Positions 1 through 62,320 of a stretch of DNA of 62,320 nucleotides are shown one piece after another. The stretch spans positions 1 to 62,320 of the forward strand of contig PYJA01000041.1 of NCBI GenBank assembly GCA_003635185.1. The letters run 5' to 3'. How positions within the stretch are numbered: position 1 is the stretch's first letter; every line of letters starts with the position of its first letter. This DNA is from Candidatus Poribacteria bacterium. GTDB taxonomy: Bacteria; Poribacteria; WGA-4E; WGA-3G. Under the pieces are notes generated by a model that worked only from the letters and a program-made list of their open reading frames with translations, ran no database searches and was not told the origin of the DNA. Made by a program: the position numbers and the translations under genes.

Positions 1-450
1 ACCTATGTTCGGCTCAAAGGACACTTTGTCTATGTTTCATTTCTCCTTGATGTGTTTACGCGAATAATAAGAGGGTGGCAACTGAGCCGACTTATGACAC
101 AACCTCTAACATTGAGACCCTTGCAGCAAGCATTACAAGAAAACGTGCCAGAGATACATCATAGTGATCAGGGAGTTCAGTATCTATCAGATGCCTATAT
201 TTCTACTCTCACTGAACATGGGATTGAGATTTCGTTAGCTCATAGAGGACGACCTTGGGAGAATGGATACGCGGAACGATTTATCCGAACTCTCAAAGAG
301 GAAGAAATCTACCTGAATGACTATGAGGATATAGCAGATGCTAATGCCTGCATTGGACATTTTATTGAACAAGTATATAACCAAAAACGACCTCACTCGG
401 CTTTAGGGTATTTGACACCTATTGAATTTGAGAAAGAATACTTGTCTTAA
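1..450 (+). CDS. IS3-family transposase OrfB, 3' part (5' end outside window)
   Basis: The reading frame is open from the first base, so the GTG at 52 is not the start and the N-terminus lies upstream of the window. The visible 149 residues are the C-terminal half of an rve-type DDE integrase core. They begin with TYVRL, which normally follows the first catalytic Asp. The second Asp is in HHSDQGVQY and the catalytic Glu in ENGYAERF. The C-terminal block YNQKRPHSALGYLTP is typical of IS3 OrfB. OrfB is normally made by programmed frameshifting from OrfA, which cannot be seen here. The gene looks intact to its TAA stop. Family assignment is secure; subgroup is not. Confidence 0.93.
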   Translation, partial: TYVRLKGHFVYVSFLLDVFTRIIRGWQLSRLMTQPLTLRPLQQALQENVPEIHHSDQGVQYLSDAYISTLTEHGIEISLAHRGRPWENGYAERFIRTLKEEEIYLNDYEDIADANACIGHFIEQVYNQKRPHSALGYLTPIEFEKEYLS

Positions 451-489
451 CTTTACGAAATTATGGTCTAAAAAATCGATGGCACTTCA
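1..489 (+). mobile_element. IS3-family insertion sequence, right end
   Basis: About 39 nt after the OrfB stop the sequence ends in GGCACTTCA. Its reverse complement TGAAGTGCC starts with TG, as IS3-family terminal repeats do. I infer that the right end of the IS is at about 489. It abuts, with at most one base shared, the outer end of the 25-bp inverted repeat of the next transposon. The left end is outside the window, so size and target duplication cannot be determined. Confidence 0.7.
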
Positions 490-513
490 ATAAGTAGTTT
501 TATACTTTACCTT
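489..513 (+). repeat. Left terminal inverted repeat of the tRNA-bearing transposon
   Basis: The repeat starts AATAAGTAGTTTTATACTTT and continues ACCTT. It matches the reverse complement of 4934-4958 at 25 of 25 positions. The next base inward (T514 against C) differs, as does the base outward, so the repeat is exactly 25 bp unless the IS3 element has removed outer bases. Confidence 0.92.
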
Positions 514-562
514 TGGCATTTTTTGTAAACATTTTTCAGTAAAGTTTGCAAATATATATAGT

Positions 563-627
563 GGCAGCAATTAAATGCAAATCTTTTAAACGTTTTCGTC
601 CACTCAGCTTTGCATTTAACTGCTGCT
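563..627 (-). terminator. Long hairpin downstream of the 66-aa gene
   Basis: Positions 564-581 pair with 609-626 over 18 bp. The single exception on the plus strand is an A-C mismatch, which becomes a T-G wobble on the minus strand, so the folded RNA is probably minus-strand. It lies 18 nt beyond the minus-strand stop at 645, as expected of a terminator or 3'-protecting hairpin. The 27-nt loop contains a small inner stem (ACG/CGT). Confidence 0.55.
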
Positions 628-644
628 TACGTTATACCTTGAAA

Positions 645-845
645 TTAATCGGTTTGTTCCAACAATTTATTAAGTGCTGCTCGGGCATCTTCTAACGTTT
701 CAAAATGAACCAAATCGGATTTTGTTTTGCCATCTTCTAATTCAAACGTTAAATGTATAGCACACCTATTATTAACTTCGGTTATATTTGCAAATAATAG
801 TTTATCGGTATTTATTACCCAGTTCGGTGAAATTCGTTTTAGCAC
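645..845 (-). CDS. 66-aa protein of unknown function (transposon passenger)
   Basis: The open frame reaches back to an ATG at 872, but AAGGAG lies 7 nt before a GTG at 845, so the GTG is the better start. The 66-residue product (LKRISPNWVINTDKLLFANI...) has no signal peptide or membrane segment. It looks like a small mixed alpha/beta domain with an acidic C-terminus. I do not recognise the family. The gene lies 67 nt downstream of tRNA-Gly on the same strand and may be transcribed from the same promoter (993-1021), ending at the hairpin 627-563. AT-rich codons match the rest of the transposon. Confidence 0.6.
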   Translation of the reverse strand: MLKRISPNWVINTDKLLFANITEVNNRCAIHLTFELEDGKTKSDLVHFETLEDARAALNKLLEQTD

Positions 846-887
846 TTTAACTCTCCTTATTTTTTGTTGCAATTTATTTCTAAAGTT

Positions 888-907
888 GCTATACTATATA
901 ACATATA
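888..907 (-). repeat. 20-nt motif following tRNA-Gly (copy 1)
   Basis: Read on the minus strand this is TATATGTTATATAGTATAGC, starting 4 nt beyond the last base of tRNA-Gly. An identical 20-mer follows the CAU tRNA-like gene at 4826-4845. A shorter relative, ATGTTATATACTATA, lies at 2501-2515 after the UUA tRNA-like gene. Position after each tRNA suggests a processing or termination role; this is inference. Confidence 0.75.
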
Positions 908-911
908 AACG

Positions 912-984
912 TGGAGCGAATCGGAATTGCACCGATAACTTATTGCGTGGCAGGCAATTGCTTTACTAATTAAGCTACCGCCCC
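912..984 (-). tRNA. tRNA-Gly (anticodon GCC)
   Basis: On the minus strand the cloverleaf is complete and 73 nt long. The acceptor stem GGGGCGG/TCGCTCC has two G-T pairs and the D-stem is GCTT/AAGC. The anticodon stem ATTGC/GCAAT encloses loop CTGCCAC with anticodon GCC. The variable region is AAGTT, the T-stem ATCGG/CCGAT, and A is the discriminator. CCA is not encoded. The D-loop (AATTAGTA) has only one G and the T-loop is TGCAATT instead of TTCRANY, so the usual G18-U55 contact is lost on both sides. A promoter lies directly upstream (993-1021), placing the start of transcription close to tRNA base 1. The acceptor stem is extended by a 10-bp inverted repeat (ATATAAACGT). Confidence 0.85.
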
Positions 985-992
985 ACGTTTAT

Positions 993-1021
993 ATCATATC
1001 ACGTAAACAAAGCCAGTGCAA
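993..1021 (-). promoter_or_regulatory. Promoter of tRNA-Gly (module copy 1)
   Basis: On the minus strand: -35 TTGCAC (1021-1016), 17-bp spacer, -10 TATGAT (998-993). The same TTGCAC box and GCTTTGTTTTACGTG-like spacer recur at 4451-4480 and 4711-4740. The expected start of transcription is about 986, two bases before tRNA-Gly. The -35 box lies in one arm of the adjacent hairpin. Confidence 0.7.
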
Positions 1022-1051
1022 CAGATTAATTTTGTTGCACTGGCTTTGTTT
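1005..1051. repeat. Hairpin of the hairpin-promoter module, copy 1
   Basis: Perfect 19-bp inverted repeat (1005-1023 with 1033-1051) around loop GATTAATTT. The stem contains AAAGCCAGTGCAACA. It is a diverged relative of the two nearly identical hairpins at 4423-4465 and 4683-4725, with the same outer ACAAAGC and the same GTGCA core. Confidence 0.8.
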
Positions 1052-1201
1052 GTTATGAAATATTTTAACTTTTTTGCAAAAGCTGCCTTATTAAACTCAA
1101 AAAACTGTATAACTATTAAGCAGTGTAATAAGGATTCTACCTGCCATCTTTATTATGCTGCTTTTGTTATACCTTTAATCTTTGTTTGCAGTAAAATTGT
1201 A

Positions 1202-1231
1202 TTGTATTTTGTCAATAAGGTATGCTATAAT
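1202..1231 (+). promoter_or_regulatory. Probable transposase promoter
   Basis: -35 TTGTAT (1202-1207), 18-bp spacer, consensus -10 TATAAT (1226-1231). It lies about 180 bp before the transposase start. The leader contains an AACGGAG/CTCCGTT hairpin (1247-1272) and a direct repeat TCAATGAATT near 1287 and 1303. The stretch 1052-1201 holds no convincing gene, only an imperfect inverted repeat (about 1078-1175). Confidence 0.55.
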
Positions 1232-1327
1232 TAACACTAAAGAAAAACGGAGCAGCTACAACTACTCCGTTCCTTAATTCATCTTTCAATGAATTGAATT
1301 TTTCAATGAATTTACGTAACGCTTGAA

Positions 1328-1383
1328 GTTGCATCTTTTTACGCTACATTTCTATTATATCGCAATTTGTTGAAAGATGCGAC
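1328..1383 (+). promoter_or_regulatory. Leader stem-loop before the transposase gene
   Basis: GTTGCATCTTT (1328-1338) pairs with AAAGATGCGAC (1373-1383) with one T-G wobble and a 34-nt loop. The structure ends about 13 nt before the AAAGGAG ribosome binding site. It could modulate transposase translation, a common control point in transposons; that role is inferred only. Confidence 0.4.
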
Positions 1384-1409
1384 ACTTTTTCGTTAAAGGA
1401 GTATCTGTA

Positions 1410-2273
1410 ATGAATTTACTTGAAGTTGTTGAAAAGTTTCCAGACCAGCAAGCGTGCATAACACATTTGGAAGAACTGCGTTGGAATGGTAATCCTTTAT
1501 GTCCATATTGCGACAGTGAACGTGTAAAGAAGCGTAATGAAACAAAGCATAATCGTATTGGATTATGGACTTGTCGTAATTGCGAAGCGTCTTTTAAAGC
1601 AATACAAGACACTATATTTCACGGCACACATATTGAATTAAAAAAGTGGTTTATGGCAATTGCACTAATTGTTAATGCTAAAAAAAGCATGTCAAGTTAT
1701 CAGTTAGCACGTGATTTGTCGTTAAACCAGAAAACTGCGTGGTATATAATGTCGTGTATACGAGTTGAAATGGCACGAGATAAAGTTTTGTTGCAAGGTG
1801 TTGTTGAAGCTGATGAAACATATATAGGCACAATAACGCAAGAATTAAAAGAGCAAAATAAACGCGGTAGAGGCACTGTTAAAACGCCTATTATGGGTGT
1901 TGTTCAAAGAGGCGGTAAAGTTGCTGCACAAGTTGCAACGGATTTAAAGGGTGAAACTTTATTAGAGTTTATACGCGGTTACGTTGATATTGAAAACTCG
2001 GAACTAATAACAGATGAGTATAAGGCTTACAATGTAGTAGGTAAGCACATGAAACACTCTGTAATTAATCACCAAGAGGAATATGTTAACGGTGATATAC
2101 ACACAAACACTATTGAAGGGTTTTGGGCATTGTTGAAGCGTGCGTGGAAAGGATCGCATCATCACTATAGCAGAGAGTATACGCCTTTATATGTAGCAGA
2201 AGCATGCTACAAATACAATTACCGCAACGAAAATATGTTTGATAAGTTTCTGAAACAAGCGATGCAATTTTAA
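1410..2273 (+). CDS. IS1595/ISXO2-family DDE transposase
   Basis: Start ATG 1410 is chosen because AAAGGAG lies 8 nt upstream; an in-frame ATG at 1377 has no such site. The 287-residue product has an N-terminal zinc ribbon (CPYC near residue 31, CRNC near residue 55). An ISXO2-like DDE core follows: VEADETYIG (first Asp), ITDEYKAY (second Asp), and HTNTIEGFWALLKRAWKGSHHHYS, which holds the catalytic Glu region. Length and domain order fit IS1595-family transposases. Codon use is AT-rich like the rest of the transposon and unlike the second IS1595-type copy at the end of the window. It presumably acts on the 25-bp inverted repeats. The frame is intact with no premature stop. Confidence 0.93.
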   Translation: MNLLEVVEKFPDQQACITHLEELRWNGNPLCPYCDSERVKKRNETKHNRIGLWTCRNCEASFKAIQDTIFHGTHIELKKWFMAIALIVNAKKSMSSYQLARDLSLNQKTAWYIMSCIRVEMARDKVLLQGVVEADETYIGTITQELKEQNKRGRGTVKTPIMGVVQRGGKVAAQVATDLKGETLLEFIRGYVDIENSELITDEYKAYNVVGKHMKHSVINHQEEYVNGDIHTNTIEGFWALLKRAWKGSHHHYSREYTPLYVAEACYKYNYRNENMFDKFLKQAMQF

Positions 2274-2303
2274 TTGGTAATTGTATTTATTACAAAGTAT
2301 AAT
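2274..2303 (+). promoter_or_regulatory. Promoter of the UUA tRNA-like gene
   Basis: -35 TTGGTA (2274-2279), 18-bp spacer, -10 TATAAT (2298-2303). The predicted start of transcription, about 2310, falls exactly at the beginning of the 14-bp inverted repeat that encloses the tRNA-like gene. The -35 box overlaps the transposase stop codon region. Confidence 0.5.
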
Positions 2304-2310
2304 TAAAATG

Positions 2311-2429
2311 AAACCGCTTACTGCATACTTAAAGGGACAGGATTAAAGTAGTTGGATGCTACAACCGGTCTTTAAAACCAGGTCTTATGGGTTCGATCCC
2401 CACTGTCTCCATAAAGCAGTAAGCGGTTT
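2311..2429 (+). repeat. 14-bp inverted repeat enclosing the UUA tRNA-like gene
   Basis: AAACCGCTTACTGC (2311-2324) pairs perfectly with GCAGTAAGCGGTTT (2416-2429). The transcript would form a long stem with the tRNA at its tip. Comparable enclosing repeats surround tRNA-Gly (10 bp) and the CAU tRNA-like gene (7-8 bp), each with a different sequence. Confidence 0.85.
2334..2410 (+). tRNA. tRNA-like gene, anticodon loop CTTTAAA (anticodon UUA, would read UAA)
   Basis: The acceptor stem GGGACAG/CTGTCTC is complete. The T-loop TTCGATC is canonical, on a stem of four pairs (TGGG/CCCA). The anticodon arm CCGGT-CTTTAAA-ACCAG has one C-A mismatch and puts UUA at positions 34-36, with U33 and A37 in place. 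The arm closely resembles a tRNA-Trp arm with CCA changed to TTA. A D-like hairpin GTAG/CTAC with loop TTGGATG is present, but seven nt instead of two separate it from the acceptor stem. That linker and the probable C at the discriminator position make this a non-standard tRNA. It may be an ochre suppressor, a decayed tRNA, or a structured RNA with another role. No other reading of the loop pairs better. Confidence 0.55.
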
Positions 2430-2463
2430 CGCTTTTCCTGAACGCTTTATATATTTTAATTAT

Positions 2464-2498
2464 ACTTGACGTATGCGTATATGTCAAGTCTTTTTTTT
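2464..2498 (+). terminator. Rho-independent terminator after the UUA tRNA-like gene
   Basis: ACTTGACGTAT pairs with ATATGTCAAGT (11 bp, one G-T) around the tetraloop GCGT and is followed by C and eight T residues. It ends the tRNA transcript and insulates it from the promoter at 2526. Confidence 0.88.
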
Positions 2499-2525
2499 GA
2501 ATGTTATATACTATATAAAAAACAC

Positions 2526-2554
2526 TTGACTTTAAATACGAAATATGATATTAT
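2526..2554 (+). promoter_or_regulatory. Strong sigma-70-type promoter for the 106-aa gene and lipoprotein gene
   Basis: -35 TTGACT (2526-2531), 17-bp spacer, -10 TATTAT (2549-2554). The expected start of transcription, about 2561, gives a 5' leader of nearly 290 nt before the ATG at 2848. This leader contains several stem-loops. Confidence 0.8.
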
Positions 2555-2577
2555 ATACAAGATGTGTTAATTAAAAC

Positions 2578-2845
2578 CGGCAGGAGCTGGTAGTGTCAAT
2601 ACCAACTCCTGCCTTTTGTAAAGTTTAACATTGGAATAGCAGTGCTATCCCTTAGTCAATTTAAGTATACCATATTTCGCTAATATTTTGAAATTAAAAA
2701 TTTACCTGTTTAAGTTATACCTTTAGCACATACAAAAATGACTAACAGAATAGATTTTAACATTTAAAATTAAGCTAAATATACCTATCACTTGCATTGT
2801 TATGGGGTAGCTGCTATTCCTACTTACCCAAGTAAGGAGTAGCAG
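2578..2845 (+). promoter_or_regulatory. Structured 5' leader with a stem that hides the ribosome binding site
   Basis: First, a stem-loop GGCAGGAG...CTCCTGCC (2578 to about 2613) followed by TTTT. Second, GGAATAGCAG-TGCTATCCC (2633-2651), which can fold on itself. Third, CTGCTATTCCTACTT (2811-2825) pairing with AAGTAAGGAGTAGCAG (2830-2845), which buries the AAGGAG site of the 2848 gene. The second segment is also complementary to 2804-2820 (GGGGTAGC, CTGCTATTCC). That pairing would exclude the third stem and free the ribosome binding site. The arrangement resembles a switchable leader; the signal is unknown. Confidence 0.55.
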
Positions 2846-2847
2846 TA

Positions 2848-3168
2848 ATGAGTCGTTCATCAAACAATGCAGACAACCTACCTTTTCGTTCACCACAATA
2901 TAACCTATATTTTGAACATTTGGTTGAATACTTAACTGGTTTGAAAAACGTTGCCTTAAATAGTTTCAAACGCAGAGATTTTGTTGATAGCTATAGGTAT
3001 TCAATAAAAGGAACACGTATAAACCCTTTTTTTAAGGCTTTACGTAAAAAGCATTGGATTGAAAAAGTTAATCCTGATAAGTTTGACGGCTTACACCGTG
3101 TAGTTAAAGGTAGTTATTTACATAATGAACTACAACTACACGGTATAACACCCACAAAGGAGGATTAA
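2848..3168 (+). CDS. 106-aa protein of unknown function
   Basis: ATG 2848 has AAGGAG 8 nt upstream, inside the leader stem. The product is basic and soluble-looking, with no signal peptide or membrane segment. The N-terminus is rich in Ser/Asn and the middle contains SFKRRDFVDSYRYSIKG and ALRKKHW, which could contact nucleic acid. I do not recognise a family. It is followed by TAA, one CTA codon and then the ATG of the lipoprotein gene in the same reading frame. The two are therefore separate genes in an operon, or, if the UAA is read through, one 497-residue protein. Low GC and unusual content mark it as transposon cargo. Confidence 0.75.
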   Translation: MSRSSNNADNLPFRSPQYNLYFEHLVEYLTGLKNVALNSFKRRDFVDSYRYSIKGTRINPFFKALRKKHWIEKVNPDKFDGLHRVVKGSYLHNELQLHGITPTKED

Positions 3169-3171
3169 CTA

Positions 3172-4341
3172 ATGTCTTTACAACAATGTAAAAGCGAGCG
3201 TTGGTTTAGTTTAATGCTTGTTTTATTTTTCTTTGTGTTTGCAAGCGGTTGTTTTGACAATGTGGATATTCTTACACCTTTAATTGACGAAGGTAAAATT
3301 ACATTAGCTAAGCGTCCTGCTAACGATATGGTAAAAATACCTGCGGGTTCGTTTTCTATGGGCGACGTAAAAGTTGTAGATCCTATAGTAATTCACTACA
3401 CCGATAAATATGGTGTAAAACGTATTCGTTTTATTGAAGAAGTTATACCAGAACATTGGCAAAACGAATACACAGATGAGTTTTGGATTGATAAAAACGA
3501 AGTTACTGTCGGTGAATATATTGCTTTTGCCAATGCAACAGGTCGTGATGTTGATGAGATAATAACCTCTTTGGCAACTTATGATATAGATTTTGATTAT
3601 GAAAAATGTGCAGTAGAAGATACTTATTGCTACCCAATTGTATGTATTACATTAGAAGAAGCAAAAGCGTATGCAAAATGGGTTGGTAAAAGATTGCCTA
3701 CTTCTGCCGAGTGGGAAAAAGCTGCACGCGGTGGTATACACCAAGCAGCTTATATGTATGAAACAGGCAAGTTTCCGGGGCGTATAGAAACCAATCCAAT
3801 AGATGGTTTACAAACAATACATGCCTTTGGTAATTTTCAACTATATGGATTAACTCCAGATAGGTTTCCAATATCATACGATAATTTTTCTCATAAAAGA
3901 CCACGTATAAAACCACGTCATAATTCGGTTTTTTACCATAGAAAAAACGAATATGGTATACACGATATGGGTGGTAATGTGTCTGAATGGGTGATTGAAA
4001 GCGATCAGTTAGTTACGTTGAAACCTTTAAGTGATTATTTAAAACCCGGCGAAACTATACGTTATATTCACAGAGAAGGCAAAGCGGTAATTGTTCGTGG
4101 TGCTGCTTATTATCGTAAATGGGGTTGGGAAAAAATACCACGCGACGCTAATCCAAAAAAAGTTGTTTTTCACAATCAATTAACTACAGGTAGAAAACAT
4201 AAATTAGAAATACACTCACAACGCACACGCGAAGGCACTAATAATAATACAAACGATGATTATTGGTTTCCAAACGTAGGGTTTCGTTGTGTTTCAGATG
4301 TTCCACCTGAAGAAATTGTTATCTTTGATGTTAATAAATAA
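3172..4341 (+). CDS. FGE-sulfatase (SUMF1/EgtB-type) domain lipoprotein
   Basis: ATG 3172 follows AAGGAGG by 8 nt. The 389-residue product starts with a lipoprotein signal ending FASGC (Cys27), so it is probably anchored outside the cytoplasm. Residues about 50-375 form a formylglycine-generating-enzyme-like fold: MVKIPAGSFSMG, DEFWIDKNEVTVGEY, GKRLPTSAEWEKAARGG, NEYGIHDMGGNVSEWV and VGFRCV. Members of this fold oxidise sulfatase cysteines, act in ergothioneine or pyoverdine synthesis, or only bind ligands. I do not see the paired catalytic cysteines of a true FGE, so a binding or structural role is as likely. It lies in frame with and three bases after the 106-aa gene. It is a notable cargo because the host carries sulfatases nearby. 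Confidence 0.88.
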   Translation: MSLQQCKSERWFSLMLVLFFFVFASGCFDNVDILTPLIDEGKITLAKRPANDMVKIPAGSFSMGDVKVVDPIVIHYTDKYGVKRIRFIEEVIPEHWQNEYTDEFWIDKNEVTVGEYIAFANATGRDVDEIITSLATYDIDFDYEKCAVEDTYCYPIVCITLEEAKAYAKWVGKRLPTSAEWEKAARGGIHQAAYMYETGKFPGRIETNPIDGLQTIHAFGNFQLYGLTPDRFPISYDNFSHKRPRIKPRHNSVFYHRKNEYGIHDMGGNVSEWVIESDQLVTLKPLSDYLKPGETIRYIHREGKAVIVRGAAYYRKWGWEKIPRDANPKKVVFHNQLTTGRKHKLEIHSQRTREGTNNNTNDDYWFPNVGFRCVSDVPPEEIVIFDVNK

Positions 4342-4422
4342 ACATATATTTTGTGGTTTTATACACACTACAATTAAAACTGTCCACCTGGAGCAAATAA
4401 CAACGATTAATTAGTGTAACAA

Positions 4423-4465
4423 ACAAAGCACGTGCAGCAGTTTTAAACTGTTGCACGTGCTTTGT
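4423..4465. repeat. Hairpin of the hairpin-promoter module, copy 2
   Basis: Inverted repeat 4423-4443 with 4445-4465 (ACAAAGCACGTGCAGCAG... and its complement), one G-T pair. About 50 bp from here are almost identical to 4683-4732. It lies about 80 bp after the lipoprotein gene and may also serve as its terminator. Confidence 0.88.
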
Positions 4466-4480
4466 TTTACGTGGTATACT
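4451..4480 (+). promoter_or_regulatory. Promoter in module copy 2 (37-aa gene)
   Basis: -35 TTGCAC (4451-4456) lies in the right arm of the hairpin. An 18-bp spacer follows, then -10 TATACT (4475-4480). The predicted transcript, from about 4487, contains a GCGTG/CACGC stem-loop (4501-4516) and then AAAGGAGGT before the 37-aa gene. Confidence 0.65.
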
Positions 4481-4548
4481 ACATGCAATCATAAAAAAGA
4501 GCGTGCAACAACACGCCCTGTCAACCTAATTAAAGGAGGTAATTTCAA

Positions 4549-4662
4549 ATGGAAACTCTTGCCAAACGTATAAAGCAAGATAAAAAACCTAATAAAAAGG
4601 TTAACGTAGGTTTTGTAAAAACAAAACCTTACCAAAAAGTAAAACGTGCAAAAAGAAAATGA
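4549..4662 (+). CDS. 37-aa Lys/Arg-rich peptide
   Basis: ATG 4549 is preceded by a perfect AAAGGAGGT eight nt upstream, and the frame ends with TGA at 4660. The peptide (METLAKRIKQDKKPNKKV...AKRK) has about 15 Lys/Arg and three acidic residues among 37, with no hydrophobic segment. Such a composition fits a nucleic-acid- or ribosome-binding peptide. I know no family for it. It has its own module promoter, and a second copy of the same module starts 21 nt after its stop. The strong ribosome binding site and dedicated promoter are the reasons to call it a gene despite its size. Confidence 0.65.
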   Translation: METLAKRIKQDKKPNKKVNVGFVKTKPYQKVKRAKRK

Positions 4663-4682
4663 GTTGATTTTTATTGTAATAC

Positions 4683-4725
4683 ACAAAGCACGTGCAGCAG
4701 TTTTAAACTGTTGCACGTGCTTTGT
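4683..4725. repeat. Hairpin of the hairpin-promoter module, copy 3
   Basis: Same inverted repeat as 4423-4465, without a difference in the stem. Only one base differs within the following spacer (ACATGG against ACGTGG). Confidence 0.88.
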
Positions 4726-4740
4726 TTTACATGGTAAAAT
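4711..4740 (+). promoter_or_regulatory. Promoter in module copy 3 (CAU tRNA-like gene)
   Basis: -35 TTGCAC (4711-4716), 18-bp spacer, -10 TAAAAT (4735-4740). The expected transcription start, about 4747, is two nt before the first base of the tRNA-like gene, the same geometry as for tRNA-Gly. Confidence 0.65.
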
Positions 4741-4748
4741 AAAGCAGT

Positions 4749-4816
4749 GGGGATAGCAGGTTCGCAAGGCAAGCCTCATAAGCAACGTCTTTTGGGTTCA
4801 AGTCCCAATATCTCCA
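4749..4816 (+). tRNA. tRNA-like gene with CAU in a 7-nt loop (possible tRNA-Met)
   Basis: The acceptor stem GGGGATA/TATCTCC is complete with one G-T, and the T-arm TTGGG-TTCAAGT-CCCAA is perfect. The discriminator is A4816. A loop CTCATAA with U33-CAU-A37 geometry is present but closed by only two G-C pairs. Outside it AAGGC can pair with GTCTT around an internal loop. Only 36 nt separate acceptor and T-arm, about five fewer than normal, so the D-arm is shortened or absent. A flanking AAGCAGTG/CACTGCTT repeat (4742-4749, 4817-4824) extends the acceptor helix. It is probably a tRNA-derived molecule; whether it is charged and decodes AUG is uncertain. Confidence 0.5.
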
Positions 4817-4825
4817 CACTGCTTC

Positions 4826-4845
4826 TATATGTTATATAGTATAGC
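4826..4845 (+). repeat. 20-nt motif following the CAU tRNA-like gene (copy 2)
   Basis: TATATGTTATATAGTATAGC, identical to the sequence after tRNA-Gly read on its own strand (907-888). From here to the right terminal repeat (4846-4933) I see AT-rich sequence without a gene. Confidence 0.75.
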
Positions 4846-4933
4846 ATATCTAAAAATACTTGTCAACAAAAAGTATCATAAAACACATAAAAACAAGGTA
4901 TAACAATAGCAAGTAAAACTATACACAGTATAG

Positions 4934-4958
4934 AAGGTAAAGTATAAAACTACTTATT
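4934..4958 (-). repeat. Right terminal inverted repeat of the tRNA-bearing transposon
   Basis: Exact reverse complement of 489-513. The TAA stop of the leftward WD40 gene (4956-4954) lies within the outer bases of this repeat. Confidence 0.92.
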
Positions 4959-6783
4959 TCGATAAGTTTTGTATCCCATCTCCATGTCTTTCGAACGTTT
5001 TTATCGGATGCCCCAAGGCAACATCCCAAAGCGACACCGTTTCATCTTCGTAGATAGTAATTGCGAATGGTTTGCCCTGTAAATATAAAACTACGGTGAC
5101 GTACGCATTCGGTGCAAAAAGTGTATTGATGTTTTCTCCTGTAATTGTATCCCACAATTGCACCAGGTTGTTAGAAAAGGTTGTTGCAATTGTCTTACCA
5201 TCTGGAGAAAACATAATGTGCCATGCTTGCCCCATGAGCGTATTAATATTCTTTCCCGTTGTTGTGTCCCACAATTGCACTGGCTTGCCCCTACTATTAG
5301 TTGCAAGTATCTGTCCATCTGGGGAGAACATGTAACGTCTAACATGACTAAACTTCCCTTGAATTGTAATTATGGTTTTTCCTGTGTGTGCATCCCACAA
5401 CCACACCCAATTGTGCTTACTACGAGCTGCAATTGTTTTACCATCTGGAGAAAACACAGGCGTATCAATACGAATAGGTTCATTGATATGATTCGTATGT
5501 CTAACGAGTATTTTTTTGCTTTCTCCTGTATGTGTGTCCCACAGCCGCGCTGTCCCGTCTGTACTCCCAGTTGCAATTGTGTGTCCATCCGGAGAAAACG
5601 TAAAACCAGAAATAAAACTTTCATGTCCTTTAAGTGTTCTTAGGTGCTTTCCAGTGGTAGCATTCCACAGACTTATTTCGTTTGATTCAGTAATTGCGAT
5701 TATTTTACCATCGGGCGAGTACTTTATAGTCTGCCCAACATTTATATATATATACCCTTTGAGTGTTTTTATATTTTCTCCAGTTTGCACATTCCACCAT
5801 CGAATCGTACCATCCCAGCTGGCAGTTGCGATAGTTTTTCCATCTGGAGAATACGCAATAGATTTGACTTCATGTGTATTCTCAATAAAGGTTTTCAGAT
5901 GTTTTCCAGTGGTAGCGTTCCATAGTCCAAACCTTTCACCTTCGCTAATAGCGATAATTTTTCCATCTGGAGAATAAGCGACACAATTAACGTAATACAG
6001 CGATGAGATTCTTTTTACAGGTTCCCCAGTAATCAGATTCAACATGTGTACTGCATATATAGTATCCTTTATAACTAAGTGTTCATTGTTATTTGGATTG
6101 CTTGTTACCAGGAGCGTCCTACCATCTGGAGAATACGCAATTGGGGTATGATATCCAGCAATTGTATTGATGAGTTGTCCTTTGTTTGCATCCCAAAATC
6201 GCACCGTTCCATTCCCACTGACACTTATGATTGTATCACCATTAGGAGAATATTTTACTGAAGAAACATTATCTGTATGCCCTTTGAATGTTTTTATATT
6301 TTCCCCTGTGTGTGCATTCCAAAGTCGTATTGTATCGTCTACACCTCCAGTTGCGAGTGTATTACCATCAGGAGAATAAGCGACAGACAGTACCCAGGAC
6401 TTATGTCCAGTGAGCGTTTTTTGCAGTTTTCCTGTACGCGCATCCCATAATCTCACCGTCCCATCTCGACTGGTTGTTGCGATTGTTTTGTTATCCGGCG
6501 AATACGCAGCAGAATAGACCCTATCTGTATGCCCTCCTGTTATGGGGTCAAGTTCTTCTCCTGTCTGCGCATCGTAAATCCAAACGCCGATGGTAGTCGC
6601 AACAGCAAACCGCGTGCCGTCTGGAGAATATGTTATCTCGCGTATGCCACCTCTGCCGAAACGAGCAATAGCACCTTCGGGTAAACCGATTTGCATAGAA
6701 GGTTCGTATTGCGCAAAAACGGTTGATAAACACAATGTTACAAAGAAAAATAGAGCGAATGTCAGAAACAACTTCTTCATCAT
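4954..6783 (-). CDS. Secreted WD40-repeat protein, 3' end replaced by transposon
   Basis: The 609-residue product starts with a signal peptide (hydrophobic FLTFALFFFVTLCLSTVFA, cleavage likely before Q25). The rest is WD40 units, about a dozen, each with YSPDG or FSPDG and (L/R)WD(A/T) with a TGK or TGE turn. They should form one or two beta-propellers outside the cytoplasm, probably for protein binding. ATG 6783 (or 6780) follows AGGAGG. The reading frame ends in SK and a TAA inside the terminal inverted repeat of the neighbouring transposon. The native C-terminus, probably another WD40 blade, has been lost. The partner is unknown. Confidence 0.9.
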   Translation of the reverse strand: MMKKLFLTFALFFFVTLCLSTVFAQYEPSMQIGLPEGAIARFGRGGIREITYSPDGTRFAVATTIGVWIYDAQTGEELDPITGGHTDRVYSAAYSPDNKTIATTSRDGTVRLWDARTGKLQKTLTGHKSWVLSVAYSPDGNTLATGGVDDTIRLWNAHTGENIKTFKGHTDNVSSVKYSPNGDTIISVSGNGTVRFWDANKGQLINTIAGYHTPIAYSPDGRTLLVTSNPNNNEHLVIKDTIYAVHMLNLITGEPVKRISSLYYVNCVAYSPDGKIIAISEGERFGLWNATTGKHLKTFIENTHEVKSIAYSPDGKTIATASWDGTIRWWNVQTGENIKTLKGYIYINVGQTIKYSPDGKIIAITESNEISLWNATTGKHLRTLKGHESFISGFTFSPDGHTIATGSTDGTARLWDTHTGESKKILVRHTNHINEPIRIDTPVFSPDGKTIAARSKHNWVWLWDAHTGKTIITIQGKFSHVRRYMFSPDGQILATNSRGKPVQLWDTTTGKNINTLMGQAWHIMFSPDGKTIATTFSNNLVQLWDTITGENINTLFAPNAYVTVVLYLQGKPFAITIYEDETVSLWDVALGHPIKTFERHGDGIQNLSK

Positions 6784-6850
6784 TTCAACCTCCTTTTGTA
6801 AGTGTTTTCAGCATCCAATTCTTGCGCTTCAGAAGATTAATCATGAAAAG

Positions 6851-8266
6851 CTAAACCTGAATCGGAGCAAACTGCCCCTCAGTAGGCTCTGCTCAGCAGA
6901 ACCATGCTTCTGTAATTCGTGGGGCGGGCAGGTGCGTTTGTTTCCTGTTACGGCCCAGCGAAGTATGCCTACTACCATGCATATCAGCGGCAAGTTCCCA
7001 TATCCGATAAAAGGTTTCCAACGTATCAACACCAGTTCGCGCGTCGTTTTGGACAAGCGCATTGACTGTTTTATGAAGTTCATCCATACGAGCGTCCGGA
7101 TGCGCCCAAATATAACTAAAGGCAGTTTGGTCCAGTGTATGCGAAAGTGCTTTCGTTTCAGGACGGTTGAGCAGATAGGAACCGGGCGGAATTAGCAACC
7201 GAACGGCATATTGCACTGGGTCAACATGATAGACGAGACAATGTGTATCAACGAATTCAAGGATCTCAAGGTAGTCGTCTAATGTTGTCCACGGTGTGAA
7301 CGGCACCCATGTTGGACGTAGTGCAATACCATCACTATGAACGATGTCAATTGCTGTTTCAACATCAGCGCGGGTGTGGTGCTTCTCCAAAATCGTTAAC
7401 ACCCTATCACTCAACGATTCCACAGCAGAGATAAGGAATCGGCATCCGAGTTCCGCAAATTCTGGAAAGTGTTTTCTGTTTTTAAGTATATGCTCAATTT
7501 TCGTTGTAAAGTCAAAAGTGAGGTTAGGAAAGGCATCATGCATTGCGCGCAGGATACGAAGTCCGTGCATCGGTCCGTTGAGGAAATCTGGATCGCCAAA
7601 TGTGATATGTGTTGCCCCTTCAGCAACCTGTTTCTGAATTTCGTCTAACACAGTTTCCCGCTGCACAGGATAAAACTTGCCATTATAGACGGGTGGAATA
7701 GGGCAATGGGTGCAAAGATGCTTACATCCATGCGTTGTCTCTGTATATCCAACGGTGCGCACTTCACCGTTATCTTCAAATCGTGCATACTTTTCTAAAG
7801 TGGGAAGTTTACCATTATTTTTTGTAGCACGAGGTCTTTGTTTCTTTGTCTGTTCTTTCTCTACAAGGGATTGCACTAACGTAACAAGTTGCGTAGACGC
7901 TTCACCGCCGATGCAAAAATCAACCCCATGTGAGAGTAGATAGTCCGCATTAAGTTCAGCGTAAAGTCCGTACATGCATATTAAAACTTCTGGATTGAGA
8001 TCGCGAATTCGTTGGAGAAGGTGAACACCGAGCCGTAAAGCAGTATGCATCGGGACAGATATACCGATAAACCGAGCGCGTTTGATCTTTTCAGCGTCCA
8101 GGGTTTCAACTGCGATGTCAATTGCTGCAGGAGAAAATCCGGCAGCTCCAAATGCTCCGAGTGGACGCGTCAATCCTATTGGTCGGTGCCCGAGTTCGTA
8201 ACAGGAAATTAAAAGGACTGCACCAGGGGCGTGCATCGCTGAGAAGGTTTGTGTTTCCTTGTCCAT
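6851..8266 (-). CDS. CUAEP-tail radical SAM selenoprotein
   Basis: The 471-residue product is a radical SAM enzyme. The N-terminal half (residues 15-135) looks like a B12-binding-type alpha/beta domain. The [4Fe-4S] motif is CKHLCTHC (Cys181, 185, 188). An ordinary translation would stop at TGA 6895-6893, just after TEAWFC. The next codons in frame encode AEPTEGQFAPIQV and end at TAG, giving the tail C-U-A-E-P. That tail is the hallmark of the CUAEP/CCAEP-tail radical SAM family, in which U is selenocysteine. A hairpin suited to SECIS function starts within the UGA (6865-6894). The reaction is unknown in this family. ATG 8266 has no clear ribosome binding site; an internal ATG at residue 11 is possible. 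Confidence 0.9.
6865..6894 (-). promoter_or_regulatory. SECIS-like hairpin for UGA recoding
   Basis: On the minus strand GAGCAGA pairs with TTTGCTC (7 bp, one G-T), and GCC pairs with GGC above a two-nt bulge, with apical loop TACTGAGG. The stem begins with the G of the UGA codon, where bacterial SECIS elements lie. Sel genes are not in this window. Confidence 0.6.
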
Positions 8267-8333
8267 GCTAAATAGGATAGCACGCCATCACCGAATACGC
8301 AACAGAATTTAAGGTTTTTCGTAAACAGATGCT

Positions 8334-9782
8334 TTACAAATAAGGATAAGTAGCATCGGGTTGATAGTCCGGTAACAAAGCGTTATGGGGTTGCCCTGCT
8401 ATAAGGTTTGTGCCATCGGTAAAGCCTTCAGGACGATCACGGAGAAACTCAATCAGACGATTCCGCCAAGGCGTTAAACGCGTTTCAGCATCACTCTCAC
8501 TTGCCAAATCAATTGTCTCGTGCGGATCATCCTGCAGATTGAAAAGATGTTCTCGCCCTGTTTGGGAATACCAGATGTACTTGTGGTGCCCGTCAGTTAA
8601 ATAGTGGTTACCGTGCTTATAATTATAGCAACCAGAGTGTTCACCGTGTAGATAGTCTCGCACCCGGTCAGTCTCACCTCGCATGATGGGCAGTAGGCTT
8701 TTACCGGTACAGGTATTCGGAATCTCTATCTTTGCTGCGTCAAGAATAGTAGGCATGATGTCCTGCAGACCAACAGGGCTTTGGCAAACAGCCTTTTTCG
8801 GATACCTCCATTTCGCGGGTGCCCGCATGAGAAAAGGCACGCGTGCAGAAGCTTCGTAAGGGAAGGTTTTACGGAACATATTATGGTCACCTAACATTTC
8901 ACCGTGGTCAGATGTAAAAATAACGAGACAATCATTTAATCCACTGACATTTTGGAGCAGTCTGCCAACCTGATCGTCAATAAAATTGATCATCCCATAA
9001 TAGGCTGCACGGGCGCAGCGCATATCGTGTTCGTCAAGGCATATCTCCCAAGCATTCGGATTCAACCCTTTCTCTGCACCTTCAAATTCCGGCGCCCAAT
9101 CACCGACCATGGGTGGTGGAAGGTCACGCTGAATGTAGCGTTGGTAATAGTGGAGCGGTGGTGTCAATGGCGGGTGCGGGTCTATAAAGGAGATATTGAG
9201 AAAATACGGCACTGAAGGGTCCCGTTTTCGTACGAATTTGAGAGCGCGGTCAACACACCAGAAGGTGTGCATCTGCTCTTCGGGTAGGTGATGTGGGCGT
9301 CCAACCCAACCGTTGGCAGCGACACCGTGTGCCATTCCCGGGTCATAATCGTTGCGGCGATGGTATTGCTGCAACCATTCAACATAATCGTTGTTAGCAG
9401 TTCCATGCGTAGCATCGGACAGCTGGAGATGGTCGAAACCGTACCGCTTGCGCGGTGGACTCAGATGTAGTTTGCCAATCATCTCAGTTTGATAACCGGC
9501 AGTAGATAATTCCCCAGCAAGGGTATGGGGCGGATTCCATTGTGCTCCTGTATATCCAACCATTCCGTTGGCGGCGGGTGCGGTCCCAGTCATGATACCA
9601 CGTCGGGCAGGAATACAACTCGGACATTCAGCGTATCCGCGGCGGAAATGCGTACCAGAGCGACCTATCCAGTCCAGGTTCGGTGTCTGCAGGCAGTTGG
9701 GACCGTCAGGGTCAATACCTAAACAGTCGCCGCGTTGTTGGTCGGTTGTGATTAATACGATATTCGGACGTTCATTAGGCAT
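8334..9782 (-). CDS. Sulfatase, Cys-type (formylglycine-dependent)
   Basis: ATG 9782 (MPNERPNIVLITTDQQRGD) is preferred over the upstream ATG at 9809, because sulfatases start close to the first metal motif and GGAG precedes it. The 482-residue product has the activation motif CIPAR (Cys56 to Arg60), where Cys must be converted to formylglycine. The metal site is in TTDQQ and FTSDHGEMLGDH. Domain length is normal for family S1 sulfatases, with the C-terminal block YIWYSQTGREHLFNLQDDPHE. It hydrolyses sulfate esters, probably of a polysaccharide or glycan; the substrate cannot be told. No signal peptide is evident, so it may be cytoplasmic. Confidence 0.95.
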   Translation of the reverse strand: MPNERPNIVLITTDQQRGDCLGIDPDGPNCLQTPNLDWIGRSGTHFRRGYAECPSCIPARRGIMTGTAPAANGMVGYTGAQWNPPHTLAGELSTAGYQTEMIGKLHLSPPRKRYGFDHLQLSDATHGTANNDYVEWLQQYHRRNDYDPGMAHGVAANGWVGRPHHLPEEQMHTFWCVDRALKFVRKRDPSVPYFLNISFIDPHPPLTPPLHYYQRYIQRDLPPPMVGDWAPEFEGAEKGLNPNAWEICLDEHDMRCARAAYYGMINFIDDQVGRLLQNVSGLNDCLVIFTSDHGEMLGDHNMFRKTFPYEASARVPFLMRAPAKWRYPKKAVCQSPVGLQDIMPTILDAAKIEIPNTCTGKSLLPIMRGETDRVRDYLHGEHSGCYNYKHGNHYLTDGHHKYIWYSQTGREHLFNLQDDPHETIDLASESDAETRLTPWRNRLIEFLRDRPEGFTDGTNLIAGQPHNALLPDYQPDATYPYL

Positions 9783-9900
9783 CTCAAACTCCATTCTCGA
9801 TAATGTCAAATCGGTTCAACGTTTTATTATACCAATTCTAATAAATATTATTTCATTAAGAGATTCAACATTTCTTGTTTGCTGAAGGGACCTTTCTTCT

Positions 9901-9942
9901 GTAGGAGCGACCTCCTGGTCGCGACCAGGAGGTCGCTCCTAC
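9901..9942. repeat. 42-bp perfect palindrome (REP-like)
   Basis: GTAGGAGCGACCTCCTGGTC is followed by its exact reverse complement, 21 bp per arm with no loop. A degenerate relative with GTAGGAGCGAT and CCCTCCTAC ends lies at 25425-25478. It sits between the sulfatase and the dimethylformamidase-like gene; these two are on the same strand, so it may separate their transcripts. Confidence 0.85.
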
Positions 9943-10035
9943 GGAAATCCCAGCAAATGACACATTCTATATTAGAAATGGAATTAGGTTTAAAATTCAT
10001 TGGTGATAAAAATAATTCGACACCTACATGCATAT

Positions 10036-11409
10036 TTATACTGAAAGTCGTTTCAAAACATTATGCGTAATTTGCTCAACAACAGCATCACCACCTGACA
10101 ATCCGTGAGACCAATCCGTAGTAGCAGCAGTAAAGACAGTGCCACCTTTTGTATAAATACCCATAGTTGCGGCACCCGTATGTCCTTGCTCCCAACGTTC
10201 ATACCATTCGCAATCATCTGGATGCCAACGAACAGGCGCAGTCGCGAGGATTGTAAATCCTTCAGGCGTGCCATCTTGATAGGTTGGCACAGGTAAGCCA
10301 TCTTCAAGCGTGAATTCACATCCATCGCATTCGTAGCCGACAATAGTATTTTGTCCACCGAACTTGTCATCCCTTGCTAAGTCTGTGCCTTCAAATACCC
10401 AATGTTCCGGACGGTGTGCCGTGTATGCACCATCTCCATCCATAAATTGCCCATGACTCAAGTGATAACCACCTTGAAGGAAACCGACACCCGTCAAATG
10501 GTTTTCAGGACGGCCCACCAAATAGTGGCTCCACAAAGTACTCAACGTACTATGATCATCGGTTTTATAAACGGGGTCTTGGTTGTAGCTTTGCTTCCAG
10601 CATACGAGTGCGCGACCTTCGTCTTCAGAACGCACCTGCCAACATACTGCATTCCCACTGAAGAACGCTGCGTTTCCCCCCTTTGCAATGAATTCCTCAA
10701 GATTATCGCGCATCGGAGCAGACCAGTATTCGTCATGCCCAAGGCTCAACACAAGTTTGTAATGTTCCAGCATTTCAGGACGGAACTCAAGGTCACTATT
10801 CGCTGCATAATCAAGCGTATATCCGTTCTGCTCTGCCCAGACAACAAAGGGCAACTCCCAAGTCCTGAATTGGCTCCCAATAGGTCGGTCAAATGAAACA
10901 CGACGCCCTTGCATTCCATTCTGTCCGTGATACCCGTAAAGACTAAATCCACCCCAGTTGGTATAGGCGTTATATGTGTTGGTAGAAAGTTGTAGCAAAA
11001 TCGGGGTTTTTTCTCCAGGCTTCGCTGGACGAACAATAAAGAACAAAGAACTTTCAGCGGTGCGATGGTTTCTATAAATGGGATCACCACCACCATCTGC
11101 CGCTCGGAGTGTGCCTTCATAATATCCGCTTTGCCATGTATCTGGCACTTCAAACGTATAGGTAGCCTCCCAACCACATCCGTGTGATGAAGCGTTTACG
11201 GGGATCGGTTGTGCTTCCCCCGGGATCCCTGATTCGTTGAATACAACCTCGCGTTCCGCACCTATGCGCGCAATTTCCAAAGAATAATTCCCCGTACTCG
11301 TTGAGACATTGAATGCAATTTCCTCACCGGGTGCGTAACTCAGTTGGTGGGTATAACCATCAATATAAAGTGGTCTAATACGGTTTTCGGTCTGTGTTAA
11401 AGTTGCCAT
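10036..11409 (-). CDS. N,N-dimethylformamidase large-subunit-like protein
   Basis: The 457-residue product resembles the C-terminal region of the N,N-dimethylformamidase beta (large) subunit. Landmarks are LVLSLGHDEYWSAPMRDNL, GGNAAFFSGN, VGYECDGCE and TAATTDWSHGL. The N-terminal 130 residues form a beta-sandwich region (YAPGEEIAFNVST). ATG 11409 has an AGGAGG site nine nt upstream. No signal peptide is present. True DMF hydrolases use a mononuclear iron and a small subunit; the small subunit is not encoded nearby, so the substrate is uncertain. It is probably a standalone amide-hydrolase-like protein. Confidence 0.8.
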   Translation of the reverse strand: MATLTQTENRIRPLYIDGYTHQLSYAPGEEIAFNVSTSTGNYSLEIARIGAEREVVFNESGIPGEAQPIPVNASSHGCGWEATYTFEVPDTWQSGYYEGTLRAADGGGDPIYRNHRTAESSLFFIVRPAKPGEKTPILLQLSTNTYNAYTNWGGFSLYGYHGQNGMQGRRVSFDRPIGSQFRTWELPFVVWAEQNGYTLDYAANSDLEFRPEMLEHYKLVLSLGHDEYWSAPMRDNLEEFIAKGGNAAFFSGNAVCWQVRSEDEGRALVCWKQSYNQDPVYKTDDHSTLSTLWSHYLVGRPENHLTGVGFLQGGYHLSHGQFMDGDGAYTAHRPEHWVFEGTDLARDDKFGGQNTIVGYECDGCEFTLEDGLPVPTYQDGTPEGFTILATAPVRWHPDDCEWYERWEQGHTGAATMGIYTKGGTVFTAATTDWSHGLSGGDAVVEQITHNVLKRLSV

Positions 11410-11508
11410 GATGCATCCTCCTTGATGTGCAGAGTATCACTTTTTTACAGAAATGTCAACGGTATAAGAACAATATTTCAGAGCATCAAAAATATAGAAT
11501 TGAATGAT

Positions 11509-11537
11509 TCGTCATTTTTATCAAAATGTGATATAAT
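11509..11537 (+). promoter_or_regulatory. Probable promoter of the brnTA operon
   Basis: -35 TCGTCA (11509-11514, four of six consensus bases), 17-bp spacer, consensus -10 TATAAT (11532-11537). BrnA usually represses its own promoter, but I cannot point to an operator. Confidence 0.5.
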
Positions 11538-11659
11538 ATCCATAGAGAATTGTTTTTTACAGTGATTTGCGTCCTTCATTATATCGAAGGTTCTCTTTTT
11601 GTCAGAAAGTCCTCTTTCTTCATCGAACTTACGTTGTATGAATGAACCGAAGTGGTATT

Positions 11660-11962
11660 ATGGAATTCGACTGGGACGAGCGCAAAAACCGAACAAACTT
11701 CAAGAAACATGGAATTCGCTTTGAAGAAGCGAGACTTATTTTTCAAAGTGTCCACTTCACAAAGGTTGATCCCAGAGATTATTATGACAAACACAGTCAA
11801 GCAGAGATTCGAGAGATTACCATTGGGACACTTGAAGGCGGAACAGTATTAGTTGTTTGTCACACACATCGGAATAGGAAGAAGCGAATTATCTCTGCCA
11901 GAAAAGCAACCTTCAAGGAAAGGAGAAGATATTATGAAGCTTTCAAAGACACGGCTATCTGA
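11660..11962 (+). CDS. brnT: BrnT-family toxin
   Basis: BrnT toxins are RelE-fold ribonucleases that inhibit translation and are neutralised by BrnA. The 100-residue product starts MEFDWDERKNRTNFKKHGIRFEEA, the classic BrnT N-terminus. It ends with RIISARKATFKERRRYYE, which holds the conserved Arg/Ala/Arg block of the active surface. The start at 11660 matches the family; an in-frame ATG at 11642 would add six residues. The 3' end overlaps brnA by 29 nt, typical of the operon. Confidence 0.93.
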   Translation: MEFDWDERKNRTNFKKHGIRFEEARLIFQSVHFTKVDPRDYYDKHSQAEIREITIGTLEGGTVLVVCHTHRNRKKRIISARKATFKERRRYYEAFKDTAI

Positions 11963-12167
11963 AATCGAGAGTCTCCCTGAGGACGCGATTGACACATCAG
12001 AGATTCCCGAACTTGATGATGCCTTTTGGGAAAATGCCAATCGGATTGTCCCCGAAAATTACCTCCAAATTGAACCTGAAATTTTAGAATGGTTCAAAGA
12101 GCGGGGGCAAGATTATCACATGCGGATAAATACGGTGCTCCGAGCGTATATGGAGACACATAGGTAA
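11934..12167 (+). CDS. brnA: BrnA-family antitoxin
   Basis: BrnA is the ribbon-helix-helix antitoxin that binds BrnT and represses the operon. ATG 11934 follows AAAGGAG; the open frame extends upstream inside brnT but without a start signal. The 77-residue product has the usual linker (ELDDAFWENANRI) and the C-terminal DNA-binding part EPEILEWFKERGQDYHMRIN followed by TVLRAYME. It overlaps brnT, so translation is probably coupled. Length is normal for the family. Confidence 0.93.
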   Translation: MKLSKTRLSEIESLPEDAIDTSEIPELDDAFWENANRIVPENYLQIEPEILEWFKERGQDYHMRINTVLRAYMETHR

Positions 12168-12171
12168 ATCA

Positions 12172-12223
12172 TTAACATAACCCGAGTTGCTACCTATAAG
12201 TTTTTAGACATGCAGACACCGTA
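12172..12223 (+). repeat. Left-end fragment of a dispersed MITE-like repeat
   Basis: Contains CGAGTTGCTACCTATAAG and TTTTTAGACATGCAGACACCGT, matching the left halves of the repeats at 21532 and 32524. Only the first 50 or so bases are present. They run directly up to the ATG of the phosphotransferase gene, which therefore has no ordinary ribosome binding site. Confidence 0.7.
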
Positions 12224-13297
12224 ATGCAAAATATACTTGCGCAGATTGCAAAACATTTCCGAATAAACTCCTCTGAAATTAGAGTAGAACCGATTTACCA
12301 CGGTAAACAACAAAAGCAGAACGTCTCCCGACTGAGAATCGGAAGGAAAAGCTATCTACTCAAACAACACGATATTACTGAGCCAGTTACCAAATCAGGT
12401 TTCACACCATTCCAAATTGAGAAGTTTACGTTATCCACACTTTACAAGGGTAGGTGTCTTGTACCACGAATTATTTGGGAATCTGAACAACGGCATGCGT
12501 TATTGTTAGAATGGCGTGGAGACCAGACACTCGATTCCTTAGCACAAAACGAATCAGTGTCAAATCTCATGCCTGATTTACGCACAATTTTAAATGTATT
12601 TTGTCATATTGAAAACGTCTTTCGGAAAAACGAGGCGCAATTCAAACCTTATGTATTCCATTTTGAACGCAAGCAAACCTTGCAACGTCTACTTGAACAG
12701 GGTAGGAAAACAGTCGGTTATTTAGAACATTTGAGTAAGACATCACTTAACTCATCGCAAATAGAGCGGCTTAACGCAGCATGGGCATCTCTTTCTGATC
12801 GACTTTTAACGGCACAACCAACTTTGGGAGGGCTTGACTACCAAGCACGTAATATCGTGATTGACGGTGAGCTTCCGTATTTTATTGATTTTGGAAGTGT
12901 TGGGTGGGATTGGCAGGAAAGAAGGTTAGTCCAATATTTTAATAGTATTGGTGCATCTGAGGAAGGTGCCAACTTCGTTTCTTTACTGAACCGTGAATTA
13001 GCAGATGTTTATACAGCGTGGGTAACCCAAAATCGCGAAAGACGTGCCTCCATCAACATTGCAGCGCGTGTTGATGGACATCATCTACTTTTTTATCTCT
13101 CAATTGTGAATAGGATATTGCATGCTGTCGCAAGACCCGAAACGTCTGAAAACCAGATTTTGTTGGAAGCATGGGGAGATGCACGCTTGAGATTCCAACG
13201 GACGATTTCGCTGATAATTAACGCTGATTTGAGTGATGATGTGTCCATTACCCAAATCCGTAAAATGATTAGAGAATTTCACACCAATATTTTGTAG
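12224..13297 (+). CDS. Aminoglycoside-phosphotransferase-fold kinase-like protein
   Basis: The 357-residue product has the APH/choline-kinase fold. A Lys in SYLLKQHD (about residue 47) sits in the N-lobe. The catalytic loop is GGLDYQARNIVIDG (Asp near 206, Asn near 211), and IDFGS (about 220-224) is the metal-binding DFG-like motif. Such enzymes phosphorylate small molecules such as aminoglycosides, homoserine or choline; nothing here picks out a substrate. The start lies directly after a MITE fragment, which may have replaced its original upstream region. Confidence 0.8.
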   Translation: MQNILAQIAKHFRINSSEIRVEPIYHGKQQKQNVSRLRIGRKSYLLKQHDITEPVTKSGFTPFQIEKFTLSTLYKGRCLVPRIIWESEQRHALLLEWRGDQTLDSLAQNESVSNLMPDLRTILNVFCHIENVFRKNEAQFKPYVFHFERKQTLQRLLEQGRKTVGYLEHLSKTSLNSSQIERLNAAWASLSDRLLTAQPTLGGLDYQARNIVIDGELPYFIDFGSVGWDWQERRLVQYFNSIGASEEGANFVSLLNRELADVYTAWVTQNRERRASINIAARVDGHHLLFYLSIVNRILHAVARPETSENQILLEAWGDARLRFQRTISLIINADLSDDVSITQIRKMIREFHTNIL

Positions 13298-13306
13298 AAT
13301 GAAAAC

Positions 13307-13717
13307 CTACTCATCACTGATAATTGTCGCCCTAAGATTTATCAGGAATTCCTCTACTTCTGGTGTTGACGGCTCAATTTTTTCTGTTGATAATCCTGCG
13401 TTATGAAATTTCGTTTGATATGAGTTGAGTAAATCATAGAGCAGTTTTAGGTCAATCTGTCGATTGTGAATGGCATCGCGAACACTTTGGAATTGTTCCG
13501 TCACAGTTTCTTGCGGGACACCATCCGGACGGTTTGTGATGAGGAGTTTTTCAGTGCCGTTTAAGGCGCGTATTGCCACCCAGTACCGCATGCCTTCGGC
13601 ACCTCCGACTCGGTTGTAAACAAATAATCCGATACCTATACTTACGATGAGAATCAAAAACAAAAAGATAAGTACACGTCGGTAACAACCACTAATCTTT
13701 TGTGCTATAAGTGACAT
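13307..13717 (-). CDS. Small single-pass membrane protein of unknown function
   Basis: The 136-residue product has one N-terminal membrane segment (VLIFLFLILIVSIGIGLFVY, about residues 15-34) after a short basic tail. A soluble region of about 100 residues follows, probably outside the membrane. AAGGAG lies about 12 nt before the ATG. The sequence (WVAIRALNGTEKLLITNRPD, VRDAIHNRQIDLKLLYDLLN) matches no family I can name. It converges with the phosphotransferase gene, nine bases apart. Confidence 0.65.
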   Translation of the reverse strand: MSLIAQKISGCYRRVLIFLFLILIVSIGIGLFVYNRVGGAEGMRYWVAIRALNGTEKLLITNRPDGVPQETVTEQFQSVRDAIHNRQIDLKLLYDLLNSYQTKFHNAGLSTEKIEPSTPEVEEFLINLRATIISDE

Positions 13718-13964
13718 CTATAGTATTTTCTCCTTATCATGAGTTTGAGATCAGGATTATTTTGTTTTCGGTTTTTTTGCTATATTTTATCACAAATGTT
13801 AATATTTTATAACAGCATTGTCCGTCGGGTAGAGCGAAGCGAAACCTATAGGTGTAAAGTTAAGGAATTTCCGGAATATATGAAATCCTCTTTAGTCCCA
13901 TATGAAGATTAATTTATTAATTCGGTAATTTTCCATCCGCACAAGGCACGTATACCCCACTGCT

Positions 13965-13986
13965 GGCGAGGTTTCCTAACCTCGCC
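13965..13986. repeat. REP-like hairpin, TTTCCTAACC family (copy 1)
   Basis: GGCGAGGTT-TCCT-AACCTCGCC, a 9-bp perfect stem. Relatives: 51058-51077 (GTGCGGTT-TCCT-AACCGCAC), an imperfect copy near 32738-32762, and one near 32972-32994. The gap 13718-14699 has no gene. Besides this hairpin it holds the long hairpin at 14545 and GC-rich runs (ATCCGCGAAATCTGTGAC) that recur near 32890. Confidence 0.75.
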
Positions 13987-14544
13987 CCTTACCGAAATAT
14001 TTATTTAAACTTCGGACACGTTGATGCTCGAAAATGAAATGTCCAAGTAATTATATGCTTTACTATATCTGCTATTTTAGTCCCTGTTTGCAATCTGTTT
14101 CTTGCCATCCTATCTTTATCGTATAGGATAACATAATTCGATGGGGATGTCAAGCGTTTCGTTAGAACTTATAACGGGTGTGTAAATATTTTGTTCCCCT
14201 TTTTTGTCTGAATCGCAGAGGACACGGAGGACACCAAATCAACGGGACCAATGCCATTTAGGCATTCCCCGGATTACGCGGAAGGCGCGGATGGAAGGTT
14301 GGCAAGATAAGTTGCTTTTCAAGAGATTTAGGTAAACTTTGAATAGGCGTTTAGGAGTTCCAAACATAATAATCCGCGAAATCTGTGACAATCCGCGATT
14401 CAGACACAGATGCCAAAAATTTTACAAACCCATGCCTCTGACGTGGGTTGCGTTTATCATGAACTTCTGCTAACATATCAATTAAGTGGCGAGATTCATT
14501 TTGTCTCCAAAGAATAATAGATAATATAAACTTTGAGGTAAAGT

Positions 14545-14584
14545 CTATCAGATATAGTGTGACTTCTCACACTATATCTGATAG
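14545..14584. repeat. Perfect 18-bp stem-loop with CTTC tetraloop
   Basis: CTATCAGATATAGTGTGA-CTTC-TCACACTATATCTGATAG. No T-run follows, and it lies 115 bp before the dehydrogenase gene, so it is not an obvious terminator. It could be an operator palindrome or a small mobile repeat. Confidence 0.8.
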
Positions 14585-14699
14585 ATAAAGAATATGCACA
14601 AACTTATTTTCGACTGAAATAATAAGCGCGACAAACAGCAGAACTACTGCGCGTTCATCTAACTTTGAACCGCAACAAACAGAAAGGAAATTAACGAAT

Positions 14700-15731
14700 A
14701 TGCCAAGAGAACTCATCGCACCTGCTCAAGAACAGGTCACTTTCCGAGAATATGAAAGTCCACCCTTACAAGCAAATCAAATTCGAGTCAAAAGCCAGTT
14801 TGGTGCTGCCAAACACGGTTCAGAAATGGCATCGTATAAGGGCTATGCAGGCCCACGCGGTGGCTACGATGGAGAATATAAGATTTTCCGGGCAAACGGT
14901 TCTGGGATGGTTCACTATCCTTCAGGACTTGGGAACATGTGTGTTGGCGAAGTAATAGAGATTGGATCGGACGTTACCGATATTGAGGTCGGAGAGCGAG
15001 TCTTTCGGCACAGTTCCTTTCGCGAGGAGCATGTTTGGGGTGCAGCAGGTACCCGAAAACTGCCGGATGGTGTGCATTGGCAGGCGGCTGTCTGCCTCGA
15101 TCCGACAGATTTTGCTTTGGGCGCGGTGCGCGACGGTCATGTCCGACTTGGTGATGCAGTGGCAGTTTTCGGACTCGGTGGAATTGGGCTGATGGCACTG
15201 CAGCTTGCGAAGTTGGCGGGTGCATACCCGGTAATTGGCATCGATCCACTTGAGTTGCGCCGCAATGTAGCCCTTGAATGTGGTGCTGATATGGTCATTG
15301 ACCCTACAGCAGATGACGCAGGTTTAGAAATTAAAAAGGCTACGAACAAACGTGGGGCTGATGTTTGCATTGAATATAGTGGTCATCACATGGCACTTCA
15401 ACATGCTATCCGGGGCGCGGCGTATTTAGGAACAGTTGTTGCTGGAGCATGGCCCGGTATCTACCCAGCAGGATTGGATCTCGGTGCAGAGGCGCATTTC
15501 AATCGTCCGACTATTGTTTTCTCGCGCGCGTGTAGTGAACCAAACCCTGAATATCCGAATTGGAATGAAGGCAGACTCTTTGAAATCAGTTGGCGGCTAC
15601 TTAGCGATGGTAGTCTAAAATCTGAACCGGTTGTTTATCCTATTGTCGCTTTTGATGAACTGTTGGATGAGTATCCGAAGATCGCAACGCATCCGGGCGA
15701 GAATGTAAAGTTAGGTGTCCGATTTGCCTAA
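14700..15731 (+). CDS. Zinc-type alcohol dehydrogenase-like protein (MDR superfamily)
   Basis: The 343-residue product is a medium-chain dehydrogenase/reductase. It has an N-terminal GroES-like domain (LGNMCVGEVIEIGSDVTDIEVGERV) and a Rossmann domain with GLGGIGLMALQLAKLAGA, then GIDPLELRR for the nucleotide ribose. The cysteine that binds catalytic zinc in classic ADHs is not obvious, so this may be a zinc-free reductase. AAAGGAA lies 14-18 nt upstream of ATG 14700. A clear paralogue lies at 57677. Neighbours suggest a role in oxidising sugar-derived or secondary alcohols, but the substrate is not known. Confidence 0.9.
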   Translation: MPRELIAPAQEQVTFREYESPPLQANQIRVKSQFGAAKHGSEMASYKGYAGPRGGYDGEYKIFRANGSGMVHYPSGLGNMCVGEVIEIGSDVTDIEVGERVFRHSSFREEHVWGAAGTRKLPDGVHWQAAVCLDPTDFALGAVRDGHVRLGDAVAVFGLGGIGLMALQLAKLAGAYPVIGIDPLELRRNVALECGADMVIDPTADDAGLEIKKATNKRGADVCIEYSGHHMALQHAIRGAAYLGTVVAGAWPGIYPAGLDLGAEAHFNRPTIVFSRACSEPNPEYPNWNEGRLFEISWRLLSDGSLKSEPVVYPIVAFDELLDEYPKIATHPGENVKLGVRFA

Positions 15732-15809
15732 CAGCGATTTTAGGAGTTTCGCACCTTAGATATTAGGTTTACCAAGTTATTTCCCACTCACCCTGGAGGA
15801 AGGGAAGCC

Positions 15810-16754
15810 ATGACTGCTGGAATTATGCTGGTTTTAATGGGGCTTACATCATCCCAAATTGTTAGCGACAACGTAATGGAAAGCGTTGAGGTAACACCGA
15901 AAATCGAAATCGTAGGAATACCGAGCGAATTTTCTGTTTTCAGACAAGTGGACTGTGACAAATATGTCAAAGTTTTCGGCATCCACATCTTCGCAAGCCA
16001 AACGACCCCTGAAGATAAACTCACTCACGCAGCAAGCGTTTTGGCACAATATCTGGATAATGATGAAAATGGTGTTCCTGACAACACGTTGGTTCTTAGT
16101 CAATTGGTAAGCCGAAATGTCTTCATCATTATGCCCGGAACAGAGGCGGAGATGGAGCAGTTGGAAATGGACCTGATAGCAGAGGCGGGCTATCGATATG
16201 GTCAAGACTTGTATGGCGAAGAAACCAAACCGGATTTCCTTGTTGATGGCAAAATCAACGCACCTGATGGTCATTACTACGATGGCGCATTGGAAGAAAT
16301 CCTGCATCCCATTACACAACATGGTTATGCTAACGCTTATCCCGAGGTGTTCGGGGAGGAACAGGGAACCGTCTTAGCGAAGTGCATGGATGCCGCCCGT
16401 GGCGGATATTTCGAGCAAGTGCCGAAAGGTGGTCCCAAGAGCGGGTATCCGGCTGAAGCTTGGTATCACTATACGGATGAAACCTGTGACTACGGTTGTA
16501 TGGTTACAGAGTATATCTACTGGGCTTTGACATCAATATTGGGAACACAGGACTTTCCAGGGCGACACGAGGCACTCAAGGTCGAATGGGAACTGAATAC
16601 CAGAGAACGGGTAAAAACTGGAGATGCTGCAGTCTATGAACTTCTGACAGACCCTCAGTACAAATTCCCGACCAAAGCACCAGATGGAAACTACAAACCA
16701 TCGGCATTCCCTGTTACAGTTGTTCCTATCATCGCTATTGAAGATGAAAATTAA
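15810..16754 (+). CDS. Protein of unknown function with a calcium-binding-like loop
   Basis: The 314-residue product starts with a moderately hydrophobic stretch (ITGIMLVLMGL-like), which could be a weak signal peptide. LDNDENGVPDN at about residue 82 resembles an EF-hand or dockerin-type calcium loop. The central EEILHPITQHGYANAYP and the Cys-containing ETCDYGCMVTEYIYW look like conserved blocks, possibly metal-binding, but no HExxH is present. I do not recognise the family. ATG 15810 follows GGAGGAAGGGAAG. It is 78 bp downstream of the dehydrogenase gene and may be co-transcribed. Confidence 0.75.
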   Translation: MTAGIMLVLMGLTSSQIVSDNVMESVEVTPKIEIVGIPSEFSVFRQVDCDKYVKVFGIHIFASQTTPEDKLTHAASVLAQYLDNDENGVPDNTLVLSQLVSRNVFIIMPGTEAEMEQLEMDLIAEAGYRYGQDLYGEETKPDFLVDGKINAPDGHYYDGALEEILHPITQHGYANAYPEVFGEEQGTVLAKCMDAARGGYFEQVPKGGPKSGYPAEAWYHYTDETCDYGCMVTEYIYWALTSILGTQDFPGRHEALKVEWELNTRERVKTGDAAVYELLTDPQYKFPTKAPDGNYKPSAFPVTVVPIIAIEDEN

Positions 16755-16830
16755 CGGCAGTAGTAGTGCCTTGTGAAACAAAAGATTGCAGTGTTGTAAC
16801 AGCAGATGAAAGCACATAAGCAAGGACACT

Positions 16831-17820
16831 TTATCGTAATCCTGCTGCTCGCAGCACCGTTTCTTGCACTGTGAACTCGTGATCAAGTGAGCGATCAGGA
16901 GACTTCTCACTTCGAATATCAGCGGCAAACGCTTGAAGGCTTTCAACATAACGCGGGCGTGGCTCTATAGACACTGTTTGCCAACCTTTCGCAAATCCGT
17001 GCCGTTCCTCGTCAAGACACAACCGTAACGCTGGCGGTTCAAGCGGTTCAAGAATAGCACTACCGCGTGTCCCGTAGACTTCCAACCGCCTTGATTTGCC
17101 CGAATCAATTTCTAATGCTGTTGACTCAAGAATCGCCAATGCTCTCGGATATTCAAGGACAGCCGCTGTATTGTTCCGATACCACGGCACATCATGACCA
17201 TCGTGCCGCGAAAATGGTGTCACCCGTGTAGGTCGTCCTAACAATGCCACGATAATATCGGTGAGATGACAGGCGAGGATAAACATAATACCGCCAGAGT
17301 GTTCACCGAGCGAATCCCAACGTTGCCAATGCGCATCGTTGGAACGCCCTGATGAGATGCGTCCGCGAACAGAAAAAATTTCACCGAGTTTACCGGAATT
17401 CGCCCAATCAAGAATAAACTGAAAACCAGCATTGTATCTGAACATATAACCGAGTTGAACGAGCAACTTTTTGTCACGTGCAATATCTAAAACTTCTCGA
17501 AACGCGTCAAGGTCATCACCAGCTGGTTTGTCAAACCAGACATGCTTGCCGTGTTCAAGAATCTCCTTTGCAAAGGTGAGGTTCTGTGACACACGTCCCT
17601 GTGCCGCAACCCCAACGATTGTTTCGTCTTCAAGTATTTCTTCTTTGGAGGTAAACCAGTGAACACCGTCATAGATAGCACTTTGACCAAGGGTTCCTCT
17701 GACTTCTGGTGATGGCTCAAAGACACCAGCGAACTCAATTTCGTCACTTTCCTTCATCACGCGGGCTTTTCCCCCAGCATGGTCGTGGGAAATACCGTAT
17801 TGTGCAAGTCTTATTTTCAC
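16831..17820 (-). CDS. Gfo/Idh/MocA-family oxidoreductase
   Basis: The start is GTG 17820, six nt after AAGGAG; the ATG at 17838 lies upstream of that site and is unlikely. The 329-residue product has the N-terminal NAD(P)-binding domain, with the conserved DKP motif in GKHVWFDKPAGDD where EKP is usual. The C-terminal beta-sheet domain includes GGIMFILACHLTDIIVALLG, with a His in the position that often takes part in catalysis. Family members oxidise or reduce sugars and cyclitols. Two more members are encoded at 48036 and 51151. Confidence 0.92.
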   Translation of the reverse strand: MKIRLAQYGISHDHAGGKARVMKESDEIEFAGVFEPSPEVRGTLGQSAIYDGVHWFTSKEEILEDETIVGVAAQGRVSQNLTFAKEILEHGKHVWFDKPAGDDLDAFREVLDIARDKKLLVQLGYMFRYNAGFQFILDWANSGKLGEIFSVRGRISSGRSNDAHWQRWDSLGEHSGGIMFILACHLTDIIVALLGRPTRVTPFSRHDGHDVPWYRNNTAAVLEYPRALAILESTALEIDSGKSRRLEVYGTRGSAILEPLEPPALRLCLDEERHGFAKGWQTVSIEPRPRYVESLQAFAADIRSEKSPDRSLDHEFTVQETVLRAAGLR

Positions 17821-18050
17821 GTTTTTCTCCTTAAACATCGGGTAGGTTTTGACATGATTTTACCATATAGTCCACATTGGTTGGTGCAAAAAATGAGTGC
17901 AAATTTTGGCTATTTGTGCTAAACTCTGTTAATGGCGGTCAACAAAGGTAGATTGCTTGTAATTCATGGACATATCCTTTATGATGTTGGTAGCATTTCA
18001 ATTTTACGCCCGTAGTCAAATTTTAGAAGATTCTGTTGAAAACTGAACTA

Positions 18051-18323
18051 ATGCAACTCCAGTTCTACACGAAACCTGATTGCCCACTCTGTGACGAGGC
18101 AAAAATCGTGCTGCAAAGCATCAGTGCGAAAACATCGTTTGTTACAATAGAGGAAATTGACATCACGAAAAATCTGGGATTATTCACAAAATATAAACAT
18201 CAGATTCCTGTGCTTGAGTTGGATGGACAACAACTTTTTGTGCATCGTATCACCTATTGGAAGTTAATATGGAGACTGCGGTGGTACTGGATTCGGAGAT
18301 TTTTAGCGAGGCTTACAAACTAA
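18051..18323 (+). CDS. Glutaredoxin-like protein (CPLC motif)
   Basis: The 90-residue product starts MQLQFYTKPDCPLCDEAKIVL, a thioredoxin-fold N-terminus with a CPLC redox motif, and has the cis-Pro in QIPVLELDG. The C-terminus is rich in Trp and Arg and seems unusual. A TTG at 18036 would add five residues. Such small proteins reduce disulfides or bind glutathione. It lies just before the gamma-glutamyltransferase gene, so both may act on glutathione or related thiols; this is inference. Confidence 0.82.
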   Translation: MQLQFYTKPDCPLCDEAKIVLQSISAKTSFVTIEEIDITKNLGLFTKYKHQIPVLELDGQQLFVHRITYWKLIWRLRWYWIRRFLARLTN

Positions 18324-18352
18324 AACCTGCTATAGAAAACAAGGAGATAAGC

Positions 18353-19972
18353 ATGGCTTTTCCATCACACGGGACAACACACCGATCCACTGTAACAGGG
18401 ACACGCGGCATGGTAACAAGTGCACATCCGCTTGCAAGTCTGGCTGGTGCACGTATGTTGCTTGCTGGAGGTAATGCGTTTGATGCTGCCGTTGCTGTCG
18501 CTTCTACTCTTAATGTTGTTGAACCTTATATGTCGGGTATTGCAGGCAACGGATATATGTTGCTCTATAGTGCGAAGGAAAAAGCACACCGCGTAATAGA
18601 TTATCTTGGCACTGCCCCTTATGCAGCGACGCTTGATGTTTACCCGACACTTGAGAGTCAACAGGTTGGCATTCGTGCAGGGATGGTGCCGGGTGGATGT
18701 GGTGGGTGGCTTGCTCTCTTAGACCGCTATGGCAGTATGGATCGTGCCGACATCTTTGCCCCGGCGATTGAATCCGCAGAGAACGGATACGCCGTCACTG
18801 TCAAAAATGCGGAATTCATCGCAGGTGCACGCCCCTATCTCTCCGAAAGAGCTGAGGAAGTTATTGCCTCACGAGGAAGAACACCGCATCCCGGTGAGCT
18901 TTTGGTACAAAAGGATCTCGCCCAAACGTTCCGAACGGTTGTAGAAGGCGGGGCAGAAGCATTCTACCGCGGTGAGATTGCCAAAGAAATTGTCCGTTTT
19001 TCTGAAGAGACTGATGGGCTGATTACCGAAAAGGATTTGGCTGACTTTGAAGTGGAATGGCAGGAACCTATCTCTGTTAATTACAAAAATTATGAGGTCT
19101 ACTGTCCACCGCCGCCGTGTTCTGGTTTTCAATATCTGGAAACACTGAATATTTTAGAGAACGATGCCCTCAGTGAACTTGGACACAATACTCCAGAATA
19201 CCTGCATCTACTCATTGAAGCGATTAAATTAGCGAGTGCAGATAGAGCTGAATACGCCCCGCGTCCGAACCCACCGATTGAACGCTTATTGTCTAAAGAC
19301 TATGCGCATGCACAACGCGAACGAATTAGTGAACAAGCCGCAGTCAGCGGTGGTGAACGCTGGTCAAAGGATAAACTCCCCGGTGAAATTCTTGCTAACG
19401 ACTGGACAACCGAATGCACAACACACTTTGACACCGCTGATGCGGAGGGCAATATCGTCGCTGTGACTCAGAGTCTTGGTCAACCCTTCGGCTCAGGTGT
19501 AATCCTCGGCTCAACAGGAATGTTTCTCAACAATTTCATGAATTGGTTTGATAGGATTCCAGAGAGTCCGAATGTCGTAGGACCGCATAAACGGATAGAG
19601 ATGTGTATGTCACCGTGCCAAGTTTGGAAGAATGGTAACCCCTTCGCAGCAATTGGTACTCCCGGAAGCCACGGTATCCTTCAGACAACGCTCCAAATGG
19701 TTTTAAATCTGATTGAACACGGAATGAACGTACAGGCGGCGATTGAGGCACCACGTATCCGGTTGGTAAAACCCGGTACGCATGTCAGTGTGGAGGGGCG
19801 TATTCCTGTTGTGGTACGTGCTGCGTTAGAAGCACGCGGGCATGATGTAGAGGTGTTGCCCGACTGGACAGCAACCGTCGGAGGTGGACACGGTATCGCT
19901 TTTGATCCCGAAGAAGGAAGTTTTATGGGCGGTGCCGACCCGCGGCGTGATGGATACGCGATAGGGGTGTAA
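18353..19972 (+). CDS. Gamma-glutamyltransferase family protein
   Basis: ATG 18353 follows AAGGAGA; upstream in-frame codons overlap the glutaredoxin gene. The 539-residue product has GGT landmarks: GMVTSAHPLASLAGARML, GGNAFDAAVAVA, and MVPGGCGGW. The autoprocessing site is TTHFDTADAEGN, in which the second Thr (about residue 356) becomes the N-terminal nucleophile. SLGQPFGSG and GTPGSHGILQT form the small-subunit active site. No signal peptide is seen, unlike periplasmic GGTs. It cleaves gamma-glutamyl bonds, for example of glutathione. It is one base from the Nudix gene and probably in one operon with it. Confidence 0.95.
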   Translation: MAFPSHGTTHRSTVTGTRGMVTSAHPLASLAGARMLLAGGNAFDAAVAVASTLNVVEPYMSGIAGNGYMLLYSAKEKAHRVIDYLGTAPYAATLDVYPTLESQQVGIRAGMVPGGCGGWLALLDRYGSMDRADIFAPAIESAENGYAVTVKNAEFIAGARPYLSERAEEVIASRGRTPHPGELLVQKDLAQTFRTVVEGGAEAFYRGEIAKEIVRFSEETDGLITEKDLADFEVEWQEPISVNYKNYEVYCPPPPCSGFQYLETLNILENDALSELGHNTPEYLHLLIEAIKLASADRAEYAPRPNPPIERLLSKDYAHAQRERISEQAAVSGGERWSKDKLPGEILANDWTTECTTHFDTADAEGNIVAVTQSLGQPFGSGVILGSTGMFLNNFMNWFDRIPESPNVVGPHKRIEMCMSPCQVWKNGNPFAAIGTPGSHGILQTTLQMVLNLIEHGMNVQAAIEAPRIRLVKPGTHVSVEGRIPVVVRAALEARGHDVEVLPDWTATVGGGHGIAFDPEEGSFMGGADPRRDGYAIGV

Positions 19973-19973
19973 A

Positions 19974-20423
19974 ATGAATCATCCGAAACATATTGTTGCT
20001 GTCTCTGGAATGATAAGTCATCCAGATGGAAAGGTCCTGCTCATACGCGGTCCACGCCGTGGCTGGGAGTTTCCGGGTGGTCAAGTCGAAGAAGGTGAAA
20101 ACCTGATTGAAGCATTGCAACGTGAAATTAAAGAAGAGTCGGGAGTTACTGCATCAATTGGATCATTGGTTGGTGTTTACTCAAATATCAAAACGCCTAC
20201 AAAATTAGCATTTGGCTTCTTAGCAGATTACGTCTGTGGTGAATTGACAACGAGCGACGAGAGTCTGCAAACCGAATGGGTGACACGCCACTCTGCTCTA
20301 CAACGTGTATCAAACCCGATTGTTTATGATAGAATGAAAGATATGTTTGATTTTTCGGGGCAGGTTATTTATCGCGTATACACCTCAGACCCGTATCAGG
20401 TATGTAAGCAATGTTTTCTGTGA
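19974..20423 (+). CDS. Nudix hydrolase
   Basis: The 149-residue product has a complete Nudix box, GGQVEEGENLIEALQREIKE continuing ESGV, matching GX5EX7REUXEEXGU. Nudix enzymes cleave nucleoside diphosphates linked to other groups, with Mg bound by the box glutamates. The preceding RGPRRGWEFP is typical of MutT/ADP-ribose-type members. The ATG starts one base after the stop of the gamma-glutamyltransferase gene, implying coupled translation. The C-terminus (CKQCFL) is unusual. Confidence 0.94.
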   Translation: MNHPKHIVAVSGMISHPDGKVLLIRGPRRGWEFPGGQVEEGENLIEALQREIKEESGVTASIGSLVGVYSNIKTPTKLAFGFLADYVCGELTTSDESLQTEWVTRHSALQRVSNPIVYDRMKDMFDFSGQVIYRVYTSDPYQVCKQCFL

Positions 20424-20477
20424 AATTAAATGTGGCAGTTATTGAAAATGTTCTAAAATTAAATATCAGGAGGGAAT

Positions 20478-21527
20478 ATGAAAAGAACCCGTGTCTTAAG
20501 AAATTTGATTCTAATGGGAATAGGATTGTTATTAATTTGTGGGTGTGAAAGAATTCAGGACGTAATACCTACTGAACCACCAAGCGAAATGGAAATCACT
20601 CCACTTCGTGTAACAATGATATATCCAAGTGATTGTGTTGGTAGTGCTGCGTACTGTGATACTTTCCATGACGGAGTAAAGACTTCTGAAAAAGAACTTG
20701 GAATTACGCTAACTGAAGTCAACGGTATGGAAAACGATCCCATTGCGACAGAGATGCTCATCAGAGATGCCGCACAGAACTCAGAACTCGTTTTAATAGC
20801 CGGTTATCAGATGGGAGACCTGCTTGCTCGTGTAGCACCAGAATATCCGGATGTTAAGTTTGCAATTTTTGATGTTGTGCTTGATATTCCAAATGTGGCT
20901 TCTGTGAACTATCAATCTAACGAAGGTTCGTTTCTGGTCGGTGCAATTGCAGCTTTAAAATCGGAGAGTGGCAAAATCGGCTATATCGGCGGTGCGGATG
21001 TTCCGCTATTACAAGAATTTGAAGCAGGCTACGTTGCTGGGATTTATGCTATCAATCCAGATGCGGAAGTTACCGTTGAATACATCAGTAAAGATGCGAC
21101 GGGTTTTGGCCAACCTGAAAAAGCGAAAGAACTGGCGTTAGCACAATATGAAAGTGGAGTAGATGTTATTTACGTCGCTGCTGGCGGATCCGGTCAAGGG
21201 GTACTTGAAGCAGCACAGGAACGACAAAAATTTATCATTTGGGTTGATTCCAACGGCAACCATCTCGCCCCAGGACTTGTTTTGACAAGTATGACAAAAG
21301 AGATTTCGGCTTCTGTGTTGCGTATCATCCAAGAAACCGTTGAGGATAATTTTATGGCAGGTATCCGTTACTTTGGTATAGCAGATGGCGGTGTCAGCTA
21401 TGCTGTTGATGAACACAATCAACCGCTGCTTTCAGATGAGGACATAGCAACTGTTGAGGGGTTGAAAGCAAAAGTTATTGCTGGTGAAATTGTTGTACCA
21501 AATACAGTTTCCCTACCACATGAATAA
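20478..21527 (+). CDS. BMP-family (PnrA-like) substrate-binding lipoprotein
   Basis: The 349-residue product begins with a lipoprotein signal (LILMGIGLLLICGC, Cys23). A periplasmic-binding fold follows, of the basic membrane protein/PnrA family that binds purine nucleosides. Features are the first strand VTMIYPSDC, FHDGVKTSEKELGI, YQSNEGSFLVGAIAALKS and GKIGYIGGADVPLLQEFEAGY. A GGAGGG site precedes the ATG. No permease or ATPase gene is adjacent, so it may serve a distant transporter or act alone as a sensor. Confidence 0.9.
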   Translation: MKRTRVLRNLILMGIGLLLICGCERIQDVIPTEPPSEMEITPLRVTMIYPSDCVGSAAYCDTFHDGVKTSEKELGITLTEVNGMENDPIATEMLIRDAAQNSELVLIAGYQMGDLLARVAPEYPDVKFAIFDVVLDIPNVASVNYQSNEGSFLVGAIAALKSESGKIGYIGGADVPLLQEFEAGYVAGIYAINPDAEVTVEYISKDATGFGQPEKAKELALAQYESGVDVIYVAAGGSGQGVLEAAQERQKFIIWVDSNGNHLAPGLVLTSMTKEISASVLRIIQETVEDNFMAGIRYFGIADGGVSYAVDEHNQPLLSDEDIATVEGLKAKVIAGEIVVPNTVSLPHE

Positions 21528-21531
21528 CTTT

Positions 21532-21690
21532 TAATATTACTCAAATTGCTATCTATAAGATTTTAGACCTGCAAACACCGTTTTTTATAGAAGGATCTAT
21601 TTTCGCAAAATTCCGTAGCAATTTAGTTTGCGTCTTCACAGGCACAATCTAACAGATTATCCTACTATGTGGCAACTTAGGTTAATATAG
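21532..21690. repeat. MITE-like repeat, copy 2
   Basis: About 160 bp with imperfect terminal inverted repeats (ATATTACTCAAATTGCTAT and its counterpart GTGGCAACTTAGGTTAATAT). The left half shares TGCTATCTATAAGATTTTAG with the repeat at 32524. No gene is visible in the 21528-21823 gap apart from this element. Confidence 0.7.
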
Positions 21691-21823
21691 TCAGGATTTA
21701 CGTATTTTTCTTAAAGTCCCACTGATAAGGGATTTAGGAGTAAAAACTCAAATAATGACTTTTTTGATGAAATATATTGTTGATGGACGCGATTTACGCC
21801 CGTCCTGAATAAGGAGAGTATAT

Positions 21824-22123
21824 ATGGTTGAACATATTGTCCTACTCAAGTTGAAGTCGGAGGTCACCTCAGCGCAATTAGACGCTTTGCCTGATGCCTT
21901 ATTGCAAATGGCTGATGAAATACCTGGCATTGAATCCATAACTGCTGGCACGAACAACAGCCCGGAAGGTAAAAGTCAGGGATATACCTACGGTTTTATC
22001 GTGCGATTTGCAGACGAGGCGGCGCGAGACGCGTATCTGCCGCATCCTTTTCACCGTAAGGTGGCAGGCGAACACATTCGACCACTTGTTGAGGATGTTT
22101 TAGTTTTTGATTATTCGGTTTAA
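21824..22123 (+). CDS. Dabb-family (stress-responsive alpha/beta barrel) protein
   Basis: The 99-residue product matches the dimeric A/B barrel family: it starts MVEHIVLLKLKSEVTSAQLD and contains YTYGFIVRFADEAARDAYLPHPFHRKV. Members include plant stress proteins and bacterial proteins next to catabolic enzymes; some act as cyclases or isomerases, most are uncharacterised. AAGGAG lies 9 nt upstream. Placed before a sulfatase-like gene, it may belong to the same pathway. Confidence 0.9.
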   Translation: MVEHIVLLKLKSEVTSAQLDALPDALLQMADEIPGIESITAGTNNSPEGKSQGYTYGFIVRFADEAARDAYLPHPFHRKVAGEHIRPLVEDVLVFDYSV

Positions 22124-22194
22124 TTTTAATGATTCAGTGTTGTATAAATTGCAACTAAACTAAAAAGATTTCATAAATTTTTTGGAGGTAATAT

Positions 22195-23583
22195 ATGAGT
22201 TGGAACATTGTAGTAGTTGTTTCAGATACACTTCGGACAGCATATTTAAGCCCTTACGGTAACGATTGGGTTCAGACACCAAATTTGCAGCGTTTTGCCG
22301 AAGAGGGTGTCCGATTTACCAATGCACACCCAGAATGCTTGCCAACAATCCCGACACGGCGCACCTTACATACAGGTAGACGGATTTATCCATTTAGTTC
22401 TTATAATCCCGTCCCGTGGGATAACGTCTATACGCCCGGTTGGCAACCGATGTCTTCGGATGAACCTGCAATCGCAGAGTCCCTCGTCCGAAATGGGTAT
22501 CACACAGGTTTTTTCGCGGATGTGCCACACTATTTTGTGCCGGGGATGAACTTTACACGCGGATTTAGACAGTGGCAGTTTGTCCGCGGACAGGCAGAAG
22601 ACAGATACCGTGGCGGCGCACATGTTGATCCAAAACAGGTCAAACGATATCGTGGGAATGAAGGTAGAATACGTTCTCATATTATGAATGTTCAGCCCGA
22701 ACGCCCGGAGGAAACGTGGCCCACCGCGAGATTGTTTCGTGCTGCAATCGAATTTGTTGAACATAATCATAAAAACACGCCTTTTTATCTATATGTTGAC
22801 GGATTCACACCACACGAAACATGGGAAGCACCTATCCACTACTACGACCTTTACGGTAGCAGAGAAGATCGGGAACCGATCTGTCTCAACCTTCCCTACG
22901 GTTCGCTCAAGGATGAAGAGCTTGAAAATCGCCTGCCGAGTGTTAAGGCAAACTATGCTGGATTGGTGACCCTTGTGGATACGTGGTTTGGCAGGTTAGT
23001 GGATACCATTGATAGACTCGGATTGCGCGACAACACACTGATTATTTTCCTCAGTGACCATGGTACCAATTTCGCTGAGAACCCTGATAAAGCCACAGGA
23101 AAACCAGCTAATTTCATGTATCCCGGCACGATGGATATCCCGCTTTTAGTTCGACATCCTTCTGGTGTTAATGCTGGTACAACGTGTGATGAATTCGTTT
23201 ATACGCTTGATGTACCCGCTACGGTTATGGCAGCAAGCCAAGTTGAACCCGCTGGCGAAATTCAAGGACAGAGTCTACTTCCTCTCGTTGAAGGTAAAAG
23301 CGGATTTACCTCACGTGAATATCTGACCTGTCGTTATGTCAATTCTGTTTGGTATAAAGACGCGAAGAGTTGGTATTTTTCAAGCGTTGATCTCAATAGT
23401 GGCACCCGTCTCTTTGACCTTGAGGGAGATCCAACATGTCAGCAAGACATTGCGGCTCAAGGTGCTGATCGGATTGCACTTGCACATGAACGCATTTTAG
23501 CCGATGCAGGTGGACATCTGCCACACTACAAACGTCAAGGTAGAACGGACGCACTTGGCAGGCCGCAGTTCGCTGAAGAATAA
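22195..23583 (+). CDS. Sulfatase-fold hydrolase with Thr in place of the formylglycine Cys
   Basis: The 462-residue product has the alkaline phosphatase/sulfatase fold: metal ligands in VVSDTLRTAYLSPYGN and LIIFLSDHGTNFAENP, and C-terminal RLFDLEGDPTCQQD. The activation motif, normally C/S-x-P-x-R, reads TIPTR (Thr51 to Arg55). Formylglycine therefore cannot form. Thr is the nucleophile in related phosphodiesterases (NPP type), so it may be a phosphoesterase or phosphotransferase. GGAGG lies before the ATG. No signal peptide is seen. It differs in this from the Cys-type sulfatase at 8334. Confidence 0.9.
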   Translation: MSWNIVVVVSDTLRTAYLSPYGNDWVQTPNLQRFAEEGVRFTNAHPECLPTIPTRRTLHTGRRIYPFSSYNPVPWDNVYTPGWQPMSSDEPAIAESLVRNGYHTGFFADVPHYFVPGMNFTRGFRQWQFVRGQAEDRYRGGAHVDPKQVKRYRGNEGRIRSHIMNVQPERPEETWPTARLFRAAIEFVEHNHKNTPFYLYVDGFTPHETWEAPIHYYDLYGSREDREPICLNLPYGSLKDEELENRLPSVKANYAGLVTLVDTWFGRLVDTIDRLGLRDNTLIIFLSDHGTNFAENPDKATGKPANFMYPGTMDIPLLVRHPSGVNAGTTCDEFVYTLDVPATVMAASQVEPAGEIQGQSLLPLVEGKSGFTSREYLTCRYVNSVWYKDAKSWYFSSVDLNSGTRLFDLEGDPTCQQDIAAQGADRIALAHERILADAGGHLPHYKRQGRTDALGRPQFAEE

Positions 23584-23619
23584 TAATTTTGGATAGAGCG
23601 GTTTGCACAGAATGGAAAC

Positions 23620-24018
23620 ATGAACATCATTACAAAAGAAATTCAGTTTCATTGGAGCGTTGTGCAACCGCTCTTTTCAATTCGTAATGAGAAAGAATAT
23701 GATAAAGCCGTTGCAACATTAAACGAGTTGATTGACGAAGTGGGTACCAATGAAAAACACCCACTCTATGAACTCCTTGATACGCTGGGCACCGTCGTCC
23801 ATGCTTATGAAGAGAAACATCATCCAATTCCTGACTGTAGTGGTATTGAAGCATTAAAATTCTTAATGGAGGAACATCAACTTGAACCTTCAGATTTGCC
23901 TGAGCTCGGTACCTCAGATACCGTTTTGGAAATTCTTGAAGGTGAACGTGATTTAACAGTCAAACACATTCACGCTTTAGCAGCACGGTTTCAGGTTGCC
24001 CCCGCAGTGTTTGTATAA
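23620..24018 (+). CDS. HigA-like antitoxin/HTH regulator without a visible toxin partner
   Basis: The 132-residue product resembles COG5499-type antitoxins. A helical N-terminal region (NEKEYDKAVATLNELIDEVG, EEKHHPIPD) is followed by a C-terminal helix-turn-helix (ALKFLMEEHQLEPSDLPELG, TVLEILEGERDLTVKHIHAL). Such genes usually follow a HigB-type toxin gene, but the upstream gene here is a sulfatase-like gene 36 bp away. It is therefore a solitary regulator or remnant of a toxin-antitoxin pair. Confidence 0.85.
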   Translation: MNIITKEIQFHWSVVQPLFSIRNEKEYDKAVATLNELIDEVGTNEKHPLYELLDTLGTVVHAYEEKHHPIPDCSGIEALKFLMEEHQLEPSDLPELGTSDTVLEILEGERDLTVKHIHALAARFQVAPAVFV

Positions 24019-24066
24019 TCATTTAAAATTCGTTTAAGAAACATACAAATGTAAGGAGATTAAGTT

Positions 24067-25284
24067 ATGAAACATCTACATTCCAGACAATCTTCAATTA
24101 CAATGTTTATCGGTATCCTTGCGCTTACCTTCACGATTTCTGGGAATGCCACTGCACAGAAAACCTTGTCAAGCCTTTCTGGTAAAGTAATAGATGAAAA
24201 AGGGAAACCGGTTGCCGGTATTAAACTTGCTATAAAACCGGTAAAAATTAACAGAGGATATGAAGAAGGACCGCTCGCGCCTATTGCCTCTTGGCCACGT
24301 GCTGTAACTGACAAAGAAGGACATTTCTCCATAACGAACATCAATCCAGTTTCATCAAGGGTAGTGATGTTTCCTGAACACGGTTCCGACTATGAAATAA
24401 TGTCCCTTGAACTCGGAAACATCACTGTCTATTCAACGGCATTTCGTCCGAACTTTCCTGTTTGGTTTGGTAAACCTACTATTGCTATTGAACCCGGTGA
24501 ACATCTTGAAAACGTGGTTGTCAACGTGCAGAAGCCACGGATGCGAATTAGTGGACGCGTAGTTTTACCTGATGGCACGCCCCTTGCCAATAAGGAGGTT
24601 TATCTGACAGTCCGTCATAGACATCGAAATACCTTCCTCTTTTTCTTCAGCAGTGGTGGCGGTGGTGGGTCCTCAGGAAGATCTGTTAAAACTGATTCCG
24701 AAGGATACTTTGTAACATATTCTCCTGACGATGAGGAAGAATATATGGTGTCGGTAAAGTATGAAGGGATAACCGCAAAGACAAGATGGTTCCGTATGAA
24801 AAAGGGACAACGTAAAGATAATCTCAAGTTGACACTCAGAGGCTTTGAAAAACACAAATTAAATAGAGAAAAAGCACGGCAAGCCGTGTGGACGGTGAAT
24901 CCTGAAAATCAGCATGCTTATAGAAGAATTGAGTGTGATAGTTGGGAAGATGCCAAAGCAAAAGCCCAAGCTGAAAACGCCTATCTTGTGGCGATTAACG
25001 ACGAAGCGGAGCAGAAGTGGTTAGAGTCATTATATTCAGAAAGCGTGTTTTTTTGGATAGGGCTGCAAGTGCCAAAAAAAGGGAAAGCATGGCGATGGAA
25101 CAGTGGTGAACCCTTTACTTATGCGAATTGGGGCCCCTCTGGCAAACCTGATAACATATCCACAAGCGAAGGCACAGTTCCAATCGCATTGATTTTTTCT
25201 ACAAAAAAATGGATGGCAATAGATTCTAAGAATCCACTTTCATCAATGGTTAAAAAAGCGATTATCGAAAAGAATAATTTTTAA
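24067..25284 (+). CDS. Secreted protein with carboxypeptidase-regulatory-like and C-type-lectin-like domains
   Basis: The 405-residue product has a signal peptide (about residues 1-31, ending ATAQ). A carboxypeptidase-regulatory-like beta-sandwich (SLSGKVIDEKGKPVAGIKL) and a second one (ISGRVVLPDGTPLANKEVYL) follow. The C-terminal domain from about residue 277 is C-type-lectin-like: ENQHAYRRIECDSWEDAKAKA, WIGL and EPFTYANWG. A Gly/Ser-rich loop (GGGGGSSG) lies between. It probably binds glycans or proteins at the cell surface. AAGGAG is upstream. A paralogue follows at 25599. Confidence 0.85.
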   Translation: MKHLHSRQSSITMFIGILALTFTISGNATAQKTLSSLSGKVIDEKGKPVAGIKLAIKPVKINRGYEEGPLAPIASWPRAVTDKEGHFSITNINPVSSRVVMFPEHGSDYEIMSLELGNITVYSTAFRPNFPVWFGKPTIAIEPGEHLENVVVNVQKPRMRISGRVVLPDGTPLANKEVYLTVRHRHRNTFLFFFSSGGGGGSSGRSVKTDSEGYFVTYSPDDEEEYMVSVKYEGITAKTRWFRMKKGQRKDNLKLTLRGFEKHKLNREKARQAVWTVNPENQHAYRRIECDSWEDAKAKAQAENAYLVAINDEAEQKWLESLYSESVFFWIGLQVPKKGKAWRWNSGEPFTYANWGPSGKPDNISTSEGTVPIALIFSTKKWMAIDSKNPLSSMVKKAIIEKNNF

Positions 25285-25363
25285 AACGTATTCACAATTT
25301 CCCTCAGTTGATGGGTTGAAAATACGCCAATCTTTATGAGAAAGTTTCAAACGCGTACTATAT

Positions 25364-25579
25364 TAACGACTTGTGCCAGTTAAGTGAAAGTTTTGTTGTT
25401 TTTCACAACTGTTCATATTTGTAGGAGCGATCTCCGAATCGCGACCGTTTGCAGTCGGGAATCGGAGTTCCCTCCTACCTTGAGGACAGCAGGTATCGGA
25501 AAAGTTGCGGAATGCAAACCCAAACAAGAGGAACATGTGAAATATAAATATACCAAATGTTAACTGGCACAAGTCGTTA
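25364..25579. repeat. MITE-like element with 20-bp perfect terminal inverted repeats
   Basis: TAACGACTTGTGCCAGTTAA (25364-25383) is the exact reverse complement of 25560-25579. The inside holds no gene but contains a degenerate REP palindrome (25425-25478). It sits in the 5' region of the second lectin-fold gene; the right repeat ends 20 bp before that gene's start. Confidence 0.75.
25425..25478. repeat. Degenerate REP-like palindrome
   Basis: GTAGGAGCGATCTCCGAATC near the left and GGAGTTCCCTCCTAC on the right form an imperfect inverted repeat of the family whose perfect copy is at 9901-9942. Confidence 0.6.
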
Positions 25580-25598
25580 TATTAAGGAGATATTCGCT

Positions 25599-26861
25599 AT
25601 GACTCGTTTCCATTTTACAAATCCAAGTTTTATATTTCTCACAATATTTGTTGTCATGGTTTTCTTTGTAATCAGCGACATCGTAGCACAGGAACCTCTG
25701 TCATCAATATCTGGTCGTGTTATCAATCCAAAAGGTGAACCAATTGCAGATGTTCCTATAGAAATTGCTATGTCAAGATCAACAACTGATTCAGAAGGGC
25801 GGTTTGTTCTCAACAAAATTCCTTCAAGGCAGGTTCAACTAATTTTATTGCAATACAATAAATACGATCCTTCTTACAAAATTCGGGCTATCAAGTTTGG
25901 AAAAATGTCAATATACTATCATGATCCAGATCCGCAAGACGCAGTTGTAATTTCAATCAAACCCGGGACGAACATAAAGAACGTAGAAATCATCACAGAA
26001 TATCGACTCGAAATTCCTGGCAGGATCGTTTTTAAGGACGGTCAACCGCTTGCAAATACATTGCTCAAGATTAACCTTGATGGATTGCCTCTGGATATGG
26101 AAAGAGGCTTTTCCTCCAACCGATCATTTACTACAGATGCAAAAGGAAACTTTGTGCATTCTGTATACTCACCTGGCGTATACGCCCTATCTGTTAACTA
26201 TCGCGGACTTTCTGCTGAATTAGTCCCTTTTCTCTTTGAAGAAGGAAAACAACCGGAAACACAGGTTTTGACACTCAATGGTAATTTTGAAGACCTTGCC
26301 GCACCATCACCTGAAGAACCTGAAAAACAGCGGCATCGTCCACCAAATGCCTCAGATGTTCTGGGAATGTGGATAATTAATCCAGCAAATGGCCATTCAT
26401 ATAAAAGGATTAAATGTGATGACAGGTTTGAGGCACAAATTCAAGCAGAGAAAGAAGGTGCGCATCTCGTTACGATTACAAGTGAGGCAGAACAGATTTG
26501 GCTTGAAGCCGTTTTTGGCACTGGTCCATATTGGATTGGATTGACCGATATACTTAAAGAAGGTAAGTGGAGGTGGGATACCGGGGAACCTGTCACATAC
26601 ACTAACTGGGGAGACCAAGAAGATGATCCACTTGGTATTCGCAGCGACACACCTGCTTTTCTAAAGTTCTTTGGCTTTAAGGATGATAGAGAACGCCATG
26701 AAGAAGAGGTACGAGACTACGTCATCATGTCTGGCGGAAATTGGGGACATGAAATCGGGGAATGGCTGCCTGCAGATGAACAAGGTTTGTTCCTTGGTGG
26801 CAAGCCGCGGATGGCGATCATTGAGAAGGAAAGTTTACGTACAAAGAAACCTGAACGATAG
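25599..26861 (+). CDS. Secreted C-type-lectin-like protein, paralogue of the preceding gene
   Basis: ATG 25599 follows AAGGAG; an upstream ATG (25557) lies inside the inverted repeat. The 420-residue product has a signal peptide ending about VAQE, two carboxypeptidase-regulatory-like domains (SISGRVINPKGEPIADVPIE and IPGRIVFKDGQPLANTLL) and a C-terminal lectin-like domain from about residue 257 (NGHSYKRIKCDDRFEAQ, YWIGL, EPVTYTNWGDQEDDP). Domain order equals that of the 24067 gene, so the pair arose by duplication. The acidic WGDQEDDP loop could hold calcium, unlike the first copy. Confidence 0.85.
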   Translation: MTRFHFTNPSFIFLTIFVVMVFFVISDIVAQEPLSSISGRVINPKGEPIADVPIEIAMSRSTTDSEGRFVLNKIPSRQVQLILLQYNKYDPSYKIRAIKFGKMSIYYHDPDPQDAVVISIKPGTNIKNVEIITEYRLEIPGRIVFKDGQPLANTLLKINLDGLPLDMERGFSSNRSFTTDAKGNFVHSVYSPGVYALSVNYRGLSAELVPFLFEEGKQPETQVLTLNGNFEDLAAPSPEEPEKQRHRPPNASDVLGMWIINPANGHSYKRIKCDDRFEAQIQAEKEGAHLVTITSEAEQIWLEAVFGTGPYWIGLTDILKEGKWRWDTGEPVTYTNWGDQEDDPLGIRSDTPAFLKFFGFKDDRERHEEEVRDYVIMSGGNWGHEIGEWLPADEQGLFLGGKPRMAIIEKESLRTKKPER

Positions 26862-26955
26862 AATAATTTTACTCCTGGCTGAGTTTTCTACCTTATCTCA
26901 CCAAGCTATTCTATGTTTATTGTTGTATCTAACAAATAATCTGGCAAGGATTCCG

Positions 26956-28803
26956 ATGGAAATTCATTATTCTCAACTCAGCGAACACTTGTATATCCAC
27001 CACGGACATGTTAACATAGGCATAATCCGCGATGCAAACCGCGCGCTTCTCATTGATCCGAGCGGCGTATCTCTCCAAACAACGTTCACAGAACTCGGAA
27101 TCACGGATATAGATCAGATTCTATATACCCATCACCATCGCGACAACACAGCAGGATTCCCTATCCCAGAGAATACCCGTATCGGCGTTCCAGCGGCTGA
27201 GGCGCAGTGGTTTTCTGAAGTAGAAACCTTTTGGAACGACCCAAAATACAGATGGCATCTCTACAACTGCCATCCACATAATCTCATGCTTACCAATTCT
27301 ATCCATATAACAGATACCTATACTGGAGGGGCAAAGATTGCGTGGGGCCCCGTATCCATAGAAGTGCTTGAAACACCCGGACACACCGATGGTAGTGCTA
27401 CCTACCTTGTTGATGTTGACGAACAACGTTTCGCTTTTTCGGGTGATCTCATCTACGATGAAGGTAAAATATGGGAACTTTATAGCCTGCAAAAGGGACA
27501 ACAGACCACTGACTATCACGGATTTTTGGGTGCGCGCGACGAACTGAGGGATAGTCTTGAAAAGGTTCGTCAGTCATTGCCGACAGCACTTATCCCTACG
27601 CACGGTGTTGTCATGAAAAATCCAGATGCTGCGATTGACAAACTTTTTGAGCAGTTGGATTATTGTTATGATAAATATGTGTCGATCTCTGCACTTCGCC
27701 ACTATTTTCCGCAATTGTTTACCGAATTTGAGGGACGCACTGACCACATGCCTATCCGAGAAGGTAAACCTCCCCCCGATTTTTTGCGTCACTTCGGCAC
27801 TACATGGTTGATTATCTCTGAAAATCGTGAGGCGTTCGTAATGGACTGCGGTTCACCAAACATAGTAAAACAAATTCAGCAGTTGCAGGCAGATGGTGAA
27901 ATTTCTGAGGTTACGCAGTTTTGGGTAACACACTATCACGATGATCATGTGAATGCTATCCCCGAATTTCAGGATACTTTTCCCTGTGAAACGATAACCG
28001 ATGCAATTGTGGCGAAAGTCATTGCTAATCCAAAAGCTTTCCGACTACCATGTATTTCCCCCGCTGTGACTCGCGTAGATCGCGCCACCTGTGACGGAGC
28101 CTCATGGCAGTGGAATGAATTCAAAATGACTGCTTACCACTTTCCAGGACAGACATATTATCACGGAGGTCTACTCGTTGAGGGTCGCGGTGTACGGATG
28201 TTCTTTGCTGGTGATTCATTTACAATGGCAGGGATTGACGACTACTGCTCTGGTAATCGGAATCTGCTCGGCAAAAATGTTGGTTATGAAAATTGTTTGA
28301 GACGCATTCAGCAACTTAAGCCTACGCATATTTTCAATTGTCATGTTGATCCAGCATTTGATTTCAGCAACAAAGAGATCGACTTTATGTTGGACACCCT
28401 CACTGAACGTGAAAAATGCTATACGGATCTCTTTCCTTGGGATCATGCAAATTACGGCATGGACGATCAATGGGTGCGATGCTATCCGTATGAGCAAGAA
28501 GTTGCCCCCGGTGAAACAGTGCAGTTGAATGTGGAGATTACAAATCATTCATTGGAATCTTGCACGGCAATCGCTCAACCAATTCTTCCAGAAGCATGGG
28601 GTATTGAAGTGGATCCAGTGGAAACAACTATTTCACCGAAAGCAGATGGACATATCCAATTTTCTGTTCCGATTCCACAACGTTCAGAGTTGGAGGGGTT
28701 TCCAACCCCGATAGGACAGATTGTAATTCCTATTGAAATCACCTACAACGACTGGCCATTAGGGCAATTTCGTGAAGCGATCTTTGTTCTCACGGGAGGT
28801 TAA
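26956..28803 (+). CDS. Tandem double metallo-beta-lactamase-fold hydrolase
   Basis: The start ATG 26956 (MEIHYSQLSEHLYIHHGHVN) has AAGGA five nt upstream; the frame is open further back but only as a shadow of the lectin gene. The 615-residue product has two MBL domains. The first (about 1-270) contains THHHRDN, where the last His of HxHxDH is Asn, then TPGHTDGS and SGDL. The second (about 285-525) has an intact THYHDDH, FFAGDS and FNCHVD. A beta-sandwich domain follows (VAPGETVQLNVEITNHS). Only the second active site looks complete. The substrate is unknown. Confidence 0.85.
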   Translation: MEIHYSQLSEHLYIHHGHVNIGIIRDANRALLIDPSGVSLQTTFTELGITDIDQILYTHHHRDNTAGFPIPENTRIGVPAAEAQWFSEVETFWNDPKYRWHLYNCHPHNLMLTNSIHITDTYTGGAKIAWGPVSIEVLETPGHTDGSATYLVDVDEQRFAFSGDLIYDEGKIWELYSLQKGQQTTDYHGFLGARDELRDSLEKVRQSLPTALIPTHGVVMKNPDAAIDKLFEQLDYCYDKYVSISALRHYFPQLFTEFEGRTDHMPIREGKPPPDFLRHFGTTWLIISENREAFVMDCGSPNIVKQIQQLQADGEISEVTQFWVTHYHDDHVNAIPEFQDTFPCETITDAIVAKVIANPKAFRLPCISPAVTRVDRATCDGASWQWNEFKMTAYHFPGQTYYHGGLLVEGRGVRMFFAGDSFTMAGIDDYCSGNRNLLGKNVGYENCLRRIQQLKPTHIFNCHVDPAFDFSNKEIDFMLDTLTEREKCYTDLFPWDHANYGMDDQWVRCYPYEQEVAPGETVQLNVEITNHSLESCTAIAQPILPEAWGIEVDPVETTISPKADGHIQFSVPIPQRSELEGFPTPIGQIVIPIEITYNDWPLGQFREAIFVLTGG

Positions 28804-28808
28804 AAAGA

Positions 28809-29228
28809 GTGCTAAACTTATCACAACCAACAGTTGACATCGCAATAACATGCAGCAATTTCGAGGAATCATTAGACTTTTATCACAACAAATTGGGGTT
28901 TGAAATTGTGCTGGATTTAGAGATTCCGGAGACTCTTGCGCAAAACGTAGGTCTTGCGCCAACAGGTTTTCGCCAAGTTCGCCTTAAAGCAGGGAACACC
29001 CTTATTAAGTTGATGGACATTGAATCGCCACCGCCAACACCAACAGACGAATTTTCCGCGGGTGTCCGTTGGCTCACCTTTTTTGTTGCGGATATTCAGA
29101 AAACTGTGGAAAACTTGAAACAAAAAGGTGTTGAATTTCTGTCTGAACCGATAAGCGCACCTGACGCAGCAGGTGTTGTGTGCGCAAAAGACCCTGATGG
29201 CATTCTAATTGAACTTGTACAGATATAA
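28809..29228 (+). CDS. VOC-family (glyoxalase/dioxygenase fold) protein
   Basis: The 139-residue product starts at GTG 28809, five bases after the double-MBL gene. It has the two beta-alpha-beta-beta-beta units of the vicinal oxygen chelate fold: VDIAITCSNFEESLDFYHNKLGF and VRWLTFFVADIQKTVENLKQKG, ending KDPDGILIELVQ. The metal-ligand glutamate at the C-terminus (LIELVQ) is present. Members are lyases, dioxygenases or binding proteins. With the following PhyH gene it forms a tight cluster. Confidence 0.9.
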   Translation: MLNLSQPTVDIAITCSNFEESLDFYHNKLGFEIVLDLEIPETLAQNVGLAPTGFRQVRLKAGNTLIKLMDIESPPPTPTDEFSAGVRWLTFFVADIQKTVENLKQKGVEFLSEPISAPDAAGVVCAKDPDGILIELVQI

Positions 29229-29236
29229 GAGGGATT

Positions 29237-30109
29237 ATGAAGACATTAACTGATTCTCAAATTCGTGACTTTAACGAAAACGGCTATTTACTTATTGAAG
29301 ACGCACTTGCCCCTGAAGATTTAAATCCGCTCATTGCAGAGTTTGAAGAAATTGTCCACGCGGGTGCTTCACAACTCTATGCAGAAGGTGAGATTAACTC
29401 CGAATTCAAAACAGAAGGTTTTGACACACGTTTAGCAAAAATCACAGAACAGTCCCCGACAGTGTTTCAAAAGGTATTTAGTGGTGCGCACACGGGTCCT
29501 GCTCTCTTTGATCTTTTGGTTAACCCAAAACTGCTTGACATTGCGGAGGCACTCGTCGGACCGGAGATTATGTGTCATCCCGCATACCGTGTTCGCCCAA
29601 AACTGCCAGAACATGACCAAACTTTAGTCCCGTGGCATCAAGACGCAGGATATATGGAGCCAAAATGTGATTCCGTTTTACAACTCACAATCTGGATTCC
29701 GTTGATAGATGCCACCGTTGAAAACGGATGCCTTGAAGTTATTCCGCATGCACATCGTGATGGTGTTTTCCCGCATCGTCCCTCTGAACGTTTCTATCTT
29801 GAAATCCCGGATGATGCATTACCCGAAGTGGAACCTATAGTCGTTCCTATGAAGTTTGGTAGTGTTTTGTTGTTTACCAATCTGACACCGCACCGATCCA
29901 TTCCAAATGTTAGCCATCAGGTGCGATGGAGCGTTGATTCACGTTATCAGGACGCTGCGAAACCCACCGGCTATCAACCAGAGGCAGGTTTTCTTGCAAG
30001 AAGCAAACTTAATCCTGATAATGTTGTCAAAACACCAGAGGAATTCAAGCGGATTCGCGATGAACATCAGCCCGGTCCAGGTCCAAATCGATGGGCAAAG
30101 AAGGAGTAA
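29237..30109 (+). CDS. Phytanoyl-CoA dioxygenase (PhyH) family protein
   Basis: The 290-residue product is an Fe(II)/2-oxoglutarate-dependent oxygenase. The HxD motif is WHQD (His about 133, Asp about 135), the distal His is in LTPHRSIPN (about 219), and the 2-oxoglutarate Arg is probably in VRWSVDSRY. The N-terminal FNENGYLLIEDAL is typical. Such enzymes hydroxylate small molecules or acyl chains, and the group is expanded in poribacterial genomes. Spacing to the VOC gene is 8 bp. A second PhyH gene lies at 50245. Confidence 0.93.
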   Translation: MKTLTDSQIRDFNENGYLLIEDALAPEDLNPLIAEFEEIVHAGASQLYAEGEINSEFKTEGFDTRLAKITEQSPTVFQKVFSGAHTGPALFDLLVNPKLLDIAEALVGPEIMCHPAYRVRPKLPEHDQTLVPWHQDAGYMEPKCDSVLQLTIWIPLIDATVENGCLEVIPHAHRDGVFPHRPSERFYLEIPDDALPEVEPIVVPMKFGSVLLFTNLTPHRSIPNVSHQVRWSVDSRYQDAAKPTGYQPEAGFLARSKLNPDNVVKTPEEFKRIRDEHQPGPGPNRWAKKE

Positions 30110-30137
30110 AATGATACGCAATTTTAAAGGAGGAAGC

Positions 30138-31331
30138 ATGCAAAAATGCCCAAAAATTGCCGCAATTGCCACAATATACCACAAATACTCACATGCACAG
30201 CATATCGTTGATCGGTTCTTGGAAGGATACGGATGGAATAGTAGATACCACTATCCTCCAATGGACCTTGTATCGTTATACGTTGAACAGGTCAAGGACA
30301 ACGACCTGAGTAAAGATAGATTAGAACGTTTTCCCATGATGAAAGGATATCCAACAATTGCCGAAGCATTGACTCTTGGCAGTGAGGAATTGGCTGTTGA
30401 TGGTGTGCTACTCATCGGGGAGCACGGCGAATATCCATCTAACGAGAAGGGACAACGTCTCTATCCGCGCTATGAACACTTCATGCAGATGATTGAGGTG
30501 TTTAAACGGAGCGGACGTGGTGTGCCAATTTTCAATGATAAACACCTCTCATGGAATTGGGAATGGGCGCGTGAAATGTATGACATCTCTCAAGAGATGG
30601 ACTTTGCATTTATGGCGGGGTCTTCACTGCCTGTTACGTGGCGTACACCTTCAATTGATATGCCGCTCGGTGTTCCTGTATCAGAGGCAGTGTGTGTGGC
30701 TTACGGTGGTGTGGATAGTTACGATTTCCACGCGTTAGAAACATTGCAGTGTATGGTAGAACGGCGCAAAGGCGGTGAAAGTGGTGTGAAATGGCTGCAG
30801 GCATACCGTGGTGATGCGTTTTGGAATGCACATCATTCGGAACTATGGTCAAGAGAACTTTTTGAATCTGCACTTTGTCGGAGTCATACGCTTACACCGT
30901 CACGACCAGGATTTAACAATCCGTTTCCAACGTTAGACGAAATGAAAGAGATTGTCAAAGACCCTATTGCATATCAGTATGAACATCACGACGGGCTTAA
31001 GTCTACGATGATTCTGATGAACGGATTGGTGCAGGATTTCAATTTCGCTGCTTATATTGGCTCAGAGAACGAAATCCTTTCAACGCAAATGTATCTGCCG
31101 ATGCCACCTGCACGGACAACTTTGGCAAACTTCTTCTCACCACTAGTGAACAATATCGAGGAAATGTTTTTGACAGGTCTGGCTACCTATCCAGTTGAAC
31201 GCACATTATTAACAACAGGACTTGTTGCGGCAGGTGTTGATAGCTTGTTCGCCGATAGCACTAAACAGGAGACACCGCATTTAGATATCGCCTATCAAGC
31301 CGCTGAAGAATCAACCTTCTGGAGGACATAA
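30138..31331 (+). CDS. Protein of unknown family, copy 1 of an adjacent pair
   Basis: ATG 30138 has AAAGGAGGA six nt upstream, so the open frame inside the PhyH gene is not used. The 397-residue product begins CPKIAAIATIYHKYSHAQHI, suggesting a Rossmann-like first strand. It has blocks shared with the next gene: LLIGEHG, FNDKHLS, AGSSLPVTWR, HALETLQCMVERRKGGESG and SGLKxT-like HDGLKSTMILMNG. It has no signal peptide. I cannot name the family. His, Asp and Glu in the shared blocks could form an active site. It is co-directional with VOC, PhyH and the paralogue, and probably belongs to one operon. Confidence 0.8.
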   Translation: MQKCPKIAAIATIYHKYSHAQHIVDRFLEGYGWNSRYHYPPMDLVSLYVEQVKDNDLSKDRLERFPMMKGYPTIAEALTLGSEELAVDGVLLIGEHGEYPSNEKGQRLYPRYEHFMQMIEVFKRSGRGVPIFNDKHLSWNWEWAREMYDISQEMDFAFMAGSSLPVTWRTPSIDMPLGVPVSEAVCVAYGGVDSYDFHALETLQCMVERRKGGESGVKWLQAYRGDAFWNAHHSELWSRELFESALCRSHTLTPSRPGFNNPFPTLDEMKEIVKDPIAYQYEHHDGLKSTMILMNGLVQDFNFAAYIGSENEILSTQMYLPMPPARTTLANFFSPLVNNIEEMFLTGLATYPVERTLLTTGLVAAGVDSLFADSTKQETPHLDIAYQAAEESTFWRT

Positions 31332-31335
31332 AGAT

Positions 31336-32511
31336 ATGAAACGAATTGCCGTTATTACAACTATTTACCGTTATCTATCACATGCACAACACTTTGCGGA
31401 TCGATTTTTAGTCGGTTATCCCAAAAAGGGCAGATGGCACCGTCCAAATATGGAAGTTGTGTCTCTCTATGTTGATCAGAAACCAGAAGGTGAGCAGAGC
31501 GAAGACCGCGCCAGAGAATTCGGGTTTTCTGTTTATCCTACCATCGCCGAAGCGCTCCGATGTGGAGGCGATAAACTCGCTGTGGATGCGGTGCTTTTGA
31601 TCGGTGAACACGGCGACTATTCTATCAATGAAAAAAGCCAAGTGTTGTATCCACGTTATGAATTTTTCAAGGAATGCGTCAAAGTCTTTGAAGAAGATGG
31701 ACGTGCAGTGCCTATCTTCAATGACAAACACCTCTCCTATAGTTTTGAGAAAGCAAAGGAGATGGTAGATGATGGGCATCGCCTCGGTTTTGGCGTGCTT
31801 GCGGGGTCATCGTTGCCTGTCACGTGGCGCTTGCCCGATGTTGAATTACCATTAGAGAGTGAGATAGAAGCGGCACTCATGGTAGGTGTTGGCGGTTCAG
31901 ACCCGATGGATTATCACGCATTAGAGGCGATGCAATGTATGGTTGAACGCCGAAAGGGTGGTGAAACAGGGGTTGCTGCTGTCCAACTGATTGATGGAGA
32001 GGAAGTCTGGCAAGCAGGTGAAGATGGGCGTTGGTCTCTGGAATTATTAGAGGCTGCACTTTCCCGAAGTGATACACCGTGCGGTTTGACAGATGAAGAC
32101 GGTAGAACGCAAGATATGATTAGGAATGGTGAACTCCAAAAACTTGTTCAAAACCCTTCCGCTTATTTCATTGAATATAACAGTGGATTGAAAGCAACAC
32201 TTTTGATGCTCAACGGTGCAGTGCGGGATTACTGCTTTGCTGCAAAACTTAAGAACGAACTTGTCCCAGTATCAACGCAGTTTTTCTTAACGCCTACACC
32301 GAATGTCACCTATTCGGCATGCCTTATCACCAAGATTGAGGAACTTTTTGAAACAGGTATTGCACCGTATCCGGCGAAGCGCACCTTGCTGGTGAGTGGA
32401 ACTCTGGAAAGTTGTTTGACATCGCGTCATCAAGGGCATGTCCGTTTAGAAACGCCACATCTGAATGTTGAATACCGCGCACCGGTGGAGTCGCAGCATG
32501 CACGGCATTGA
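31336..32511 (+). CDS. Protein of unknown family, copy 2 of an adjacent pair
   Basis: The 391-residue product shares its overall layout with the 30138 protein: IAVITTIYRYLSHAQHFADRF, LLIGEHGDYSINEKSQVLYP, FNDKHLSYSFEKAKEMVDDG, AGSSLPVTWRLPDVELPLES and ALEAMQCMVERRKGGETG. It starts four bases after that gene ends. AAAGA-type ribosome binding signals are weak, so translation may be coupled. Two divergent copies kept side by side suggest a heteromer or two related substrates; this is inference. Confidence 0.8.
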   Translation: MKRIAVITTIYRYLSHAQHFADRFLVGYPKKGRWHRPNMEVVSLYVDQKPEGEQSEDRAREFGFSVYPTIAEALRCGGDKLAVDAVLLIGEHGDYSINEKSQVLYPRYEFFKECVKVFEEDGRAVPIFNDKHLSYSFEKAKEMVDDGHRLGFGVLAGSSLPVTWRLPDVELPLESEIEAALMVGVGGSDPMDYHALEAMQCMVERRKGGETGVAAVQLIDGEEVWQAGEDGRWSLELLEAALSRSDTPCGLTDEDGRTQDMIRNGELQKLVQNPSAYFIEYNSGLKATLLMLNGAVRDYCFAAKLKNELVPVSTQFFLTPTPNVTYSACLITKIEELFETGIAPYPAKRTLLVSGTLESCLTSRHQGHVRLETPHLNVEYRAPVESQHARH

Positions 32512-32523
32512 CGTGTGTTTACA

Positions 32524-32690
32524 TTATATAACCTAAGTTGCTACCTATAAGATTTTAGCCATGGAACACCGTCTTTAATGAAAAAATGCTGATAATTAGC
32601 GAATATTTGTAGTGTAAACTGCCAGTTTGCACACACATAAGCACAATCTGGCAGATTATGCTACATAAGTGGCAACTTAGGTTTATATAG
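32524..32690. repeat. MITE-like repeat, copy 3 (best preserved)
   Basis: 167 bp with terminal inverted repeats TTATATAACCTAAGTTGCTAC and CTATATAAACCTAAGTTGCC (read inward), differing by one indel and one or two substitutions. It shares its left half with the repeats at 12172 and 21532, including CTACCTATAAGATTTTAG. The inside has CTGCCAGTTTGC and its near complement around a short spacer. Confidence 0.8.
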
Positions 32691-32775
32691 TAAAATCCGA
32701 AAATATGTGGACATTTTAGTGAACAACAATCCCCACACGTTCTCGCTGGCGAAGTTTCCTAACTTCACTTCATTT

Positions 32776-32847
32776 AGATTGCGCTTTGGAGGATAGCACA
32801 AATCTGTAGCGTAATCTTCCAGATTGCGCTTTGGAGGATAGCACAAA
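32776..32847 (+). repeat. Direct 27-nt repeat in the intergenic region
   Basis: AGATTGCGCTTTGGAGGATA followed by GCACAAA occurs at 32776-32802 and 32821-32847, a 45-nt period. The gap 32512-33253 contains no gene. It holds the MITE, this repeat, two TTTCCTAAC hairpins and the promoter at 33200. Confidence 0.75.
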
Positions 32848-33199
32848 CTGGAAGTTTATGCTGCAGTCCTTGCCAGTTGTGTGTCGTCTGAATCGCGGAA
32901 TACGCGGATAAGGTTATTTAGTTTTCGGTTTTTTGGACGAATTTTTAACACTTGCTATATACCCCAGGCCGGTAGTGCGATTTCCTAACCGCACCCATAA
33001 GCGTCAATTTAAGGGATAAATCCGTTGTGGCAGTGTCTTAGTCCTTACGGGACTAAAGCGTTTGCTCATATTCATTTTAAACCAATATTTTTACATAAAT
33101 TATCGCATAAACGTTATCTTCTAAACTATAACTATGAGTAATACACATTAACTAAAAACTCTTAAAACTAAATAACCCTACTCCATTTCCATTTAACCC

Positions 33200-33228
33200 T
33201 TGACATCAAAACAGATTACTGATATTAT
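33200..33228 (+). promoter_or_regulatory. Strong promoter of the NHL gene
   Basis: -35 TTGACA (33200-33205), 17-bp spacer, -10 TATTAT (33223-33228). Transcription would start near 33235, giving a leader of about 19 nt. Confidence 0.85.
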
Positions 33229-33253
33229 ATATCAAAAACAGTAAAGGCTAAAG

Positions 33254-35293
33254 ATGAAAAAAATTACCATCACCCAATTTTTCCGAGTTCTCCCCCTATT
33301 TTTATTCACAATCACACTCCTTTTGCAAATCGTATATTTAAAATCCGCTCTCGCAGTAGACTTTATCAAATTCGAACGTGAATTTTCAGGCAAAGGTTCG
33401 TCTCAAGGAGCTTTTAGCAAAGATATTCACCTTGCCTTCAAACAGAATATCTATGTTAGCGATACAGAAAACCGACTAATCCAGAAACTTTCACCGACAG
33501 GAGAATTTCTCGGACAAATTCCCGCAAACCCAGAAGCTCCCGATAATATCTTGCGAAAACCGGGACACCTCACTGTAGATGAAATTGGCAATATCTATGT
33601 CACCGATGTAACAGCACACCACATCGCTGAAACTGCCGACCCGAAAATATATATTTTTGCGCCCTGTGTCCACAAATTCAGTCTAATAGGTGAGTTATTA
33701 GACACCTATTTTGTGGACCCTGTAGACGAACGTCCAGGTGTGGTTTTACCTGCGAAACTTATTATTGATGAAAATGGAAAAACGGCATTCGGCATCCAAC
33801 CGACTGGACATGACCGTGCCCTCCGCGTTGCTGTTAATGCGCAAAACCAACTTTACATCTTGGACGCAAAACGCGGACGTATTCATCAATTTGCTGCAGA
33901 TGGCAAAAAATTGTTAACTTTTGGTCGGTATGGCGCAGGCGATGGTGAATTTGACAAAGATGCCGCTGATATTGCGATTGATCTTCGCGGAAATGTTTTT
34001 GTTGCAGACACAGGCAATCATCGCATTGTAAAATTTAATAGTGATGGCAAATTTGTCCGTAATTTCGGTAAAAAAGGACGAGACAACGGTGAGTTTGTAA
34101 AACCGATGGCACTTGTCACACTGCCGACAGGCGAGATTTTAGTCAAAGACGCAAGCCGATTCCGTAGGAAAGTCGGCGGATTGCCCGAAGTTATCGCCCT
34201 TTCACCAACATTAACGCAGTTGACAGAAAGCACGCCCGGTCAAGCCGATCTTGCAAATACGATTACAAATGCAACCCGTCCACAATATGGTCCGTTTGCA
34301 CAAAACCCATTTACAGCAGTTGATACAGCGTCTCTGAACCGTCGTTTGCGGTTGCTTGAAGAGGCAGAGTATCGCCGGTATTTTGACGACAAAGATTATG
34401 ACAATGAAAATGATGAGGAACTTGCTGAAGAACTTAAACGCGCAGACATTCGTTTGACGTTGTTCCATAACGTCATCTCACGCATTCAGAAATTTGATAA
34501 CAACGGTAGGTATATTGGACGGATAATTTATGAAACAGACCAGTTGAGTGAGAAAAAACATGACTTAACTTTTCTTGATTTTGACCCATCAGGCTATCTC
34601 TATCTGCGAGATACCAGCGATTTCACCATTGCTCAGTATTCTGTCACCGGTTTTACCGTGAAACCTTCTCACATGAACGGGTTTTATAGTACCCGCGTCG
34701 CCAATTTCAGCAACAACTATCTGGAAGATTATGAGGATATTGACTTTTCAACTGATGTTGAAGATAAACTCAACCAATTGGAACTCAAAAATCTATTCGG
34801 ATGGACATATAGCCTCTCTGAACGGTGGCATTTAACATTCCTTGATGAACTAACATACAGCGAACAGGATGAGCGGTATACCACTCCTGCTAAATTAGAG
34901 GATAGTTTCGATTTTGAGACACAAGCGTTAGAGAACGCATTCGCTGTGAATCTGAAGTATATCACCAACCCGAATCCGTATCAATATAAGGAGTTGAATT
35001 TATCCGTTGGACGTGTTGATGGCACCTCTGATCTGACACAGGACGCGCTTTTTCCTGATCTAAATAAACAACAGAGGATTGACACGGGGGATGCAAATTC
35101 AACGGTTATAGAACTTAATTGGGATATTTGGTCACGGACAAACCTTTGGCTGCGCTACGCCGATCTCAATCCTGCAGAAACGAGCCGCAACTTTGTCCGT
35201 AGGTTCTACGATGTTTCGGGTGATCTGTATGAAGTTTTCGGAAGCCGCAATCAGGCACGGCAGTTTCTTGGTGAGTTTACAATAAAGTTTTGA
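33254..35293 (+). CDS. Secreted NHL-repeat protein with a barrel-like C-terminal region
   Basis: The 679-residue product has a long signal peptide (LPLFLFTITLLLQIVYLKSALA). NHL propeller units cover residues about 40-330: QNIYVSDTENRLIQKLSPTG, GNVFVADTGNHRIVKFNSDG and FGKKGRDNGEFVKPMALV. After a variable acidic region (about 350-400), the last 170 residues consist of alternating amphipathic strands (WTYSLSERWHLTFLDELTYS, TVIELNWDIWSRTNLWLRYA) and end in Phe. That looks like an outer-membrane beta-barrel or a large beta-domain. NHL propellers bind ligands or partner proteins. The stop overlaps the region of the GNAT start. Confidence 0.82.
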   Translation: MKKITITQFFRVLPLFLFTITLLLQIVYLKSALAVDFIKFEREFSGKGSSQGAFSKDIHLAFKQNIYVSDTENRLIQKLSPTGEFLGQIPANPEAPDNILRKPGHLTVDEIGNIYVTDVTAHHIAETADPKIYIFAPCVHKFSLIGELLDTYFVDPVDERPGVVLPAKLIIDENGKTAFGIQPTGHDRALRVAVNAQNQLYILDAKRGRIHQFAADGKKLLTFGRYGAGDGEFDKDAADIAIDLRGNVFVADTGNHRIVKFNSDGKFVRNFGKKGRDNGEFVKPMALVTLPTGEILVKDASRFRRKVGGLPEVIALSPTLTQLTESTPGQADLANTITNATRPQYGPFAQNPFTAVDTASLNRRLRLLEEAEYRRYFDDKDYDNENDEELAEELKRADIRLTLFHNVISRIQKFDNNGRYIGRIIYETDQLSEKKHDLTFLDFDPSGYLYLRDTSDFTIAQYSVTGFTVKPSHMNGFYSTRVANFSNNYLEDYEDIDFSTDVEDKLNQLELKNLFGWTYSLSERWHLTFLDELTYSEQDERYTTPAKLEDSFDFETQALENAFAVNLKYITNPNPYQYKELNLSVGRVDGTSDLTQDALFPDLNKQQRIDTGDANSTVIELNWDIWSRTNLWLRYADLNPAETSRNFVRRFYDVSGDLYEVFGSRNQARQFLGEFTIKF

Positions 35294-35307
35294 TGGGACG
35301 TGTAAAT

Positions 35308-36285
35308 ATGGAGTTTCGTGCACTTTATCCTGAAGAATTAGAGGCATGGCTTGATCATGTTACACACGTTTTTTCAGCAAGTCGTCAATATTTTTCCAAC
35401 CATTGGCATAACGATCCGTGGAAAGATGCCCAAGGTATCCGCGTTGCTGTGGATGATAGTACAATTGTCAGCACGGTGCGTGTCTTTATTCGTAAGATGT
35501 TCTTTCACGGTGAACCTATCTCTGTTGGCGGGATCGGAGAAGTTAGCACCCGCCCGGAATATCGCAAGCGTGGACTTGCTACGCAACTCCTCAAAGATTC
35601 TATTCAGTTCATGGAAAACCATGATATAGCGATCTCCATGCTCCACGGTGGTCAACGTATCTATTCGGTTGAAGGATGGGAAAGTGTTCCACGTTACTAT
35701 GCAAAGAAAACCTTTCTCGGTAAAAAACAGCAGGAATGGAATATCCGCCCAGTCAATTTTCAGGATACAGATGAAATTGCACAGCTTGCCTCTCTCTACC
35801 ACACCTATTCACGCAAATTTAATGGTACTTTCGTTAGAGATGATATGGCATACTGGAGAGACTGGGTGAAGACCGAATCGCCGCAAGCATGGGTTGCTGA
35901 ACGCGATGGTGTGATTGAAGGTTATATTTCCGTTAGAGGGCGAAACGGACAATTAGGTGTCAAAGAGTTTGCAGCGTCAGAGGAATTATTTGCACAAAAC
36001 GGTGCTACAGACTTTTTTGAAGTTTTGTTATCTGATATAATCGCGCAGATGGATGCGGAGAAACTTGAAGTGGAGTATCCCGCGCCGATTGCTGATGGAT
36101 TCAATGCTCCGAAGGTTGAGACGTACGGAAGCACAATGTATCGTGTTATTCAACCTGATATGTTCCCACCAAATATGAGGCAAGAACTTTCTGATACGCT
36201 CCCAGACCTCCTCCATAGTCAATCGGAAACGTTAAAACAAGACATCCAGTCACATCACATCTTTTGGCCGACTGATGGGTTTTAA
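35308..36285 (+). CDS. GNAT-family N-acetyltransferase (Eis-like two-domain)
   Basis: The 325-residue product has an N-terminal acetyl-CoA-binding domain: GGIGEVSTRPEYRKRGLATQLLKD carries the R/Q-x-x-G-x-G/A loop. LHGGQRIYSVEGWESV follows, with a second GNAT-like half, as in Eis-type acetyltransferases. ATG 35308 begins MEFRALYPEE; ATG 35293, which overlaps the stop of the NHL gene, is a possible alternative start with coupled translation. The acceptor is unknown; Eis proteins acetylate amines of many kinds. Confidence 0.88.
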   Translation: MEFRALYPEELEAWLDHVTHVFSASRQYFSNHWHNDPWKDAQGIRVAVDDSTIVSTVRVFIRKMFFHGEPISVGGIGEVSTRPEYRKRGLATQLLKDSIQFMENHDIAISMLHGGQRIYSVEGWESVPRYYAKKTFLGKKQQEWNIRPVNFQDTDEIAQLASLYHTYSRKFNGTFVRDDMAYWRDWVKTESPQAWVAERDGVIEGYISVRGRNGQLGVKEFAASEELFAQNGATDFFEVLLSDIIAQMDAEKLEVEYPAPIADGFNAPKVETYGSTMYRVIQPDMFPPNMRQELSDTLPDLLHSQSETLKQDIQSHHIFWPTDGF

Positions 36286-36336
36286 GCTTATCAGACGCAT
36301 TTTCAAAAGACATTAGCTGTTTTTAAGGAAGACAAG

Positions 36337-37536
36337 ATGAAGACTCACAGAATATTGATCCTGTTTTTAGGAATTGTAGTTGCTGGGGTTCTTTTGGCGT
36401 TTTCAACGTGGCACCAGTGGAACGCTAATCAAGGAACGATTTTGGAACGCATGAGACCGATTCCTCCGATTGCGGAGTTTAGCCATGGCACTTGGATAAG
36501 AGATATTGCCTTTTCTCCTAAGCATCCTGACCTTGTTGCAAGTGTTGGTGAGCATAGCATCATAAAGGTATGGAATAGAAACAACACAGATTCACCAGAA
36601 CTTACGTTAACGAATCATCCCACTAATGAGAGTGGCACTTCTGGAATTAGTTATATCACTTTTACTCAGACAGGCGAATGGCTTGTCAGTAAAGATTTTT
36701 GGATGGTTGCAATATGGGATGCATCTTCAGGAGAAAGAATAAATACATTAGAAACTCCCTCAAGCACTGGAGTTGTTTCACCTATGAATGATTATCTCGC
36801 AGCTGGAACGAGAGATGTGAAACTGTGGGATATCAGCAACCCTAACAAGATTTCAGAGTTATTTATCTTACCAGCAAAAATGGGTGAACAGTCCATATCA
36901 CACGAAGAAGTGAATATAAAAAGTTCTAATCATAATAGTTGGGTCAAACATCACAACGCAACAGTGAATCAGTCTTTTAAAACTATTGACTTTTCACATG
37001 ATGGAAAATGGATTGCAGCGGGTGGAGAGATATATGACAAGTCCCTTGAAAAATGGAGTAGTAAGTTAAAAATTTGGGATCTGCAAAACCAACAACTGTT
37101 CAGAATTATTGAAAGAGATGATCCAAAAAATCTGGAACCCAAAAGGAAAGGTAAGAAAGTTCCATCATTCACATTGCCGCCGTCTAACGATATTCGATCA
37201 ATCAAGTTTTCACCAGATAACCGTTTTTTTGGACTTGCGGCTGACAACGGGTTAACTATATGGACTTTGCCTGAATGGAAAATCTACCATGAAGTGCAAG
37301 ATCAACGCATAAGTGATATAGCGTTTTCACCAGATGGCACGATGTTTGCGATCACTGATATTAAAGGGATAACCCTCTGGTCTGTAGAAACCCTCACACC
37401 TATTGTCCTGCTTCAGAAAGTAGGTCTTATCGGCAGTAGCGTGATTGAGTTTTCTCCTGACGGTAGCATACTTGCTGGTGGTGGTTTCGGTGGTGTTCTT
37501 CAGCTCTGGGATTTGAGGAAACTAAATGAAAAATAA
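36337..37536 (+). CDS. Membrane-anchored WD40 protein, array member 1
   Basis: The 399-residue product has one N-terminal membrane segment (ILILFLGIVVAGVLLAFSTW) and about seven WD40 units outside the membrane (DIAFSPKHPDLVASVGEHS, IEFSPDGSILAGGGFGGVLQ). It is a single propeller without a C-terminal extension. The last 11 bases overlap the start of the next gene (ATGAAAAATAA). It is the first of five related genes, probably co-transcribed. Function is probably scaffold-like. Confidence 0.88.
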   Translation: MKTHRILILFLGIVVAGVLLAFSTWHQWNANQGTILERMRPIPPIAEFSHGTWIRDIAFSPKHPDLVASVGEHSIIKVWNRNNTDSPELTLTNHPTNESGTSGISYITFTQTGEWLVSKDFWMVAIWDASSGERINTLETPSSTGVVSPMNDYLAAGTRDVKLWDISNPNKISELFILPAKMGEQSISHEEVNIKSSNHNSWVKHHNATVNQSFKTIDFSHDGKWIAAGGEIYDKSLEKWSSKLKIWDLQNQQLFRIIERDDPKNLEPKRKGKKVPSFTLPPSNDIRSIKFSPDNRFFGLAADNGLTIWTLPEWKIYHEVQDQRISDIAFSPDGTMFAITDIKGITLWSVETLTPIVLLQKVGLIGSSVIEFSPDGSILAGGGFGGVLQLWDLRKLNEK

Positions 37537-38701
37537 AAAGATGTATCTATTGTTAATATTTGTGATAGTTGCTGCGTGGACATTAGTGTTTTTATCTTTG
37601 CATCACTGGTACACTAATTCAATATTGATTCCAGCACGAGCAAAAGCACGCAGTCCGATTGCTGAGTTTAACCAAGGTGCTTTGATCCAGGCTATTGCAT
37701 TTTCGCCGACGAATTCAGACCTTATTGCAGTTGCGGAATGGGGGCACGAAGTAAAGATTTGGAACGTAAACAATACAGATACACCAGAAGTAATACTGCT
37801 TGGTCATACTGACAAAGATGTCTTTCCCGCTGTTGATTGCCTAGCGTTTTCACCGATAGGGAAATGGCTTGCAAGGAAAACATTTAAAACGCTTGATTTT
37901 TGGGATATGCCTTCCGGGACGGTATTAAATCCAATTTCTTGTGAGATGCGTTCATTCTCGGCAGCAATTTCACCAGTCAACCCCATTCTTGCTACGGGTC
38001 TGAATGACGTGAAACTGTGGGATATCAGTAATCTAAATGAGATAAAAGGAACGTTTGTATTACCAACAAAAATAGGGGAACAGGCATTGTCGCACGAAGA
38101 TATAATTTGGACTAAAGATCACTACACTGATCGTGCAATTAAACACCACAATGAAACGATAAACCAGCATTATCAGTTTATTGATTTCTCACATGATGGG
38201 AAGTGGATTGCCGCGGGCGGACAAATGAATGACGAAAACCGCAGAATAGGATTTGACAGGATAAAAATTTGGGATCTACATAGCAAACAACTATTTAAGA
38301 TTATTGAGGGCGATCTACCGGACGACTTTAAACCTGGCTACTATTATGCAGACATTAATACTATCAAATTTTCACCGGACAACCGTTTTTTCGTTGTTGT
38401 AGGCAAAAAAAGATTGATTATTTGGTCACTGCCAGAATGGAAAATTCATCGTGAAGTAGACGAACCAGGCATCGTTGATATAGCCTTCTCGCCCGATGGT
38501 AAGATGTTCGCCACTGCAAGTTATAGAAGAATTAAAATCTGGTTAGAAGAAGGTCAAACTCCTATTGACTTACAGAAGGATAAAGACTTTTTAGTCGGTG
38601 CTAAAAATATTACTTTTTCTCAAGATGGCAGCATGCTTGCGGGGGGTGGCTTTGACGGTGTTCTTCGGCTCTGGGATGTGAGGAAACTAAATGAACACTA
38701 A
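37526..38701 (+). CDS. Membrane-anchored WD40 protein, array member 2
   Basis: The 391-residue product is closely related to member 1 throughout: shared ANARSPIAEF-type linker, DVKLWDISN, IKFSPDNRFF and a final GGGFDGVLRLWDVRKLNE. It has an N-terminal membrane segment (LLLIFVIVAAWTLVFLSL). The start overlaps member 1 by 11 nt and the end overlaps member 3 by 11 nt. It arose by tandem duplication. Confidence 0.88.
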   Translation: MKNKKMYLLLIFVIVAAWTLVFLSLHHWYTNSILIPARAKARSPIAEFNQGALIQAIAFSPTNSDLIAVAEWGHEVKIWNVNNTDTPEVILLGHTDKDVFPAVDCLAFSPIGKWLARKTFKTLDFWDMPSGTVLNPISCEMRSFSAAISPVNPILATGLNDVKLWDISNLNEIKGTFVLPTKIGEQALSHEDIIWTKDHYTDRAIKHHNETINQHYQFIDFSHDGKWIAAGGQMNDENRRIGFDRIKIWDLHSKQLFKIIEGDLPDDFKPGYYYADINTIKFSPDNRFFVVVGKKRLIIWSLPEWKIHREVDEPGIVDIAFSPDGKMFATASYRRIKIWLEEGQTPIDLQKDKDFLVGAKNITFSQDGSMLAGGGFDGVLRLWDVRKLNEH

Positions 38702-40670
38702 AAAAATGGGACTTTTATCAGTAGTTTTGGCAATAGCAGTTGTTGGCGTTGTAATTTATTTTATCTCACGCCCACCGCCGCAGGAATTGCGCCCACAGAC
38801 ATTCGCACAACTGCCTGAAAAACCTAAACTCATCGCGGAATTTCATAACGGACCATCTATAAAATCAGTTGCTTTTTCACCTGTCGACTCGTCTATAATA
38901 GCGACTGCTGATCAATATGGCACTGTTAAATTGTGGAATACAAACGACTTAAATAATCATGTCAGAATACTTGGCCATCCTGCATTAAGTGCCCTGATAA
39001 CTTTCTCACCATCTGGAAAATTGCTTGTAAGTTCAGATTTTTCTAAAGTAATATTATGGGATGTTGCTACGGGTAAGAAATTGAATTCTCTGGATGGTTC
39101 AAGTGGTCAAATTGCATTTTCACCTGATGGAAATATACTTGCGATTCCTGAAGCACATGTAAGACTTTGGGATATCCGTGATCCTGATAATATAAAAGAG
39201 ATAGGAATTTTATCGTACGAGCCGCCAGAAGGCATACATAATTGGGGTGCGCGGGCAGTAGACTTTTCGCCAGATGGAAAATGGATTGCCGCCACACATA
39301 ATAACGGAACTGTAAACGTATGGAATTTCCAAAGTAAGCAACTTGTAAAAACATGGAAAACATCTTTGGACCGAATCGAGGTTATCAAGTTTTCACCAGA
39401 CAACCAGTTTTTGGCAATTGGTGTTTACGAAGGAAGTTGTATTCTATGGACTGTACCAGAGTGGGAACACCACGGTGATATACACCGTGGTCCTATTGAA
39501 GGACTGACTTTTTCGCCAGATGGCAAGATGTGTGCCTTTGCTAATCCGTGGTCTGTTTTTGGGAGAGGTGTACAACTCAGGTTTGCTGCAAGTGGCGCAC
39601 TAATTACCTCACTACCGACAGAAGCATGGGATGTAGCGTTTTCAAATGATGGAAAAATGCTTGCCACTGGAGGTGAGGATGGTTTACTTCGTTTATGGAA
39701 GTTGAAATCTCCTCATTTAAAGTTTGAGACAATACCTTCAGATGTTGTGAAGATTGTTTATGTTATTAGTTCCGGTAGTGATCTACAACCTGGGATTACG
39801 TCAAAACTGAACGGATTGATTAGAGAGGTTCAACAGTTCTACGCAGAAGAAATGGAACGCCACGGATTCGGCAGAAAAACTTTTACGTTTGAAACCGATG
39901 AAAATGGAAAAGCAAAGGTATATCTTATCAAAGAAGACCAAACCAAAAATTTTGATTTGTCAAACGATATTTGGCTTGTTGTATTAGATGATTTGCCATC
40001 CCGTTTCAAATTCCCGAGAAGGATTTACCTTGCTGGACACAATGATATATTTGTTTACAATCCTAAGAAGGGTCAAATTATTTCAAACGATATCGTCAGG
40101 GAGCATATAGAAGGGTTCAATCATGGACGGCAAATAGTCGCTTCTGCCAAAACTTTTAAGCGCCATACATTCGCTCATTTACTTCGACCTACCTTTAATC
40201 TACCATACGTTTACCAAAAAAGTGGTTCTAACTTTTTGACACGTCTTTTCTCCCATGTTAACGACAAGATGCCATGGGGGAAAAAGTGGGCGAAATTGTC
40301 CAAGTGTGAAGCAGAATGGTTGGATAAGAGTCGTTTCTTTAATCCGAACCAGCCTTTCTTTGATAAACGACCTGAGATTGAGATGAACGTATCAAAATCG
40401 GATACCACAGATACGCGACACTTTCAATTTGAGGTTGCAGATGAAGATGGGATACACCAAGTGCAGATGTTTACGCCTGCAATTCCTAAGTATCAAATTC
40501 TGGTGAACAAGTTTGAGGGATGCCGTACTTTAAACGGTAGCAAACAAGCGACTGTTGTATTTGAAATTTCTGATCCCAAAATAATGGGTGTTAAACTTCG
40601 GATGATTGATATGCATGGAAACATTGCATCACGAAAATTCATCATTAAAGAGAAAACAGATGAAAAATAA
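38691..40670 (+). CDS. Membrane-anchored WD40 protein with degenerate protease-like domain, array member 3
   Basis: The 659-residue product has a membrane anchor (LSVVLAIAVVGVVIYFI), a Pro-rich linker and a WD40 propeller to about residue 345. The C-terminal domain (about 350-650) has VQQFYAEEMERHGFGRKTF, GKAKVYLI and CEAEWLDKSRFFNPNQ. These blocks resemble a metzincin-type metallopeptidase, but the place of the HExxHxxGxxH motif reads FAHLLRPTFNLPY, with only one His. A beta-sandwich with FEVADEDGIHQVQMF ends the protein. It would bind but not cut. The end overlaps member 4 by 11 nt. Confidence 0.85.
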   Translation: MNTKKMGLLSVVLAIAVVGVVIYFISRPPPQELRPQTFAQLPEKPKLIAEFHNGPSIKSVAFSPVDSSIIATADQYGTVKLWNTNDLNNHVRILGHPALSALITFSPSGKLLVSSDFSKVILWDVATGKKLNSLDGSSGQIAFSPDGNILAIPEAHVRLWDIRDPDNIKEIGILSYEPPEGIHNWGARAVDFSPDGKWIAATHNNGTVNVWNFQSKQLVKTWKTSLDRIEVIKFSPDNQFLAIGVYEGSCILWTVPEWEHHGDIHRGPIEGLTFSPDGKMCAFANPWSVFGRGVQLRFAASGALITSLPTEAWDVAFSNDGKMLATGGEDGLLRLWKLKSPHLKFETIPSDVVKIVYVISSGSDLQPGITSKLNGLIREVQQFYAEEMERHGFGRKTFTFETDENGKAKVYLIKEDQTKNFDLSNDIWLVVLDDLPSRFKFPRRIYLAGHNDIFVYNPKKGQIISNDIVREHIEGFNHGRQIVASAKTFKRHTFAHLLRPTFNLPYVYQKSGSNFLTRLFSHVNDKMPWGKKWAKLSKCEAEWLDKSRFFNPNQPFFDKRPEIEMNVSKSDTTDTRHFQFEVADEDGIHQVQMFTPAIPKYQILVNKFEGCRTLNGSKQATVVFEISDPKIMGVKLRMIDMHGNIASRKFIIKEKTDEK

Positions 40671-42717
40671 AAAAATCGGGTTTTTATTAGTGATTTTGGC
40701 AATAGCAGTTGTTGGCGTTGTAATTTACTTTATCTCACGCCCACCGCCGCAGGAATTGCTTCCACAGACATTCGCAGAGCTACCTGAAAAACCTAAACTC
40801 ATCGCGGAATTTCATCATGGGACAACAGCTGATTCTGATGAAATTGCCCCAAATGCGCCAGAAGGTTTTTCTCTCACGGACACGAGACCGATTTATTCTG
40901 TCGCATTTTCTCCGATAGATGCTTCTCTGATAGCAAGTGTTAATGCAAACGGCTCCATAAAGTTATGGAACATTAACAATACCAAAGAACCAATAAAAAT
41001 TCTTAGGCATCCCGGAGTTTATCCATCCATCGGTTTCTCACCCACAGGAGAGTTGCTCGCAAGTGCTGGTTTTGGAACGCTCATATTATGGGATGTCGCT
41101 TCAGGTATGAAACTCGATTCTCTTGAGACATCAAAACGTCAATTCGCTTTTACGCCAAATGGACATCAACTCGCGACAGTTAGCAATGCAGTAAAAGTTT
41201 GGGACATTCGGAATCCAAAGAAAATCACGAAAATTGCTACACTACCTTTCAATGAAGCACTTAAAGCTACAGGGTGGGCATGTGCAGTTGACATTTCATC
41301 AGATGGACAATTGATTGCCGCTGGATATGCCAATGGAAATGTAAACGTTTGGAATTTAAAAACCAAAGAACTTGTTAAGACTCTGGAGACAGGTCTGTTA
41401 GAAATGGATTTCCTGAAGTTTTCACCAAACACCAGATTCGTGTCTGTAGGAGGTAAAGAATGGAAACATCACGGTTCTCAAGGTTACATTATGTGGGATT
41501 TATCAAACTGGCAGCGCCACGGGGAGGTGCTACGTGGAAATATAGACAATTTGGTGTTCTCACCAGATGAAAAGATATGTGTCAGTGCAAATGATCAATC
41601 TTTTTCAGGAAGAGGGGTTGAATTTTGGTCAGTTGAGAATGGCGAACCAATTACCTTTTTACCGACGCAGGCACGGGATGTTTCATTTTCGAACGATGGC
41701 AGAATACTTGTCACCGGGGGACGGGAAGGTATTATTCAACTGTGGGAGCTTACGCCACAGCAATTGGAATTGTCTACTAACCAAAACGATGTCGTGAAAC
41801 TAATTTTTTTGTTGCCCGAAGGCAAAGAGATCCCACCAAACTTAACCGTAAAACTTGATAAATCTGTAAGAGAGGCGCAAGATTTCTACGCGGATGAAAT
41901 GGAACGACATGGTTTCGGTAGGAAAACATTTTCTTTTGAAACCGATGAAAATGGAAAAGCAAAGGTCTATCTTATCAAGGAAGATAACACAAAGAACTAT
42001 GATTTGACAAACAACACCTGGCTCGGAGTTTTAGATGACAGATATGAGTATTTTTCAATGATTTGGAAATTAGACATAACCGGTCTTAATGAGACATTTT
42101 GGTACCCCACCCATGGTGGGCATACTGTCAAAGACAATATTTGGCACAACGAAATTGAAGGAATCACTCCTGGTAGGATTGTATTTACTTCAGTTAAAGA
42201 CCTCAAGCGAGAGCCTCTTGCGTATGTTCTTAGAGATGCCTTTGGACTACCTTATGATCCCATTCAACTTGAGCCAAATGCTTTAAAACGTTTTTTCTCC
42301 CGTATTAACGACAAGATGCCATGGGGGAAAAAGTGGGCAAAATTGTCTAAATGTCAAGCTGAATGGTTGTACAAAAGTCGTTTCTTTAATCCGAATCAAC
42401 CTTTCTTTAATAAACCTCCGCAGATGATTATGAATGTATCGTTAATGGATGCTACTAATTCCAGACGGTTCCAATTTGAAATTGCAGATGAGGACGGCAT
42501 GCATCAAGTACAACTGTTTATACCGATAGATATGAAAAATCAACGGTGGAGAAAGAAGTTTTATGATTGCCGAGCACTAAAAGGCAAAGAAAAGGCAAGC
42601 GTTGAATTTGAAATATCTGATCCTGAAATAGAGACTGTTGTACTTCGGATGATTGATATGCATGGTAACATTGCATCACGTGAATTCATCATTAAAGAGA
42701 AAACAGATGAAAAATAA
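40660..42717 (+). CDS. Membrane-anchored WD40 protein with degenerate protease-like domain, array member 4
   Basis: Start 40660 (MKNKKIGFLLVILAIAVVGV) overlaps member 3 by 11 nt; the frame is open 54 bases further up. The 685-residue product has the same plan as member 3: anchor, WD40 propeller and C-terminal protease-like domain (AQDFYADEMERHGFGRKTF). Here the motif region reads LAYVLRDAFGLPYDP. The AFGLP part resembles an active HExxHAFGLPH site, but all three zinc His are replaced. Close sequence identity to members 3 and 5 in anchor and tail marks recent duplication. Confidence 0.85.
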   Translation: MKNKKIGFLLVILAIAVVGVVIYFISRPPPQELLPQTFAELPEKPKLIAEFHHGTTADSDEIAPNAPEGFSLTDTRPIYSVAFSPIDASLIASVNANGSIKLWNINNTKEPIKILRHPGVYPSIGFSPTGELLASAGFGTLILWDVASGMKLDSLETSKRQFAFTPNGHQLATVSNAVKVWDIRNPKKITKIATLPFNEALKATGWACAVDISSDGQLIAAGYANGNVNVWNLKTKELVKTLETGLLEMDFLKFSPNTRFVSVGGKEWKHHGSQGYIMWDLSNWQRHGEVLRGNIDNLVFSPDEKICVSANDQSFSGRGVEFWSVENGEPITFLPTQARDVSFSNDGRILVTGGREGIIQLWELTPQQLELSTNQNDVVKLIFLLPEGKEIPPNLTVKLDKSVREAQDFYADEMERHGFGRKTFSFETDENGKAKVYLIKEDNTKNYDLTNNTWLGVLDDRYEYFSMIWKLDITGLNETFWYPTHGGHTVKDNIWHNEIEGITPGRIVFTSVKDLKREPLAYVLRDAFGLPYDPIQLEPNALKRFFSRINDKMPWGKKWAKLSKCQAEWLYKSRFFNPNQPFFNKPPQMIMNVSLMDATNSRRFQFEIADEDGMHQVQLFIPIDMKNQRWRKKFYDCRALKGKEKASVEFEISDPEIETVVLRMIDMHGNIASREFIIKEKTDEK

Positions 42718-44845
42718 AAAAATCGGACTTTTATTAGTAATTTTGGTTATAGCAGTTGTTGGGATTGTCGTGTATTTCATCTCCCGTCCACCGCCGCCGC
42801 AGGAATTGCTCCCACAGACATTCGCGGAGCTGCCTGGGAGACCTAAGGTCATTGCTGAATTCAATCACAGTGCGACGATTATAAAAGATGCACTTTCCTT
42901 TGAAGGTCTTTCTCTGGAATCCGCCAAAACAATTTATTCTGTCACCTTTTCACCTATAGATCCTTCTCTCATTGCAAGTGTTAATGGAAATGGCACTGTA
43001 AAGTTGTGGAACATAAACAACACCAAAGAACCTATAAGAATTCTTCGCCAACCCGGAATATTTCCTGTTATTAGTTTCTCACCCACAGGTAAATTGCTGA
43101 CGTGTGCTGGCTATGGAACACTTACAATATGGGATGTCGCTTCAGGAACAAAAATCAATTCACCTGAGACTTCTCACCGGCAATTCGCTTTTTCATCAGA
43201 TGGGCAAAAACTCGCGACAATTCGGGATGGCAGAAAAGGAATACATGAAGCAGGAGTGAAAATCTGGGATATTCGGAATCCTAAGAAAATAACGGAAATT
43301 GCTACCATCAATATACCACATGCAACCAAAGGTTCAACATGCGCGGTTGACATTTCATCCGATGGTAAATGGATCGCTGCCGGATATTCTAACGGAACTA
43401 TACACGTATGGGACCTACAGACTCAGCAACTGGTAAAGTCTATAGAAACACCTCTCTATTTGATGGATTACCTAAAGTTTTCCCCTAACAACAAATATAT
43501 GGTCGCTGGTGGACGTGATCAGGAGGGGTATAGCAATTATTCTGTAAAGGGGTACATCATGTGGGAATTGCCAAGTTGGCAACGGAAGGGTGAGGTGCTT
43601 CGAGGAAATGTTGAAAATTTGGTGTTCTCCCCAGATGGAAAGATGTGCGTGGGGACAAATGATTGGTATCATTATGGAAGGGGTGTAGAACTCTGGTCAA
43701 CTGCAAATGGGGCACCAATTTCTTCATTACCAACGGAGGCAACAGATGCTTCGTTTTCACAAGATGGAAATCTTCTCGTTACTGGAGGAAAGGATGGTAT
43801 TGTTCGAGTGTGGAAACTTACGCAATCGCAATTAGATTTAGACAAAGTCCGTAACGATGTTGTCCGATTAATTTACTACCTACCGAAAGATAAAGAACCC
43901 TCCCCAAACATTACACAAAAAATAGATGAAACAATAAGAGAGGTTCAAAAGCATTACGCTGATGAGATGGAACGCCACGGATTCGGTAGAAAAACATTTA
44001 CGTTTGAAACAGATGAGAACGGAAAAGCCAAGATATATCGCAAGAAAGAAATACCGACCAGAGCACATGATTTACAGTTGAACGATATCTGGCTTGTTTT
44101 TGTTGATCACGATAACGATCTCCAGTCTGTTTTTATTGATAACCTGTTTAAACGACTCAAATCAGCTCCAGCTGAGCGTAGTTATCTTTATTTTGATAAA
44201 ACATTTACGTTCCCTATAAGGAGAATAGGAATTATCAAAGGCAAAATTGGGATGTATGATATTAAGGGATTCACTGGAGATGGACGTTTTGCCTATGCTA
44301 CAAAAAAGGGCTTTGATTGGAGATTAATAGTATACTCACTTAAGCATAAGTTTGACGTATTACATCGGAAACATCATTTACCTAAGTATGAACCTAACGC
44401 GGTTAAAAGGGTTTTCAAGGGTATTAACAGTATTATGCCATGGAGCAAGAGTTGGGTGAAATTGTCTAAGTGTGAAGCAGAATGGTTAGATAGGAGTCGT
44501 TTCTTTAACCCGAACCAATCCTTCTTTGACAAACGACCAGAAATTGAGATGGACGTACTAAAAACTGATACAGACTCGCGACTTTTCCAATTTACCGCTG
44601 CTGATGAAGATGGTATACACCAACTTCAACTGTTTGTCACTGAGAAATCAGAAAAACATTATAGATTACACAAACTTCAAGGGTGTCAAGCACTAAACGG
44701 TAAAAAGAAGGCGACCGTTGAATTTGAAATAGCCGATGCCAATATAGAGGAAGGTGAAATTCGGATGATTGATATGCATGGAAATATCGCATCGCGAGAA
44801 TTCAGAATAATAGAGAAAACATCAGAACCAGATAAAGAACCGTAA
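42707..44845 (+). CDS. Membrane-anchored WD40 protein with degenerate protease-like domain, array member 5
   Basis: Start 42707 overlaps member 4 by 11 nt. The 712-residue product has the same layout (anchor LLVILVIAVVGIVVYFI, then WD40, then the domain with VQKHYADEMERHGFGRKTF and CEAEWLDRSRFFNPNQ). The motif region reads IVYSLKHKFDVLH: two His remain, but the catalytic Glu and first His are gone. It ends the array; coaD follows after 22 bases. Confidence 0.85.
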   Translation: MKNKKIGLLLVILVIAVVGIVVYFISRPPPPQELLPQTFAELPGRPKVIAEFNHSATIIKDALSFEGLSLESAKTIYSVTFSPIDPSLIASVNGNGTVKLWNINNTKEPIRILRQPGIFPVISFSPTGKLLTCAGYGTLTIWDVASGTKINSPETSHRQFAFSSDGQKLATIRDGRKGIHEAGVKIWDIRNPKKITEIATINIPHATKGSTCAVDISSDGKWIAAGYSNGTIHVWDLQTQQLVKSIETPLYLMDYLKFSPNNKYMVAGGRDQEGYSNYSVKGYIMWELPSWQRKGEVLRGNVENLVFSPDGKMCVGTNDWYHYGRGVELWSTANGAPISSLPTEATDASFSQDGNLLVTGGKDGIVRVWKLTQSQLDLDKVRNDVVRLIYYLPKDKEPSPNITQKIDETIREVQKHYADEMERHGFGRKTFTFETDENGKAKIYRKKEIPTRAHDLQLNDIWLVFVDHDNDLQSVFIDNLFKRLKSAPAERSYLYFDKTFTFPIRRIGIIKGKIGMYDIKGFTGDGRFAYATKKGFDWRLIVYSLKHKFDVLHRKHHLPKYEPNAVKRVFKGINSIMPWSKSWVKLSKCEAEWLDRSRFFNPNQSFFDKRPEIEMDVLKTDTDSRLFQFTAADEDGIHQLQLFVTEKSEKHYRLHKLQGCQALNGKKKATVEFEIADANIEEGEIRMIDMHGNIASREFRIIEKTSEPDKEP

Positions 44846-44867
44846 AATATACATGAAAGGAGAACAG

Positions 44868-45380
44868 ATGTCTAAAAGAATCGCAATCTTTCCAGCAAGT
44901 TTTGACCCGATCACACTCGGTCATGTGGACTTGATTGATCGTGTCTGCAAACTTGACATTTTTGATGAACTCATCCTCGTTATTGGTGTGAACCCGGCAA
45001 AACAGGAGCGGTTCACAATTGATGAACGTATTCAGATGCTTGAGGAAGTCATCAGACCCTATCCAAAAGTTACTATTGATGGAGATACCGGATTGATGGC
45101 AATTTACGCGCAAGCACGTGGTGCATGCGCAATCATTCGCGGGTTCCGCGAAATCTCTGATTTTGAATGGGAATTCAAAATGGCACGGATGAATCAGCAG
45201 ATTGCCCCTGAAATTGATACCTTCTTTATGGTTGCAAATAAACAATACGCCCATATCAGCTCAACGCTTGTGATGGAGGTTGTGGAGATGGGGCAAGGAA
45301 AATTAAGTGAAGCGAAGTTGTTGGAAATGGTACCGCCGGTCGTTGTAGAATTTATCAAGCGGAAATTTGATGTCCAATAA
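44868..45380 (+). CDS. coaD: Phosphopantetheine adenylyltransferase
   Basis: CoaD transfers AMP from ATP to 4'-phosphopantetheine, the penultimate step of coenzyme A synthesis. The 170-residue product has IFPASFDPITLGHVDLI with the nucleotide-binding TLGH (residues 16-19), RGFREISDFEWEFKMARMN and the C-terminal ISSTLV. ATG 44868 follows AAAGGAG; an ATG at 44853 precedes that site. The first Gly of the usual GSFDP is Ala, a mild variation. It is the only clear housekeeping gene in this region. Confidence 0.96.
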   Translation: MSKRIAIFPASFDPITLGHVDLIDRVCKLDIFDELILVIGVNPAKQERFTIDERIQMLEEVIRPYPKVTIDGDTGLMAIYAQARGACAIIRGFREISDFEWEFKMARMNQQIAPEIDTFFMVANKQYAHISSTLVMEVVEMGQGKLSEAKLLEMVPPVVVEFIKRKFDVQ

Positions 45381-45419
45381 TTTGCAGGCGCGATTGAATC
45401 GCACCTGCAAATAAATCCT

Positions 45420-47762
45420 CTAAAATCGATTATCTAAACTCACACCTACATTGAAACCAGGCGCGTTCACACCTGACCCGTGCGGACGATAACGTTTATC
45501 AAGCAAGTTTTCAAGCGATAACGTCAAACGCGTATAGTCAAAGAGTTTAACGCCACCCCGGACGTTGAGTGTCCACCATCCCGGTGTTCCAGCATCAACT
45601 GCATTACCATTGTCGTCAAATTCAACTTCCTCAGGGTTGCGTGTTTTTCCCTGTATCCGCGGGTCTCGGATATCGCTCCGATTCAACCGCCTCTGTTCTG
45701 CAGCACCCCGCACAAACAGTGTTCCCCAATACTGCGTATTTATAGGTTCCCATTGGACTCCAGCCACACCGTTCAAAGGCGGCTCCCTACGAGTTCGTGC
45801 TTCCCAAGGCTTGCCGGGATCAGGTTCTACACCGTTAATCAAAAGCACTTCTCCGCGCATCAATGCTGCATTCCCGTAGATTGACAAGGCAGAACCAATC
45901 GGTACCACACCTGCTAACTCAATCCCCTGAAACTGTGCTTCATCAACGTTATCAAACACGAGTACGTCAATACCTTCGTATTCCTTGATTAGGTCTTGAT
46001 GGAGTTTAGGTATTTCGCCTTCTTTGTATGTCTCTTGGACAGGTCTACGTGTAACTAAACCGTTGACCCTGCTGTGGAACAGCGTTAGCGCACCACGAAA
46101 ATAGGCATGTTTCGCCTTGAGACCTCCCTCAACTGTCCACGATGTTTCCGCCTCAAGATCAGGGCTTGGTGCCGTTACGCCTTCATTCGTAACTTCCACT
46201 GCAGTTGTATCATTCAACGATGGCGCGCGAAACGCTGTGGCAAAACTGCTCACAAAATTCAGGTAATCTGTTAAACCGACAACTATCCCTGCGCTCCCTG
46301 TCAGACTACTGTCAGATTTATTGAATACATCAAAAGCTTTGTCCCGTAGGGAAAGGTCCGCATTGGTTTGATAAAGTGTTGCACGTCCACCGAGGATAAG
46401 TTCTACCCGTTCATGTATCGTTATTTCATCTTGTAAAAACAGACTCGCATCCCAAAATTGAGAACCGCTAATAAATCGTCCCAAGTTTTCGTCAACAGTC
46501 TCTTTCCCTACCGCATCAGTTTTGACAGTACTACTTTGCAGCATGTCTAAGTAAAATTCTCCACCACCCACCAAACGTTGCCGCGGAAGAACACTACTGA
46601 CCACCTGCGTGCTTATACCAATAGTATTAACTGTATCATATCGTTGTCTGCGGGAAGTTTCACCACGTTTCACCTCATTTCGTCCCTCTTTTTGGCGATG
46701 GAAAGAACCTGTGAATCTGTATAGGTCAATGCTGGAAATTTCAGGATTCGCCACATAATTAACGTACACAAGATCGCGATTTTGGGGTTCAAAAAAGAAT
46801 TCATCAAACTCTTGCGGTGCGATTTTATCATAACGTGGCGTTTGCGGTTGTCGCCACATCTGATACGCAACATTGATTGTTCGTCTTTCGTCAATTTGGT
46901 AAGCAACTTTGGCATCGGCATCGTAAGCACGCCAACCCAATGGACCTTCATTGTCAATGAGCCACTTGTCAGGAATGCTATTTTTTGAAAGTTCTGCAAC
47001 CTCATCATAGTCATAAAGTTTTACACCACTCGGCATTTCACTCACGATTTCAAACTTCCGATTTTTGTAGTGAAGGTCGTATCCACCGCCAGGATTTAAG
47101 TCTCCGTAGTATCGAATACCACTGCCAACATTGAATCCAAATCGTCCTTGACTCCCAGTTACCTCTAATCGCCCAAGACGTTCCTGTGTAGCGGTGGTAT
47201 AACGAGCAAGGAGGCGTGGGTGTATCTCCCAGTTTTCCTGTGATGGGTTAAGCGGGACCGCTTTCGTAAATAGGTTGATAACACCACCCATCGCGCCACT
47301 TCCATACAGTGTGGAACTTGAACCGAGTAAAACTTCTGCACGGTCCAAGTTTTCAGGAGCGATGGTTGCAGTATATTGATTTGGTCCGGAGCGAAATGTT
47401 GAGTTATTGAGCCTAACCCAATCGACTTGAATTACCGTTTGATAACCTGTCAAACTTCGGAGCATCGGAGAACCTTGCCCGACAGTTGTTTGCTGCGCGA
47501 TGACACCAACAGAATCCCGAAGTAGATTGGACGCTATGTCTGCATTGGTGCGTTCCAACTGTCTTAAATTGTGGACAGTGATAGCATTTGGTGTTTTAAA
47601 TGGTTCTTTCTCAGCACGTGTAGCTGTCACCGTTATTTCCTGCATTTCCACAACGTTTTTGTCATTATATTCTTTAAGTTTCACTTTTGCGCCTGCATGA
47701 GGTTTCCAAATCACAAATAGTGCTAAGCTAAAAATCAGAAAAAGATAAAAGGGCTTTTGCAT
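45420..47762 (-). CDS. TonB-dependent outer-membrane receptor
   Basis: ATG 47762 follows GAAGGAG by nine nt; an ATG at 47816 is upstream of it. The 780-residue product has a signal peptide (FYLFLIFSLALFVIWKPHAGA) and a TonB-box-like stretch EITVTATR. The plug domain (DIASNLLRDSVGVIAQQT, LLGSSSTLYGSGAMGGVINLFT) is followed by a long beta-barrel ending with NVGVSLDNRF (C-terminal Phe). Such receptors import siderophores, vitamin B12 or carbohydrates, driven by TonB-ExbBD. The ligand is not identifiable. The 219 bp before the next gene show no riboswitch that I can recognise. Confidence 0.95.
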   Translation of the reverse strand: MQKPFYLFLIFSLALFVIWKPHAGAKVKLKEYNDKNVVEMQEITVTATRAEKEPFKTPNAITVHNLRQLERTNADIASNLLRDSVGVIAQQTTVGQGSPMLRSLTGYQTVIQVDWVRLNNSTFRSGPNQYTATIAPENLDRAEVLLGSSSTLYGSGAMGGVINLFTKAVPLNPSQENWEIHPRLLARYTTATQERLGRLEVTGSQGRFGFNVGSGIRYYGDLNPGGGYDLHYKNRKFEIVSEMPSGVKLYDYDEVAELSKNSIPDKWLIDNEGPLGWRAYDADAKVAYQIDERRTINVAYQMWRQPQTPRYDKIAPQEFDEFFFEPQNRDLVYVNYVANPEISSIDLYRFTGSFHRQKEGRNEVKRGETSRRQRYDTVNTIGISTQVVSSVLPRQRLVGGGEFYLDMLQSSTVKTDAVGKETVDENLGRFISGSQFWDASLFLQDEITIHERVELILGGRATLYQTNADLSLRDKAFDVFNKSDSSLTGSAGIVVGLTDYLNFVSSFATAFRAPSLNDTTAVEVTNEGVTAPSPDLEAETSWTVEGGLKAKHAYFRGALTLFHSRVNGLVTRRPVQETYKEGEIPKLHQDLIKEYEGIDVLVFDNVDEAQFQGIELAGVVPIGSALSIYGNAALMRGEVLLINGVEPDPGKPWEARTRREPPLNGVAGVQWEPINTQYWGTLFVRGAAEQRRLNRSDIRDPRIQGKTRNPEEVEFDDNGNAVDAGTPGWWTLNVRGGVKLFDYTRLTLSLENLLDKRYRPHGSGVNAPGFNVGVSLDNRF

Positions 47763-48035
47763 GTTATTAGTCTCCTTCAATATTTTTGTTCTTATGATAT
47801 TGTGTCCGAAGATCACAGTATTTTAAACTATATGCAAATTTTATGCCATTTATTATCCTATCAAAAACCGAGAATTTCAATCAATTTTTGACAGAATTTG
47901 GACTATAGTGTTCATTTTTTGAACAGTTGGCAAATTGTAAGAACAAATTTCTATATGATGCCCAACAGAATTTATCTCTTGCTTTTTGTGATAGGTCGTG
48001 GTAACTTAAAGCAAAAAGAATTGAATGAGGGATAC

Positions 48036-49037
48036 ATGGCAAAACAGAAATTAAAATTTGGATTCATCGGATGTGGTGGTAACTCACGGGGGCATGGACG
48101 TAGTGTTTCTGGCGTAGAAAACGTGGAGATCGTCGCCCTTGCTGACCCAAGCGAAAATGCGCTCAAAGCGTTTAAAGAGAATGTCGGTTTAGACGATTCA
48201 GTACCTACCTACGCTGACCACAATGAAATGTTAGCTGATGCGAAACCCGATGCAGTGGTCATCAGTTCGCCACACGGGCTACATTTTGACCATATTATGG
48301 CTGCACTTGATGCAGGCTGCCACGTACATACCGAAAAACCGATGGTCTGCACAGTAGACCACGCCAAACAAGTAATGGCAAAAGTTGAAGAAACTGGCTT
48401 GCATCTGATGATCGGCTACCAGCGACACTTGAGCCCTACTTATCAATACTGCCGACAAGCTGTCCAAAGTGGTGAACTTGGGAAAGTAAACTTTGTTGCA
48501 GCCCATCAATCACAGAATTGGTATCGGAATCAACAGGGGAAATGGCGGCAAGACCCGTTTCTCGGCGGCGGTGGTCAACTGAACGATTCTGGTAGCCACC
48601 TCATTGACATCCTTTTATGGGTATTGGAGGCAAGTCCAGACACAGTATTTGCAATGATAGATAATTTGGATATTGAGGTAGATATCCTCACCGCTATGTC
48701 AATCAAATTTGATACGGGAGCGCTGTGTAATATCAGTATCGTAGGGCATGCCCATGGCGGCGTGCAAGAAGATTTTTCTATCTGGTTGGAAGATGGCGCG
48801 CTCTTTTTACGCGCGGGACAACTCTATCGCCAAGGTCAGGGTGGCAAACCGACTCCCGTTGACAATGCTGATCTGCCGAAAGGTGGCAATAAAGACGCTG
48901 CCTTCATTGAACTGATTCGTGGCGAACGCACAGAAAATCCTATCGGTGTTGAAAACGGGTTGCGTGTGATTCAATTGACTGAAGCAGCATGGCAGTCTGC
49001 CGAACTTGGAAAACCTGTCAAGGTAGATCTAAGTTGA
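48036..49037 (+). CDS. Gfo/Idh/MocA-family oxidoreductase
   Basis: ATG 48036 (MAKQKLKFGFIGCGGNSRGHG) starts at the dinucleotide-binding motif; GAGGG precedes it. The 333-residue product has GFIGCGGNSRG, the EKP motif in CHVHTEKPMVC (about residue 98) and the catalytic-region block GGGQLNDSGSHLIDILLWVL with Asp and His. It is probably a sugar or cyclitol dehydrogenase. It is co-directional with the next genes up to the second Gfo/Idh/MocA gene at 51151. Confidence 0.94.
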   Translation: MAKQKLKFGFIGCGGNSRGHGRSVSGVENVEIVALADPSENALKAFKENVGLDDSVPTYADHNEMLADAKPDAVVISSPHGLHFDHIMAALDAGCHVHTEKPMVCTVDHAKQVMAKVEETGLHLMIGYQRHLSPTYQYCRQAVQSGELGKVNFVAAHQSQNWYRNQQGKWRQDPFLGGGGQLNDSGSHLIDILLWVLEASPDTVFAMIDNLDIEVDILTAMSIKFDTGALCNISIVGHAHGGVQEDFSIWLEDGALFLRAGQLYRQGQGGKPTPVDNADLPKGGNKDAAFIELIRGERTENPIGVENGLRVIQLTEAAWQSAELGKPVKVDLS

Positions 49038-49092
49038 TGGTTGTTAGGATATGAGCAGAGAGATGAACGGTTTCTGCCTCAGAGGAATGCCG

Positions 49093-49449
49093 ATGAAAAA
49101 TAATCATGACGATTTTGATGGCTTTACCATTAAGATATTTCTTGACGAAGGCGGTGACTATCTTGCCCATTTCATTGAACTTCCAAATGTCTCTGCTTTC
49201 GGACCTACGCCTGCACAGGCATTAATTGAATTGAAAACGGCATGGGAGTTGATGAAAGAGTGTTATCAAGAGGATAACGTTCCTATTCCAAAAGCATCCG
49301 CGCGAGAATTAAATGATCTGGAATTCAATGTCCCTGTTGATCCGCAGCTTTATCAACGCTTATCAGACGAAGCTGCTAAAGCAGGAATGAGTCTATACGC
49401 GCTTGTGGCACAGAAATTAGCAGAAACAACACGTCTTAACACCCGATGA
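49093..49449 (+). CDS. HicB-like antitoxin, no toxin gene visible
   Basis: ATG 49093 has AGAGGA six nt upstream. The 118-residue product has the HicB partial RNase H-like N-terminal domain (DYLAHFIELPNVSAFGPTPA then QALIELKTAWELMKE). The C-terminal helix region VDPQLYQRLSDEAAKAGMSL resembles a ribbon-helix-helix DNA-binding part. A HicA toxin gene would normally lie next to it, but none is seen. It may be a solitary antitoxin or a regulator. Confidence 0.88.
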   Translation: MKNNHDDFDGFTIKIFLDEGGDYLAHFIELPNVSAFGPTPAQALIELKTAWELMKECYQEDNVPIPKASARELNDLEFNVPVDPQLYQRLSDEAAKAGMSLYALVAQKLAETTRLNTR

Positions 49450-49471
49450 ATGGGAACATTGGAGAACGTAA

Positions 49472-50245
49472 TTGCTTGATGTCCAAAACCTCAGCAAATC
49501 CATTGACAAGAAACCGTTTCTCTCGGAACTCACGTTTCAGGTGGCAGCTGGAGAGTCTCTCATCCTGCTCGGTAAGAACGGCGCGGGAAAGACACTTTTA
49601 CTCAATATCTTGGCAACTTTAGTTGAACCGACATCAGGCAACGTCTCTATTACAGGAATAGATGCATTTTCCAACTTAAAACAGGTGCGTCCGCAGATCG
49701 GTTATGTCCCTGTTGCTTTTGAAGGATACCCAGAATTATCTGCAGTTGACTACCTCAATTTTTTCGCTGCTGCATACAAATTAGACAAACAGGAACGCAC
49801 TGCTGCAATTGATGCTGTGCTTGAATTAATGGACATTCAACATCTTCGTGACATCAAAATTAGGACTTTTTCAACAGGGGAACGTCAACGTCTTTTGTTT
49901 GCCAAAACTTTTCTGCATGAACCAGAGTTGTGGTTACTTGATGAACCCTTGGCATCGCTTGATCCACGCGGACAAATTGAGATGATAGAGTTGTTCGGTG
50001 AACTTCAAGCAATGGGAAAAACACTTGTTATTGCTACTAATCGTCCAGAGGATGTCTATAAACTGTGTGATATGGGTTTAGGTGGTTCACAAAAAAATAA
50101 TCTCGTAGGAATTCTCAATAATGGGCAGTTTGCAGTATTGAAAACTTTTACGGCTTTACAACAAGAAATTAAAGATGCTACCAATTCAGAACGTCTTCTC
50201 TCGAATTGGCTTATTGAATACTATTTGGAGGTAACAAAATCGTAA
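49472..50245 (+). CDS. ABC transporter ATP-binding protein
   Basis: The start is a TTG at 49472, six nt after GGAGA, since no ATG fits before the conserved LDVQNLSKSI. The 257-residue product has Walker A GKNGAGKT (34-41), the signature motif FSTGERQRL and Walker B LWLLDEP, followed by the His-loop region where Asn replaces the His (VIATNRPED). It resembles CcmA- or Nod-type exporter ATPases. No permease is encoded next to it. It overlaps the following PhyH gene by one base (TAATG). Confidence 0.92.
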   Translation: MLDVQNLSKSIDKKPFLSELTFQVAAGESLILLGKNGAGKTLLLNILATLVEPTSGNVSITGIDAFSNLKQVRPQIGYVPVAFEGYPELSAVDYLNFFAAAYKLDKQERTAAIDAVLELMDIQHLRDIKIRTFSTGERQRLLFAKTFLHEPELWLLDEPLASLDPRGQIEMIELFGELQAMGKTLVIATNRPEDVYKLCDMGLGGSQKNNLVGILNNGQFAVLKTFTALQQEIKDATNSERLLSNWLIEYYLEVTKS

Positions 50246-51018
50246 TGTCAGACATCGGTAATTTTTTTCACGAAAACGGATACTATTTCGCAAAAGGGGT
50301 CTATTCACCCGAAGAAATCAAATTAATGGAATATGACTTTGATCGCGTGGTAGATCAGTTGCTTAAAAGCGATGAAAACGTCAATGCACGTTGGGGCGGT
50401 AGATTGATGGATGCGCTTGATGGCGGGGAATCTGTGATTATCCATACGCATAATATCCAGAGTTTTTCTGGGGTATGGATGCAAGCATTTCAGCAAGGCA
50501 AGTTTCTCGATACTACCGAAGCCATCCTTGGACCAGATATTATGCTCCACCATTCAAAACTTTTCTGTAAACCGCCAGAAAAAGGCTCTCCCTTTCCGAT
50601 GCATCAAGATTGGCAGTATTTTCCATCTGTCAAAGACACGATGATTGCTGCTATCATTTACGTATCGGATGCCACAGATGAGATGGGGTGTGTCCGCGTA
50701 TACCCTGGTTCTCATAGGGAACTGGGACGAATGGATGGTATGATGGGGAGAGGAGATAATGAAGAAATCACAGAACGATACCCGATTGAGGATGCCACTG
50801 TATTAGAAGCTGAACCGGGTGATGTGCTTTTCTTTAGCTACTTCACACTGCACGGGTCAATGCCAAACCGTTCAAATAAAACGCGAAAGAGCGTGCTTGT
50901 CCAAATGCTTGCTGGTGACGATCAGATTGAGGGTGAAAATCGGCATACCAACGTGAAATTAGTGCTACGGGGTTGGAATCATTTCGCAACCCGCTCTTCT
51001 GTCGGAAGCATAAAATAA
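50245..51018 (+). CDS. Phytanoyl-CoA dioxygenase (PhyH) family protein
   Basis: The 257-residue product has the Fe/2-oxoglutarate oxygenase HxD in PMHQDWQYFP (about residues 119-121) and the distal His in FTLHGSMPNRSNKTRKS (about 203). The Arg for 2-oxoglutarate is nearby. FHENGYYFAKGVYSPEEI is the usual N-terminus. Its start overlaps the ABC ATPase stop, so both are translated together. The substrate is unknown. Confidence 0.93.
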   Translation: MSDIGNFFHENGYYFAKGVYSPEEIKLMEYDFDRVVDQLLKSDENVNARWGGRLMDALDGGESVIIHTHNIQSFSGVWMQAFQQGKFLDTTEAILGPDIMLHHSKLFCKPPEKGSPFPMHQDWQYFPSVKDTMIAAIIYVSDATDEMGCVRVYPGSHRELGRMDGMMGRGDNEEITERYPIEDATVLEAEPGDVLFFSYFTLHGSMPNRSNKTRKSVLVQMLAGDDQIEGENRHTNVKLVLRGWNHFATRSSVGSIK

Positions 51019-51057
51019 ATTCTATAGCAAACCAATAATTATTAGCCTCTACGGTAG

Positions 51058-51077
51058 GTGCGGTTTCCTAACCGCAC
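51058..51077. repeat. REP-like hairpin, TTTCCTAACC family (copy)
   Basis: GTGCGGTT-TCCT-AACCGCAC, an 8-bp perfect stem with the same loop as the copy at 13965. Confidence 0.75.
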
Positions 51078-51150
51078 TATTTACCCCGTCTTTGTAGGCG
51101 CGCTGTCAACAGAGATTCAGGTTTTATAAACTTACTTTAAGGAGAATTAA

Positions 51151-52158
51151 ATGATAAGAATCGCAAAAATTAGTATGGCGCATGTCCACGCAGGCGGATA
51201 TGCACGACAAATTCACGAAAACCCCGAAACCGAACTCGTCGCTGTGTGGGACGAAGAGGGCTTCGATCATGGTGGGGGCGGCAAAGCAGCAGCAGAACAA
51301 TACGAAGTGCCGTTCTATACCGACCTTAATGAAATGTTGAGCCGTGATGATGTTGACGCTGTTGCTGTTGACGCTGTCACATCTGACCATCCGCGTGTGA
51401 TGATCGCCGCTGCTGAAGCAGGCAAACATATCTTCACCGAAAAAGCATTGGCTATCACCGTTGCAGAGTGTGATCCGATTATTGAGGCCGTTGAAAAAGC
51501 TGGCGTAAAGTTTATGATTTCCCTGCCTTCGCGAGCCAATTCTGAGATTCTGTTCGCAAAAAAAGTGATTGATGATGGATTGCTCGGTGACATAACATTC
51601 GGCAGGGGTAGGATAGCACATTCCGCCGCACTGGATAGCTGGTTCAGCGGCACAAGTGCTTGGTTTGCAGACCCAGTACGTGCAGGGGGTGGTGCCCTCT
51701 TTGACTTAGGCTGCCACCGTGTTGACGTTATCCGTTGGTTGATGGGTGAACCGAAAAGTGCAATCGCTAAGATAAACAACTTCACGGGCAACTTCCCGAT
51801 TGATGACAATAGCGTTTCTGTTGTGGAATTTGCGAACAAAGCGCTCGGTGTGATTGATGTCGCATGGACACACCGCTCTGGTCCGAATATGCTTGAGATA
51901 TACGGCACGGAAGGCTCGTTTGCTGCGGGACACGGTGAGATGCATTTCCAAACCCGCAAACTCTCTGATGAAGAGAAAGCGAAATACATTGAAGACGCAC
52001 CACCAGCACCACCGTCACCGATGCAGCAGTGGATCAATGCTATCCTCCGCGATGAACCGATGACAATCACTATCCAAGATGGACGTAATTTAACAGAGTT
52101 GATGCAGGCGTTCTATATGTCCTCTGAACAGGGAAAAGCGATAGAATTCCCGCTTTAA
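51151..52158 (+). CDS. Gfo/Idh/MocA-family oxidoreductase
   Basis: The 335-residue product starts MIRIAKISMAHVHAGGYARQ, with an AAGGAG site. It has the N-terminal NAD(P) fold with the motif FTEKALA in place of EKP. The C-terminal domain begins near GGGALFDLGCHRVDVIRWLMG, with the conserved His. It is similar in layout to the 48036 and 16831 proteins but clearly divergent. It probably acts on a sugar-derived substrate. Confidence 0.93.
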   Translation: MIRIAKISMAHVHAGGYARQIHENPETELVAVWDEEGFDHGGGGKAAAEQYEVPFYTDLNEMLSRDDVDAVAVDAVTSDHPRVMIAAAEAGKHIFTEKALAITVAECDPIIEAVEKAGVKFMISLPSRANSEILFAKKVIDDGLLGDITFGRGRIAHSAALDSWFSGTSAWFADPVRAGGGALFDLGCHRVDVIRWLMGEPKSAIAKINNFTGNFPIDDNSVSVVEFANKALGVIDVAWTHRSGPNMLEIYGTEGSFAAGHGEMHFQTRKLSDEEKAKYIEDAPPAPPSPMQQWINAILRDEPMTITIQDGRNLTELMQAFYMSSEQGKAIEFPL

Positions 52159-52265
52159 GTTGCTATATTAAACTCACGTTATATAACGTGAGTACGACAT
52201 AAGGGTTAGAAAAATCCTGCACAATTTATCATTTTTATCGCAGATTTGATGACAGACATGTTCCC

Positions 52266-52416
52266 GCACTCCAGCGGAGTGCTATGTCTATAGAAAAGCC
52301 AATCTGAAGTTATAGCACTCCAGCGGAGTGCTATGTGATAATCTCACATACCGCTCCGCTGGAGCGGAAACACTGGTTCGGATGATTGCTATAAACATAT
52401 TGCTCCGCTGGAGCAA
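52266..52416. repeat. Cluster of four CTCCAGCGGAG palindromic repeats
   Basis: GCACTCCAGCGGAGTGCTATGT occurs at 52266-52287 and 52315-52336. CCGCTCCGCTGGAGCGG is at 52351-52367 and TTGCTCCGCTGGAGCAA at 52400-52416; these two carry the reverse complement of the core. The region 52159-52524 contains no gene. Confidence 0.85.
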
Positions 52417-52524
52417 AGATGGTGTTTTGGGTTGCGTTGGAACTATTTTTCGTTTAATTGAATCCACGTGATGAACCAATTTTTTATATTGAACTCAAGT
52501 TTATGTATTTGGATGTGCGAAGGT

Positions 52525-52800
52525 ATGAAAGAAAATAAAGACGAACAAGTTACCAGTATATCTCATGCACGAACTCTGGAGGAGATAGTCGACTATTGGG
52601 ATACGCATAGCTTGGCTGACCACTGGGATGAAACGCATGAAGTCCATTTTGAGGTTCGAATGCAGCGAAAGTGCCGTGTAACGCTTACCCCAGAGATCTA
52701 TGAAAAAATTGAGAGACAAGCACTGGAACAGGGTATTTTACCGGAAACTTTGGTTAACTTGTGGTTAGCTGAACGTCTCCACGCGATGGAATCATCGTAG
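52525..52800 (+). CDS. CopG-type antitoxin-like protein, no toxin gene visible
   Basis: The 91-residue product matches the CopG antitoxin family next to BrnT- or RelE-type toxins: TLEEIVDYWDTHSLADHWDE, VHFEVRMQRKCRVTLTPEIY and LEQGILPETLVNLWLAERLH. ATG 52525 is the most likely start; in-frame codons upstream run into the repeats. The partner toxin is absent. It is followed, 72 bp on, by the restriction gene. Confidence 0.85.
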   Translation: MKENKDEQVTSISHARTLEEIVDYWDTHSLADHWDETHEVHFEVRMQRKCRVTLTPEIYEKIERQALEQGILPETLVNLWLAERLHAMESS

Positions 52801-52871
52801 GTGATAGAAGACGTTTAGCGCTGATTTATCAATTTTTTGAGCAAATAGGAAAACTTTTATAAGGAGAATCT

Positions 52872-54995
52872 ATGAAAGCTAAGGAAAAATCTATTCTTAA
52901 ATTTATGAAAGGAACTAAACAGTTTTGTATTCCCATTTTTCAACGTAGGTATAGTTGGGAACAAACAGATTGTGAGCAACTCTGGAAATCCGTTCTGGAT
53001 GCAGGTGAAGATGATATGAGAGAGCAGCATTTTCTGGGATCAATTGTCTACATGGCGCGGGAAGTACAGAACATGGGAAGTGTGCCAAAATATACAGTGA
53101 TTGATGGGCAACAGCGATTAACAACCTTATCACTTTTACTATTAGCACTCAGCCGAGCAATAGACGAAGAAGACGACATCGGTATAACCCCAGAAGAATT
53201 ATCAAATAACTATCTTTTCAACGAAGGGGAGACAGGAGAATTACGCCTTAAACTACTTCTCACTAAGAGTGATAACGAAACCTTTGACTACTTGTTAAAG
53301 ACTATGGAATTTCTACCTGAAAATCCATCACCCTTCTTGGTGAAAAACTACCGATTTTTTGAAAAAACGCTCAAAGATGTTATTAAAGGTAACGTCAAAG
53401 ACGATTTCAACAACCCCAGAGATGTTAGCCTTAAAACCGTGTATACCGGTCTCAAAAAGTTGATGATTGTAGATATCGTTTTGGAAGGAAATGAGAACCA
53501 TCCGCAAAAGATATTTGAGAGTCTTAATTCAACTGGAAAAGATCTCTCGGAAGCGGATAAAATTCGCAACTATGTGCTCCTGCATCAGAAACCTCATATC
53601 CAAGACAGACTGTATAAGGACTATTGGTTTCCTATGGAACAGTATTTTGGCAAAGAGGAATACATCAAACGTTTTGACAGTTTCATGCGAGATTATCTTA
53701 CATTAAAAACTGAGCGGATTCCCGCCCTCAAAGACATTTACGTCAAATTTAAAGCATATCTTCCTGATTATTTGTTCAAGAATCCAGAAAACGCAGAGAA
53801 AATTGTCAGTGAAATTCGCCGCTACGGGAGGTATTACGTTGACATTACACAGAAAGAAGAAGATCCAGAAATTCTGGAGTGTTTAGAAGATATATGGGAA
53901 CTACGTGCCACAGTCATCTACCCATTCTTACTTGAAGTCTATGATTATTATAGACGAGGTGAGATAGAAAAATCAGAAGTAATTGAAACGCTTCAATTAG
54001 TAGAAAGCTACGTCTTTCGACGTTCTATATGCGAATTGCCAGGTAAATTTCTCAATCATACGTTTGTTAAAATTTTGAAAGAGATGTCTAAGAAGAACAT
54101 TAAGGATTATATTAAATCTTTTAATGATACTTTATTGTCTATGCCGTTTATTAGTCGTTTCCCCAAAGATGATGAATTCAAAGAAGCATTGTTGACGAAA
54201 GACATTTATACTGCTCAGTCTGGGCGCGTCTGCAAATATATGCTACGTAAATTGGAGAACTATGGACATAAAGAACCTATCAGTGTTGATGAATTTACGA
54301 TTGAGCATGTAATGCCGCAGAAGCTCAATCAAGCATGGCGATTAGAATTGGGCGTAAACTTTGGCGAAATACATGAGAAATACCTCCACACAATTGGTAA
54401 TCTTACGCTTACTGGTTACAATTCAGAGTATAGCAATTCTCCTTTCAAGGAGAAACGAGATATGGAAAAAGGATTTTGTCAGAGTCACTTATATTTGAAT
54501 GAGAGTCTCTGTAAAACTGAACAATGGAACTTATCTGCTATCCTAACAAGAGCAAAGGAACTTGCAGAGAAAGCTTGCAAAATCTGGATTTATCCCGAAG
54601 GCGACGATGATATATCTATTGAGAAGAACAATAATTTCCCATCTTCTCAACAAAAAATTGCTGCTACAACGAGTGTAACAACAGCGGGATATGGCACATC
54701 TTCAAATTCAACGTCCATGGCTGACTGGTCGGAATGGGAACAAGAATTAGGTTGGATTATCATTGAGATGCTTGAGTATAGAGATCCTGCAGGTTTAATG
54801 ATATTTGAACCAAAGGATATTCAAGATTATTATCCTCGGCTAAGAGAAAAGTGGCCGAATAATAATAGTATAGGCGAAACAGTAAATAAGATGTTAGCAT
54901 CTTTGGTGGATCGTGGAGAACTTGAAAAGCCAAACCGTGGTGAATATAGACTTGTTGAAGGCAAACTATTACACAGCCATTTAAAACACGAATAA
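52872..54995 (+). CDS. GmrSD-type (DUF262/DUF1524) type IV restriction-like protein with C-terminal extension
   Basis: The 707-residue product joins both halves of GmrSD systems. The DUF262 part has IPIFQRRYSW (18-27) and DGQQRLTTL (about 78), a nucleotide-dependent ParB-like fold. The DUF1524 HNH nuclease part has EHVMPQKLN (about 477), HTIGNLTLTGYN (about 506) and NSPFKEKR. Such enzymes cut modified phage DNA. After about residue 600 a Ser/Thr-rich linker leads to a further domain of about 85 residues (WSEWEQELGWIIIEMLEYRD and ETVNKMLASLVDRGELEKPN), which looks like a winged helix. AAGGAG precedes the ATG. It probably acts as a defence gene. Confidence 0.92.
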   Translation: MKAKEKSILKFMKGTKQFCIPIFQRRYSWEQTDCEQLWKSVLDAGEDDMREQHFLGSIVYMAREVQNMGSVPKYTVIDGQQRLTTLSLLLLALSRAIDEEDDIGITPEELSNNYLFNEGETGELRLKLLLTKSDNETFDYLLKTMEFLPENPSPFLVKNYRFFEKTLKDVIKGNVKDDFNNPRDVSLKTVYTGLKKLMIVDIVLEGNENHPQKIFESLNSTGKDLSEADKIRNYVLLHQKPHIQDRLYKDYWFPMEQYFGKEEYIKRFDSFMRDYLTLKTERIPALKDIYVKFKAYLPDYLFKNPENAEKIVSEIRRYGRYYVDITQKEEDPEILECLEDIWELRATVIYPFLLEVYDYYRRGEIEKSEVIETLQLVESYVFRRSICELPGKFLNHTFVKILKEMSKKNIKDYIKSFNDTLLSMPFISRFPKDDEFKEALLTKDIYTAQSGRVCKYMLRKLENYGHKEPISVDEFTIEHVMPQKLNQAWRLELGVNFGEIHEKYLHTIGNLTLTGYNSEYSNSPFKEKRDMEKGFCQSHLYLNESLCKTEQWNLSAILTRAKELAEKACKIWIYPEGDDDISIEKNNNFPSSQQKIAATTSVTTAGYGTSSNSTSMADWSEWEQELGWIIIEMLEYRDPAGLMIFEPKDIQDYYPRLREKWPNNNSIGETVNKMLASLVDRGELEKPNRGEYRLVEGKLLHSHLKHE

Positions 54996-54996
54996 C

Positions 54997-55059
54997 AGAG
55001 AACGAACTTACAAAGAAGGATCAAAGAATTGCAGAGTTGGAAGACAAACTCGCTGAGTA
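54997..55059 (+). pseudogene. Short coiled-coil remnant
   Basis: In a frame directly after the restriction gene the bases encode TENELTKKDQRIAELEDKLA followed by E and TAA, a heptad-like C-terminal tail without a start codon. It looks like the leftover 3' end of another gene. The call rests on translation alone. Confidence 0.35.
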
Positions 55060-55080
55060 AACCAACAAAGGAAACATATC

Positions 55081-57576
55081 ATGCAAGACTATCAACCTAT
55101 CTCTCTTACCGAATTCTGTAATGTCAACGCAGAAATAATCGGTGCAAACACAACACCAACCTTAGGACACCAAACATTTCACGGACTCCCTTTCCACATC
55201 TCCGAAGGCGAAAAATGTTTCTTAGGTTTCGGTGAAAGTGTCCGGACAGAACCAATCCAAATACCAATTAATTCTAATCCAAAACGAGTTATCATAGCAC
55301 ATCGGCTGCTGGAGTCCCGCATCCATGAAGGCGAACCGATCGGAAAACTGATCGTCGACTATGTTTTTCACTATGCAAATGGTGAAAAGGAAAGTGTGCC
55401 AATTCGCGAACGGTTTGAGATCGGTAGTGTGCCGCAAGGATGGGGACAACAAACCTTCATCGCTGTGCCTGATACAAAGGAAAGTTTGCATGCTCGCCAT
55501 CAAGGACCTTGGGGTTCAGCGGGCAACCGTCAAACAGAGGCGATGCAATGTGTTCCGCGCAATTATTACCTTTATATATGGAATAATCCCAATCCCGATA
55601 AAGAAATTGCCTCTATAGAAATTCGTCCACAAGAACGTAAGTTTATTGTCGCAGCAATCACACTCGGTTACCTTGACGAAGACCCAATCCCACGACATCC
55701 GAACCGTGAGGTTAAAATCACACTGCCACAGGCAGAAGACGCTGACAAACCGTTTGACATGGAGGTCAATGTTGACCGTGGCACTGCTACCTATCCGTAT
55801 TCGTTGCCAGAAAACCCAGCCGATGCGTTTATCAATGACGACTTCAAAGGATGGGGAGAATCGCAAAATAACAGAAGTAGTCCCGCATACACAGAGATAT
55901 CCGCGACACCATCCGCAACCGTTGAGGTCAAAAATCAAGGTGAAACGCTTGGCTCAGTCAATTGGGGTGAACTCCAAGAAAAGGGAAATGTCCAACCGAA
56001 TGAACGCGTCAAGGTGGAAGTTATTGACACAGGCAGAAACTGGGTGCATACCACTGTGATTGACGAAGACACCAATAAGCCCGTGCCGTGTCGTATTCAC
56101 TTCCGTTCTCCGCACGGTGTGCCGTACGCCCCGCATGGACACCACGCGCATGTCAATTCAAACATGGGCACATGGCACGTAGATATCGGTGGCGATGTGC
56201 GGTTAGGTCAGATTAGTTATGCCTATATTGATGGCACTTGTCAAGGATGGCTACCTCGCGGGGAGGTTATTGTTGATGTTGCACGTGGCTTTGAATATAC
56301 ACCTTTGCGAACAACCGTCAACATAAAACCCGGACAACGTGAGTTGACGCTACGGATAAAGCGGTGGTGCGATATGAACGCTGAACGTTATTTCAGCGGT
56401 GATACGCACGTTCACTTTTTATCTACACAAGGCGCACATACCGAAGCACAAGGCGAAGACCTTGGCGTTGTCAACCTTCTTCTTTCGCAGTGGGGACATC
56501 TCTTCACGAATACGGAAGAATTCATCGGAAGACCCACCGTGTCTGCTGATGGCAAAAGCATCGTCTACGCAACACAGGAGAACAGACAACATGTACTTGG
56601 TCACCTCACACTACTTGGTTTAAAAGAACAGGTTTCTCCCTGGTGTTCTGATGGACCGGGCGAAGCGGAGCTTGGCGGAAACTTAGAGGTAACGCTCTCA
56701 CATTGGGCAGATGCGTGTCATGCACAGGGAGGCACTGTCGTTTTACCGCACATTCCAAATCCGAATTGTGAACCGGCAACACTCATTGCCACTGGGCGCG
56801 TTGACGCAGTCGAGTATCTCACTAACGCGATGTATGGACACATTGAATACTACCGTTATCTCAACTGTGGGTATAAACTACCCCTTGTCGGTGGCACAGA
56901 TAAGATGACAGCGGATGTGCCGGTAGGTGTTTATCGCACGTATGTTCATATCCCCGAAAATGAAGAATTCAACTACGACAACTGGTGCAAATACATGAGT
57001 GCTGGCAACACGTTCCTCAGCGGCGGTCCGATGATCCGACTTACCGTAAATGGACAACCAATCGGCAGTACCATCAACCTACCGGGCAACGGCGGCACTG
57101 TTGAAGTAGAAGCATCTGCGAATTCTATTTTCCCAATTCATACTTTGCAGATTGTGCAAGCGGGACAGGTAGTCACCTCTACAGAAGAAAACAACGGGTC
57201 GCATCAATTACACCTCAAAGCGAATCTAAAGGTGGATAAGCATTCGTGGATTGCTGCTCGGTGTGGCGGACCAAACTATGCGCAAGCAGTTCCACATCAC
57301 GATGGATGGCGGCGCGGTATCATTGCACATACTTCTCCGATTTACATCGCTGTCGGCGGCGAGTGGTGGATGTTTGATCCAGAAACGGCAAACTATATGT
57401 TGACCTTGATTGAAGGTGGATTATCCTATATTCAGCAATCGACACGACACTATGAACCCGGAACGACAACACATCATCATGGTGAAGATGACCATATAGC
57501 GTATCTCTCTCGTCCGTTCCAAGAAGCACGCGAAGCGATACACCGTCGGATGCATCAATTAGGTATTCCGCATTAG
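55081..57576 (+). CDS. CehA/McbA-family metallohydrolase
   Basis: The 831-residue product has the PHP-like domain of CehA/McbA proteins: the metal motif GDTHVHFLSTQGAH (about residues 440-453), then GGTVVLPHIPNPN and VGGTDKM. Beta-sandwich domains precede it (PVPCRIHFRSPHGVPYAPHG). CehA and McbA cleave carbaryl-type carbamates, but the family is broad, including phosphoesterases. No signal peptide is seen. It starts 85 bp after the restriction gene. The C-terminus is rich in His (TTHHHGEDDH), maybe a further metal site. Confidence 0.85.
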   Translation: MQDYQPISLTEFCNVNAEIIGANTTPTLGHQTFHGLPFHISEGEKCFLGFGESVRTEPIQIPINSNPKRVIIAHRLLESRIHEGEPIGKLIVDYVFHYANGEKESVPIRERFEIGSVPQGWGQQTFIAVPDTKESLHARHQGPWGSAGNRQTEAMQCVPRNYYLYIWNNPNPDKEIASIEIRPQERKFIVAAITLGYLDEDPIPRHPNREVKITLPQAEDADKPFDMEVNVDRGTATYPYSLPENPADAFINDDFKGWGESQNNRSSPAYTEISATPSATVEVKNQGETLGSVNWGELQEKGNVQPNERVKVEVIDTGRNWVHTTVIDEDTNKPVPCRIHFRSPHGVPYAPHGHHAHVNSNMGTWHVDIGGDVRLGQISYAYIDGTCQGWLPRGEVIVDVARGFEYTPLRTTVNIKPGQRELTLRIKRWCDMNAERYFSGDTHVHFLSTQGAHTEAQGEDLGVVNLLLSQWGHLFTNTEEFIGRPTVSADGKSIVYATQENRQHVLGHLTLLGLKEQVSPWCSDGPGEAELGGNLEVTLSHWADACHAQGGTVVLPHIPNPNCEPATLIATGRVDAVEYLTNAMYGHIEYYRYLNCGYKLPLVGGTDKMTADVPVGVYRTYVHIPENEEFNYDNWCKYMSAGNTFLSGGPMIRLTVNGQPIGSTINLPGNGGTVEVEASANSIFPIHTLQIVQAGQVVTSTEENNGSHQLHLKANLKVDKHSWIAARCGGPNYAQAVPHHDGWRRGIIAHTSPIYIAVGGEWWMFDPETANYMLTLIEGGLSYIQQSTRHYEPGTTTHHHGEDDHIAYLSRPFQEAREAIHRRMHQLGIPH

Positions 57577-57676
57577 TTGTATTTGCCCTTCGGTTTACGG
57601 CACACCAAATCAACGTTGAATGCGCGTGTGGCATTCAGCGGAGTGTGCCTACTACTTTTAAGTTTAAGGAGTAAAA

Positions 57677-58651
57677 ATGCCAAAAGAATTAGTAGCGATT
57701 GCCCCGCGGCAACCTGTTTTAAGAGAATATGAAGATGGTCCTGTCCCAGCAGATAGTGTTCGCGTTCAAGTTGAATTCGGCGCGCCCAAACGCGGCACCG
57801 AACTAACGGCATATTATGGATACAACAACCCAAATTTTCCACTGAGACTTGGAAATATGTGTGTCGGAAAAATCGTTAAAATTGGCGATGGTGTGGAAGG
57901 CTTTGAGATTGGCGAACGGGTTGCTAATCACGGACACCTCAAGGAGACGCACACGTGGCGCGCGGGGAGTGTCCTCAAAATGCCCAACCACATGACGTGG
58001 AAAGAGGCAGTCTGCTATGATCCAGCGCACTTCGCAATGTCCGCAATTCGCGATGGAAAAGTCCGCGTTGGCGAGCGGGTTGCGGTCTTTGGACTTGGTG
58101 CTATTGGGTTGATGACAGTGCAGATGGCACGGATTGCGGGAGCTGACTTTATTGCTGCCGTAGACCCACTTCAAAAACGGCGAAAAGTTGCTGAAAAGAC
58201 TGGAGCGGAGCTTGTCATTGACCCAACTGCCTGCAATGTCGGCGAAGTACTCAAAGATGCGACTGGCGGACTTGGCGTTGATGTGGCTGTAGAAACGAGC
58301 GCAGTTTACAAAGCACTTGATGATGCACTTCGCAGCGTCACTTTTGAAGGAACAATCGTCTATGCTGGACGCGCGAAAGAATGTACTGGCGGGCTTGACC
58401 TCGGGGCTGTCGCGCATGTCAACATTCCGAACATCATCTTTGCACGTGCCAACAGCGACCCAAATCGTGATCATCCACGTTGGGATTTCCGACGTATCGT
58501 TGATACCTGTTGGAAGTGGCTTGTTGAAGGACGATTTGAATGTGAAGATATTGTTGATCCCGTTGTGCCGTTTGAAGATTCAGTTGAGGCTTACATTGAG
58601 ATGGACAACCATCCTGAACGTAGTGTCAAATTGGGGGTCTCTTTCCAATAG
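57677..58651 (+). CDS. Zinc-type alcohol dehydrogenase-like protein (MDR superfamily)
   Basis: The 324-residue product is a paralogue of the 14700 gene: same start (MPKELVAIAPRQPVLREYED), LGNMCVGKIVKIGDGVEGFE, CYDPAHFAMSAIRDGKVRVG and GLGAIGLMTVQMARIAGA for NAD(P). It lacks a short insertion of about 18 residues found in the first copy near residue 50. TAAGGAG lies before the ATG. Zinc ligands are not obvious. Confidence 0.92.
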   Translation: MPKELVAIAPRQPVLREYEDGPVPADSVRVQVEFGAPKRGTELTAYYGYNNPNFPLRLGNMCVGKIVKIGDGVEGFEIGERVANHGHLKETHTWRAGSVLKMPNHMTWKEAVCYDPAHFAMSAIRDGKVRVGERVAVFGLGAIGLMTVQMARIAGADFIAAVDPLQKRRKVAEKTGAELVIDPTACNVGEVLKDATGGLGVDVAVETSAVYKALDDALRSVTFEGTIVYAGRAKECTGGLDLGAVAHVNIPNIIFARANSDPNRDHPRWDFRRIVDTCWKWLVEGRFECEDIVDPVVPFEDSVEAYIEMDNHPERSVKLGVSFQ

Positions 58652-58712
58652 CGACAGCAAACTTAAAAGGCATGCCTCTGTACCTCTGCTACACTCTAAC
58701 AAGGAGGATAAA

Positions 58713-61376
58713 ATGAGAATTTTCTTATCCGTATGCTGTGTGATTTTAGTCTTAACATCTTGTCATTTAACCGATGATCCTGCAGATAAAGCGGTACTTT
58801 CGGGGAAGGTGGAACGAAACCTTACCGTCACAACTGGAAGAGAATATGGCACAGGATTTGGTGAGGATTATGGAGAAGGAACAGGCTATATCCAAAAAAC
58901 AGATTCATTTTTGACCCTAAGAGTACCTTACTTCAGTTCAACTATTGACACTCCCCGAACAATGCGGACGATATTGGACAGTTTTGAAGGAGAACTATTT
59001 CAAGACACATTTACTATTGGAAATACATGGGAGCAAAGCGGCTATCGTGGTGGGACAGAACAGGTGACCCTTGAGGGATATGAAAATGTGAAAATATCTG
59101 ATAAGGTGTTTCTTAAATGCTTGAAGCATAAAACTGTGATCACAGATGCTAATTGGGAACACTACTCCGAATTAGAAAAATCTCTCATCAACGGAACACG
59201 TTATCTCTGGTTTTCGCCAGGGGTTGGTGTAGTGAAGTTACGATATGAACACTCAAATGGTGTTATCACAGAAGGAGAATTAATTGACAGTAAAACTCCA
59301 GTTAAAAACGGCGAGTTATTTCCTATAGATGTAGGAAATTCTTGGACTTATAAGTGGAAAAATGACTTTGAGAATTTAACCTTGATTGAAAAGATCAAAG
59401 TTTTTAGGAACAAACAAAGTGCAGGCGGTCTTGGATTCAATACAATTGCTACTACCGAAAACGGAAAAAAGATGATGGATGGCAATTTTTACTTTTATCC
59501 TGAAAAACATCCATTATTAAAAACTCTGGGGGCAGGTTACTCTTCTACTGGTCGTGAAACGCCAGAAGGGCCCACAAGCATATTTTCAGATAATATTGCA
59601 GGCCATTGGCCAGAATTATTCCAGTTTCCATTGGCAATTGGAAAAACGTGGAACAAAGAAGGTTTATGGAACTCACAGGTACAGACAACCATTGAAAATT
59701 ACGAATCAGTTGAAATATCGCTTGGCACGTTCAAGGATTGTTTGAAACTTAAATCCGTTTTTACGGGTGCAACAACAGAATCCGATGCATCAACGTATAC
59801 ACTTGAAAGAATTCCCTTAATTAATGGGACGCGATATCTGTGGTTTGCGAAAGGTGTTGGACTTGTGAAAATGCGCTACGAACATTCAAACGGCGTTATC
59901 ACCGAAGCTGAATTAATCGATTACGAGGTGCCTGGAGGAAGTACAGACTATTTGCCTTTGAATACAGGGATTACGTGGACTTATAAGTGGAAAAATGATT
60001 ACCAACCCAGTCCAATGATTGAGAAGGTTGTTCTCAGTGACCCTGAAATCCGTCCTGAAACACCTCTTAAAGAGGCTTCCTATGTCGTCACAATAGAAGA
60101 TGCAAATAAACCAGGAGAGATGGCGATTGATTTCACATTGACTCCAGAAACCCCGAGTTTAGAAAAAATGCAATTGCGTCTTGATGGTGATAGTGATTAC
60201 ATACCTCAACATGGTCAGTATATTCCTGAAGATGACGAACATTACGACTTAGACCGCTCCCGTCAGTATGCAATTCGTGGTGTAAACATTGAGGGACGTT
60301 GGACGCGTCAACCCCGTTTTAATGATAGCTTCTACCCTACTTGGAAAATTGAATTTTCAAAACATGAAAGAAAATTTCCGATAACTTTAAACTACGAAAT
60401 ATCACAAAAATACGCTGAAGATTACAAGGCTTTCCAAACTGAACGGTACGGACATGGTTCATATTCAAAGACACGCCCCTATTTCCGAGATGACTGCATG
60501 CTTTGGTCAAGTGGTGATTTATTTATTGTTGGTGGAAAAAACGACAATATTGATGTAGAATTCAAGCTTCCTGAAGGTTGGAAAGTATTAGCACCTTGGA
60601 AACGAATCGGTATTATGGGACATCGGTTCTCTGTTGAAAATCAAGAAGAATTAACGATGAACTATTTACTGATAGGAGAACACGTTGAAGTTGTAGCACA
60701 ATCAGACAAGACTGAGGTTGTGATTGGCATAGGAGGCAGCCTAAAAGCCTCAAAAGATGAAATGCAGCGTACCGTCGAGAGATTTCTTCACGCTTATACA
60801 AAAGTTTTCAAAGGCGGCCCCGACGGTCGCGTGGTATTTATCGTAAATCCGTATGAAGGAGAAGGCGAAAAACGGATGAAAGGGCATGGTCGCAGGCACA
60901 GTGTTAGTATCTTAATGGATGATACTTTAGATCCGATGACAAAACATGAGTGGGGACCTTTCCTTGCGCACGAAGTGTTCCATATATGGAATGGACTTAC
61001 CGCTCTTAACCGATTCACATCAAAGGAAAGATGGTTCGCTGAAGGTGTAACGAATTACTATTCTGACATTACTTCAAAACAGCTTGGTTATCTATCTGAA
61101 ATCCAGTACTTTGAGCGACTTGAAGAAGCTTGCGAAGATTATCTTGCTGTTTCTCACGAATATGCAATCGGTGATGATTTTAGGGATAGCCGTCTACTAT
61201 ATGAAGGTGGAAGTCTTGTTGCAGCTTCATTAGACTTACAAATACGCCACCTTACGAAAAACAGGAAAAATTTCAATAACGTTATGCAGCAGATGTATCG
61301 GAAGTTTCCGGACAATTCTATAGAGGCTCATGTCGAGATTGAATGCATTTCTATGCTTGAACGAGTTCTGATATAA
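58713..61376 (+). CDS. M61-like metallopeptidase lipoprotein, C-terminus altered by IS insertion
   Basis: ATG 58713 follows AAGGAGG; the frame is open back into the dehydrogenase gene but without a site. The 887-residue product has a lipoprotein signal (VCCVILVLTSC). A domain is then present twice in tandem (about 100-225 and 305-435): LINGTRYLWFSPGVGVVKLR with YEHSNGVITE, and LINGTRYLWFAKGVGLVKMR with the same. The C-terminal part is gluzincin: HEVFHIWNG (about 752) and the third zinc ligand Glu in WFAEGVTNYY, as in family M61. The last 17 codons lie in the terminal repeat of the following IS element, so the native C-terminus is lost. Confidence 0.88.
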   Translation: MRIFLSVCCVILVLTSCHLTDDPADKAVLSGKVERNLTVTTGREYGTGFGEDYGEGTGYIQKTDSFLTLRVPYFSSTIDTPRTMRTILDSFEGELFQDTFTIGNTWEQSGYRGGTEQVTLEGYENVKISDKVFLKCLKHKTVITDANWEHYSELEKSLINGTRYLWFSPGVGVVKLRYEHSNGVITEGELIDSKTPVKNGELFPIDVGNSWTYKWKNDFENLTLIEKIKVFRNKQSAGGLGFNTIATTENGKKMMDGNFYFYPEKHPLLKTLGAGYSSTGRETPEGPTSIFSDNIAGHWPELFQFPLAIGKTWNKEGLWNSQVQTTIENYESVEISLGTFKDCLKLKSVFTGATTESDASTYTLERIPLINGTRYLWFAKGVGLVKMRYEHSNGVITEAELIDYEVPGGSTDYLPLNTGITWTYKWKNDYQPSPMIEKVVLSDPEIRPETPLKEASYVVTIEDANKPGEMAIDFTLTPETPSLEKMQLRLDGDSDYIPQHGQYIPEDDEHYDLDRSRQYAIRGVNIEGRWTRQPRFNDSFYPTWKIEFSKHERKFPITLNYEISQKYAEDYKAFQTERYGHGSYSKTRPYFRDDCMLWSSGDLFIVGGKNDNIDVEFKLPEGWKVLAPWKRIGIMGHRFSVENQEELTMNYLLIGEHVEVVAQSDKTEVVIGIGGSLKASKDEMQRTVERFLHAYTKVFKGGPDGRVVFIVNPYEGEGEKRMKGHGRRHSVSILMDDTLDPMTKHEWGPFLAHEVFHIWNGLTALNRFTSKERWFAEGVTNYYSDITSKQLGYLSEIQYFERLEEACEDYLAVSHEYAIGDDFRDSRLLYEGGSLVAASLDLQIRHLTKNRKNFNNVMQQMYRKFPDNSIEAHVEIECISMLERVLI

Positions 61377-62319
61377 AGTTGACAGAAACAGATTTCCGAT
61401 TGATGAAGAACTCACAGATAGCAATATAGCCAGAGAGAAACTTCTTATGAACACCCCGAAAACGGCGAAGGAAGTTCCGAACCGTCGTCCAGACACCTTC
61501 AATGCCATTCGTGTGAACCTCGCGAATACCATCAGCATCGTCATCTCGTGCCCACTCACCCGCTTGATGCCTGACCACAGCGTGTGGACGATCAAGACCG
61601 TTATACCCACGCCACCCATCTGTATAAACGACAGTATCTTGGTGCGTGAACTGATGCACATGAGTTGTTAGCGTCTCTTTATCCGTGTGATGAACCACAC
61701 GCAATCTAACCTGACCACACTCGCGCCCGAGAGTGCCTACCACCGGAGGCCGGTCGTTGGCATAGGTGCCGTGCCCTCTCCGTTTGTTGCCGCGCCGACG
61801 GGGCGGATCGTCTGGGTCTCAATGCCGATCCCCTTTCTCGCCAGCGTTTTGGAACATCTCATCGGTTTCAACGCACTTATCCGGTAAGACTGAATGTGGC
61901 TGCATCGTTTCCGCATTCGCCTGAAGCACGCGGCGCATTGACATCACTGTTTGACGATCTACACCGATTTCACGAGCAATTTTCGCACTCGGAACACCTT
62001 GGCAAACGCCACGCAACAACAACACCACCTGGGGAGGTGTAAACTGCTTCTGCTGGAAAACCGTACCACTATAAAGATTATAGGTGCCATCACAAGAAAG
62101 ACACCGATAGATTTGCAAATGGCTATTTTGGGTTTTGCCAAAAAGACGTGCCTCCTCCACGCCTGCACCGCAATGTGGACAATGTAATCCTTCGGGGTGG
62201 AAATGTTTCAGCAACCAAGCAGTCGCTTGTTCTTCATCTATGAGTTCTATTATTGGGAAATCCATACCTTAAAGTATAAACGATTTTAAAGAACTTTGCA
62301 TTAAAATTATTCATGAGCC
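61325..62319 (-). mobile_element. IS1595-family insertion sequence
   Basis: Imperfect inverted ends: GGCTCATG (61325-61332) followed by AATGCA, and at the other end the reverse complement at 62298-62319 (TGCATT and CATGAGCC). The length of about 995 bp fits IS1595-family elements. It has entered the 3' end of the M61-like gene. A target duplication cannot be checked because the window ends one base further on. Confidence 0.72.
61351..62265 (-). pseudogene. IS1595-family transposase interrupted by one in-frame TGA
   Basis: ATG 62265 opens a 305-codon frame with an N-terminal zinc ribbon (CPHCGAG, CLSCDG), a helix-turn-helix (AKIAREIGVDRQTVMSM) and an ISXO2-like core: VETDEMFQNAGEKG, TVVYTDGWRGYN and NGIEGVWTTVRNFLRRFRGV. 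A TGA at 61821-61819 interrupts it after KGDRH; the same frame continues DPDDPPRRRGNKRRGHGTY, as in intact members. One C-to-T change (CGA to TGA) explains this, so the copy is dead unless suppressed. Codon use is unlike that of the first transposase at 1410, so they are different lineages. Confidence 0.88.
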
Positions 62320-62320
62320 A

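What the first reader, a model, noticed from the sequence alone, without database searches (positions are those of the whole stretch)
489..4958. A transposon that carries tRNA genes, FGE-like lipoprotein and small genes between 25-bp inverted repeats
A perfect 25-bp inverted repeat bounds an AT-rich 4.5-kb segment holding an ISXO2-type transposase, one tRNA-Gly, two tRNA-like genes and four non-transposase genes. Passenger genes in IS1595-type transposons are known, but several tRNA cassettes with their own promoters and terminators in one are not something I know. The repeats and genes are seen directly; mobility as one unit is inferred.
Basis: partly seen in the sequence, partly recalled or inferred. 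Interest (0 to 1): 0.9.

Follow-up and report, generated by a model that had tools for sequence, protein, structure and literature searches.

The report
Transposon carrying alanine-type tRNA mimics
A bacterium of the Poribacteria lineage carries a jumping gene loaded with odd transfer RNAs that look built to be charged with alanine but mostly bear other anticodons, and related jumping elements in several relatives carry the same kind of RNA, whose job is not yet known.

Summary
Window 489-4958 is an AT-rich IS1595/ISXO2-type element with perfect 25-bp ends, an intact transposase, one good tRNA-Gly(GCC), two degenerate tRNA-like genes, an FGE-fold lipoprotein and small ORFs. Another insertion sequence, ending at 489, clipped its left end, so no target duplication can be read here. 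In the transposon family, 22 of 36 end-pairs have exact 8-bp duplications. The new point is the RNA. I count 24 odd tRNAs in 7 of 84 genomes of the phylum. All have A73 and 23 have G at 3 opposite U at 70 (alanine identity), yet 23 have a non-alanine triplet in the helix register. Many sit inside a covarying leader/trailer hairpin. At 8 of 14 loci a family end (17 or 18 of 18 positions) lies within 1.7 kb, against 0 of 94 ordinary tRNA loci. One, in G006:C227, is a complete 2,265-bp element with an exact 8-bp duplication. In 18 of 24, position 37 is C, which speaks against ordinary decoding. Best reading: a transposon family carrying alanine-charged tRNA mimics, akin to allo-tRNAs. Mobility of the family is well supported; RNA function is inferred.

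The parts
1..489 (+). End of another insertion sequence (rve-type integrase ORF 1-450; 'IS3-like' is my recalled label) that abuts and clips the left end
   Evidence: Pfam rve_3 E 5e-20 and rve E 8.5e-15; own-genome copies C22 and C39 match 1-489 at 100% and stop at 489, C104 and C133 partial matches also stop at 489, C33 (88%) stops at 493
489..513 (+). Left terminal repeat (family end would begin at about 486)
   Evidence: perfect 25-bp inverted repeat; 17 of 18 to family end
648..872 (-). 75-codon ORF, no family
   Evidence: no Pfam match over cut-off, no PHROG, no PADLOC
858..1055 (-). tRNA unit 1: palindromic hairpin 1005-1051, tRNA-Gly(GCC) w1 at 984-912, tail
   Evidence: ARAGORN, Rfam 64.5 bits; inverted paralog of 4677-4875, 69%; fold z -4.1
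1410..2273 (+). IS1595/ISXO2-type transposase
   Evidence: Pfam E 3.5e-34; relatives in 64 of 145 genomes
2274..2303 (+). Promoter-like TTGGTA-18-TATAAT before w2
   Evidence: same -10 position type in 13 of 24 cassettes
2309..2431 (+). tRNA-like cassette w2 (core 2334-2411, loop CUUUAAA) inside arms 2311-2324 / 2416-2429
   Evidence: arms in register with five other loci; R3 85.4 bits but w2 is in its training set; fold z -5.6
2579..2613 (-). Strong hairpin, also in the G001 relative
2848..3168 (+). 106-codon ORF
   Evidence: 53% homolog in G001
3172..4341 (+). FGE-fold lipoprotein
   Evidence: Pfam E 1.1e-37; 55% ortholog in G009; the lipoprotein label is read from the sequence
4549..4662 (+). 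37-codon lysine-rich ORF
   Evidence: read; no family
4677..4875 (+). tRNA unit 2: palindromic hairpin 4683-4727, degenerate tRNA-like w3 at 4749-4816, tail
4934..4961 (-). Right terminal repeat (25 bp perfect at 4934-4958; family end to 4961)
4962..4969 (+). Expected right target duplication ATAAGTTT (unverified)
   Evidence: position by analogy with the family
4954..6783 (-). WD40-repeat gene into which the element probably inserted; its stop codon lies in the repeat

Best explanation
The element is a transposon of an IS1595/ISXO2-type family of the Poribacteria lineage, moved by its own transposase acting on ends of the type CGSAATWAGTMGTTTTGG with 8-bp target duplication. Its RNA cargo belongs to a family of mobile tRNA mimics. 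Each is transcribed from its own promoter; in many the tRNA core is nested in a leader/trailer hairpin that, with a T-run in 11 of 24, would also end transcription. Host enzymes trim it and host AlaRS charges it with alanine through G3-U70 and A73. I commit to these alanine-charged RNAs acting as non-cognate alanine donors in translation, as allo-tRNAs do (alanine at non-alanine codons, or at UAA for w2). Shown: ends, transposase, duplications in the family, association of odd tRNAs with the ends, covarying fold, alanine-type acceptors, conservation of one tRNA above its surroundings. Inferred: transcription, processing, charging, decoding, and any benefit.
For: Ends and 8-bp duplications: 22 of 36 end-pairs exact; random pairing of the flanks gives 7 or more of 8 in 4%. 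Complete tRNA-bearing element with duplication at G006:C227. Family ends of 17 or 18 of 18 within 1.7 kb at 8 of 14 odd-tRNA loci (7 of the 12 found by RNA models alone), against 0 of 94 ordinary-tRNA loci; at 16 or more 9 of 14 against 1 of 94. Acceptors: G3/U70 in 23 of 24, A73 in 24 of 24. Between w1 and the C124 gene pairs 4-69, 5-68 and 6-67 changed on both sides while G3-U70 stayed. Covariation: cloverleaf 89.9% of cells paired against 75.4% shuffled; arms 92% paired with 9 of 15 pairs changed on both sides. Five cassettes fold as nested hairpins, z -4.1 to -8.3. One tRNA is 74 of 74 identical between two genomes while the rest of its small element is 209 of 284. Allo-tRNAs with G3:U70 put mainly alanine and serine at an amber codon in E. 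coli (PMC7609411 section 7).
Against: Position 37 is C in 18 of 24 (helix register, loops set by hand), a purine in 44 of 45 host tRNAs. Several copies lack a normal D arm, w3 lacks an anticodon arm, G027 has a mismatch at 2-71 and G013:C315 a broken T stem. Leader/trailer pairing of w3, a1, a2, a4 and a8 is no better than shuffles at the 5% level, and one host tRNA pairs as strongly as -20.1 kcal/mol. In A7 the number of pair types does not exceed shuffles (182 of 500). Five of 14 loci have no end of 16 or better within 1.7 kb. No expression or charging data.
Confidence: 0.45

Rival explanations
1. Alanine-type tRNA mimics that do not decode: folded, probably alanylated RNAs that act as decoys or sponges (for tRNA-cutting toxins, AlaRS, processing enzymes or ribosome rescue), or as alanine donors off the ribosome.
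For: C37 in 18 of 24; truncated D arms and a missing anticodon arm in w3; tmRNA is the best Rfam match, below its cut-off, for w3 and for the cassettes in L225, L234 and L236; G016:C20 lies downstream of what reads like a restriction specificity subunit (read, not searched).
Against: Anticodon stems covary (5 of 5 pairs with changes on both sides in A6); w1, w2, w3 and the C124 gene have A37; no tRNA-directed toxin or defence gene was found in the window element.
Confidence: 0.33
2. Captured tRNA-Ala genes in decay: relics without function that ride along.
For: w2 and w3 are degenerate; mismatches in G027 and G013:C315; some acceptors resemble host tRNA-Ala.
Against: Covariation, retained G3-U70 among changed neighbours, 74 of 74 identity against 209 of 284.
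Confidence: 0.12
3. The hairpin-nested units act in cis as terminators or insulators of the element; the tRNA fold only gives a processing site.
For: Arms form strong hairpins, T-run of four or more within 45 bases in 11 of 24; terminator-like sites exceed shuffles in the window element.
Against: Does not explain G3/U70 with A73 in 23 of 24 nor the varied anticodon loops.
Confidence: 0.1

Closest known systems
IS1595 (ISXO2) family transposons with passenger genes
   Same: Transposase domains, terminal repeats and 8-bp duplications in the family; passengers in this family are recalled from general knowledge
   Different: tRNA-type RNA cargo; sizes here from 0.4 kb without transposase (L227) to an island of at least 17 kb (G014, right end not seen)
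allo-tRNAs (Mukai et al. 2017, seen only through the review PMC7609411)
   Same: Diverse anticodons on one amino-acid identity, some with G3:U70; irregular members with an extra loop between acceptor and D stem (as w2) and a suspected link to transposable elements
   Different: A 7/5 acceptor branch is possible in most and no 8-65 pair can form in 9 of 24; host lineage not among those the review lists; hairpin-nested, own promoter, tied to defined transposon ends
tmRNA
   Same: Alanine-type acceptor; best Rfam match of several cassettes, below cut-off
   Different: No tag-coding region; matches cover 68-77 nt
Non-proteinogenic tRNA-Gly of staphylococci (recalled, not searched)
   Same: w1 has GUGC where most tRNAs have GUUC in the T loop, and a glycine anticodon
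   Different: Acceptor of w1 is alanine-type, unlike the host glycine genes

Membership tests
IS1595 family | ISXO2-like DDE domain and zinc ribbon | tested here: met
   Pfam, both over cut-off
IS1595 family | terminal inverted repeats | tested here: met
   25 of 25 bp; family consensus
IS1595 family | 8-bp target duplication | tested here: inconclusive
   not readable in the window (1 of 8, left end clipped); exact in 22 of 36 family end-pairs
allo-tRNA | 12-bp acceptor branch as 8/4 or 9/3 | tested here: not met
   8-65 pair impossible in 9 of 24, among them w1 and w3; possible but not required in most of the other 15; w2 is closest to 8/4 with a bulge
allo-tRNA | diverse anticodons on one identity | tested here: met
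   12 different triplets in 24 (helix register), G3/U70 in 23 of 24
allo-tRNA | works in translation | not testable with these tools
   no wet data
ordinary decoding tRNA | U33 and purine 37 | tested here: not met
   U33 in 22 of 24, purine 37 in 6 of 24; host 44 of 45 for each. Met by w1, w2 and w3 taken alone
tRNA-Ala | G3-U70, A73 | tested here: met
   23 and 24 of 24; w2 has a bulge in that stem, a9 has A3-U70
tmRNA | tag-coding region | tested here: not met
   matches of 68-77 nt only; ARAGORN found none in the window

The most novel reading that the evidence does not exclude
A transposon family whose selectable cargo is RNA: hairpin-nested, alanine-charged tRNA mimics with a freely varied anticodon loop, spread by IS1595-type ends (from 0.4-kb elements without transposase to islands of 17 kb or more), which change codon meaning or disarm tRNA-directed weapons in their hosts.
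Probability: 0.35. Interest if true: 0.95.

Novelty: new variant of a known kind. Interest (0 to 1): 0.82.

Why it matters
tRNA genes are usually seen as landing sites for mobile DNA or as phage baggage, not as cargo of a simple DDE transposon. A mobile set of tRNAs with one amino-acid identity and many anticodon loops would be a natural source of ambiguous decoding, or of protection against tRNA-cutting toxins. The review of allo-tRNAs leaves open whether the irregular ones belong to transposable elements; here that question gets named loci, ends, promoters and a testable acceptor signature.

Tried and rejected
Relaxed ARAGORN: at 80% it called tRNAs almost everywhere and was dropped; at 90% about fifteen isolated calls outside the reported set were not followed. 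Viral-contig scan with the transposase: nothing confirmed. Phage origin: the small window proteins have no PHROG match; some G014 and C124 proteins have weak or unnamed ones. FGE lipoprotein as part of the unit by descent: 2 of 78 genomes (own included) have it at E 1e-30 or better, and the other copy is chromosomal. tRNA-Gly as a spare glycine tRNA: host glycine genes have another acceptor. Empty site of G006:C227: not run; its left flank looks repetitive, and I used the last genome search for distribution. That search (386 genomes) found the arm model R3 at 1e-10 or better in 7 genomes of the phylum and 5 others (G109, G156, G208, G223, G297; 56.6-64.6 bits). The five could not be read and overlap in score with ordinary tRNAs, so restriction to the phylum is not shown. 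R3 does not separate the w1 type (44.9 bits), w3 (26.2) or the C124 gene (33) from ordinary tRNAs, so copies of that type may be missed.

Rows dropped: the 18 hits of 58 bits or more are all odd; the next is 56.0. Of the hits below, 23 loci and two stretches were read with ARAGORN and show ordinary tRNAs; one lower hit (53.5) is an odd G014 copy; the rest are unread. In one search I chose by hand one right end where a locus had several. In one search the loops were set by hand, two of them against the script (which counted 17 C37).

Circularity: w1 trained R1 and R2, w2 trained R3. G013:C58, G013:C315, G016:C50, G006:C8 and G006:C227 trained none.

Literature: searches (no paper; listings only). 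Of papers, only PMC7609411 was opened (passages; section 7). I saw no tRNA-carrying IS1595 element in those listings; the library is partial.
Full report
WHAT IS THERE. Window 489-4958 is bounded by a perfect 25-bp inverted repeat, found nowhere else in the genome at up to three mismatches, and is AT-rich. It encodes an IS1595/ISXO2-type transposase and an FGE-fold lipoprotein, tRNA-Gly(GCC), two weaker tRNA-like stretches and ORFs of 106, 75 and 37 codons without a family (the first two). The lineage is Poribacteria by inference: G041, of the same family, has a contig of the same length as record OY282374.1, titled Candidatus Poribacteria.

LEFT END. The left flank is the end of another insertion sequence. 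Contigs C22 and C39 carry window 1-489 at 100%, and both matches end at 489. It overwrote the outermost bases of the left repeat, and the contig starts inside it. This explains why the eight bases outside the two ends do not match (1 of 8). On the right the element abuts a WD40 gene whose stop codon lies in the repeat.

THE TRANSPOSON FAMILY. The transposase has matches in 64 of 145 genomes (own included), the best other one 64% identical. In 53 fetched loci I found a shared end, CGSAATWAGTMGTTTTGG. Of 36 end-pairs listed (the window, G006:C227 and two small tRNA elements included), 22 have identical 8-bp flanks; lengths run from 409 to 6,514 bp.

TRNA UNITS IN THE WINDOW. 858-1055 and 4677-4875 are inverted paralogs (69%): hairpin, tRNA, tail. 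w1 folds as a cloverleaf, w3 does not form an anticodon arm. w2 has a bulged acceptor, a seven-base stretch before the D stem and the loop CUUUAAA. All three begin GGG and end CUCC-A. Among 47 distinct tRNA genes read from the own genome the script finds G3/U70 only in two alanine genes, w1 and the C124 gene; the third alanine gene, missed by the script's register, has it by eye.

A SECOND LARGE ELEMENT. The closest transposase relative (G014:C50) lies in an AT-rich island. A family end (16 of 18) stands at 24245, where GC falls from about 0.4 to 0.3; the right end is not on the contig. It holds nine odd tRNAs, six of them called by ARAGORN at default, a repeat array that looks like CRISPR (not tested), a methyltransferase-like protein and a DnaJ-like one.

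MORE COPIES. Model R1 (w1 and two G014 tRNAs) over 145 genomes put odd tRNAs of G013, G006, G027 and G016 above all other listed hits except the training ones. R2 and R3, with the arms, over the 84 genomes held for the phylum added or confirmed copies in G012, G006, G013 and G016. The own genome has another at C124:2139-2212, again with anticodon GCC on an alanine-type acceptor, in an AT-rich island with an end-like sequence (15 of 18) at its edge. Total: 24 in 7 of 84 genomes (G000 4, G014 9, G006 4, G013 3, G016 2, G012 1, G027 1), weak ones included (w2, w3, G013:C315).

STRUCTURE. In A6 (8 tRNAs) the cloverleaf has 89.9% of cells paired against 75.4% in shuffles, and 10 of 21 pairs changed on both sides. 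In A7 (five loci and w2) the arms add 15 pairs, 92% paired, 9 changed on both sides; the number of pair types does not exceed shuffles. Five cassettes fold with the tRNA nested in the hairpin, z -4.1 to -8.3. A -10-like hexamer stands 31-36 bases before the core in 13 of 24, and a run of four or more T follows within 45 bases in 11 of 24. In the first 12, leader/trailer pairing beat shuffles clearly in 7; mean -12.5 against -6.1 kcal/mol in 46 host tRNAs, one of which reaches -20.1.

IDENTITY AND ANTICODON. G3/U70 in 23 of 24 and A73 in 24 of 24. In the helix register the triplets are UGA 7, UAG 4, GCC 2, UCU 2, UGU 2 and seven singles, one of them alanine (CGC). C37 occurs in 18 of 24; in the host, 44 of 45 have a purine there. 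One base on, 18 of 24 have C36 and 23 a purine at 37, which would mostly mean GNN codons. Either register leaves most triplets non-alanine (23 or 21 of 24). w1, w2 and w3 have A37.

SELECTION. At the orthologous site in G013:C185 and G006:C152 the tRNA is 74 of 74 identical, leader 26 of 30, trailer 28 of 30, the rest of the small element 209 of 284.

LINK WITH THE ENDS. An end of 17 or 18 of 18 lies within 1.7 kb at 8 of 14 odd loci: the window, G013:C185, C58 and C315, G006:C152, C185 and C227, G016:C50. G016:C20 has a 16 at 1 kb, possibly chance. The other five, G014, C124, G012:C225, G027:C93 and G006:C8, have 15 or less. Of 94 ordinary-tRNA loci one has a 16, none more. Leaving out the window and G014, which the transposase found, it is 7 of 12. 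G006:C227 is the complete case.

CARGO IS MODULAR. The G001 relative shares hairpins and a lipoprotein gene of another kind with the window element.

READING. The mobile family and its tRNA-type cargo are well supported; for the window copy the duplication is out of reach. Function rests on acceptor identity and on what is reported for allo-tRNAs (PMC7609411 section 7). C37 speaks against plain decoding, so the decoy reading is nearly as likely. In Rfam these RNAs match only tRNA and, below cut-off, tmRNA and unrelated models.

Noticed in passing
L177 (G000:C124) 2040-2750: AT-rich island in the own genome with a second tRNA-Gly(GCC) on an alanine-type acceptor, a tRNA-half-like stretch and a 100-codon ORF.
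   Followed up: partly
L042 9718-10140 (G014:C50 37217-37639): Array of about seven similar 30-nt repeats that looks like CRISPR inside the tRNA-rich island; not tested.
   Followed up: no
window 61426-62253 (minus): A distant transposase relative (25%) with one internal TGA at the other end of the contig; near-equal matches on C141, C68 and C100.
   Followed up: no
G156:C65:60871-60982, G297:C33:49615-49726, G109:C97:4846-4946, G208:C31:25442-25550, G223:C1:525080-525194: Hits of the arm model outside the phylum, 56.6-64.6 bits; could be ordinary tRNAs with paired flanks or further odd ones.
   Followed up: no
L229 6213-6285 (G016:C20): The odd tRNA lies just behind the end of an ORF that reads like a restriction specificity subunit (read, not searched).
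   Followed up: no
window 621-643, 1156-1178, 2704-2726, 4895-4911: Recurring GTTATACCTT-type motif, inverted at the right end; might mark module borders.
   Followed up: no
window 867-895 (plus) and 4866-4838 (minus): Promoter-like sites behind w1 and w3 that would read antisense into the tRNAs.
   Followed up: no
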